Part shown: positions 1 to 37,177 of the stretch, piece by piece | Layout: the number at the start of each line of letters is the position of its first letter | Position numbering within the stretch: position 1 is the stretch's first letter | Assembly: GCA_944383925.1 (NCBI GenBank) | Contig: CALWRM010000076.1 | Location: 1 to 37,177 of the forward strand | From: an uncultured Clostridia bacterium | GTDB taxonomy: Bacteria; Bacillota; Clostridia; Christensenellales; UBA1750 | DNA length: 37,177 nucleotides | Reading direction: 5' to 3' | Position numbers and translations under genes: made by a program | Notes under the pieces: model-generated | Told to the model about the DNA's origin: nothing | Database searches by the model: none | Seen by the model: only the letters and a program-made list of their open reading frames with translations

Positions 1-162
1 GACGCCCTGGGGGACCAGAGCGTCTGCGCCACGGCCCTGTCCATGGTGGTGGACGCCATCCGCTACCAAAGCCAGCTCTTCGGGGTGAACGAGACCTTGG
101 TCAAGGGCGTCATCGCCTCCCTGCAACAGCTGCAGCAGATCCCCGCCATGGCCAGCGCCTGA
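1..162 (+). CDS. 3' end of an unidentified protein gene (partial)
   Basis: The frame beginning at base 1 is open and ends at TGA 160-162, giving the last 53 residues of a protein that starts outside the window. The tail is rich in Ala, Val and Gln, looks helical (ending with a Gln-rich stretch before IPAMASA), and has no motif I can assign. The GC-rich third positions match the neighbouring genes, so this is probably real coding sequence. The family cannot be named from the fragment. A separate promoter lies between it and ychF, so the two need not share a transcript. Confidence 0.6.
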   Translation, partial: DALGDQSVCATALSMVVDAIRYQSQLFGVNETLVKGVIASLQQLQQIPAMASA

Positions 163-190
163 CGCGCCTCCATCCCTAACAAAAACGCCG

Positions 191-219
191 TGGAAATCCG
201 CCGCGGAATCGGGTATACT
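191..219 (+). promoter_or_regulatory. Probable sigma-A promoter for ychF
   Basis: TGGAAA (191-196) and TATACT (214-219) are separated by 17 bp, about 56 bp before the ychF start. The -10 matches consensus at 5 of 6 bases and the -35 at 4 of 6. The same TATACT -10 recurs at many other promoters in this window. Confidence 0.55.
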
Positions 220-275
220 TAAAATCTGTCAAAAATAGACGCGGGCCCTTCGCCCGCAAAAGGAGCGTTTCAGCC

Positions 276-1367
276 ATGAAATTGGGCGTTGTAGGCCTGC
301 CGAACGTCGGCAAGAGCACGCTGTTTAACGCGCTGACCAAGGCCGGCGCGCAGGCGGCCAACTATCCCTTTTGCACCATAGAGCCCAACACGGGCATCGT
401 GGCCGTGCCGGACAAGCGTCTGGACGTGCTTGGCCGCATGTACGACTCGGCCAAGATCACCCCGGCCACCATCGAGTTTGTGGACATCGCAGGCCTGGTC
501 CGCGGCGCCAGCAAGGGCGAGGGGCTCGGCAACAAGTTCCTCTCCCACATCCGCGAGGTGGACGCCATCGTCCATGTGGTCCGCTGCTTTGAGGACGAAA
601 ACATCAGCCACGTGGACGGCAGCATCGACCCGGTGCGCGATATGGAAACCATCAACATGGAACTGATCTATGCGGACATGGAGTCCCTGGAAAAGCGCAT
701 GGCCCGCACCCGCAAGGTGGCCGTCAGCGGCGACGCCCAGGCCCGCGCGGAGATGGCCCTGATGGAGCGGTACATGCAGGCCCTGGACCAGGGCTTGCCC
801 GCCCGCAGCGTGCAGCCCACCCCGGAGGAGCAGGACTTTGCCCGCCAGCTCTTCCTGCTGACCACCAAGCCCGTGCTCTATGCCGCCAACATCGCCGAGG
901 AGGAGCTCGGCGCGCCGGACAACCCCATGGTGCAGCAGGTGCGGGCCGCCGCCGAGCGGGAAAACGCCCGCGCGCTCGTGGTCAGCGCCCGCGTGGAGGA
1001 GGAGCTTGCCCAGCTGCCCGATGAGGAACAGGCCGAATTTTTGCAGGCCCTGGGCCTGGGGGAGAGCGGTCTCAACCGCCTCATCGCCGCCAGCTACGAC
1101 CTGCTCGGCCTCATCTCCTACCTGACCGCCGGTCCCAAGGAGACCAGGGCCTGGACCATCACCCGGGGGATGACCGCTCCCCAGGCCGCGGGTAAGATCC
1201 ATTCCGACTTTGAGCGGGGTTTCATTCGGGCCGAGATCGTCTCCTACGACGATCTGGTGGAGAACGGCTCCATGGCCGCCTGCAAGGAGAAGGGGCTCGT
1301 GCGCTCGGAGGGCAAGGACTACGTGATGAAGGACGGCGACGTGGTGCTCTTCCGCTTCAACGTCTAA
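276..1367 (+). CDS. ychF: Redox-regulated ATPase YchF (Obg-like P-loop NTPase)
   Basis: The 363-residue product has the full length of the YchF/OLA1 family, cytoplasmic P-loop NTPases that bind ribosomes and hydrolyse ATP in preference to GTP. The Walker A motif GLPNVGKST is at residues 7-15 and the G3 motif is seen in VDIAGLVRGASKGEGLGN. The base-specificity motif is of the NxxE type (NIAE, about residues 205-208) in place of the NKxD of true GTPases, which is the hallmark of YchF. The C-terminal part, ending KDYVMKDGDVVLFRFNV, is the TGS domain. The ATG at 276 follows AAAGGAGCG at a good distance. The 40-bp gap to the next gene has no terminator, so co-transcription is possible. Confidence 0.97.
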   Translation: MKLGVVGLPNVGKSTLFNALTKAGAQAANYPFCTIEPNTGIVAVPDKRLDVLGRMYDSAKITPATIEFVDIAGLVRGASKGEGLGNKFLSHIREVDAIVHVVRCFEDENISHVDGSIDPVRDMETINMELIYADMESLEKRMARTRKVAVSGDAQARAEMALMERYMQALDQGLPARSVQPTPEEQDFARQLFLLTTKPVLYAANIAEEELGAPDNPMVQQVRAAAERENARALVVSARVEEELAQLPDEEQAEFLQALGLGESGLNRLIAASYDLLGLISYLTAGPKETRAWTITRGMTAPQAAGKIHSDFERGFIRAEIVSYDDLVENGSMAACKEKGLVRSEGKDYVMKDGDVVLFRFNV

Positions 1368-1407
1368 GCCCGTCACATACATACAAAGCGTTAAGGAGGG
1401 GTTTTTT

Positions 1408-2292
1408 GTGTTGATCTCCAGCCAAACGGACTTCCTTGCCCGCGCCTACGGCGACGAACAGGCCCTGCGCCGCCTGTCCGCCTATGGCTTTGACGCCGTG
1501 GACTTTGGCATGTTCCACTATCCCCTGTCCGAGGGCAACCCGCTCCTGTTGGAGCAGGGCGCCTTCGAGGCCTATTTCCTCTCCCTGGGCCAGGTGGCCA
1601 AGGAGCTGGGCCTCTTGATCGGCCAGGTGCATTCCCCCTTCCCCACCTACCTGGCCGACGGCCAGGACGACACCCGGCTGCTGTTGCAGCAACGGGCCGT
1701 CCGCGCCACGGCCCTGCTCGGCTGCAAGTACATGGTGATGCATCCGGCCATCCCCGCCTACCGGCTCTACGACCAGGGCCGCCAGGACTGCAAGGAGCTG
1801 AACATGCAGCGCTATTCCAGCCTGATTCCGGAGCTGGAAAAGTACGATGTGCAGATCGCCGTGGAAAACATGTTTGCCTTTGACAAAGCCAAGGGCTGCT
1901 ATTGCCCCACGGTCTGCTCCACGGCCGAGGAAATGCTGGACTACATCCACAGCCTCAACGCCCTTTCGCCCCGCTTCGTGGCGTGCCTGGACGTGGGCCA
2001 TGCCCTGATCACCGGCGACACGCCCGAGCGCATGGCCCTGCAGCTGGGCCAGGACCTGCGCGTGCTGCACATTCAGGACAACGACGGCCTGGGCGACTGG
2101 CACGTCATCCCCCACCTGGGCTCCATCGACTGGCCGGCCTTCCTCCAGGCCCTGCGCCAGATCCGCTACCCGGGCACCTTCTCCCTGGAGGCGGACAACT
2201 TCCCCACCAAGCTTGGGGCCGCCAATGCCGACGCGGCCTTCAGCCTGATGGTCTCCGTGGCCCGCAACCTGGCCGACGCCTTCGAGGGCTGA
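1408..2292 (+). CDS. Sugar phosphate isomerase/epimerase-like TIM-barrel protein
   Basis: The 294-residue protein belongs to the xylose isomerase-like TIM-barrel family (AP_endonuc_2 fold), metal-dependent enzymes acting on sugars, inositols or related polyols. Typical strand motifs are visible: MVMHPAIP, IAVENMF, CLDVGHALITGD and HIQDNDGLGDWHVIPHLGSI followed by DW. These supply the Glu, Asp and His metal ligands. It starts at GTG 1408, 7 bp after AAGGAGGG; TTG 1411 is the next possible start. There is no signal peptide, so it is cytoplasmic. It may share a transcript with ychF and is followed by a terminator. Neighbouring glycosidases suggest a sugar substrate, but none can be named. Confidence 0.85.
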   Translation: MLISSQTDFLARAYGDEQALRRLSAYGFDAVDFGMFHYPLSEGNPLLLEQGAFEAYFLSLGQVAKELGLLIGQVHSPFPTYLADGQDDTRLLLQQRAVRATALLGCKYMVMHPAIPAYRLYDQGRQDCKELNMQRYSSLIPELEKYDVQIAVENMFAFDKAKGCYCPTVCSTAEEMLDYIHSLNALSPRFVACLDVGHALITGDTPERMALQLGQDLRVLHIQDNDGLGDWHVIPHLGSIDWPAFLQALRQIRYPGTFSLEADNFPTKLGAANADAAFSLMVSVARNLADAFEG

Positions 2293-2350
2293 TCCTTCGC
2301 CCCTCGACGAAAGGGGGAGTCTTCCCGCTCCCCTCGCGGTTTTTCCAACC

Positions 2351-2386
2351 ATCCCCGCCCCTTTCCGGCGGGGATTGACTTTTTTT
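2351..2386 (+). terminator. Rho-independent terminator after the TIM-barrel gene
   Basis: ATCCCCGCC (2351-2359) pairs with GGCGGGGAT (2367-2375) around a 7-base loop. A run of seven T's follows at 2380-2386. The T-run overlaps the -35 region of the next promoter, so the two signals are tightly packed. Confidence 0.8.
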
Positions 2387-2403
2387 ATGCCGTATGCTAC
2401 AGT
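2375..2403 (+). promoter_or_regulatory. Probable extended -10 promoter for the GH9 gene
   Basis: TTGACT (2375-2380), a 17-bp spacer and TACAGT (2398-2403) preceded by TGC give an extended -10 promoter. The -35 sits in the tail of the upstream terminator. The leader to the GH9 start is about 65 bases. Confidence 0.6.
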
Positions 2404-2475
2404 CCGATTGTATCGATGACGCGCAAAATAAACGGCTTCCACCAAGACGTTCAACGATGAGAAAGTAGGGGTAAC

Positions 2476-4965
2476 ATGAAAGAAACGGCACAGACAAATG
2501 GCTTTCGGCTCAATGCCGCCACCGGGTATTTCGAATGCGAAGGCGTCAACGTGATGGCCTTTGACGACATTTATCCCACCGGCCACCAGGCGGGCGTCAG
2601 CATCCTCATGCACGGCCACCGCGTGGCCACCAACGGCGACATCCGCTTCGAGCAGACCCCCGGCCAATGGCAGCCCACCCCCAAGCAGGGCGAGCGCAAG
2701 CTGGATGCGGAGGCGAACTCCATCTCCGTCTCCTTGCGCTATCCGGACCTGAACGCCCACCTGAAGGGCTTTAACCCCATGATCTATCCCGATTACGCCC
2801 TCTCCTACCATGTCACCGTCAAGGGCGAGGGTCCCAGCGTCCGCGTGACCGTGGACCTGGACGAGCCGGTGGCCGAGGAATACCTGGGCAAGCTCTGCTT
2901 CAACATGGAGCTGTTCCCCGGGGCCCTGTTCGGCAAGCCCTGGATCCTGGACGGCAAGCAGGGCATCTTCCCCCAGCAGGCCAACGGGCCCACCCTGTCC
3001 ATGCCAACCAACTATGAACACACCGGCCACCTGCCCGTCCAGGACGCCCAGGCCAGCCGCGAACACCTTTCCGGCGACAACAAGAAGGGGTATAACCCCA
3101 TCATCGCCGACGACATCATCGCCGCTCCCTACGCCGTGGGCCATCGCTTCACCGTGCGGCCGGACGATCCCACCAGCCGCTTCACCATCCAGAGCCTCAC
3201 CGCCGAGCTGAAGCTCTACGACGGCCGCATGAACCACAACAACGGTTGGTTCGTGGTCAGCAGCGAGGTGCCCGCCGGCAGGACCAAGGCCGCCATCGAA
3301 TGGATCATCACGCCCAACGTCGTGTCCGGCTGGCTGTACCCGCCCGTCGTGCAGACCTCCCAGGTGGGCTACCACCCCAAGCAAACCAAGGTGGCCATTG
3401 TCGAGCTGGACAAGCGCGACAACGCCCGCAAGGAAGCTTGCCTCTACCGCATCGGCGAAAACGGCCGGGAAAAGGCGCTTAGCCTCCAGGGCCAGGAGTG
3501 GGGCCAGTTCCTCCGCTACAACTACCTGAAGTTCGATTTCAGCTCCGTGACCGAGGAAGGCCTTTATCAGGTTTGCTACGGCGATTCACAGTCCTCCATC
3601 TTCCGCGTAGCCGCGGATGTGTACGACCGCGGCGTGTGGCAGCCGGTGCTGGAATACTTCCTGCCCGTGCAGATGTGCCACATGCGCGTCAACGAGAAGT
3701 ACCGGGTTTGGCACGACCTGTGCCACGACGACGACGCCCGCATGGCGCCGGTCAACTACAACCACGTGGACGGCTACGCCCAGGGTCCCTCCACGCTGAC
3801 CAAGTACCAGCCTGGCGACGTGGTGCCGGGCCTGAACGTGGGCGGTTGGCACGACGCCGGCGACTTCGACCTGCGCGTGGAGTCCCAGGCGGGCGAGTCC
3901 TACATCCTCTCCCTGGCCTACGAGGCCTTCCACGTGGACTACGACGCCACCACCATCGACCAGGCCCGCAAGGTCACCGAGATCCACCAGCCCGACGGCA
4001 AGAACGACCTGCTGCAGCAGGTGGAGCACGGCCTGCTCTCCGTGGTGGGCGCTTACCGCTCCATGGGCAGGCTGTATCGGGGCATCATCTGCAACGACCT
4101 GCGCCAGTATGTGCTCCTTGGCGACAGCTCCGCCATGACGGACAACGTCAAGGGCAACGAGGACGACCGCTGGGTCTTCACCGAGGACAATCCCCCGCGC
4201 GAGCTGACCACCGCCGCCCAGCTGGCCGCCTCCGCCCGCGCGCTGCGCGGCTTCAACGACACCCTCAGCGCCCAGGCGCTGGAGGCCGCCACCGAGCTGT
4301 ACGACGTCACCGACGCCAGCGGCAAGGCCGAGGCCGCCAAGGTGCACGCGGCCGTGGAGCTGTACCTGGCCACCGGCCAGCAGCGCTACAAGGACTTCCT
4401 GCTGTCCGAGACGGGCTTCATTTGCGAAAACATCAAGAACGTCGGCTGGATCGTCTGCCGCGCGATCGAGACCCTGCAGGATGAGGGCTTCACAAAGGCC
4501 GTGCGCGCCGCATTGCAGGGCCTCAAGGCCCAGTTCGACGAGCTCAGCGCCGAAACCCCCTACGGCATCCCCTACCGGCCCTACATCTGGGGCGCCGGCT
4601 GGGACATTCAGCGTCTGGGCTTCCAGCACTACTTCCTGCACAAGGCCTTCCCGGACATCTTCGACGCCGAGCTGCTCTTCAACGCCCTCAACTTCGTTCT
4701 GGGCTGCCATCCCGGCTCCAACACCGCTTCCTTCGCCTCCGGCGTCGGCGCCAAGTCCGCCACGGTGGCCTATGGCCTCAACCGCGCGGATTGGTCCTAC
4801 ATTCCCGGCGGCGTGGTGTCCGGCACCGCCCTGATCCGCCCCGACTTCCCGGAGCTGCTGGTCTTCCCCTATCTGTGGCAGCAAACCGAGTATGTGCTGG
4901 GCGGCGGCTCCTCCCACTACATGTTCCTGGTGCTCGCGGCCCGGCAGCTCCTTGGCCAGGCCTAA
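2476..4965 (+). CDS. Glycoside hydrolase family 9-type enzyme, cytoplasmic
   Basis: The 829-residue protein has a family-specific N-terminal region (about 1-280), an Ig-like CelD_N domain (about 285-380, beginning near VVQTSQVGYHP) and a GH9 (alpha/alpha)6 barrel. The catalytic Asp motif GGWHDAGDFD is at residues 456-465. Near the C-terminus, LGCHPGSNTASFASGVG and the Glu of QQTEYVLGG (E805) occupy the usual positions of the GH9 substrate loop and acid residue. GH9 enzymes cleave beta-1,4-glucans, cello-oligosaccharides or glucosaminides. There is no signal peptide, dockerin or carbohydrate-binding module, so it probably acts on imported oligosaccharides in the cytoplasm. The site before ATG 2476 (AGGGG) is modest. 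Exact specificity is unknown. Confidence 0.88.
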   Translation: MKETAQTNGFRLNAATGYFECEGVNVMAFDDIYPTGHQAGVSILMHGHRVATNGDIRFEQTPGQWQPTPKQGERKLDAEANSISVSLRYPDLNAHLKGFNPMIYPDYALSYHVTVKGEGPSVRVTVDLDEPVAEEYLGKLCFNMELFPGALFGKPWILDGKQGIFPQQANGPTLSMPTNYEHTGHLPVQDAQASREHLSGDNKKGYNPIIADDIIAAPYAVGHRFTVRPDDPTSRFTIQSLTAELKLYDGRMNHNNGWFVVSSEVPAGRTKAAIEWIITPNVVSGWLYPPVVQTSQVGYHPKQTKVAIVELDKRDNARKEACLYRIGENGREKALSLQGQEWGQFLRYNYLKFDFSSVTEEGLYQVCYGDSQSSIFRVAADVYDRGVWQPVLEYFLPVQMCHMRVNEKYRVWHDLCHDDDARMAPVNYNHVDGYAQGPSTLTKYQPGDVVPGLNVGGWHDAGDFDLRVESQAGESYILSLAYEAFHVDYDATTIDQARKVTEIHQPDGKNDLLQQVEHGLLSVVGAYRSMGRLYRGIICNDLRQYVLLGDSSAMTDNVKGNEDDRWVFTEDNPPRELTTAAQLAASARALRGFNDTLSAQALEAATELYDVTDASGKAEAAKVHAAVELYLATGQQRYKDFLLSETGFICENIKNVGWIVCRAIETLQDEGFTKAVRAALQGLKAQFDELSAETPYGIPYRPYIWGAGWDIQRLGFQHYFLHKAFPDIFDAELLFNALNFVLGCHPGSNTASFASGVGAKSATVAYGLNRADWSYIPGGVVSGTALIRPDFPELLVFPYLWQQTEYVLGGGSSHYMFLVLAARQLLGQA

Positions 4966-4983
4966 GGCGGAAAAACAACGCAA

Positions 4984-5013
4984 CAAGGGACCAAGCGCTT
5001 GCTTGGTCCCTTG
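4984..5013. terminator. Bidirectional terminator between the GH9 gene and feoB
   Basis: A perfect 12-bp stem, CAAGGGACCAAG (4984-4995) with CTTGGTCCCTTG (5002-5013), has a 6-base loop. T-rich sequence follows on both strands (TTGTTT on plus, TTGTTGCGTTGTTTTT on minus). It lies between the convergent stops at 4965 and 5033 and can serve both genes. Confidence 0.85.
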
Positions 5014-5032
5014 TTTGCTGCCCGCGCTTGGC

Positions 5033-7144
5033 CTAAAGGAGGCGGAAAATCCCCGCCGTCAGCGCGCAGGCGGCCATGCCAAAAGCCGTGGGCAACGCAA
5101 AGCCCAGCAGCGTCCAGCGCAGGCTGCCCGTCTCCTTATACATGGTCCAAAGGGCCGTGGAACAGGGCCAGTGGAACAGGGAGAACAGCATGGTGCAAAG
5201 GGCTGTGCACATCGTCCAGCCGTTGGCCACCAGCAGGGTTTTCAGGCTGGCCAGCGATTCCAGCTCCACCAGCGTGCCCGTGGAAAGATAGCCCATGAGG
5301 ATCAGGGGCACGACGATCTCGTTGGCGGGCAGCCCCAGCACGAAGGCCATCAGGATGACGCCGTCCAACCCCAATAGGCGGGCAAAGGGGTCCAGGACGG
5401 CGGTGCAATGGTCCAGCAGGCTCAGGCCGCCGGCCTGCACGTTGGCCAGCGTCCAGATCACAAGCCCCGCGGGCGCGGCCACGGCGGCGGCTCTGCCCAG
5501 CACAAACAGGGTGCGGTCCAGCACGGAGCGCAGCAGAACCTTGCCGATCTGCGGCCGCCGGAAGGGCGGCAGCTCCAGGGCAAAGCTGGAGGGCACGCCC
5601 TTGAGCACGGTCTTGGACAGCAGCTTGGAGCTGAGGAAGGTGGCCCCGATGCCAAGCAGGATCAGGCCGGTGAGCAGCAGCGCCGCCAGCAAGGAGGCCG
5701 CGCCGCCCGAGGCCGCGCCCACAAAGACCATGCTCAACAGGGCGATGAGCGTGGGAAAACGGCCGTTGCAGGGCACGAAGTTGTTGGTCAGGATGGCGAT
5801 GAGCCGCTCCCGGGGCGAACCGATGATGCGACAGCCCACGATGCCCGCCGCGTTGCAGCCAAAGCCCATGCACATCGTCACGGCCTGCTTGCCGCAGGCG
5901 CAGCAGCGCTGGAAGCACCGGTCCAGGTTGAAGGCCACCCGGGGCAGGTAGCCCACGTCCTCCAGCAGGGTGAACAGCGGGAAGAAGATGGCCATGGGCG
6001 GCAGCATCACCGACACCACCCAGGCCAGCACGCGAAAGCCGCCGTCCACCACCAGTCCGCGCAGCCACGCGGGCGCGCCCAGGCCGAGCAACAGGCCTTC
6101 CAGCCATCCTTCCACGAAGAGCAGGCCCCTGGAAAGCAGCTCCGAGGGGACGTTGGCCCCCACGATGGTCAGATAAAACACCCCCGCCAGGAGCAACAGC
6201 ATCACGGCCGTTCCCGTGTAGCGGTTGGTGAAAAAGCGGTCTGCCCTCAGCTGGCGGGCGTCGTAGCCGGCTTTGTCGCTGCGCAGGCAGGCGGCGCAAA
6301 GCCCTTCGGCCGTCGCGTAGATGCGCTCCACCAGGTGCTCGCGCAGCGCAAGGCCCTCCAGGCGCCGCTTTTCCCGGTCCAGCGCCGGTCCAAGCCGAAG
6401 ACGCAAGGGGCTTTTCTCAAAGTCCTCCAGCTTTTCCAACAGGGCCTGATCCCCCTCCAGCAGCCGCAGGGCCACCCAGCGGGAAGATAGCTTGGTGGGG
6501 CCCAGGCGGCCCTGCACGGCCGCCAACGCCTTCTCCAAACCGTCCCCATATCTCACCCGCAGCGGGCTTGGCGACGACTTGGCGCGGCATAACCCCAACA
6601 CCGCGCGCATGCATTCCTCCAGTCCCTCGCCCCGCCTGGCGCTGGCGCCCACGACGGGCACGCCAAGGGAAACCTGCAGCTTTCCAAGGTCGATGTGCAG
6701 GCCCTTTCGTTCCGCCTCATCCAGCAGGTTGACCAGCACCACCACCCGGTCCATGATTTCCAGGGTTTGCAGCACCAGGTTCAGGTTGCGCTCCAGGCAG
6801 GTGGCGTCGCAAACCACCACCGCCGCATCCGCCCCGCCAAAGCACAAAAAATCCCTGGCCGCTTCCTCCTCCGCGGACTGGGCCATCAGGGAGTAGGTGC
6901 CGGGCAGGTCCACCAGCACGATGCCCCGGCCCTCCCGCTCCAGGCGGCCCTGGGCGCTGCCGACGGTCTTGCCGGGCCAATTGCCCGTGTGCTGGCGCAG
7001 GCCGGTGAGGGCGTTGAACACCGTGCTCTTGCCCACGTTCGGGTTGCCGGCCAGGGCCACCACCAGGTCGTCCGGCCGCTTCTTCTCGATTTGACGCCCC
7101 AGATCCGCCGCCCCCAGGCCGACGGAGCTCGCGCTAAGTCCCAT
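5033..7144 (-). CDS. feoB: Ferrous iron transport protein B (FeoB)
   Basis: The 703-residue protein is a membrane Fe(II) transporter with an N-terminal G domain. GNPNVGKST (residues 33-41) is the P-loop, VDLPGTYSL the G3 region and NLLDE the NxxD motif. A helical bundle follows, then a membrane region with two Gate-type segments. The Cys-containing motif CCACGKQAVTMCMGFGCNAAG and the later PCNGRFPTLIAL are typical of FeoB. The length is normal. ATG 7144 follows GGGAGGAGAAAGCG. feoA lies 33 bp upstream on the same strand, so the two form an operon. No feoC follows. The adjacent divergent metalloregulator is the likely controller. Confidence 0.97.
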   Translation of the reverse strand: MGLSASSVGLGAADLGRQIEKKRPDDLVVALAGNPNVGKSTVFNALTGLRQHTGNWPGKTVGSAQGRLEREGRGIVLVDLPGTYSLMAQSAEEEAARDFLCFGGADAAVVVCDATCLERNLNLVLQTLEIMDRVVVLVNLLDEAERKGLHIDLGKLQVSLGVPVVGASARRGEGLEECMRAVLGLCRAKSSPSPLRVRYGDGLEKALAAVQGRLGPTKLSSRWVALRLLEGDQALLEKLEDFEKSPLRLRLGPALDREKRRLEGLALREHLVERIYATAEGLCAACLRSDKAGYDARQLRADRFFTNRYTGTAVMLLLLAGVFYLTIVGANVPSELLSRGLLFVEGWLEGLLLGLGAPAWLRGLVVDGGFRVLAWVVSVMLPPMAIFFPLFTLLEDVGYLPRVAFNLDRCFQRCCACGKQAVTMCMGFGCNAAGIVGCRIIGSPRERLIAILTNNFVPCNGRFPTLIALLSMVFVGAASGGAASLLAALLLTGLILLGIGATFLSSKLLSKTVLKGVPSSFALELPPFRRPQIGKVLLRSVLDRTLFVLGRAAAVAAPAGLVIWTLANVQAGGLSLLDHCTAVLDPFARLLGLDGVILMAFVLGLPANEIVVPLILMGYLSTGTLVELESLASLKTLLVANGWTMCTALCTMLFSLFHWPCSTALWTMYKETGSLRWTLLGFALPTAFGMAACALTAGIFRLL

Positions 7145-7177
7145 CGCTTTCTCCTCCCTACCTTCGCTTCGCCCCGG

Positions 7178-7399
7178 CTATAGGAGCAGGACGCCGCCGG
7201 CTTCCTCCCCGCGCAGGGCCACAACGGCCCCCCGGACCAAATAGGCCGTCGGATCGCCCCAAGGGCTGGCATACAGGCACTCCACCCTCGCCCCCCTGGT
7301 CAGTCCCAGGTCCAACAGCCTGCGGCGCATGCCTTCGCTGCCGCGCAGCTCGAGCACCCTGGCCGACGCGCCCGGCGGCAGCGCGTTCAATCGCGTCAT
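7178..7399 (-). CDS. feoA: Ferrous iron transport protein A (FeoA, SH3-like)
   Basis: The 73-residue protein has the FeoA fold: LPPGASARVLELRG, then a MRRRLLDLGLTRGARVECL core and the closing strand AYLVRGAVVALRGEEA. FeoA is a small cytosolic SH3-like partner of FeoB. ATG 7399 is preferred because ACGGAGGCG sits 7-10 bases before it. Longer in-frame starts up to 7459 would add an N-terminus not found in the family and would run over the palindrome at 7431-7447. It is the first gene of the feoAB operon. Confidence 0.93.
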   Translation of the reverse strand: MTRLNALPPGASARVLELRGSEGMRRRLLDLGLTRGARVECLYASPWGDPTAYLVRGAVVALRGEEAGGVLLL

Positions 7400-7430
7400 A
7401 CGGAACGCCTCCGTTTCATACATTGCCTTG

Positions 7431-7447
7431 GGGAAACCTTGTTTCCC
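7431..7447. promoter_or_regulatory. Candidate metalloregulator operator between feoA and the mntR-like gene
   Basis: GGGAAAC-CTT-GTTTCCC is a perfect 17-bp palindrome in the divergent intergenic region, 32 bp before the feoA start and about 57 bp before the regulator start. The overlapping stretch TTGCCTTGGGGAAAC (7424-7437) resembles, from memory, MntR boxes of Bacillus. Binding by the adjacent regulator is inferred. Confidence 0.5.
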
Positions 7448-7503
7448 TGAACCCACCATATGCGCCAGGCCTGGCAGGCGTGCAGGGAGGAGCCGAGAAC
7501 AAA

Positions 7504-7923
7504 ATGGACGAAGGGGATTTTCGCACCCTCAAGGGCTATGCGCGGCAAAAGGGGCCCGGCTTGACCGCCGCCATGGAGGACTACCTGGAGATGATCTGCC
7601 GCTGCGCGGGCGAGGAGGGCTTTGTGCGGGTGCGCCAGCTGGCTCACCGCCTGCACGTTTCCCCCTCCTCCGCCTCCAAGATGGCCGAGCTGCTGCGCAA
7701 GGAGGGCTATGTGGAGTACGAAAAGTACGCCTTCATCCGCCCCACGGCCAAGGGCCGGGAAACCGGCGCCTACCTGCTGCGCCGCCATGCGGTGCTGGAG
7801 CGCTTCCTCCGCTATGTCAACCACAGCCAGGACGAGCTGGAACAGGTGGAGGGCATCGAGCATTTCATTTGCGAGAACACCGTGCGCAATTTGGAAGCCC
7901 TGCTCCGCCGCCTGGAAGGCTAG
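7504..7923 (+). CDS. mntR: MntR/DtxR-family metal-dependent transcriptional regulator
   Basis: The 139-residue protein resembles Bacillus MntR. The N-terminal helix carries MEDYLEMI, and the winged helix includes HVSPSSASKMAELLRKEGYVEYEKY. The dimerisation domain contains RRHAVLERFL and VEGIEHFI. Residues matching MntR ligands D8, E11, H77, E99, E102 and H103 are all visible (D26, E29, the His of RRH, and E-x-x-E-H). Asp plus Glu at the first two positions is the Mn-type arrangement and differs from the Met of iron-sensing DtxR/IdeR. ATG 7504 is preferred, with GGAGGA about 12 bases upstream. There is no C-terminal SH3 domain, as in MntR. It is divergent from feoAB and probably represses it with metal bound. 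Symbol by similarity only. Confidence 0.85.
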   Translation: MDEGDFRTLKGYARQKGPGLTAAMEDYLEMICRCAGEEGFVRVRQLAHRLHVSPSSASKMAELLRKEGYVEYEKYAFIRPTAKGRETGAYLLRRHAVLERFLRYVNHSQDELEQVEGIEHFICENTVRNLEALLRRLEG

Positions 7924-7967
7924 GCGCAGCCCGGGCGCTTTTACTCGCTTTTTCCGCCCGTGCAGGG

Positions 7968-7973
7968 TATACT
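7968..7973 (+). promoter_or_regulatory. Probable -10 element for the putative glycosidase gene
   Basis: TATACT lies about 50 bp before the start at 8024. The region 17 bp upstream (TCGCTT) is a poor -35, so the promoter may be weak or activator-dependent. Confidence 0.4.
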
Positions 7974-8023
7974 GGTAAAAAAAGCGGCCCGTCCGGGCCG
8001 GACAAGCTGAGGAGGGGCGTCCC

Positions 8024-10156
8024 ATGACCCAAACAGGACCTTGGTACAGGCGGGCAAGGCGCTGGTGCCAGACCAATTGGAGCCAGATCGATCCCAGCGA
8101 GCCCAACCTGCCGTTTTGGCGGAACTTCTGGAGGGAAAACCACATCCAGGGCATCGTGGTCAACTTCGGGGGCATCGTGGCCTACTACCCAAGCCCGGAT
8201 CCCCTGCAATACGTCAGCCCCTACCTGGCGGGCGGCGATCTGGTGCTGGACACCCTGCGCGCCGCCCGGGAAGAGGGCCTGAGCGTGTTGGCGCGCATGG
8301 ACATCAACCGGGGCGACCGGGCGCTGCTGGAGCGCAGGCCCCAATGGTTTTCCAGGGACAAGCAGGGCCGGCCCTATCCCGCCGGGGACCGCTACGTCAC
8401 CTGCGTCAACAGCGGCTACTACAAGGAATTCATCCCCTCCACCCTGCGCTACCTCATCGCCAAGTACGCTCCGGACGGCTTTACGGACAACTCCTGGCAG
8501 GGGCTTGGGGCCGGCAACATCTGTTATTGCGACAACTGCCGGGAAAAGTTCCTGGCCCAGCGGGGCTTGGCCCTGCCGGAGGCGGCGGATTGGGAAGACC
8601 CCGTCTACCGCGCCTGGGTGGATTGGTCCGTGGGCTGCCGGATGGAAAACTTCCGCCTCTACAACCGGGTGTGCCGGGAGGCGGGCGGTCCCGACTGTCT
8701 GTGGCTCGGCATGGTCAACGCCAACCCCGTGGGCCAGCACTGCGCCCTGTACGACCTAAAGGAGATCGGCGCGAGCTCCCCCGTGATGATGAGCGACCAC
8801 CAAAGCCGGGACGGGCTCAACGGCTTTGAGCAAAACAGCCTCAACGGCCTGCTGCTCCATGGCCTGTGCGGCGCTTCCGCCCTGGTGCCGGAAAGCATGG
8901 CCAGCTATGCCAGGGGCGTGTACACCTTCCGCCGGGGCGCCAACCCGCCCCAGGAGCGCCAAGCCTGGATGCGCTGCGGCATGGCGGGCGGGCTCTCCCC
9001 TTGGTTGCACTTCATCGGCGCCGTGCAGGAGGACCGGCGCATGTTCCAAAGCGGCAAACCCCTCATGGATTGGCACCTGGCCGTGGAGCCCTATCTCTAC
9101 GACCGGGAACCTCTGGCGGATATCGGCCTGGTGTGGAGCCAGGACAACACCCGCTTTTACGGCCGGGATGATCCCCAGCGCCGCTGCGGCCATCCCTTTC
9201 GCGGCTTCACGCGGGCCCTGACCCAGGGCCGCTTTGCCTACCTGCCCGTGCACGCCGACCACATCCGGCGGGACGGCCCCAAGCTGCGCCTGCTGGTGTT
9301 GCCGGACGTGGCCTTGCTCACCGACGAGCAGGAGGAGGCCCTGCTGGACTTCCTCCGCGCCGGGGGCAGCGTGCTCTTGACCGGCCGCACGGGCCTGCTC
9401 ACGGGGCTGGGCGAGCCGAGGTCCTCCTCGCGCCTGGACGCGCTGTTGGGCCTATCCCGGCGCTTGGACGGCCTGAACGCCCACGGCCAGGCCGCCTCCT
9501 GGGAGGCCTGGTCCCTACACAACTACCTGCGCCTGCCCCGGGAGCGCCACCCGGCCCTGGCCGGCTTTGAGGATACGGACATCCTGGCCTTCGGCGGGGA
9601 GTTCACCCCCTGCCGGCCGGAGGACGAGGCCTGGCAGGTGCTCGCCACCTACGTTCCCCCCTTCCCCATCTATCCGCCTGAGTTCAGTTACATGCCACCC
9701 GAGGCGCGGGATAGCGGCCAGCCCCTGCTGCTGGCGCGCGAAACGGGCTTTGGCGGCAGGGCCTGCTACCTCTCGGCGGACATCGACCGCCGCTATGGCG
9801 AGGCCGCCCATCCGGACCAAGGCCTGTTGCTGCAAAACCTGCTGCGCTGGTGCCTGGCGGATCGTCCCCTGCTGGAGGTGCGCGGCCGGGGCTACCTGGA
9901 CATCCGGCTCTACAGGCAGGGCCAAAGGCTGCTGCTGCACCTGAACAACCTTTCCGGCATGGAGCAAAACCCGGGCTTTGCCCAATCGCCCTACCCGACG
10001 GGGCCCCTGGAGATTCTGCTCCGCCTGCCGCCGGCGGGGTATTCGAGCGCGCGCCTGCTGCCGGAGGGCAGGCCGGTGCGTCTGGAGGCCGGCCAGGACC
10101 AGCTGCGCCTTTGCCTGGATTCCCTGGAGGAGCAGGCGCTGCTGTGCATCGAGTGA
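8024..10156 (+). CDS. Putative glycoside hydrolase (GHL6-like barrel with amidotransferase-like domain)
   Basis: The 710-residue protein has an N-terminal TIM-barrel-like region (about 1-390) of the kind called hypothetical glycosyl hydrolase 6. Its marks include RDKQGRPYPAGDRYVTCVNSG, PDGFTDNSWQG and a small Cys pair in CYCDNCREKF. The middle part (about 400-620), with LRLLVLPDVALLTDEQEEAL and GGSVLLTGRTG, resembles the beta-galactosidase trimerisation domain. A short beta-rich tail ends the protein. There is no signal peptide, so it is cytoplasmic. ATG 8024 follows GAGGAGGGGCGTCCC. The family is poorly characterised and no substrate can be given. The flanking GH9 and ChbG-type genes fit carbohydrate use. 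Confidence 0.7.
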   Translation: MTQTGPWYRRARRWCQTNWSQIDPSEPNLPFWRNFWRENHIQGIVVNFGGIVAYYPSPDPLQYVSPYLAGGDLVLDTLRAAREEGLSVLARMDINRGDRALLERRPQWFSRDKQGRPYPAGDRYVTCVNSGYYKEFIPSTLRYLIAKYAPDGFTDNSWQGLGAGNICYCDNCREKFLAQRGLALPEAADWEDPVYRAWVDWSVGCRMENFRLYNRVCREAGGPDCLWLGMVNANPVGQHCALYDLKEIGASSPVMMSDHQSRDGLNGFEQNSLNGLLLHGLCGASALVPESMASYARGVYTFRRGANPPQERQAWMRCGMAGGLSPWLHFIGAVQEDRRMFQSGKPLMDWHLAVEPYLYDREPLADIGLVWSQDNTRFYGRDDPQRRCGHPFRGFTRALTQGRFAYLPVHADHIRRDGPKLRLLVLPDVALLTDEQEEALLDFLRAGGSVLLTGRTGLLTGLGEPRSSSRLDALLGLSRRLDGLNAHGQAASWEAWSLHNYLRLPRERHPALAGFEDTDILAFGGEFTPCRPEDEAWQVLATYVPPFPIYPPEFSYMPPEARDSGQPLLLARETGFGGRACYLSADIDRRYGEAAHPDQGLLLQNLLRWCLADRPLLEVRGRGYLDIRLYRQGQRLLLHLNNLSGMEQNPGFAQSPYPTGPLEILLRLPPAGYSSARLLPEGRPVRLEAGQDQLRLCLDSLEEQALLCIE

Positions 10157-10195
10157 TTTTTCCTGTGTCCAAGCGCAGGACAAGCGCATAGGCTA

Positions 10196-10235
10196 AGGGT
10201 AGCGGAGGCTCTCTCTCCGCTACCCTCACTCTGTT
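10196..10235 (+). terminator. Terminator or leader hairpin before the SpoIID-domain gene
   Basis: A perfect 12-bp stem (10196-10207 with 10215-10226) and a 7-base loop are followed by a weak T tract (CACTCTGTTTT). It may end the upstream transcript. No convincing promoter is seen between it and the next start, so it could also be a partial attenuator. Confidence 0.55.
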
Positions 10236-10252
10236 TTAAGGAGAAAACATCG

Positions 10253-11038
10253 ATGGACATTCGCGTGAAAATCACCAGGGACAACAGCAACCGCATCGTG
10301 GTTCTGAACCTGGAAGAATATTTGCGCGGGGTCGTGCCTGCGGAAATGCCCGCCTCCTCGCCGCAGGAGGCGCTGCGCGCCCAGGCCGTCGCCGCCAGAA
10401 CCTATGCCGTCAAGAAGATCGAGGAGGGCAAGAACCGCGCCTACGACGTGGACGACACCGCCGGCTACCAGGCCTACGTCCCCAGCCGGATCCATCCCAG
10501 CAGCGACGAGGCCGTGGCCAAGACCCGGGGCGAGATCCTGCTGTACAAGGGCAAGGTGATCGACGCCGTCTTCACCGCCAGCAACGGCGGCCAAACCGTC
10601 AGCGCCAAGGAGCGCTGGGGCCGGGAGGTGCCCTACCTGATCGCCCAAGCCGACCCCTACGACGCCAAGGCCGGCTACCCCAGGGACGGCCACGGGGTGG
10701 GGATGAGCCAGCGCGGCGCCATCCAGGCCGCCAAGGAGGGCCTGGATTACGTGCAGATCCTCGCCTTCTACTACCCGGGCACCGAGCTATACACCATGGA
10801 GGAGGCGGACAGCGACGCCCAGGCCTATCCCTTCGCGGCCTACGTCGCCACCAAGACGGACCCGCTGACCCTGCGCGACGCCCCCAACGGCAAGCGCATC
10901 GGCAGCCTGCCCAAGGATAGCCGCGTGGCCGTGCTTCGGGAAAAGGACGGCTGGGCGGACGTGGTCCTGCTGGAGGGCGATTACCCCCGCGGCTGGGCCA
11001 TCCTCGACTACCTGCGCCGCGCAGAAGGGGAAGGCTAG
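10253..11038 (+). CDS. SpoIID/LytB-domain protein with C-terminal SH3-like domain
   Basis: The 261-residue protein begins directly with a SpoIID core: LEEYLRGVVPAEMP, LRAQAVAARTYAV, FTASNGGQTVSAKE and the signature GHGVGMSQRGA near residue 147. SpoIID-type proteins are lytic transglycosylases that cut peptidoglycan during spore engulfment or division. Residues about 185-255 (TLRDAPNGKRIGSLPKDSRV ... DGWADVV) form a bacterial SH3-like module. Unlike normal SpoIID, no signal peptide or membrane anchor is present, and no upstream in-frame start supplies one. ATG 10253 has AAGGAGAAAAC before it. How it would reach the cell wall is unclear. The SpoIID family assignment is firm, the role is not. 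Confidence 0.85.
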   Translation: MDIRVKITRDNSNRIVVLNLEEYLRGVVPAEMPASSPQEALRAQAVAARTYAVKKIEEGKNRAYDVDDTAGYQAYVPSRIHPSSDEAVAKTRGEILLYKGKVIDAVFTASNGGQTVSAKERWGREVPYLIAQADPYDAKAGYPRDGHGVGMSQRGAIQAAKEGLDYVQILAFYYPGTELYTMEEADSDAQAYPFAAYVATKTDPLTLRDAPNGKRIGSLPKDSRVAVLREKDGWADVVLLEGDYPRGWAILDYLRRAEGEG

Positions 11039-11062
11039 CCAAAGGTCTCCCCTTGCCCGGCG

Positions 11063-11093
11063 AGGCCCCGCGCCAAATGCGCGGGGCCTTTTT
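11063..11093 (+). terminator. Rho-independent terminator after the SpoIID-domain gene
   Basis: AGGCCCCGCGC (11063-11073) pairs with GCGCGGGGCCT (11079-11089) around CAAAT. The T run ends at 11093. Confidence 0.92.
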
Positions 11094-11137
11094 GCGAAAA
11101 AAAGCGCCGCTTGTCGCCTCTTTCCTTTGCCGCGCGA

Positions 11138-11166
11138 TTGCACGGACCGGGCGCTTCCTGTATACT
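11138..11166 (+). promoter_or_regulatory. Sigma-A promoter for the HAD phosphatase gene
   Basis: TTGCAC (11138-11143) and TATACT (11161-11166) have a 17-bp spacer, 40 bp before the ATG at 11206. Confidence 0.8.
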
Positions 11167-11205
11167 GAAGGGCAAACGGCTTGATATTAAAAAGGGGGCT
11201 ATACC

Positions 11206-11979
11206 ATGGACAACCTGCGTTCCAAGGACGGCTTTATCTGCGACATGGACGGCGTGATCTACCACGGCAACCAGCTCTTGCCGGGCGTGCGCGAATTCAT
11301 CGATTGGCTACATAAGAACAACAAGCGCTTTTTGTTCCTGACCAACTCCTCCGAGCGCTCGCCCAGGGAGCTGCAACAAAAGCTCAAGCGCCTGGGCCTG
11401 GACGTGGCCGAGGAGCACTTCTACACCTCTGCCCTGGCCACGGCCATGTTCCTGGACTCCCAGCGTCCCGGCTGCAGCGCCTATGTGATCGGCGAGCCGG
11501 GCCTCATCAACGCCCTGTACAACGTCGGCATCACCATGAACGAGGTCAACCCCGACTACGTGGTCCTGGGCGAAACCCATAGCTACGCCTATGAAAAGAT
11601 CGAGCGGGCCATCCAGCTGGTGCTGGGCGGCGCGCGCCTCATCGGCACCAATCCCGACCTCACCGGCCCCATCGAGGGCGGCATCGCCCCGGCCACCCGC
11701 GCACTCATCTCGCCCATCGAGCTTGCCACCGGTCGCACCGCCTATTTCGTGGGCAAGCCCAACCCCCTCATGATGCGCCACGCCCTGAAGATCCTGGGCA
11801 CCAGCCGCGAAAACACCGCCATCATCGGCGACCGCATGGATACCGACATCATCGCCGGCATCGAGTCCGAGATCGAGACCGTCCTGGTGCTCTCGGGCGT
11901 CACCGCCAAGGAAAGCGTGGATCTCTATCCCTACAGGCCCCATTACATCCTCAACGGCGTTGGCGATCTGGCCGATTGA
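11206..11979 (+). CDS. HAD-IIA family phosphatase, NagD-like
   Basis: The 257-residue cytoplasmic protein is a haloacid dehalogenase subfamily IIA hydrolase, like NagD and AraL. The nucleophile loop is CDMDGVIYHG (D13 and D15). LTNSSERS is motif II, with the Ser/Thr after strand 2, and VGKPNPLMM carries the motif III Lys. IIGDRMDTDI is motif IV with its acidic Mg ligands. The C2-type cap lies between motifs II and III. These enzymes dephosphorylate nucleotides or sugar phosphates, and the substrate here cannot be told. It is monocistronic, with its own strong promoter and terminator; an AAGGGGGCT site precedes the start. Confidence 0.92.
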   Translation: MDNLRSKDGFICDMDGVIYHGNQLLPGVREFIDWLHKNNKRFLFLTNSSERSPRELQQKLKRLGLDVAEEHFYTSALATAMFLDSQRPGCSAYVIGEPGLINALYNVGITMNEVNPDYVVLGETHSYAYEKIERAIQLVLGGARLIGTNPDLTGPIEGGIAPATRALISPIELATGRTAYFVGKPNPLMMRHALKILGTSRENTAIIGDRMDTDIIAGIESEIETVLVLSGVTAKESVDLYPYRPHYILNGVGDLAD

Positions 11980-12001
11980 CCCCCTTGGCGTTCTTAAAAA
12001 T

Positions 12002-12032
12002 GCTGGCTTAAAAATATTAAGCCAGCTTTTTT
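12002..12032 (+). terminator. Rho-independent terminator after the HAD gene
   Basis: GCTGGCTTA (12002-12010) pairs with TAAGCCAGC (12018-12026), followed by six T's. Confidence 0.93.
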
Positions 12033-12042
12033 AATTATATTA

Positions 12043-12070
12043 TTGACTTCCTTGAATTATATGATATACT
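12043..12070 (+). promoter_or_regulatory. Sigma-A promoter of the DUF2089/repeat-protein operon
   Basis: TTGACT (12043-12048), a 16-bp spacer and TATACT (12065-12070) lie in an unusually AT-rich patch just after the terminator. It is 55 bp before the DUF2089 start. No other promoter is visible in the operon. Confidence 0.8.
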
Positions 12071-12124
12071 ATCCTCATCAGTTGCAATTGATGTTTCTGT
12101 CCGACCAATGCTGGAGGGAATGCT

Positions 12125-12511
12125 ATGGCATACCAGATCATCCACAACTGCCCCGTTTGCGGCAGCGGCCTTCGGGTTACCCGCCTGCGCTGCCCCAGCT
12201 GCAACACCGTCATCGAGGGAGACTTTCAGACCGAGCGCCTGCTCTCCCTAAACGCCCAGCAGCGCAGCTTCGTCCTCAGCTTTCTGCGCAACCGCGGAAA
12301 CATCCGCGAGATGGAAAAGGAGCTGGGCATCTCCTATCCCACCGTCCGTTCCCGCCTGGACGACATCATCCAGGCCATCGACGGCGCCTCCGCCACCAAG
12401 ACCCCGCCCCTGACCCGCAAACAGATCCTGGAGATGCTCGCAAAGGGAGAGATTACCCAGGAAGACGCCATGGCCATGATCCAGGGCGGCCAAGGTCAAG
12501 GGCAATCCTAG
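12125..12511 (+). CDS. DUF2089 family protein (zinc ribbon plus HTH)
   Basis: The 128-residue protein has an N-terminal four-Cys zinc ribbon (CPVCGSGL and CPSCNT), then a helical HTH region with FVLSFLRNRGNIREMEKELG and ISYPTVRSRLDDII. This is the DUF2089 pattern, thought to be DNA-binding. The last 30 residues contain RKQILEMLAKGEITQEDAMAMI, a short helix-turn-helix hairpin of the SHOCT-like kind. Closely related hairpins open the two downstream proteins. The next gene starts 21 bp after the stop with its own AAGGAG site, so the three genes form an operon. A regulatory role, probably of this operon, is inferred. Confidence 0.9.
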   Translation: MAYQIIHNCPVCGSGLRVTRLRCPSCNTVIEGDFQTERLLSLNAQQRSFVLSFLRNRGNIREMEKELGISYPTVRSRLDDIIQAIDGASATKTPPLTRKQILEMLAKGEITQEDAMAMIQGGQGQGQS

Positions 12512-12532
12512 CACATAAAGGAGAAACAGGCT

Positions 12533-13741
12533 ATGTATCAGAGCATCCAGCAAATTTTGCAAGCTGTCTCCACCGGGGAATTGACGGCCGAACAGGCCGA
12601 TGCACAGATAGAACGGTTGTTACAGGGCCAGGGCCAAGCCGAGGCCCAGGGCGCGGAGGCCCAGCCGGAGGAGGCCCCGCAGGCCGGCGAGGCCGTGGAG
12701 CCCGAGGTTGTGGAGGCCCCCGAGGCCATCGTCCCTTCCATCGAGGACGTCTCTTCCGCCGCCGAACGCCTGGCGGAAGACGCCCTGCACAGGGCGCAGG
12801 ACGCCATTCAGACGGCGAGCACTTACCTTGGCGGGGAGCAGGCGAACCAAGAGGCGCAGTCCGACGCGTCCAAGGCAGAGGGGGAGGCCAAGCAGCAGGA
12901 GCCAAACGCCAGGCGCTCCCGTCCCTCCGGCCGCTTCGGCATCTTCAGCGGCGACATCGTCGGCGATTCCGGCCCGGTGCACGGCGTCATCGGCGGCCAG
13001 CTGCGCGGCCATGTGTTTGGCGACGTTTCCGGCCCCTTGGGCGGCAATCTCCTGGGCGAGGTGGACGGGGACATGCGCGGCCCCATCGGCGGCGACCTGT
13101 CCGGCATCGTGCATGGCAAGCTGCTGGGCGCCGTGGGCGGCAACCTGTCCGGCAAGGTAGAGGGCAAGGTGCAGGGGGCCGTGGGCGGCGATCTGAGCGG
13201 CACGGTGCTCAACGACATGCAGGGCCGCATCGGCGGCGATCTCATCGGAAAGATCAAGGGGAGCTTTCAAGGCTCCGTCGGCGGCGACCTGTCCGGTTCC
13301 GTCGGCGGCGACGTGCTGGGCTCCATCGGCGGCGATCTGTCCGGCTCCGTCGGCGGCAAGCTCTCCGGCGGCATCGGCGGCGACCTGTCCGGTTCCGTTG
13401 GCGGCGACGTGGGCGTAGGTCCCATGGGTCCCCTCGGCAGCAACGGCGCCCACATCCGGGGCGACCTGTCCGGTTCCGTCGGCGGCCATGTGCGCATCCC
13501 CATCGAGGGCGACCTGTCCGGTTCCGTCGGCGGCGACGTGCTGCTGATCAAGGGCGATTGCAACGGCAAGGTTGGCGGCAGCGTGGAGACCATCGAGGGC
13601 GATGTCAACGGCGAAATCGGCGGCAACGTATCCGTCATCTATGGAGACATCGGCGCCAACGCGGTGATCCGCGGCAAGGTCGATCTGCTGTACGGCGACT
13701 GCCGTGGCGACGTCTACGGCGGCATCGTCAAGAAGGTCTGA
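12533..13741 (+). CDS. Glycine-rich repeat protein 1 (predicted beta-solenoid)
   Basis: The 402-residue protein is not a named family that I can recognise. Residues 3-31 form a helical hairpin (IQQILQAVSTGELTAEQADA) like the DUF2089 C-terminus. Residues about 32-135 are an acidic Ala/Glu/Gln linker ending in a basic patch. From about 136 to the end the chain is a Gly-x-hydrophobic-x tetrapeptide repeat, often paired into eight residues as GDLSGSVG. Near the C-terminus it becomes a 15-residue repeat, VGGxVxxIxGDxNGx. No signal peptide, membrane span or LPxTG is seen, so it is cytoplasmic. Regular Gly and beta-branched spacing suggests a beta-solenoid, possibly polymerising like bactofilins; this is inference. 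The end (VIRGKVDLLYGD) matches the paralog's. Confidence 0.85.
   Translation: MYQSIQQILQAVSTGELTAEQADAQIERLLQGQGQAEAQGAEAQPEEAPQAGEAVEPEVVEAPEAIVPSIEDVSSAAERLAEDALHRAQDAIQTASTYLGGEQANQEAQSDASKAEGEAKQQEPNARRSRPSGRFGIFSGDIVGDSGPVHGVIGGQLRGHVFGDVSGPLGGNLLGEVDGDMRGPIGGDLSGIVHGKLLGAVGGNLSGKVEGKVQGAVGGDLSGTVLNDMQGRIGGDLIGKIKGSFQGSVGGDLSGSVGGDVLGSIGGDLSGSVGGKLSGGIGGDLSGSVGGDVGVGPMGPLGSNGAHIRGDLSGSVGGHVRIPIEGDLSGSVGGDVLLIKGDCNGKVGGSVETIEGDVNGEIGGNVSVIYGDIGANAVIRGKVDLLYGDCRGDVYGGIVKKV
13283..13528 (+). repeat. Near-identical 24-nt coding repeats inside repeat protein 1
   Basis: The 20-mer GGCGACCTGTCCGGTTCCGT occurs four times in about 250 bp, starting near 13283, 13379, 13459 and 13508. Many one- or two-base variants lie between. 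Each copy encodes GDLSGSV. The copies are much more alike at the DNA level than the protein repeat requires, pointing to recent slippage or gene conversion. Confidence 0.85.
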
Positions 13742-13763
13742 ACCTGAGAAGGAGCGTTCCATC

Positions 13764-14639
13764 ATGCATGAAGCGATACATCAAATTCTGGAAGCCGTCG
13801 CCCGGGGCGAGCTCAGCCCCGAGGAGGGCGACCGGCAGATCGGCGCCTTGCTGAAGGAGCCCGCGGACGGCGCTCCGGAGGGGGCCTCCTCCGGGGGCGC
13901 CCAGGACGGCCGGCATACGGGCGACGCCTCCGGTCCCATCCATGGCGTGGCAAGCGGCGACATCAACGGCTCGGTGGCCGGCTCCGTCTCCGGCAAGCTC
14001 AAGGGAAGCGTCCACGGCGACGTGCGCGGTTCCGTCAACGGCCTCATCTCCGGCGACGTGGACGGCGCGGTGCAGGGCGACGTCTCGGGCCGCGTTGGCG
14101 GCCATGTGACGGGCGGCGTCGGCAGAAACGTCTCCGGCATGGTGGGCGGTAACATCGGCCTGGCGCAGGAGCGCGAACATCTCCAGGTAGGCGGCTCCAT
14201 CCATGGCAAGGTGGGCGGCCACGTGCACGCGACGGTGCTCGGCGGCGTCTCCGGCATGGTGGGCGGGGATGTCTACCGGGTGGAGGGCAAGATCTCCGGC
14301 AAGGTGGGCGGCAGCGTGGAAGAGGTGCTCGGCGGCGTCTCCGGCCATGTCGGCGGCTACGTCCGCCACCTCGCCGGCGGACTGTCCGGCACGGTCGGCG
14401 GCGACGTGGACCGGTTGGATGGCGACCTTTCCGGCTGTGTGGCCGGCAATGTCCGCACCCTGCGCGGCTCCGTCTCCGGCAGGATCGGCTCCAAATTTTC
14501 TCCCAACAGCGGCAACGTGCATGAGCTGTTTGGCGATGTGAAGAAAAAGTCCGTGATCTACGGCCGCGTGGACATCCTTCACGGCCAAAACCACGGACAA
14601 ATCCTGGGCGGCGTCGGCGAGTTCCGTCCCGGCGACTAG
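13764..14639 (+). CDS. Glycine-rich repeat protein 2, paralog of the upstream gene
   Basis: The 291-residue protein has the same architecture as its upstream neighbour: an N-terminal helical hairpin (IHQILEAVARGELSPEEGDR), a short Gly/Ala linker to about residue 55, then Gly-x-hydrophobic-x repeats. From about residue 135, 15-residue units of the form VGGxVxxLxGxLSGx are clear, with at least five in a row. The closing segment VIYGRVDILHGQNHGQILGG aligns with the end of protein 1. ATG 13764 is chosen because GAAGGAGCG precedes it and the upstream alternative start lies inside the previous gene. No export signal is present. It is the last gene of the operon. Function unknown. Confidence 0.85.
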   Translation: MHEAIHQILEAVARGELSPEEGDRQIGALLKEPADGAPEGASSGGAQDGRHTGDASGPIHGVASGDINGSVAGSVSGKLKGSVHGDVRGSVNGLISGDVDGAVQGDVSGRVGGHVTGGVGRNVSGMVGGNIGLAQEREHLQVGGSIHGKVGGHVHATVLGGVSGMVGGDVYRVEGKISGKVGGSVEEVLGGVSGHVGGYVRHLAGGLSGTVGGDVDRLDGDLSGCVAGNVRTLRGSVSGRIGSKFSPNSGNVHELFGDVKKKSVIYGRVDILHGQNHGQILGGVGEFRPGD

Positions 14640-14970
14640 CTTCTCTTCCCCATATAAGGCGGGCGGGCCGGTTTCCGGCCCGCCCGCTTGTTCTCCTCGG
14701 CCAAAACCACGGGCAAGTCCCGGGCGGCACGGTAAGTTCTGCCCCGGCGACTCGCTTCCCTTCCCCGTGTAGGGCGGGCGGGCCGCCGGGCGTTTTCCTC
14801 GGCCAAAACCACGGGCAAATCCCGGGTAGTGCCGGCGAGTTCCGCTCCGGCGACTCGCTTCCCTTCCCCGTGTAGGGCGGGCGGACCGCCGCGCGTTTTC
14901 CTCGGCCAAAGCCACGGGCAAGTCCCGGGCGGCGCCGGCGAGTCTCTTTCCGGCGACCAAATGCCTTCCC
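14583..14970 (+). repeat. Decayed tandem copies of the 3' end of repeat protein 2
   Basis: A unit beginning GGCCAAAACCACGG starts at 14583 (inside the gene), 14699, 14801 and 14904, at spacings of 116, 102 and 103 bp. Each unit repeats the last 50-60 coding bases of the gene plus the first 45-50 bases beyond its stop. In the copies the TAG stop is changed to TCG. Identity to the genic copy is roughly 85 percent by eye. The region 14640-15112 otherwise holds no gene that I can support, only GC-rich inverted repeats. It is not a CRISPR array because unit and spacer are both repeated. Confidence 0.8.
14659..14693 (+). terminator. Terminator of the DUF2089/repeat-protein operon
   Basis: GCGGGCGGGCCGG (14659-14671) pairs perfectly with CCGGCCCGCCCGC (14675-14687) around TTT. 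TTGTTCTCC follows. It lies 20 bp after the operon's last stop. Confidence 0.8.
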
Positions 14971-15021
14971 CATACTGGGGAAGGCCGGCCGCCCCTCGCG
15001 CGTCCTCGTTTTCCCATACAA

Positions 15022-15100
15022 AGGGCGAGCCTTCCAAAAGGCCCGCCCTCTTCGTATCGGCATCGACTCGCTTTTGCCTAAGCGGCGCTCTTCGCCGCTT
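15022..15100. terminator. Two hairpins between convergent genes
   Basis: One stem is at 15022-15033 with 15038-15049 (12 bp, one G-U pair). A second perfect 8-bp stem is AAGCGGCG (15080-15087) with CGCCGCTT (15093-15100). Neither has a strong T tract. They lie downstream of the minus-strand acyltransferase-like gene, and are the only candidates for its terminator. Confidence 0.45.
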
Positions 15101-15112
15101 GTTCCTTCGTTT

Positions 15113-15868
15113 CTAGCCGCTGACGTGGGCCTGCGTCTCCCGCTTGCCCTTCTCGCCCTCGGTCCCCTGGGAAAAGCTCAGGATCTGGTGCAGCTGGGCC
15201 TTCATTCTCTCCTTCTCCGCCCCATACCCGGCCTCTTCCCGATAGATGAGCGCTTCATGGAAGAAGAGGGTGCGCGTCCGGATGTCCGGCAGCACGGGCA
15301 CGATGCGAAGATCCTTGCCCGTTTTGCGCTTGTATAGCCTTGCGACATACACAAATCCGCCGTACAACTCGCCCACCTCGCCGTCGGTGTTGGTGTAGCT
15401 GACGTCGGTGAGCACCATGACGTTTTCGCCCTGTTCCAGGGCTTCCATGGTCTCCTGCAGGGTTTGCACCAGCTTTCGGCTGCTCCGGTGCACGGGAATG
15501 GCGCGCATCCCCCGATACACCCAGGCCGCTGGATAACAAAGCAGGCCTGCGAACAGGGAGCACAGCCACAAGGGGAAGCGCATTCTCTGGCGAAAGGTGA
15601 CGTTTCGCAGGTGGTTGTAGTTGTCCTTCACCTCCACCAGCGAGTCCAGCACCCACAGCCGGTATTCCACCGGCATGTGCAAAAACAGCACCACCGGCCC
15701 GTAGTTGTTCAGGTGGCGGCTGACAAATAGGCAAGGCGTCTCCACCTGGCCATGACCGGCAATTTTCCAGCGCGGACAAAACAGCTTCAGCGCCTTAACC
15801 AAGCGGCGAAAGCCCGGGCGATATACGGCAGCGCCCGCCGGTTGGGCGCTCCTTTTGTGCTTTTGCAT
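15113..15868 (-). CDS. Lysophospholipid acyltransferase-like (PlsC-type) protein, atypical
   Basis: The 251-residue protein has the layout of LPLAT/AGPAT enzymes, which acylate lysophospholipids or similar acceptors at the membrane. Signs are LFVSRHLNNYGPVVLF (block I), a hydrophobic segment WLCSLFAGLLCYPAAWVY, then MRAIPVHRSSR (block II) and LEQGENVMVLTDVSY (block III position). The block I motif is normally HxxxxD. Here H52 is followed by Gly at position 57, so the catalytic Asp is missing or shifted, and the block III PEG is also absent. Activity is therefore doubtful. ATG 15868 is the only start after the preceding in-frame stop, with AAGGAG 16 bases away. It is downstream of, and probably co-transcribed with, a small membrane protein gene. 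Confidence 0.65.
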   Translation of the reverse strand: MQKHKRSAQPAGAAVYRPGFRRLVKALKLFCPRWKIAGHGQVETPCLFVSRHLNNYGPVVLFLHMPVEYRLWVLDSLVEVKDNYNHLRNVTFRQRMRFPLWLCSLFAGLLCYPAAWVYRGMRAIPVHRSSRKLVQTLQETMEALEQGENVMVLTDVSYTNTDGEVGELYGGFVYVARLYKRKTGKDLRIVPVLPDIRTRTLFFHEALIYREEAGYGAEKERMKAQLHQILSFSQGTEGEKGKRETQAHVSG

Positions 15869-15892
15869 GCTTTCTCTGCCTCTGCTCCTTTG

Positions 15893-16099
15893 TTAGGCAG
15901 CCAGGGACTGCCTCTTCTTCATGCGCAACACCATCGCGATGACGCAGGCGGCGGCCGCAGCCAAACAGAGCACGCCGGCGGCCAGCGCCACCAGGGCGGC
16001 GTCGTACAGCCAGGTCAAGCTTTCATAGATGCCCTCCGGCAAAAGGCCGGACAACAGGGTCTTTACCAAACCAGCCAGCCCGTCCAGGAACGACTGCAT
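15893..16099 (-). CDS. Small membrane protein of unknown function
   Basis: A 68-residue protein starting MQSFLDGLAGLVKTLLSG, with an amphipathic first half and one long transmembrane segment (about residues 32-57, LVALAAGVLCLAAAAACVIA). It ends in a basic, probably cytosolic tail (RMKKRQ). ATG 16099 is preferred over an upstream start because AAAGGAGG lies 8 bases before it. It has its own promoter and is 24 bp from the acyltransferase-like gene, so a membrane-linked pair is likely. I do not recognise the family. Confidence 0.65.
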   Translation of the reverse strand: MQSFLDGLAGLVKTLLSGLLPEGIYESLTWLYDAALVALAAGVLCLAAAAACVIAMVLRMKKRQSLAA

Positions 16100-16142
16100 G
16101 TTCGCATCCTCCTTTGTTTTTACCAATCGCTTCGTACCTCTC

Positions 16143-16171
16143 AGTATACCACCAACTTCGTTTTCTGAAAA
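16143..16171 (-). promoter_or_regulatory. Probable promoter for the small membrane protein operon
   Basis: On the minus strand TTTTCA (16171-16166), a 17-bp spacer and TATACT (16148-16143) precede the start at 16099 by about 43 bp. Confidence 0.55.
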
Positions 16172-16266
16172 GATCTCCTTTTTCCCTGTTTCCTATCTTT
16201 TCCTCGCCCGGTCGTTTCCTCGAAATTCCCTTTGGGTCCTCTTCCTTTCCGCCCGCTCTTTCGCGC

Positions 16267-16295
16267 TTGACGTTTTTGTCCGGCTGCCTCAAAAT
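16267..16295 (+). promoter_or_regulatory. Possible promoter for the TetR-family gene
   Basis: TTGACG (16267-16272), a 17-bp spacer and CAAAAT (16290-16295) lie 50 bp before the start at 16346. The 246-bp divergent region (16100-16345) has no obvious palindrome for the regulator. Confidence 0.45.
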
Positions 16296-16345
16296 AGAAG
16301 AATAAGGCATCGCCGGCTTTGCGGCGGAAGGGGGCGCGGGCGAGC

Positions 16346-17029
16346 ATGAAGAAGGGAGACCTGCGGCGAGCGCAGATCCTACAAGCGTCGGAAAAGCTCT
16401 TCTACCTTCAGGGGTATGAGAGCACCAGCGTCGATCAGATTCTGCAGGCTTTGCATCTTTCCAAAGGGGGCTTCTACCATCATTTTGAGAGCAAGGAAGC
16501 CCTGCTTTGGGCCATCTGCGAGGAGCGGGCCTCTTCCTGCGCCCAGGCCATCGCCAAGGCCGTGGCCGACTGTCCCGGAGGCGCCAGCGCCCGCATCAAC
16601 GCCATGTTCGACAAAAACGGGCTTTGGCGTCAGGATCAAACGGACTTTCTCGGCCTGCTGATTCGCGTCGGCTACCGGGGCGGCAATCTCACCCTGCGCG
16701 AAAGGCTCAAATCCCGGCTCTACCAGCTCTGCCTGCCCATCGTGGACACCATCGTGGCCGACGGCGTGGATTCCGGCGAATTCTTAACCCCCTATCCCCA
16801 TGGCGCCGGCAGCCTGGTCCTACAGCTGGGCCTAAGCTTCACCGACGAGATCGCAAGGCTGCTGGCCGAGGAGGGGCCGCCCGATACGGCCCGCATCCTG
16901 GAATACTTGGAACTGTATCGCTATGCCGTCGAGCAGGTGCTCGGCGCGCCCTTTGGCTCCATCGATCTGTACCAGATGCGCTACATGGCCGATTTGTGCG
17001 TCCACATTTGGCAGAAGCACCTGCGCTAA
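16346..17029 (+). CDS. TetR/AcrR family transcriptional regulator
   Basis: The 227-residue protein has an N-terminal TetR DNA-binding domain: AQILQASEKLFYLQGYESTS, VDQILQALHLSKGGFYHHF and SKEALLWAI (about residues 10-56). The C-terminal ligand-binding helical region is not assignable to a ligand. ATG 16346 is preferred over TTG 16319, with GGAAGGGGG about 11 bases upstream. The gene diverges from the membrane-protein/acyltransferase-like operon, which it may control; fatty-acid or envelope signals would fit but this is inference. Confidence 0.88.
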   Translation: MKKGDLRRAQILQASEKLFYLQGYESTSVDQILQALHLSKGGFYHHFESKEALLWAICEERASSCAQAIAKAVADCPGGASARINAMFDKNGLWRQDQTDFLGLLIRVGYRGGNLTLRERLKSRLYQLCLPIVDTIVADGVDSGEFLTPYPHGAGSLVLQLGLSFTDEIARLLAEEGPPDTARILEYLELYRYAVEQVLGAPFGSIDLYQMRYMADLCVHIWQKHLR

Positions 17030-17077
17030 TCCTCCAAATGGCGCGCCGCATCGCGCTGCACAGCGGGAGCCCGATCG

Positions 17078-17126
17078 CCTCCCTTGTCAAAGGGAGGTGT
17101 CAGGCGCAGCCTGACGGAGGGATTCC
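17078..17126 (+). repeat. Double-hairpin intergenic repeat, copy 1
   Basis: CCTCCCTTGTCAAAGGGAGG (17078-17097) is one hairpin. GTCAGGC-GCA-GCCTGAC (17099-17115) is a second, followed by the tail GGAGGGATTCC. The first hairpin and tail nearly match the copies at 23455 and 23558, while the second stem differs in sequence but still pairs. Confidence 0.85.
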
Positions 17127-17171
17127 ACCCCTCCCCCGCCTTGGCCTATGGCCTTCGGGCGCTTCCTGTAT

Positions 17172-17177
17172 TATAAT
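17172..17177 (+). promoter_or_regulatory. Probable -10 element for nadE
   Basis: A perfect TATAAT lies 40 bp before the nadE start. No good -35 is present at 16-18 bp, so the promoter is only partly supported. Confidence 0.45.
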
Positions 17178-17216
17178 GAAATCGCCTTTATTTCGCAAAG
17201 GGGGTGCATCCGAGCG

Positions 17217-19115
17217 ATGATGCAACATGGTTTTCTCCGCGTATGCTGCGCGACGCCCCAGGTCAAGGTGGCGGACCCCGCGCACAATGCCGCCCAGTTG
17301 ATCTCCTTGGCCCAGGAAGCGGCGCGGCGCGGCGCGCTGGTGGTCTGCTTTCCAGAGCTCTGCCTCAGCGCCTACACCTGCGGCGATTTGTTTCTCAGCA
17401 AGCGCCTGCAAACGGGGGTAACGCAGGCCCTGGCGGATCTGTTGCGCGCCACCGCCCCGTTGGATCTGGTTCTGGTGGTCGGCCTCCCCCTTTCCTTCGG
17501 CGACCAGCTGTACAACTGCGCAGCCGTCCTGCAAAGGGGCAAGATTCTCGGCCTCGTCCCCAAGCAAAACATCCCCAATTACGGCGAGTTTTACGAAGGC
17601 CGCATCTTTTCGCCGGGCAGGGGCCGCTGGGACGTAGAGCTGCTGGGCCAAACGGTTCCCTTTGGAGAGGACCTGCTCTTTTGCTGCAACAGCTTCCCGG
17701 ACCTCATTCTTGGCGTGGAAATCTGCGAGGATCTGTGGGTTGCCGACTCCCCCTCCAACCGCCTTTCCAGCCTGGGCGCCACGCTGATCGCCAATCCCTC
17801 CGCCAGCGACGAGGTGGTGGGCAAGGCCGCCTACCGCCGCCAACTGCTCAGCGCCCAAAGCGCCAAAACCCTCACGGCCTATCTGTATACCGATGCCGGT
17901 GCCGGCGAATCCTCCCAGGATCTCGTCTTCTCCGGCCATAACCTCATTTACGAAAACGGCTCCCTGCTGGCCGAATCCCAGCGCTTCACCACGGGCCCCC
18001 TGTTTGCGGACGTGGACCTCAGCCGCCTTCGTTCGGAGCGCCAGCGCACCTCCACCTTCCGGGGCGAGCAGGGCGGCCGTCGCGTTTTCTTCGACCTTCC
18101 CCTGCTCCCTCTGCAGCTGGAACGCCCCGTCGCCAAGTATCCCTTCGTTCCGGAACAGGCATCGGAGCGTGCGGAACGCTGCGAGGAGATTTTGCGCATG
18201 CAGGCCGCCGGCCTTGCCACCCGTCTTTCCCATGTGGGCGCCCGCTGCGCCGTGGTGGGGCTGTCCGGCGGCTTGGACTCCACCCTTGCCCTGGTGGTCG
18301 CCTGCCACGCCTTCGACCTGCTCGGCCTGCCGCGGGAGGGCATTCTCGCCGTCACCATGCCTTGCTTTGGCACCACAGGCCGCACCCGGCGCAACGCCGA
18401 GCTGCTGGCCAAGGCCTATGGCGTGTCCTTCCGGGAGGTCAACATCCTTGCCTCGGTCCGCCAGCACTTTCAGGATATCGGGCAGAGCGAGGAGGATCAT
18501 TCCGTCACCTATGAAAACGCCCAGGCCCGGGAGCGCACCCAGGTGCTGATGGACCTGGCCAACCAGCGGGGCGGCCTAGTCATCGGCACCGGCGACCTGT
18601 CGGAGCTGGCGCTGGGCTGGGCCACCTACAACGGGGACCACATGTCCATGTACGGCGTCAACGCCTCGATCCCCAAGACGTTGGTGCGCCATTTGGTCTC
18701 CTTCGAGGCCGGCCGCAGCCCGGACGCCCTGGCCGCCTGCCTGCGCGACATCCTGGACACCCCCGTCAGCCCGGAGCTGCTCCCCCCCAAGGACGGGGAC
18801 ATCGCCCAGCGCACCGAGGACATCGTGGGCCCCTACGAGCTGCACGACTTCTTCCTGTATTACCTGCTGCGCTTTTCCATGGAGCCGGAAAAGATCCTGT
18901 ACTTGGCCCAGCATGCCTTTGGCCAGGAGTACGATCCTTCCGTCATCCGCCGCTGGCTGGCGACCTTCCTGCGCCGCTTCTTTAGCCAGGCCTTTAAGCG
19001 CTCCTGCCTGCCGGACGGGCCCAAGGTGGGTTCCATCGCCCTTTCGCCCCGCGGCGATTGGCGCATGCCCTCCGACGCCAGCGCCCGGCTTTGGCTGGAA
19101 CAGCTCTTGGACTAA
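17217..19115 (+). CDS. nadE: Glutamine-dependent NAD(+) synthetase
   Basis: The 632-residue protein is the two-domain, glutamine-dependent NadE, which amidates nicotinic acid adenine dinucleotide to NAD+ with ATP and ammonia from glutamine. The N-terminal nitrilase-like glutaminase has Glu in FPELCLSAYTCGDLF, Lys in PKQNIPNYGEFYEGR and Cys in GVEICEDLW. The synthetase domain has the pyrophosphatase loop GLSGGLDSTLALVV, and later TGDLSELALGWATYNGDHM. Length matches the family. Adjacent ATGs at 17217 and 17220 are both possible, with AAAGGGGG about 13 bases upstream. Longer frames reach back over the promoter and are rejected. Confidence 0.95.
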   Translation: MMQHGFLRVCCATPQVKVADPAHNAAQLISLAQEAARRGALVVCFPELCLSAYTCGDLFLSKRLQTGVTQALADLLRATAPLDLVLVVGLPLSFGDQLYNCAAVLQRGKILGLVPKQNIPNYGEFYEGRIFSPGRGRWDVELLGQTVPFGEDLLFCCNSFPDLILGVEICEDLWVADSPSNRLSSLGATLIANPSASDEVVGKAAYRRQLLSAQSAKTLTAYLYTDAGAGESSQDLVFSGHNLIYENGSLLAESQRFTTGPLFADVDLSRLRSERQRTSTFRGEQGGRRVFFDLPLLPLQLERPVAKYPFVPEQASERAERCEEILRMQAAGLATRLSHVGARCAVVGLSGGLDSTLALVVACHAFDLLGLPREGILAVTMPCFGTTGRTRRNAELLAKAYGVSFREVNILASVRQHFQDIGQSEEDHSVTYENAQARERTQVLMDLANQRGGLVIGTGDLSELALGWATYNGDHMSMYGVNASIPKTLVRHLVSFEAGRSPDALAACLRDILDTPVSPELLPPKDGDIAQRTEDIVGPYELHDFFLYYLLRFSMEPEKILYLAQHAFGQEYDPSVIRRWLATFLRRFFSQAFKRSCLPDGPKVGSIALSPRGDWRMPSDASARLWLEQLLD

Positions 19116-19188
19116 GCCCTTCTTGCATCTCCCCCCCCCGCCGCTTGCCGTCCCGAAACCCCATCGAGAAAGGAGAGGAAAAGGCCCC

Positions 19189-21135
19189 ATGCGCGTGACC
19201 CTCGGCATATTCGCCCACGTGGACGCGGGCAAGACCACCCTCTCCGAGCAGCTGCTCTATCTGGGGCATATGCTCCGCGCTCCGGGCCGGGTGGATCACC
19301 AGAACGCCTTCTTGGACAACCACCCCCTCGAGCGTTCCAGGGGCATCACCATCTTTTCCGAGCAGGCGGACTTTTCGTTCGGTGGGGTGGACTTTACCCT
19401 CATCGACACCCCCGGCCACGCGGATTTTTCCGCGGAGATGGAGCGCTGCATCTCCGTGCTGGACTACGCCTTGATCGTGGTCAGCGCCGTGGAAGGGGTC
19501 CAAGCCCATACCCTAACCGTTTGGCGGCTGCTGCGCGAAAGAAAGCTCCCCGTGTTCTTCTTCCTCAACAAGCTGGACAGGCCCGGCGCCCAGGCCAGCC
19601 CCGTCCTGGAGGCGCTGCGGTCCCGCCTTGGCGCGCCCGCCTTTGCCTTTGAGGCGGACACCGTCCATCGCTTGCCCGAACCCCTGTTGGAAGAGCTCGC
19701 CCAGACGGACGAGGGCCTCCTGGACCTCTACCTCGCCGGCGAGCGTTCGCCCGGCCTCTGGCTTCCCGCGCTGCGCAGGGCCGTGGCCCAGGGCCTTCTT
19801 TGCCCTGTATACAGCGGCTCCGCCCTGCAAGGCCAGGGCGTGGATGCCCTGCTCCAGGGGCTTGCCGCCCTGTGCGAAACCGCCTACGACGCCTCCGCCC
19901 CCTTTGCCGCGCGGGTGTACAAGCTGCGCCATGACGCCCAAGGCCAGCGTCTGGCCTTTCTCAAGGTCCTGTCCGGCCGCCTGCGTCCCCGCGACGGCCT
20001 GCGCCTTCCCAGCGGCGAGGTCTTTAAGCCCAGCGAGCTTCGCCGCTGCGAGGGAAACCGCACCCTGCGGGTGGAGGAAGCCGGCGCCGGCTCCCACGCG
20101 GTGCTGGTGGGCGCGCCCGCCCTGCGCGTGGGCGATGGTCTCGGCCAAGCGCCGCCCCTGGAGGCCCAGCGCCTGCAACCCCTGCTCTTCGCCCAGGCCA
20201 TTCCCGGCGAGGGGGTCACGCCAAGACAGCTGCTGGAAAAGCTGCGCCAGCTGGAGGAGGAGGATCCCCTGCTCCAGATCCGCTGGCTGTCCGAGCGCCA
20301 AAGCTTGGAGCTCAGCTTCATGGGGCCCATCCAGCTAGAGGTGCTTCAAAGCCTGCTCCAGGAGCGCTTCGGCCTTTCCGTCTCCTTTGGGCCGCCCCAG
20401 ATCCTCTATCGGGAGACGCTGCTTGAACCCGTGATCGGCAGGGGCCATTACGAGCCCCTTCGCCATTACGCGGAGGTGCACCTGGCCCTTCGCCCCCTGC
20501 CCCGGGGGTCCGGCGTCCGCTTTGTGGACGAGGCCTCCCTGGATTCCCTGCCCGCCCCCTACCACTCCCTGGTGCGCACCCACGTGCTGGAAAAGGCGCA
20601 CCTGGGCCCCCTCACCGGCTCCCCCATCGACGATGTGGAGATCGCCCTGCTCAGCGGCCGGGCGCACCTCAAGCACACCGAGGGCGGCGATTTTCGCCAG
20701 GCCTGCTACCGCGCCATCCGCCAAGGGCTCTTCAAGGGACGCTGCCAACTCCTGGAGCCCTATTACGCCTTCACCCTGCGGGTGGAAGAGGGGCTTGTGG
20801 GCAAGGTGAGCACGGAGCTGATCCAGCTCAAGGCGGAGCTGCTCTCCCAGGAAAGCCGCCAGGGCGAGGCGGAACTGCGCGGCCGCGGTCCCGTAAAACG
20901 CCTGCTGGACTATCCCCAGCGTTTTCTCGCCCTCACCAAGGGGCGGGGCCTGTTGAGCTTCCGTTTCGACGGCTACGCCCCTTGTTTGGATGCCGACGCC
21001 GTCATTCAGGCGCGCGGCTATGATCGCCAGGCCGACCGCGAAAACCCGGCCGATTCCGTGTTTTGCCAAAAGGGCGCCGGCTTTCTCGTGGCTTGGGACA
21101 AGGCGGACGACTGGATGCACATCGGCGACGCCTGA
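19189..21135 (+). CDS. Tet(M)/EF-G-like translational GTPase
   Basis: The 648-residue protein resembles tetracycline ribosomal-protection proteins and EF-G. The G domain has AHVDAGKTTLSEQLLY (P-loop), RGITIFSEQ (switch I), DTPGHADFSAEMERCISVLD (G3) and NKLD (G4). The middle and C-terminal domains follow the Tet order, including LLEPYYAFTLRVEE and a late TKGRG motif close to the Tet(M) FTNGR. Bona fide Tet proteins bind the ribosome and eject tetracycline. Whether this copy gives resistance is unknown: the domain IV loop motif YSPVSTPADF is not evident, and the C-terminus differs. Base composition matches the genome, with no mobile element nearby. ATG 19189 follows AAAGGAGAGG. Confidence 0.8.
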   Translation: MRVTLGIFAHVDAGKTTLSEQLLYLGHMLRAPGRVDHQNAFLDNHPLERSRGITIFSEQADFSFGGVDFTLIDTPGHADFSAEMERCISVLDYALIVVSAVEGVQAHTLTVWRLLRERKLPVFFFLNKLDRPGAQASPVLEALRSRLGAPAFAFEADTVHRLPEPLLEELAQTDEGLLDLYLAGERSPGLWLPALRRAVAQGLLCPVYSGSALQGQGVDALLQGLAALCETAYDASAPFAARVYKLRHDAQGQRLAFLKVLSGRLRPRDGLRLPSGEVFKPSELRRCEGNRTLRVEEAGAGSHAVLVGAPALRVGDGLGQAPPLEAQRLQPLLFAQAIPGEGVTPRQLLEKLRQLEEEDPLLQIRWLSERQSLELSFMGPIQLEVLQSLLQERFGLSVSFGPPQILYRETLLEPVIGRGHYEPLRHYAEVHLALRPLPRGSGVRFVDEASLDSLPAPYHSLVRTHVLEKAHLGPLTGSPIDDVEIALLSGRAHLKHTEGGDFRQACYRAIRQGLFKGRCQLLEPYYAFTLRVEEGLVGKVSTELIQLKAELLSQESRQGEAELRGRGPVKRLLDYPQRFLALTKGRGLLSFRFDGYAPCLDADAVIQARGYDRQADRENPADSVFCQKGAGFLVAWDKADDWMHIGDA

Positions 21136-21141
21136 CAAAAA

Positions 21142-21191
21142 ACCGTTTCTCCTCTCAAACGGTGGACAGCCAGGCTATTTTTTGATACATT
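21142..21191 (+). promoter_or_regulatory. Promoter and hairpin before degV
   Basis: ACCGTTT (21142-21148) pairs with AAACGGT (21157-21163), a weak terminator-like stem after the Tet-like gene. TGGACA (21163-21168), a 17-bp spacer and TACATT (21186-21191) make a plausible promoter for the DegV gene. Confidence 0.5.
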
Positions 21192-21244
21192 AGACAAAAC
21201 AAACCCACGCGCCCGCCGCTCCGGTGGGCAAAAGGAGGCGCGCC

Positions 21245-22105
21245 ATGACTGCTGCGTATTTCACCGATTCCTGCTGCGACCTTCCTCACTCCTACGCCGA
21301 GGAGCGCGATTTGACGATCGTTCCCATGTCCTACCGGGTGGACGGCGTGGACTATGTGGACGATTACGGTCTCTCCCTTTCCTACCACGATTTCTATGAA
21401 AAGCTTCGCGCCGGCATCCCCTCCTCCACCTCCCAGGTAACCTCCGCCCAGTACGAGGCGGCCTTTACGCCTGCCCTGGAGGCCGGACGGGACGTCGTTT
21501 GCCTCGCCTTCTCCTCCGCGCTGTCCAGCACCTATGAGAGCGCGCTGTTGGCCAAGCGCAACCTGGAGGAGCGCTATCCCGGCCGCAGCGTCTATGTGAT
21601 CGACTCCCTCTGCGCCTCCATGGGCCAGGGCCTCTTGACCCATCTGATGCTCAACAAGCGCGACGAGGGCCTGTCCACGCAGGAGGTCGTCGCCTGGGTG
21701 GAGGAAAACAAGGGCCGGCTTTGCCATTGGTTCACCGTCTACGACCTCAACCATCTCAAGCGCGGCGGGCGCGTTTCCGCGACGGCCGCCTTTTTCGGCA
21801 CCATGCTCTCCATCAAGCCCGTTCTGCATGTGGACGACCAGGGCCGCCTGATCCCCATGGAAAAGGTCAAGGGCCGGGCCCGCTCCGTACAAAGCCTTTT
21901 CGACCACATGAAGCAAACGGCCCAGGAAAACCAAACCATCTTCATCAGCCACGGCGACGGCGAGGCGGACGCCCTTCGCTTGAAGGAAATGATCCAGCAG
22001 GAGTTCGGCATCCAGGACATCCGCATCAACTTCATCGGCCCCATTGTGGGCAGCCACTCCGGTCCCGACACCCTCGCCCTTTTCTTCCTGGGCGCGCCGC
22101 GCTAA
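21245..22105 (+). CDS. DegV family fatty acid-binding protein
   Basis: The 286-residue protein is a DegV-family member, cytosolic proteins that bind a fatty acid between two domains and, in some Firmicutes, present it to fatty acid kinase FakA. Typical features are the N-terminal YFTDSCCDLP, the STSQVTSAQYEAAF region, the FSSALSSTYESA segment and VYVIDSLCASMGQG. The Ser/Thr-rich fatty-acid contacts are in these motifs. No fakA is visible here. ATG 21245 follows AAAGGAGGCGCGCC. The next gene starts 43 bp later with no terminator between, so the two are probably co-transcribed. Confidence 0.92.
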   Translation: MTAAYFTDSCCDLPHSYAEERDLTIVPMSYRVDGVDYVDDYGLSLSYHDFYEKLRAGIPSSTSQVTSAQYEAAFTPALEAGRDVVCLAFSSALSSTYESALLAKRNLEERYPGRSVYVIDSLCASMGQGLLTHLMLNKRDEGLSTQEVVAWVEENKGRLCHWFTVYDLNHLKRGGRVSATAAFFGTMLSIKPVLHVDDQGRLIPMEKVKGRARSVQSLFDHMKQTAQENQTIFISHGDGEADALRLKEMIQQEFGIQDIRINFIGPIVGSHSGPDTLALFFLGAPR

Positions 22106-22148
22106 ACCCGGGTCTGCCCCATTCAACGGAAGGAGCCTTACGCGAACC

Positions 22149-23339
22149 ATGATGAAGCTCGATTGGCGCTCTCCCTATGCCAAGCGCGTTCTCTTGACCG
22201 CCGTCGTTGCCACCGTCTCCATCGCCTGCCTCCTATTGGTTTTCCGCATGCTGGAGGATAGCGGCAACATCCTCATTCAGCTGTCCAAGTTCGGCGCACT
22301 CGTGGGCAACGTGCTGACTCCCTTTCTGTTGGCCATGTTGTTGGGCTATATGCTCCTGCCCATCGTCCGCTTTTTCGAGCGGCGCCTGTTTGGCCTCTTC
22401 CTGCGCGGCGAGCGCTGGACGGGCCTGCGCCGGGGCTTGTCGGTGTTGCTCACCTATCTACTTTTAGTGCTCGGCCTCATCTGGTTGCTGGGCAGCCTCT
22501 GGCCCGTGCTTTGGGCCAACGTGCAGGAGTTTTGGACAAACGCCCCCCATTATATCGACACGGCGCAAGAATATTTGTCCGAATTTTCCAAGAACAACCC
22601 TTTGCTCAACCAGCCGAGCGTCAGCAAGGCCATCCAAAGCGCACTGGACAGCTTGGAGCTGGAAATCAGCGTTCTGGCCAGCGAGGTCTTGCAGCGAACC
22701 GTCGACCTAATCAAGCAGCTGACCAACTCCGTCACCAACGCCTTCATCACACTGGTCGGCAGCATCTACTGCCTGCTGGATGGTCCACGCATGCTCCGCA
22801 GCCTACAACGCTTGACCCAAGCCCTCTTTGGGCAGCGCCGCTGTGACCGCCTGGTGGACCTGTCAAGGCTCTTCGAGCGCATCTTCGGCGTGTATGTGCG
22901 TTCCCGTCTGTTGGAATCCACGGTTGTTTTCGCACTGGTTTACATCTCCTTTCTCTTCTTCCGCATTCCCTATTCCGCTCTCTTTGCCCTGGTGAACGGC
23001 ATCACCAACCTGGTTCCCTACTTCGGTCCCATCGTCGGCTGTGTGCTCACCATGGCCGTGCTGGTGCTCATCGATCCCATGCAGGCCCTATACGCGGGGG
23101 TTCTCATCACCATCGTCCAACAGATCGACGGCTATATCCTAGGCCCCAAGTTCATGGGGGAGAATCTCCACCTGCGTCCCTTGTACGTGATGCTTTCCGT
23201 CACCGCGGGCGGCGCCTTCTTCGGCGTGCCCGGCATGCTGCTCACCGTCCCCTTTGTGGCCTTCTTCGGCGCCCTGTTGAGCCGCTTTATCCAACGTCGC
23301 TTAAGCAATGTCGCTGCTACGGGTGTCAAACAACCCTGA
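22149..23339 (+). CDS. AI-2E family transporter (predicted permease)
   Basis: The 396-residue protein has about eight transmembrane segments and the AI-2E/YdiK/PerM family pattern. An N-terminal pair includes LLTAVVATVSIACLLLVF and GNVLTPFLLAMLLGYMLLPIV. A soluble helical part lies around 120-200. The conserved C-terminal block includes RIPYSALFALVNGITNLVPY and GPIVG. The family is named for autoinducer-2 export but includes transporters with other roles, such as sodium-proton exchange. The substrate here is unknown. Two adjacent ATGs (22149, 22152) are possible; AAGGAGCC lies about 13 bases before the first. Confidence 0.9.
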   Translation: MMKLDWRSPYAKRVLLTAVVATVSIACLLLVFRMLEDSGNILIQLSKFGALVGNVLTPFLLAMLLGYMLLPIVRFFERRLFGLFLRGERWTGLRRGLSVLLTYLLLVLGLIWLLGSLWPVLWANVQEFWTNAPHYIDTAQEYLSEFSKNNPLLNQPSVSKAIQSALDSLELEISVLASEVLQRTVDLIKQLTNSVTNAFITLVGSIYCLLDGPRMLRSLQRLTQALFGQRRCDRLVDLSRLFERIFGVYVRSRLLESTVVFALVYISFLFFRIPYSALFALVNGITNLVPYFGPIVGCVLTMAVLVLIDPMQALYAGVLITIVQQIDGYILGPKFMGENLHLRPLYVMLSVTAGGAFFGVPGMLLTVPFVAFFGALLSRFIQRRLSNVAATGVKQP

Positions 23340-23350
23340 CCGGCCGCCCA

Positions 23351-23389
23351 AGCGCCCCTTCCCCCTACAGGTGGGAAGGGGCGCTTTTT
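23351..23389 (+). terminator. Rho-independent terminator after the AI-2E gene
   Basis: AGCGCCCCTTCCC (23351-23363) pairs with GGGAAGGGGCGCT (23373-23385), then T's to 23389. Confidence 0.93.
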
Positions 23390-23454
23390 GTTGGCCGCCT
23401 CTTCTTTCCGCCCGCAGCCTTTCGTGTTTTCCCCCTTTCCTCTGGACCCCTTTG

Positions 23455-23502
23455 CCTCCCTTGTGAAAGGGAGGTGGCGGCTTTTGCCGCCGGAGGGATT
23501 CC
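23455..23502 (+). repeat. Double-hairpin intergenic repeat, copy 2
   Basis: CCTCCCTTGTGAAAGGGAGG (23455-23474), then GGCGGC-TTTT-GCCGCC (23476-23491), then GGAGGGATTCC. It is 103 bp from copy 3 in the same orientation. The 517-bp gap 23340-23856 contains only a terminator, these two repeats, AT-rich spacer and a promoter; no gene is seen. Confidence 0.88.
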
Positions 23503-23557
23503 TCCCCCTCACTTCCTCCAGCGCATCGTCTTTTCTCTCTTCCTTCGTTCCTACTCG

Positions 23558-23605
23558 CCTCCCTTGTGAAAGGGAGGTGGCGGCCCTGGCCGCCGGAGGG
23601 ATTCC
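23558..23605 (+). repeat. Double-hairpin intergenic repeat, copy 3
   Basis: CCTCCCTTGTGAAAGGGAGG (23558-23577), then GGCGGCC-CT-GGCCGCC (23579-23594), then GGAGGGATTCC. The first hairpin is identical to copy 2. The second stem extends by one pair. Confidence 0.88.
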
Positions 23606-23715
23606 CTCCTCGCCCCGCCGGCGCCGAAGTTACAAGTCTTTTTCCTTTAAAATTGCAATTCCATCCTATTCCGAAGTTTTCTTCCCGGAAAAAATGAAGT
23701 TTACAGAAAAGGTGC

Positions 23716-23744
23716 TTGCAAATCCTTCCTCGCCGCGGTATAAT
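23716..23744 (+). promoter_or_regulatory. Strong sigma-A promoter for the aminotransferase gene
   Basis: TTGCAA (23716-23721), a 17-bp spacer and perfect TATAAT (23739-23744) leave a leader of about 105 bases before ATG 23857. A short hairpin (CGCC ... GGCG) lies early in the leader, but no known riboswitch was recognised. Confidence 0.87.
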
Positions 23745-23856
23745 GCAACCACTCGACTTCTTCCGCCGTTCTTTCGGCGCGAGCGGACGGTCCATTCATC
23801 TTTGCAGGATTCTGCGCTAACCATATGCAAAAAACACGAGGGAGAGGCATATACCC

Positions 23857-25053
<1,197 letters not shown>

Positions 25054-25131
25054 TCGGCCCGTTCCGCTTTGTTCCCTCTTGGCGGCGCCCTTGCCGCCAC
25101 ACCGCTTCACAGGAAAGGTAGGAAAACAGCC

Positions 25132-26529
25132 ATGCTGGAATTCAACCACCGCCCCAACGTGCTGGAACAGGCCAACTACAAATATAGGCTACAGGACGTG
25201 GAGCAGCCCAACCTCTACCGCGAGCTGTACGAATACAGTTCCGTGCCCAAGATCGCCTTCAACCACCGGGTGGTTCCCATGCATATGCCCTCGGAGATCT
25301 GGATCACGGATACCACCTTCCGCGACGGCCAACAGTCCTGTTCGCCCTTCACCGTGGACCAGATCGTGCATCTTTTCAAGCTGCTCTCCAGGCTGGGCGG
25401 TCCCAAGGGCGTGGTGCGCCAGAGCGAGTTCTTCCTCTACACCGACAAGGATAAGGAGGCCGTTCGCCGCTGCCAAGAGCTTGGGCTGGAATTCCCGGAG
25501 GTCACCAGCTGGATCCGCGCCAACGAAAAGGACTTCGAGCTGGTCAAGCAGATGAACGTGCGGGAGACCGGCATCCTGGTTTCCTGCTCGGATTACCACA
25601 TCTTCAAGAAGATGCACCTAACCCGCAAGCAGGCCATGGACAAATACCTGGCCATCATCCGCGCCGCCCTGGAAAACGGCATCCGTCCCCGTTGCCATTT
25701 CGAGGACATCACCCGCGCGGACTTCTACGGCTTCGTGGTGCCCTTCGCCACGGAGCTGATGAACCTGTCCAAGGAGAGCGGCATCCCCATCAAGATCCGC
25801 GCCTGCGATACCCTGGGCTTTGGCGTTTCCTTCCCCGGCGTTGCCCTGCCCCGCAGCGTGCCCGGCATCATGTACGGCCTGCGCCACTATGCGGACGTGC
25901 CCGCCGAATGCCTGGAATGGCACGGCCACAACGATTTCTACAAGGTGGTCTGCAATGCCGATGCCGCCTGGCTATACGGCTGCTCCTCGGTCAACTGCGC
26001 GCTGCTGGGCATTGGCGAGCGCACCGGCAACTGCCCCTTGGAGGCCATGGTCATGGACTACGCCGCCTTCCGCGGCGACACCGACGGCATGGACCTGACG
26101 GCCATCACCGACATCGCCGAATACTTCGAGAAGGAGATCGGCTACGCCATCCCGCCGCGCACCCCCTTCGTGGGCCGCAGCTTCAACTCCACCCGCGCGG
26201 GCATCCACGCCGACGGCCTGCTCAAGGACGAGGAGATCTACAACATCTTCGACACCGCCGCCATCCTCAACCGTCCCGCCACCGTGGCCGTGGACAGCCA
26301 CTCGGGCCTGGCCGGCATCGCCCATTGGATGAACGGTTACTTCCAGCTCAAGGGCGAGATGGCCGTGGATAAACGCCACCCGGTGGTGGACGCCGTCCGC
26401 GCCGCCGTGGACAAGGAATACGCGGCCGGACGCAACACCGTCATGGGCGACGAGGAGCTGAGCAACTTCGTCTACCAGGCGGATCCCGATTTCTTCGAGA
26501 AGCTCCTGGCCCATAAGCGCCTGCTGTAG
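25132..26529 (+). CDS. (Re)-citrate synthase / isopropylmalate synthase-like DRE-TIM enzyme
   Basis: The 465-residue protein is a DRE-TIM metallolyase: WITDTTFRDGQQ carries the catalytic Arg and Asp, and EWHGHNDFYKVV carries the metal-binding His pair (H264, H266). Ordinary LeuA has a C-terminal leucine-binding domain, which is absent here. The pattern PNLYRELYEYSSVPKIAFN, PRCHFEDITRADFYGFVVPF and IGERTGNCPLEAMVMDY resembles, from memory, the (Re)-citrate synthase first found in Clostridium kluyveri. That enzyme makes citrate from oxaloacetate and acetyl-CoA in anaerobes lacking ordinary citrate synthase. Homocitrate or isopropylmalate synthesis remain alternatives. ATG 25132 follows AGGAAAACAGCC. 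No other TCA gene is in view. Confidence 0.82.
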   Translation: MLEFNHRPNVLEQANYKYRLQDVEQPNLYRELYEYSSVPKIAFNHRVVPMHMPSEIWITDTTFRDGQQSCSPFTVDQIVHLFKLLSRLGGPKGVVRQSEFFLYTDKDKEAVRRCQELGLEFPEVTSWIRANEKDFELVKQMNVRETGILVSCSDYHIFKKMHLTRKQAMDKYLAIIRAALENGIRPRCHFEDITRADFYGFVVPFATELMNLSKESGIPIKIRACDTLGFGVSFPGVALPRSVPGIMYGLRHYADVPAECLEWHGHNDFYKVVCNADAAWLYGCSSVNCALLGIGERTGNCPLEAMVMDYAAFRGDTDGMDLTAITDIAEYFEKEIGYAIPPRTPFVGRSFNSTRAGIHADGLLKDEEIYNIFDTAAILNRPATVAVDSHSGLAGIAHWMNGYFQLKGEMAVDKRHPVVDAVRAAVDKEYAAGRNTVMGDEELSNFVYQADPDFFEKLLAHKRLL

Positions 26530-26541
26530 TCCGCTTCTACC

Positions 26542-26571
26542 AAGCCCCCCGGCCGATGGCCTGGGGCTTTT
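26542..26571 (+). terminator. Rho-independent terminator after the citrate-synthase homolog
   Basis: AAGCCCC (26542-26548) pairs with GGGGCTT (26563-26569), with an inner GGCC-GAT-GGCC stem, followed by TTTT. Confidence 0.85.
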
Positions 26572-26603
26572 CCCTTCCCTGCCGCTGCCCCCGCGCCCTG
26601 CAC

Positions 26604-26646
26604 AAAAAAGCGCGCCCGCTGGTCCTCTCCAGTCGTGGCGCGCTTT
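26604..26646 (-). terminator. Terminator hairpin inside the open frame of the small basic gene
   Basis: On the minus strand AAAGCGCGCC (26646-26637) pairs with GGCGCGCTTT (26616-26607), with an inner CTGG-AGAGGA-CCAG stem, followed by T's through 26604. The other strand is also somewhat T-rich after the stem, so it may work both ways. Confidence 0.85.
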
Positions 26647-26781
26647 CTTTCGGTTGTAGATCTTGGCGCTTTCCTTGCGCCTGGTGTCCGGGCGGACGGA
26701 TCCAAAATCCCCCCGCGCTTTCGCATTTCGGAGCCTCTTTTCCTTCTTCGACAGCTTTTCGTATGGGATGAAGCGGTTCAT
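26604..26781 (-). CDS. Small basic protein with no stop codon before its terminator (candidate nonstop gene)
   Basis: ATG 26781 follows AAAGGAGG at 8 bases, an excellent site. The product begins MNRFIPYEKLSKKEKRLRN and is rich in Lys and Arg, with a basic cluster IYNRKKARHD at residues 41-50. It resembles small hypothetical proteins I recall from Clostridia, though I cannot name a family. Reading on, the frame has no stop before the hairpin-plus-T6 at 26604-26646. A transcript ending there would encode about 59 residues and lack a stop codon. The frame then stays open to 25972, antisense to the upstream gene. This layout matches E. coli arfA and Bacillus brfA, made only when trans-translation fails. 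A frameshift or sequence error is the alternative. The end coordinate marks the terminator. Confidence 0.6.
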
Positions 26782-27064
26782 CTCCCACGCCTCCTTTCGC
26801 CGGCCCGCAAGGCCGGCCGCCTTCCCCAACGAGGCTCGGCGGCCCCGCGTTTCCTCCCCCACGGCTTTTCATCTGCGGGGCCGCGCGGGCGGCAGCGCCG
26901 CCCGTCAAGCTCCATCCGCAGGCAGACGGCGTCCCTCGCCCCCGCCTCCCCCTTTGCCAAGCGACCCCCTCCAACTGCGAATGGGCGCGCCTGCCGGCAT
27001 AGCCCGCTCCGCCGATGCGCATGCTAAGCGCAACACCCAAGGTTTGACAAGGAGGCGCTCGCCC
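26782..27064. other. GC-rich intergenic region with two hairpins
   Basis: No gene is supported here. Upstream of the small minus gene, a GCCGGCC/GGCCGGC hairpin (about 26800-26818) sits directly before its ribosome site and could affect its translation. A second stem, GGGCGGC-AGC-GCCGCCC, lies near 26888-26905. No convincing promoter for either flanking gene was found. Confidence 0.5.
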
Positions 27065-27844
27065 ATGCATCCCTTTTACCGCCTTTTCTCCCTCACCCTC
27101 CTCAGCTACGGCAGCCTCATCCTGCTGGGACTGGCGCTGGCGCTGGCCTTCGTGGCCGTGCGGGCCCGCCGCCGCGGCCTGCGCCCCAAGCGTCTGGCGC
27201 TCTTGGCGGCCTATGCCCTGGGCTTTGGCGCCGTGGGTGCCAAGCTGCTCTATCTGCTGACCGCGGGCGGCCAGCCCCTGCTTCCCCTGTCGGCCGAGCG
27301 GCTCGGCGCGTTTTTCGGCTCGGGCTACGTGTATTACGGGGGACTGGCCGGGGGATTGGCCGGGCTTTGGCTATGCGGCCGGCTGCACGGCGTGCCGCTG
27401 GCGCTTTATGTGGATCCCCTCGTGCCGGCGCTGCCCCTATGCCATGCCTTCGGCCGGGTCGGCTGCTTCCTGGCGGGCTGCTGCTACGGCATCCCCATGG
27501 ATCCGCCCCTGGGCGTCGCCTTTTCCCAGTCCCTCGCCGCGCCCAACGGCGTCCCCCTCTTCCCCGTACAGCTGCTGGAAGCCCTCCTCAACGCAGGGCT
27601 GTTTTTCCTCCTCCGGGCCTACACCCAGCGGCCGCGCAGGCCCTTTTCGGCCGTGCGGCTCTACCTGCTCCTCTACGCCCCCCTGCGCTTTTTCCTGGAG
27701 TTTTTGCGCTACGACGCCGCCCGGGGGCTGTTTTTGGGCCTGTCCACCTCCCAGTGGCTGTCCGCCGCGCTGCTGTTTTGCTGCGCGCTTCGCCTGCCCG
27801 GCAAGGGCGGATGGGCGCGCCATCGGGCGGACCAGGGACGCTAA
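27065..27844 (+). CDS. lgt: Prolipoprotein diacylglyceryl transferase (Lgt) family protein
   Basis: The 259-residue membrane protein has about seven transmembrane segments and the Lgt signature HAFGRVGCFLAGCCYG (from residue 127), which includes the essential Arg. Further family marks are YYGGLAGGLAGLWLCGRL and FPVQLLEALLNAGLFFLL, then LRFFLEFLRYD near the C-terminus. Lgt moves diacylglycerol from phosphatidylglycerol to the lipobox Cys of prelipoproteins. Some shorter Lgt relatives in Firmicutes have uncertain roles, so the symbol is likely but not certain. ATG 27065 follows AAGGAGG, and the much longer frame upstream is rejected because its extra sequence is not protein-like. Confidence 0.88.
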   Translation: MHPFYRLFSLTLLSYGSLILLGLALALAFVAVRARRRGLRPKRLALLAAYALGFGAVGAKLLYLLTAGGQPLLPLSAERLGAFFGSGYVYYGGLAGGLAGLWLCGRLHGVPLALYVDPLVPALPLCHAFGRVGCFLAGCCYGIPMDPPLGVAFSQSLAAPNGVPLFPVQLLEALLNAGLFFLLRAYTQRPRRPFSAVRLYLLLYAPLRFFLEFLRYDAARGLFLGLSTSQWLSAALLFCCALRLPGKGGWARHRADQGR

Positions 27845-27857
27845 GATCGGCGAAAGC

Positions 27858-27893
27858 AAAAAGGGGCCGCGCATCGCAGATGCGCGGCCCCTT
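27858..27893 (-). terminator. Terminator of rplJ-rplL
   Basis: A perfect 14-bp stem, AAGGGGCCGCGCAT (27861-27874) with ATGCGCGGCCCCTT (27880-27893), is followed on the minus strand by a run of T's (27862-27858). It lies between convergent genes and may help end lgt too. Confidence 0.92.
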
Positions 27894-27905
27894 GCTTGGC
27901 AAAAC

Positions 27906-28286
27906 TTACTTGATCTCGACGGTGGCGCCAGCCTCTTCGAACTTGGCCTTGATCTTCTCGGCCTCTTCCTTGGAGACGCCTTCCTTGATGGTCTTGGGGG
28001 CGCCGTCCACCAGGTCCTTGGCTTCCTTCAGGCCCAGGCCGGAAACGACCTCGCGCACGACCTTGATGACGTTGATCTTCTTGTCGCCAGCGGCCTTGAG
28101 GACCACGTCGAACTCGGTCTTCTCCTCGGCGGCCTCAGCGGGGGCAGCGCCGGCGGCGGGAGCGGCAGCCACAGCCACGGGGGCGGCGGCGGAAACGCCA
28201 AACTTCTCTTCCAGAGCCTTGACCAGGTCGGCCAGCTCGAGCACGGTCATGTTCTCAATAGCGGTGATGAACTCTTCACGGGTCAT
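27906..28286 (-). CDS. rplL: 50S ribosomal protein L7/L12
   Basis: The 126-residue protein has the L7/L12 form: an N-terminal dimerisation helix ([18 protein letters not shown]), a flexible Ala/Pro hinge, and the factor-binding domain with [20 protein letters not shown] and [16 protein letters not shown]. It forms the ribosome stalk that recruits translation GTPases. ATG 28286 is preferred over TTG 28301, with TTGGAGGAAACTACA before it. The 96-bp gap after rplJ contains a hairpin (28341-28360, CCCGCC with GGCGGG), which may set the ratio of L12 to L10, as in other bacteria; that role is inferred. Confidence 0.98.
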
Positions 28287-28382
28287 TGTAGTTTCCTCCA
28301 ATTTTGATTTTGATGGGTTTGTGCTTTGTTGGCGATGTTCCCCGCCCTTTCGGCGGCGGGAAACCCTTGGTTCAGCAGGCCC

Positions 28383-28913
28383 TTAGGCCGCGTTTTCCTT
28401 TTGCTCCTTGACGGCGTTGATGGCGTACACCAGCTTGCGCAACGTGCCGCTCAGCACGCTGACCAGGCCGGTGATGGGGGCGTTCATGCTGCCCAGCAGC
28501 TTGGCCACCAGAACCTCCTTGCTGGGGATCTCGGCCAGAGCCTCCACGCCCTTGGCGTCGATGTACTTCTTATCCACCAAGCCGCACTTGACTTCCATCT
28601 TCTTGGTCTGCTTGATGTACTCGCCGATGATCTTGGCGGGGGCCGCCGGATCGGTGATGCCGAAGGCAACGGCGGTGGGGCCGTTGAGATGCTCGTCCAG
28701 ACCGGTGATGGAAAGCTCGTCGGCAGCGCGCTTGATCAGGGTGTTCTTCAGGACCTTGTATTCCACGCCCGCCTCGCGCAGCTTCTTACGAAGGGCGGTG
28801 TCCTCCTCCACGGTCAAGCCGCGGTAGTCCACAAAGACGACGGACTGGGCCTTTTCCAGGTTCTCCTTGATCATCTCGACCTGCGTGGCCTTGATTTCCT
28901 GGTTCTTGCTCAT
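28383..28913 (-). CDS. rplJ: 50S ribosomal protein L10
   Basis: The 176-residue protein is L10, the stalk base that binds 23S rRNA and carries L7/L12 dimers. Family motifs include SVVFVDYRGLTVEEDTALRK, the EYKVLKNTLIKRA segment and the C-terminal helix region that holds L12. The start at 28913 has GAGGTGAAACC upstream. It is transcribed from a strong promoter through a structured leader. rplK and rplA, usually next to it, are not seen; the next gene upstream is a pyruvate-kinase-like fragment, so this is a free-standing rplJ-rplL pair. Confidence 0.98.
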   Translation of the reverse strand: MSKNQEIKATQVEMIKENLEKAQSVVFVDYRGLTVEEDTALRKKLREAGVEYKVLKNTLIKRAADELSITGLDEHLNGPTAVAFGITDPAAPAKIIGEYIKQTKKMEVKCGLVDKKYIDAKGVEALAEIPSKEVLVAKLLGSMNAPITGLVSVLSGTLRKLVYAINAVKEQKENAA

Positions 28914-29139
28914 TGTTTGGTTTCACCTCGCTTTGCAAGGGGCGTCGTATCGCAACCCAGATTATCCGCATAAGAAAAGCCCTACGCGCCGATCATGGGC
29001 ACGAGGGCTGTCAATAGCGGATTGCGCGCTGGTTGCTGCGCAGACGGCCACCCTGCATGTCCTCGGCGGGACTTACGCCGACCCGTTGGGCGGCCCCCGC
29101 TGTCTTTGGCGCACGCGAGCTTTCGCTCATACTCGCATT
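28914..29139 (-). ncRNA. Ribosomal protein L10 leader (cis-regulatory RNA)
   Basis: The 226-base leader before rplJ contains, on the minus strand, GGCGTAAGTCCCGCCGAGG (near 29062-29082), which resembles the L10-binding leader of Firmicutes. A GAGCGAAAGCTC hairpin is close to the 5' end. A terminator-like stem lies further 3'. L10 or L10-L12 binding would reduce expression of the operon. The identification rests on motif, position and structure without an alignment. Confidence 0.75.
28974..29009 (-). terminator. Attenuator-like hairpin in the L10 leader
   Basis: On the minus strand AGCCCTCGTGCC pairs with GGCGCG-T-AGGGCT (one bulge, one G-U pair) and is followed by TTTTCTT. It lies about 60 bases before the rplJ start, suggesting premature termination as a control. 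Confidence 0.72.
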
Positions 29140-29168
29140 ATTTTATCCGGAGCCAGACCGCCTGTCAA
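29140..29168 (-). promoter_or_regulatory. Consensus sigma-A promoter for rplJ-rplL
   Basis: On the minus strand a perfect TTGACA (29168-29163), a 17-bp spacer and TAAAAT (29145-29140) form the strongest -35/-10 pair in the window. Confidence 0.93.
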
Positions 29169-29246
29169 GGGGATTTTCCCCTTTTTCCAATCTTTAACGC
29201 AGTCCAAGGACAAAAGGGGCCGCGCGCATGGGGCGCCGGCCAACAG

Positions 29247-29285
29247 GGAACGGGGGGGAGGACGCCGGCGTCCTCCCCCCGTTCC
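29247..29285. repeat. Long GC-rich inverted repeat after the pyruvate-kinase-like gene
   Basis: GGAAC plus seven G's plus AGGACGCC is mirrored by GGCGTCCT plus six C's plus GTTCC, almost a perfect 39-bp palindrome with one bulged G. There is no T tract on either strand. It is the likely, if unusual, terminator of the minus-strand gene ending at 29297. Confidence 0.6.
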
Positions 29286-29296
29286 GTTTCCCCCGC

Positions 29297-29866
29297 CTAC
29301 AGGAGCGAGGGCTTGCAATAGATCTCGTGGACCTTCGTGGACAACACGTCGTTGCCGTGGGCGGGCGTGATCAGGCAGGCGGTGTCCGCGCCGCGGCCGG
29401 TGCCGCCCAGGCAGACCACGGGCTTGCCATAGGGCAACAGCCCCGCGTCCAGGGCCATGACCGCGCACTCCACGCACACCTTGACGCCCTGGCCGAACAT
29501 GCGCAGGGTATGGGCGATGACCTCGGCCGGGTACACGCCGGTAAACTTGTTGGACAGGCTCCTCTCCACCCCCGAGAGCACGTGGGTGGCAAAGACGATG
29601 GGCACGCCGGCCGCCTCCAGCTCGCGGCGGGTTTGCTGGTCCATCTTGTTCCCGCCCTCCGGCGTCGCCTTGTAGTCGAACACGCTGCCCACCACCACGA
29701 GGCCGCCCTCCACGCCAAGGCGGCGCAGCTCCCGCAGGGCCAACAGGGCCGTTTCTCCGCCCGTGCTGGCCACCACCAGGCGGGCGTCCAGCTCCTTGGC
29801 CTTGGCGCAGGCGACGCCGATGGCCGCTTGGGCGTTTTGCTTGCCGGGCTTCTCGAACAAAACCAT
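29297..29866 (-). CDS. Stand-alone pyruvate kinase C-terminal (alpha/beta) domain protein
   Basis: The 189-residue protein matches the C-terminal PK_C domain found in pyruvate kinase and, alone, in many Firmicutes and archaea. Visible parts are AKAKELDARLVVASTGGETA, HVLSGVERSLSNKFTGVYPA and a Gly-rich CLGGTGRGADTACLITPAHG. It has no catalytic barrel and so is not a kinase; its function is unknown. ATG 29866 is preferred because AAAGGGGG precedes it and the longer frame starts inside the promoter. It is monocistronic. Confidence 0.85.
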   Translation of the reverse strand: MVLFEKPGKQNAQAAIGVACAKAKELDARLVVASTGGETALLALRELRRLGVEGGLVVVGSVFDYKATPEGGNKMDQQTRRELEAAGVPIVFATHVLSGVERSLSNKFTGVYPAEVIAHTLRMFGQGVKVCVECAVMALDAGLLPYGKPVVCLGGTGRGADTACLITPAHGNDVLSTKVHEIYCKPSLL

Positions 29867-29897
29867 GGCAATTCCCCCTTTATTCTTCTTTGTAGGT

Positions 29898-29926
29898 AGT
29901 ATAGCCCCGCCATGGTCTTTGCGCAA
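29898..29926 (-). promoter_or_regulatory. Promoter for the PK_C-domain gene
   Basis: On the minus strand TTGCGC (29926-29921), a 17-bp spacer and TATACT (29903-29898) lie about 32 bp before the start. It overlaps the region just after the chbG-like gene's stop. Confidence 0.85.
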
Positions 29927-29929
29927 GCT

Positions 29930-30835
29930 CTAGCCCAGCACGCACAGATCGCTGCCGATGCGGCGCAGGTGGTTCTGGTAGTCGCGCGTTCCATACAGGG
30001 CGTCGCGCACGTTGCACAGCTCGATGTTGTTCTGCAAAATCCAGTCGTGCAGCCGCTTGGAACAAAGGGCCTCCACGTCGTACGCGCGGCTTAGGGTCAC
30101 CAGGCCGGCAAGGGGGCCGTAATCCCCCAGCTTTGCGATGTAATAATCCACGTACGCGGGGTGAAAGCCATGCATCAGGGCGGCGCCCTCGGGCAGTTCG
30201 TGGATGCGCATGGTGTCCTTGAGCAGCCAATCGATGGCGTCGTACCCGTTTTCCAGCTGGCGGAAGGTTTCCGGCAGGGGACCGCCGCCCAGGTTTCGGT
30301 TATCGGCTATGTATAGCTTTCCCTCATACCGCGGGTCCACGGGCCCGCGGGTGATTTCCCCCGTCGCGGGGTCCCGGCGCAGCCGGCTGCCGTAGCGGAC
30401 GGCCATGCCGTATTCGCGGGAAGCCTGGCTCACGGCCGCGGCAAAGGGGCTGTCGTCGCCCATCTCCACGCCCACGTCCGGCGCGCGGCCCAGAACGTCC
30501 ACGCAGCGGTCCAGCTCCGCGCGGCATTCCCGGAGCATCTCCTCGTAGCGCACGTCCTTGGCCTCGCGCAGATCGTGGCGGAAGCGGTCCGTTCCGGGAA
30601 TCACCAGGCTGGGCACCTCGCTGGCCGGCAACACCGGGCTGTTCCAGAAATGGGTGTGCCAGCCGACGCTGATCCACGGATACTCGCGCAGCCGCCTGAG
30701 GGCGTCCAGCGTGCCGGGCGATTCCAGCATCACGTCCGCAGAGGTGCTGTAGCCCTTGTCAAAGGTCTCAAAAACCCCTATGTTGCCAACCGGCGTATAG
30801 CCTACGTCGTCGGCCCGAATGACGAGCTTTTGCAT
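29930..30835 (-). CDS. ChbG/YdjC-family carbohydrate deacetylase
   Basis: The 301-residue protein has the YdjC/ChbG fold: VIRADDVGYTP with the metal-binding Asp pair (D9, D10), the His pair in GWHTHFWNSP (H60, H62), and the later His of LMHGFHPAYVD. Such enzymes remove an acetyl group from chito-oligosaccharides or related sugars. The chain is cytoplasmic. ATG 30835 follows GGAGGGAAAGCAAAG; the longer frame to 31732 is an artefact opposite the next gene. It diverges from a nitrilase-family gene across a 23-bp palindrome. Its substrate is unknown; the GH9 enzyme might act in the same pathway. Confidence 0.85.
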   Translation of the reverse strand: MQKLVIRADDVGYTPVGNIGVFETFDKGYSTSADVMLESPGTLDALRRLREYPWISVGWHTHFWNSPVLPASEVPSLVIPGTDRFRHDLREAKDVRYEEMLRECRAELDRCVDVLGRAPDVGVEMGDDSPFAAAVSQASREYGMAVRYGSRLRRDPATGEITRGPVDPRYEGKLYIADNRNLGGGPLPETFRQLENGYDAIDWLLKDTMRIHELPEGAALMHGFHPAYVDYYIAKLGDYGPLAGLVTLSRAYDVEALCSKRLHDWILQNNIELCNVRDALYGTRDYQNHLRRIGSDLCVLG

Positions 30836-30858
30836 CTTTGCTTTCCCTCCGTTTTCTC

Positions 30859-30881
30859 TTATACTAACACCATTAGTATAA
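30859..30881. promoter_or_regulatory. Perfect palindrome with divergent -10 elements
   Basis: TTATACTAA-CACCA-TTAGTATAA is a perfect inverted repeat with 9-bp arms. Each arm contains TATACT, so one -10 faces each way (plus at 30860-30865, minus at 30880-30875). The -35 regions are weak on both sides. It is a likely shared operator or divergent promoter for the flanking genes; no regulator gene is adjacent. Confidence 0.65.
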
Positions 30882-30955
30882 AGGATGGAGGCCCCCTCGC
30901 ATAAGTTAACACTTCGTAAACGGCGGGGCTTTGGTCCTTCGAAAGGAGAGGGCAA

Positions 30956-31747
30956 ATGCGCCTTGCCGCCTATTCCTTTGCCGCCGGTCCAGACATGGAG
31001 CAAAACCTGGCCGCCATCCGTCGCGGCGCGCAACAGGCCTCGCAGGCCGGCGCCCGCCTGCTGGCCCTGCCCGAATGCGCGCTGTGCGGCTATCCGCCCG
31101 TGGAAACGCCAGGGTCGGCTTCCATCCGGCCGGAGGACCTGGAGCGGGGCTTTGCGGCCCTGGCCTCCCTGGCGCGGGAGCAGGCCCTGTGCCTGTTCGC
31201 CGGTTCCGTGCGCTATAGCCAAGGCCTGCGCTACAACAGCACCCTGCTCTTTGGTCCGGACGGTTCCCTGTTGGGCGCGTACGACAAGCGCGCCCTCTGG
31301 GGCTGGGACCTGGACAACTTCGCCAGGGGCGAGCAGCCCGGCGTTTTCGACGTGGACGGCCTGCGCATCGGGACGAGGATCTGCTTTGAGCTGCGCTTCC
31401 CCGAGTGCTTTCGGGAGCTCTACCTGGCCAAGGCGCAGCTTTGCATCGTGAGCTTTTGCTTTGTCGCCCCCGCGCCCAACCCCGAGCGGCTCTCCCTGCT
31501 GGAGGCCCACCTGCGCACCCGGGCCACGGAAAACGCCATGGCCCTCTTGAGTGTCAACGGCTGCTCCGGCTATCAGACCGCGCCCACGGCCTTCTTCGAT
31601 GCCAACGGCCGCGCGCTGGCCCGCGCGCCCCTGCACCGGGAGGGCCTGCTCGTGCAGGACTTTCTCCCGATGGAAGCGGACTTTGGGCTTCGGGGCCGCA
31701 TGGAGAATTCCGACTACTTCATCTCCCTGCACGCAAAGCGGCTTTAA
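30956..31747 (+). CDS. Carbon-nitrogen hydrolase (nitrilase superfamily)
   Basis: The 263-residue protein has the nitrilase catalytic triad: E40 in LPECALCGYPP, K111 in YDKRALWGWD and C143 in RICFELRFPE. It follows the normal order and length of single-domain amidases in the superfamily, which hydrolyse amides, carbamoyl compounds or nitriles in the cytoplasm. The substrate cannot be told. ATG 30956 follows AAAGGAGAGGGCAA. It is divergent from the ChbG-like gene and ends before the strong nifJ promoter. Confidence 0.9.
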   Translation: MRLAAYSFAAGPDMEQNLAAIRRGAQQASQAGARLLALPECALCGYPPVETPGSASIRPEDLERGFAALASLAREQALCLFAGSVRYSQGLRYNSTLLFGPDGSLLGAYDKRALWGWDLDNFARGEQPGVFDVDGLRIGTRICFELRFPECFRELYLAKAQLCIVSFCFVAPAPNPERLSLLEAHLRTRATENAMALLSVNGCSGYQTAPTAFFDANGRALARAPLHREGLLVQDFLPMEADFGLRGRMENSDYFISLHAKRL

Positions 31748-31780
31748 GGTTATTTTTTAAACACGATTTGTGCCTTCACA

Positions 31781-31809
31781 TTGACTTAGCCTGCGCAAAT
31801 TCTTATAAT
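31781..31809 (+). promoter_or_regulatory. Strong sigma-A promoter for nifJ
   Basis: TTGACT (31781-31786), a 17-bp spacer and perfect TATAAT (31804-31809) precede a leader of about 100 bases. Confidence 0.93.
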
Positions 31810-31811
31810 AA

Positions 31812-35459
<3,648 letters not shown>

Positions 35460-35479
35460 TCTCCCCCTTCACAACCCCC

Positions 35480-35512
35480 GGATCCCCGGCTTTCGCCGGG
35501 GATCCTCTTTTT
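35480..35512 (+). terminator. Rho-independent terminator after nifJ
   Basis: GGATCCCCGGC (35480-35490) pairs perfectly with GCCGGGGATCC (35495-35505) around TTTC, followed by TCTTTTT. Confidence 0.94.
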
Positions 35513-35582
35513 CCCCTCCCTTCCGCTTCGGCCGCGCGACGCCCGCAAAAATCCGTCGTTTTGCGTCTTCTTACTCTACCCC

Positions 35583-35611
35583 TTGACTTTTCTTTCGCCT
35601 CGGTCTATACT
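35583..35611 (+). promoter_or_regulatory. Strong sigma-A promoter for the secreted repeat/SH3 gene
   Basis: TTGACT (35583-35588), a 17-bp spacer and TATACT (35606-35611) lie about 60 bp before the GTG start at 35673. Confidence 0.85.
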
Positions 35612-35672
35612 ATATTTAATAGGGCGTCTATCGTTCTGGACGCCGTTTCAATCAGAAAGGTGTTGATGCTCC

Positions 35673-37177
35673 GTGAAACTATACGGGTCCTCAAAGAGCC
35701 GCAGGGGATTGGCCTTGCTCCTGGTCCTGCTGCTGGTCCTGTCCTTAGCTCCCACCGCGTTTGCAAATCCTACACCCAATTGCACTGGATCCTGCACCCA
35801 CGAAGCCGCTATTGGCGAAACGCATTACGATACCCTTACAGAGGCGCTGGAAGCGGCAACGGCAACCCCGGGCGCCGTTATTGACCTGCTTGGCAATACC
35901 GTTGATCTAACCATTGAGGAAACGGCCATAACCCTCGAAGATGTCACCATTCAAAACGGTGGTCTGAACCTTATCGACGACGGCGCCGAAAGCAGAACCG
36001 ATGAGACGCCGATGCTGTATATAAACAAAGTGCGTTTTTCTGGCCTTAAGGTAAATGTCGACAGTTACAAGGCCTATGCCCTTTTCTACCTCACAGGGCT
36101 ATTCGAAATTTACAAATCGACCATAACGGTCGATACAACTCCTGCCAGCGGCGCACAAAATACTTTTTACTCCGATTTTGCCCAAAACAAACTTACAATT
36201 GACGGTTCCACCATTAGTATCGATGGTGCTGATCGCGGCATCGTAAACTCCAACGTTGAACTGAAAAATAAGTCCAGCTTTTCCATCACGAATTGTTCCA
36301 TCGCCATGAACAGCGCTTCCATGACGGTGTCCGACTCCAACGTGAAGATTCAAGATGCTCGCTCTCACGGCTATACGAACGGTACGCTTACAATGAAAAG
36401 CGGCGGCAGCATCGAGGTGGATTCCGTGGGCCATTTGGGCATTAACTGCGGGGATGGTTCCGTCTTTGAGGAAGGCTCGAGCGTTTCCGTCTCCAATTCC
36501 TGCACCGCTAGCCCATATGCTGGTCAGGACATCGCCATTCGTACCAATGGCGGTCTCACCATCGAGAGCGGCGCTTCCGTGGATTGCGACGGCACCTTGT
36601 ATGCCTGGAAGAACGGCGATGTGACCATCGGAGATGGCAACTATAAGAACGTCGTCGAGGCTGACGGGGTAGAGGCCATCTCGATCTCCGGCGGCAGCTT
36701 CGATACCGATGTCAGCGCATTTGTCGTCGACGGCAAAACCCTTGCCAAGGTTGACCAAACCAACGCCTCCACGTACTTGGTAGGCGACCCTGCAAAGCTC
36801 GCTAATCAAATCCAGTCGCTCTCCTCCCTCTCCTCTGTTGAGGTGCTCAAAGGTGCTTTGACTCTATCCGGCCTTCCCGGCGGCGTTTCCGTCACCAATA
36901 ATGGCGGCGGCTCCGTTACCGCCCATGGCCAAACCACTAAAAACGGCGAATCCCTCCAAATCCCCCATCCCAAGCCCATCGCGGGCGTCGTCGTCTCCGG
37001 CGGCGAGGAGGAGCAACCCGGCGGCGAGGAGGACGGCTCCCAGGAGACCGCGCCCACCTATGCCGTCATCTGCCGCAAGCTGAACGTGCGCTCCGGCCCC
37101 GGCACCTCCTATGACCGGATCGGCTCCCTCTCCCGCGGCGCCCTGCTCAGCGGCGTGCTGGAAAACGGCTGGCTGCG
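35673..37177 (+). CDS. Secreted protein with beta-helix-like region and SH3 domain (partial)
   Basis: The frame opens at GTG 35673, with AGAAAGG about 12 bases upstream, and stays open to the window end (501 codons). The N-terminus is a signal peptide: basic KLYGSSKSRRG, then ALLLVLLLVLSLAPTAFA with a likely cut after AFA. Residues about 45-400 are rich in Val, Ile, Thr, Gly and Asp, with repeats such as SGGSFDTDVS and IESGASVDCDG, typical of right-handed beta-helix proteins. A Gly/Glu-rich linker (SGGEEEQPGGEEDG) leads to a bacterial SH3 domain (RKLNVRSGPGTSYDRIG). Base composition of the first kilobase is lower in GC than its neighbours. A cell-surface or wall-associated role is likely; no specific enzyme activity is visible. 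Confidence 0.82.
   Translation, partial: MKLYGSSKSRRGLALLLVLLLVLSLAPTAFANPTPNCTGSCTHEAAIGETHYDTLTEALEAATATPGAVIDLLGNTVDLTIEETAITLEDVTIQNGGLNLIDDGAESRTDETPMLYINKVRFSGLKVNVDSYKAYALFYLTGLFEIYKSTITVDTTPASGAQNTFYSDFAQNKLTIDGSTISIDGADRGIVNSNVELKNKSSFSITNCSIAMNSASMTVSDSNVKIQDARSHGYTNGTLTMKSGGSIEVDSVGHLGINCGDGSVFEEGSSVSVSNSCTASPYAGQDIAIRTNGGLTIESGASVDCDGTLYAWKNGDVTIGDGNYKNVVEADGVEAISISGGSFDTDVSAFVVDGKTLAKVDQTNASTYLVGDPAKLANQIQSLSSLSSVEVLKGALTLSGLPGGVSVTNNGGGSVTAHGQTTKNGESLQIPHPKPIAGVVVSGGEEEQPGGEEDGSQETAPTYAVICRKLNVRSGPGTSYDRIGSLSRGALLSGVLENGWL

What the first reader, a model, noticed from the sequence alone, without database searches (positions are those of the whole stretch)
12125..14639. Three-gene operon of DUF2089 regulator plus two tetrapeptide-repeat proteins
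A DUF2089 zinc-ribbon/HTH gene is followed at 21 and 22 bp by two paralogous, signal-less proteins. Their bodies are Gly-x-hydrophobic-x repeats, often eight-residue GDLSGSVG, turning to 15-residue VGGxVxxLxGxLSGx units. Both end in a shared closing segment (VIxGxVDhLxG). The spacing suggests a beta-solenoid that could polymerise in the cytoplasm, like bactofilins, but the repeat is not the bactofilin one and I recognise no named family. One promoter and one terminator bracket all three. This is the best candidate here for an undescribed system.
Basis: partly seen in the sequence, partly recalled or inferred. Interest (0 to 1): 0.88.

Follow-up and report, generated by a model that had tools for sequence, protein, structure and literature searches.

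The report
DUF2089 operon with tetrapeptide beta-solenoid partners
A gut bacterium's small DNA-binding protein is made together with two glycine-rich proteins predicted to fold into rigid coiled rods, and all three share the same short docking module; this is an unusual version of a known but experimentally untested type of membrane-stress gene set.

Summary
Three genes lie at 12125-14639 with 21- and 22-bp gaps; the two repeat proteins are paralogues built from h-x-G-x tetrads. Operons of a DUF2089 regulator with SHOCT-like partners are widespread in Firmicutes, usually with a short partner or a Toastrack (DUF4097) beta-helix, and were proposed in 2024 to be lia/PSP-like sub-membrane signalling systems. 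Here the Toastrack body is replaced by a tetrapeptide repeat that no Pfam or NCBIfam model covers. AlphaFold2 predicts right-handed solenoids with coils of 16, then 15, residues; sequence periodicity (mostly 16, 15 or 18, not 8 or 5) supports this without the model. The DUF2089-repeat order is kept in 12 of 12 testable genomes from four families; elsewhere the repeat is fused to an XRE HTH. Most likely it is a cytoplasmic, membrane-proximal scaffold that holds or releases its regulator. A bactofilin-like polymer is the main rival. Neither function is shown. New variant of a known kind.

The parts
12002..12026 (+). intrinsic terminator of the upstream HAD-type gene
   Evidence: 10-bp stem, T6 tail
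12043..12070 (+). promoter-like site, TTGACT-16-TATACT with TG before the -10
   Evidence: sigma-70-like sites at a similar place in L101 and L022
12076..12093 (.). imperfect 18-bp palindrome CATCAGTTGCAATTGATG over the presumed start of transcription; candidate operator
   Evidence: one mismatched pair; no conserved palindrome found in relatives, so unproven
12125..12511 (+). gene 1: DUF2089 regulator (zinc ribbon, HTH, SHOCT-like C-terminus), 128 aa
   Evidence: only DUF2089 found in the genome
12416..12484 (+). SHOCT-like module, C-terminus of gene 1
   Evidence: PF22746, 23.3 bits; best in genome
12533..13741 (+). gene 2: SHOCT-like + linker with predicted helices + tetrapeptide-repeat solenoid, 402 aa
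12545..12619 (+). SHOCT-like module, N-terminus of gene 2
   Evidence: PF22746, 20.1 bits; third best in genome
12980..13411 (+). gene 2 body, nine 16-residue coils (4 x h-x-G-x)
13625..13738 (+). gene 2 closing segment
13764..14639 (+). gene 3: SHOCT-like + short linker + solenoid, 291 aa
13782..13850 (+). SHOCT-like module, N-terminus of gene 3
   Evidence: PF22746, 22.3 bits; second best in genome
14211..14480 (+). gene 3 15-residue coils
14511..14636 (+). gene 3 closing segment
14657..14689 (+). terminator-like GC hairpin (15 bp, short U-tract)
   Evidence: not called by the scan

Best explanation
This is a divergent DUF2089 / SHOCT-like / beta-helix operon. Shown by sequence: the regulator and both repeat proteins carry the same SHOCT-like module, and this gene order recurs in related genomes. 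Predicted: both repeat proteins are soluble right-handed beta-solenoids with 16- and then 15-residue coils. Inferred: SHOCT-like modules pair between regulator and solenoids, so a cytoplasmic, membrane-proximal solenoid scaffold holds the DUF2089 DNA-binding protein. An envelope or other internal signal changes this hold, and the regulator then adjusts transcription, first of its own operon. My sub-confidences: operon class 0.85; cytoplasmic solenoid 0.8; SHOCT-mediated hold and release of the regulator 0.4.
For: (1) PF22746 is the DUF2089 C-terminal module and matches the N-termini of both partners; the three genes are the best three hits in the genome, and the orthologue L180 passes the curated cut-off, 27.1 against 27. 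(2) In the 80 best DUF2089 loci, 76 of 77 informative ones have a SHOCT-like N-terminus in the next gene (crude pattern); by inspection the long partners include DUF4097-like and tetrapeptide proteins, and L033 was confirmed as DUF4097 by Pfam. (3) DUF2089 is beside the tetrapeptide gene in 12 of 12 testable genomes, from four families. (4) Models: repeat pLDDT mostly above 90; inward positions 36 of 36 hydrophobic in the P0002 coils, no charged residue. (5) The same repeat is fused to an XRE HTH in three genomes, so its link to DNA-binding proteins has arisen in a second way. (6) Published proposal for the Toastrack form of this context: SHOCT-like as inner-membrane anchor, beta-helix as assembly platform (PMC11237479). 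(7) Several gene-2-type relatives have an amphipathic stretch between module and solenoid (P0004, P0006, P0010, P0012, P0014, P0015).
Against: SHOCT-SHOCT binding, membrane location and any regulated target are not shown. No membrane protein is encoded in this operon. In the window's own proteins the amphipathic stretch is weak (P0002) or missing (P0003). PF22746 scores for the window proteins lie below the curated cut-off. The operator is a single unconserved palindrome. AlphaFold2 is known to over-predict beta-solenoids for perfect repeats (PMC11795689).
Confidence: 0.45

Rival explanations
1. Bactofilin-like cytoskeletal scaffold: the two paralogous solenoids co-polymerise end to end beneath the membrane, and the DUF2089 protein simply sets their level.
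For: Right-handed solenoid model; BacA (2n3d) aligns to P0003 187-288, Z 7.3, rmsd 3.0, 95 of 103 residues, 22% identity. Orthologue P0004 matches PF04519 at E=0.0012, and a DUF2089 partner in another family (L205) at 0.022. B. subtilis has a similar layout, yhbD followed by two paralogous bactofilins BacE/BacF at the membrane (PMC4627819).
Against: No PF04519 match reaches the cut-off and none is seen in the window's own proteins. Z 7.3 is in the range the tool calls common. A SHOCT-like module shared with the regulator is not needed for this model.
Confidence: 0.3
2. T4 gp5-type homotrimeric triple-stranded beta-helix: each octad is one strand of an intertwined rod.
For: phrog_430 (baseplate hub/tail lysozyme) E=4e-9 for P0002 and 7e-7 for P0003; PF22178 E=2.3e-4 for P0002 and 1.8e-6 for P0008; match lost when residues are shuffled within tetrad columns, 0 of 6; weak tblastn matches to cyanophage structural proteins.
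Against: Below Pfam cut-off (28.5 against 30.9 at best). In most arrays non-glycine periodicity peaks at 16, 15 or 18, not 8 (P0002: 0.38 at 16, 0.23 at 8; P0012: 0.49 and 0.22), as a two-octad coil predicts. Monomer models are confident.
Confidence: 0.12
3. DNA mimic like the pentapeptide-repeat proteins Qnr/MfpA: a four-sided coil with acidic surface that occupies the regulator or another DNA-binding protein.
For: Four tetrads per coil resemble a four-sided coil; P0002 repeat body net charge -10; linked to HTH proteins in trans and in cis.
Against: P0003 body net charge 0; period is 4/16, not 5/20; no pentapeptide-repeat match.
Confidence: 0.05
4. Low-complexity filler: disordered repeats folded only by AlphaFold2's solenoid bias.
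For: AF2 predicts confident false solenoids for perfect random repeats (PMC11795689).
Against: Coils are imperfect (mean pairwise identity 0.55 and 0.51), all inward positions tested are hydrophobic with no stacked charge, periodicity is kept in relatives with variable coil length, gene order conserved.
Confidence: 0.06

Closest known systems
DUF2089-Toastrack operon (PSP/lia-like context, PMC11237479)
   Same: ZnR-HTH-SHOCT-like regulator followed by a SHOCT-like protein with a beta-helical body
   Different: body is a tetrapeptide-repeat solenoid without detectable Toastrack homology; two tandem copies; no membrane partner in the operon
LiaX / YvlB (helical N-terminus + DUF4097)
   Same: short helical N-terminus plus beta-strand body; LiaX controls a stress regulator (PMC10269926)
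   Different: LiaX acts through LiaF and LiaS; here a cytoplasmic DUF2089 regulator, different body
Bactofilins, especially BacE/BacF with yhbD
   Same: two paralogous right-handed beta-helix proteins after a small upstream gene
   Different: 15/16-residue tetrapeptide coils, SHOCT-like N-terminus, no PF04519 match at cut-off
MpAFP ice-binding RTX-like domain (3p4g)
   Same: best fold match, Z 17.4 and 17.9, rmsd 3.8 and 3.2
   Different: extracellular and calcium-bound; no homology claimed
T4 gp5 C-terminal beta-helix
   Same: octad V-x-G-x resemblance, phrog_430 E=4e-9
   Different: gp5 is an 8-residue-period trimer; here the period is mostly 16/15/18

Membership tests
DUF2089-type regulator | zinc ribbon PF22747 and HTH PF09862 above cut-off | tested here: met
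   55.3 against 27.6 and 78.2 against 33.4 bits
DUF2089 / SHOCT-like operon | next gene begins with a SHOCT-like module | tested here: met
   PF22746 in genes 2 and 3, sub-cut-off but best in genome; an orthologue passes the cut-off
Toastrack (DUF4097/DUF2154/DUF2807) | Toastrack profile match in the body | tested here: not met
   no Pfam match; profile comparison with DUF4097 partners aligns only the N-terminal 26-34 residues
lia/PSP operon | membrane partner such as PspC or LiaI-LiaF-TM in the operon | tested here: not met
   three genes only; upstream HAD gene ends in its own terminator, downstream gene lies on the other strand
Bactofilin | PF04519 above cut-off | tested here: not met
   no match in window proteins; best relative 19.4 against 27.9 bits
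Bactofilin | right-handed beta-helix core | tested here: inconclusive
   predicted model only, Z 7.3 to BacA
Bactofilin | forms non-polar polymers | not testable with these tools
   needs purified protein and EM
T4 gp5 C-terminal trimer domain | PF22178 above cut-off | tested here: not met
   21.7 (P0002) and 28.5 (P0008) against 30.9 bits
T4 gp5 C-terminal trimer domain | 8-residue structural period | tested here: not met
   peak at 16, 15 or 18 in most arrays tested; P0006 and the N-terminal part of P0003 show 8 as strongly
Pentapeptide-repeat proteins | 5-residue repeat | tested here: not met
   4/16 period
Anti-phage defence | match to a PADLOC model | tested here: not met
   none at E 0.01

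The most novel reading that the evidence does not exclude
A previously unnamed class of cytoplasmic tetrapeptide-repeat solenoids (16-residue coils) that assemble into polymers and directly hold transcription factors, through a shared SHOCT-like module in trans or by fusion to an XRE HTH in cis: a cytoskeleton-like element acting as a gene-regulatory sensor.
Probability: 0.2. Interest if true: 0.78.

Novelty: new variant of a known kind. Interest (0 to 1): 0.52.

Why it matters
The DUF2089 context has been proposed on genomic grounds as a lia/PSP-like stress system; I found no experimental test of it in the library searched. This operon is a compact form with no membrane partner in the way, and its shared SHOCT-like module makes one testable prediction: the regulator docks on a solenoid. 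The repeat itself has no Pfam or NCBIfam model and would give the solenoid catalogue a 16-residue-coil type built from h-x-G-x tetrads.

Tried and rejected
No Rfam match in the window. No PADLOC match. NCBIfam gives nothing for genes 2 and 3. Strong-looking sequence matches to 23fj and 6su9 are low-complexity G-Q/G-N repeats and were discarded. Many 'class' hits (L183-L190, L192) are SVEGSVVGS-type frames, several lying antisense to large repetitive ORFs, and were not counted. No conserved operator was found upstream of DUF2089 genes. The phylum-wide sample gave no hit at E 1e-10 beyond the window genome. Left-handed helices align only at rmsd about 10 and right-handed ones at 3-4, which I take as predicted right-handedness; I had no coordinates to measure it.

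Full report
WHAT IS THERE. Three genes on the + strand, 12125-12511, 12533-13741 and 13764-14639, separated by 21 and 22 bp, each with a ribosome-binding-like site. Upstream, the HAD-type gene ends in its own terminator (12002-12026), and a promoter-like TTGACT-16-TATACT with an extended -10 lies at 12043-12070; relatives L101 and L022 have similar sites in the same place. Downstream there is a strong GC hairpin at 14657-14689 (-35.6 kcal/mol, z -5.7) with only a short U-tract; the terminator scan did not call it. The glycine ladder is far above chance.

Pfam divides gene 1 into the DUF2089 zinc ribbon, HTH and a SHOCT-like C-terminus, PF22746. That same module is the N-terminus of both repeat proteins. 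Scores are below the curated cut-off, but in the whole genome the three best PF22746 hits are exactly these three genes, E 1.6e-4, 3.5e-4 and 1.8e-3, the next being 0.02. The orthologous repeat protein L180 passes the cut-off at 27.1 bits, and seven of ten family members match at E below 1. Gene 1 is the only DUF2089 found in this genome.

COMPARATIVE EVIDENCE. The 80 best DUF2089 loci in GTDB genomes are mostly Clostridium and Bacillaceae. By a crude pattern, 76 of 77 informative ones have a SHOCT-like N-terminus in the next gene. Most partners are about 129 aa. Some are about 400 aa, and one tested is a Toastrack DUF4097 protein (PF13349 E=1.4e-17). Genome searches gave 14 genomes with SHOCT-like tetrapeptide proteins, in four families. 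In 12 the DUF2089 gene is beside the repeat genes (in G009 with one small SHOCT-like ORF between); the other two (G007, G010) are cut by contig ends. Number and order vary: two repeat genes in the own family, one in G001, G054, G093, G150, G309, G318, G377 and G589, and one on each side of DUF2089 in G075. The feature is sporadic: 14 of 297 genomes of the order match at E 1e-6, a count that includes a few non-SHOCT hits. A phylum sample showed no hit outside the window genome at E 1e-10.

FOLD. AlphaFold2 with a six-sequence alignment gives the P0002 repeat region at pLDDT mostly above 90 (mean 79.7 overall, pTM 0.59) and P0003 at mean 89.8, pTM 0.74. DSSP shows 16-residue coils of four h-x-G-x tetrads, then 15-residue coils near the C-terminus. 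The best fold match is the right-handed calcium-dependent ice-binding domain 3p4g (Z 17.4 and 17.9). Right-handed helices superpose at rmsd 3-4, left-handed acyltransferases at about 10, so I read the model as right-handed. Because AF2 is known to invent solenoids for perfect repeats (PMC11795689), I checked two things. Inward positions are all hydrophobic, 36 of 36 in P0002, with no charge stacked inside, and the coils are only 51-55% identical to each other. And, without any model, non-glycine autocorrelation peaks at 16 in P0002, P0008 and P0012, with 16 and 32 leading in P0004, P0010 and P0014, at 15/30 in the C-terminal half of P0003, and at 18 and 36 in the gene-3 orthologues P0005, P0007, P0009 and P0011. 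Coil-length variants of this kind fit a monomeric coil better than an 8-residue trimer repeat. DNA-level duplication of 48-bp units could also contribute to the 16-residue signal in P0002, and P0006 and the N-terminal part of P0003 show 8 as strongly as 16.

FUNCTION. Published analysis of the Toastrack version of this context proposes that SHOCT-like domains anchor proteins at the inner membrane face and that the beta-helix is an assembly platform feeding a transcriptional output (PMC11237479). The best-studied related architecture, LiaX, uses a helical N-terminus and beta-strand body to restrain a stress regulator (PMC10269926). Applied here: the DUF2089 protein docks by its SHOCT-like tail on SHOCT-like heads of the solenoids and is held or released by a signal. 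The independent fusion of the same repeat to XRE HTH domains in three genomes supports a direct link between solenoid and DNA-binding protein. Six gene-2-type relatives have an amphipathic stretch before the solenoid, consistent with membrane contact; P0002's is weak and P0003 has none. Docking, membrane location, signal and targets are all inferred.

RIVALS. A bactofilin-like polymer is the strongest: BacE/BacF in B. subtilis lie in a putative operon behind yhbD and act at the membrane (PMC4627819), and weak bactofilin matches recur. The gp5-type trimer has the best raw sequence scores (phrog_430 E 4e-9), and a column-shuffle control shows the match depends on the octad order, but period and coil-length variation argue against it. 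DNA mimicry and disorder are less likely.

NOVELTY. The operon class is known from genomics; the solenoid body is not covered by Pfam or NCBIfam and does not align with Toastrack beyond the N-terminal module. I call it a new variant of a known kind.

Noticed in passing
14690-14957: A 103-bp tandem array directly downstream is made of decayed copies of the 3' end of gene 3 plus the first part of its terminator hairpin.
   Followed up: partly
L146:3896-4411, L147:4032-4565, L191:3163-3705: XRE-type HTH proteins carry the same tetrapeptide repeat fused at their C-terminus.
   Followed up: partly
L101:4229-5212: The same-genus relative G001 has a single repeat gene whose body looks like gene 2 and whose end looks like gene 3, as if one operon had lost or fused a copy.
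   Followed up: no
L022:6406-6783: An extra small SHOCT-like helical ORF sits between DUF2089 and the repeat genes in Christensenella sp. UBA7102.
   Followed up: no
L205:3-1361: A DUF2089 partner in another family has a SHOCT-like N-terminus and a weak bactofilin match (E 0.022) at its C-terminus.
   Followed up: no
L179:2688-3263: The DUF2089 protein here has a long Gly/Asp/Ser-rich insert between HTH and SHOCT-like tail, and its partner has a highly charged Arg/Glu-rich linker.
   Followed up: no
12076-12093: Imperfect 18-bp palindrome between -10 and start codon, possible operator, not conserved in relatives.
   Followed up: partly
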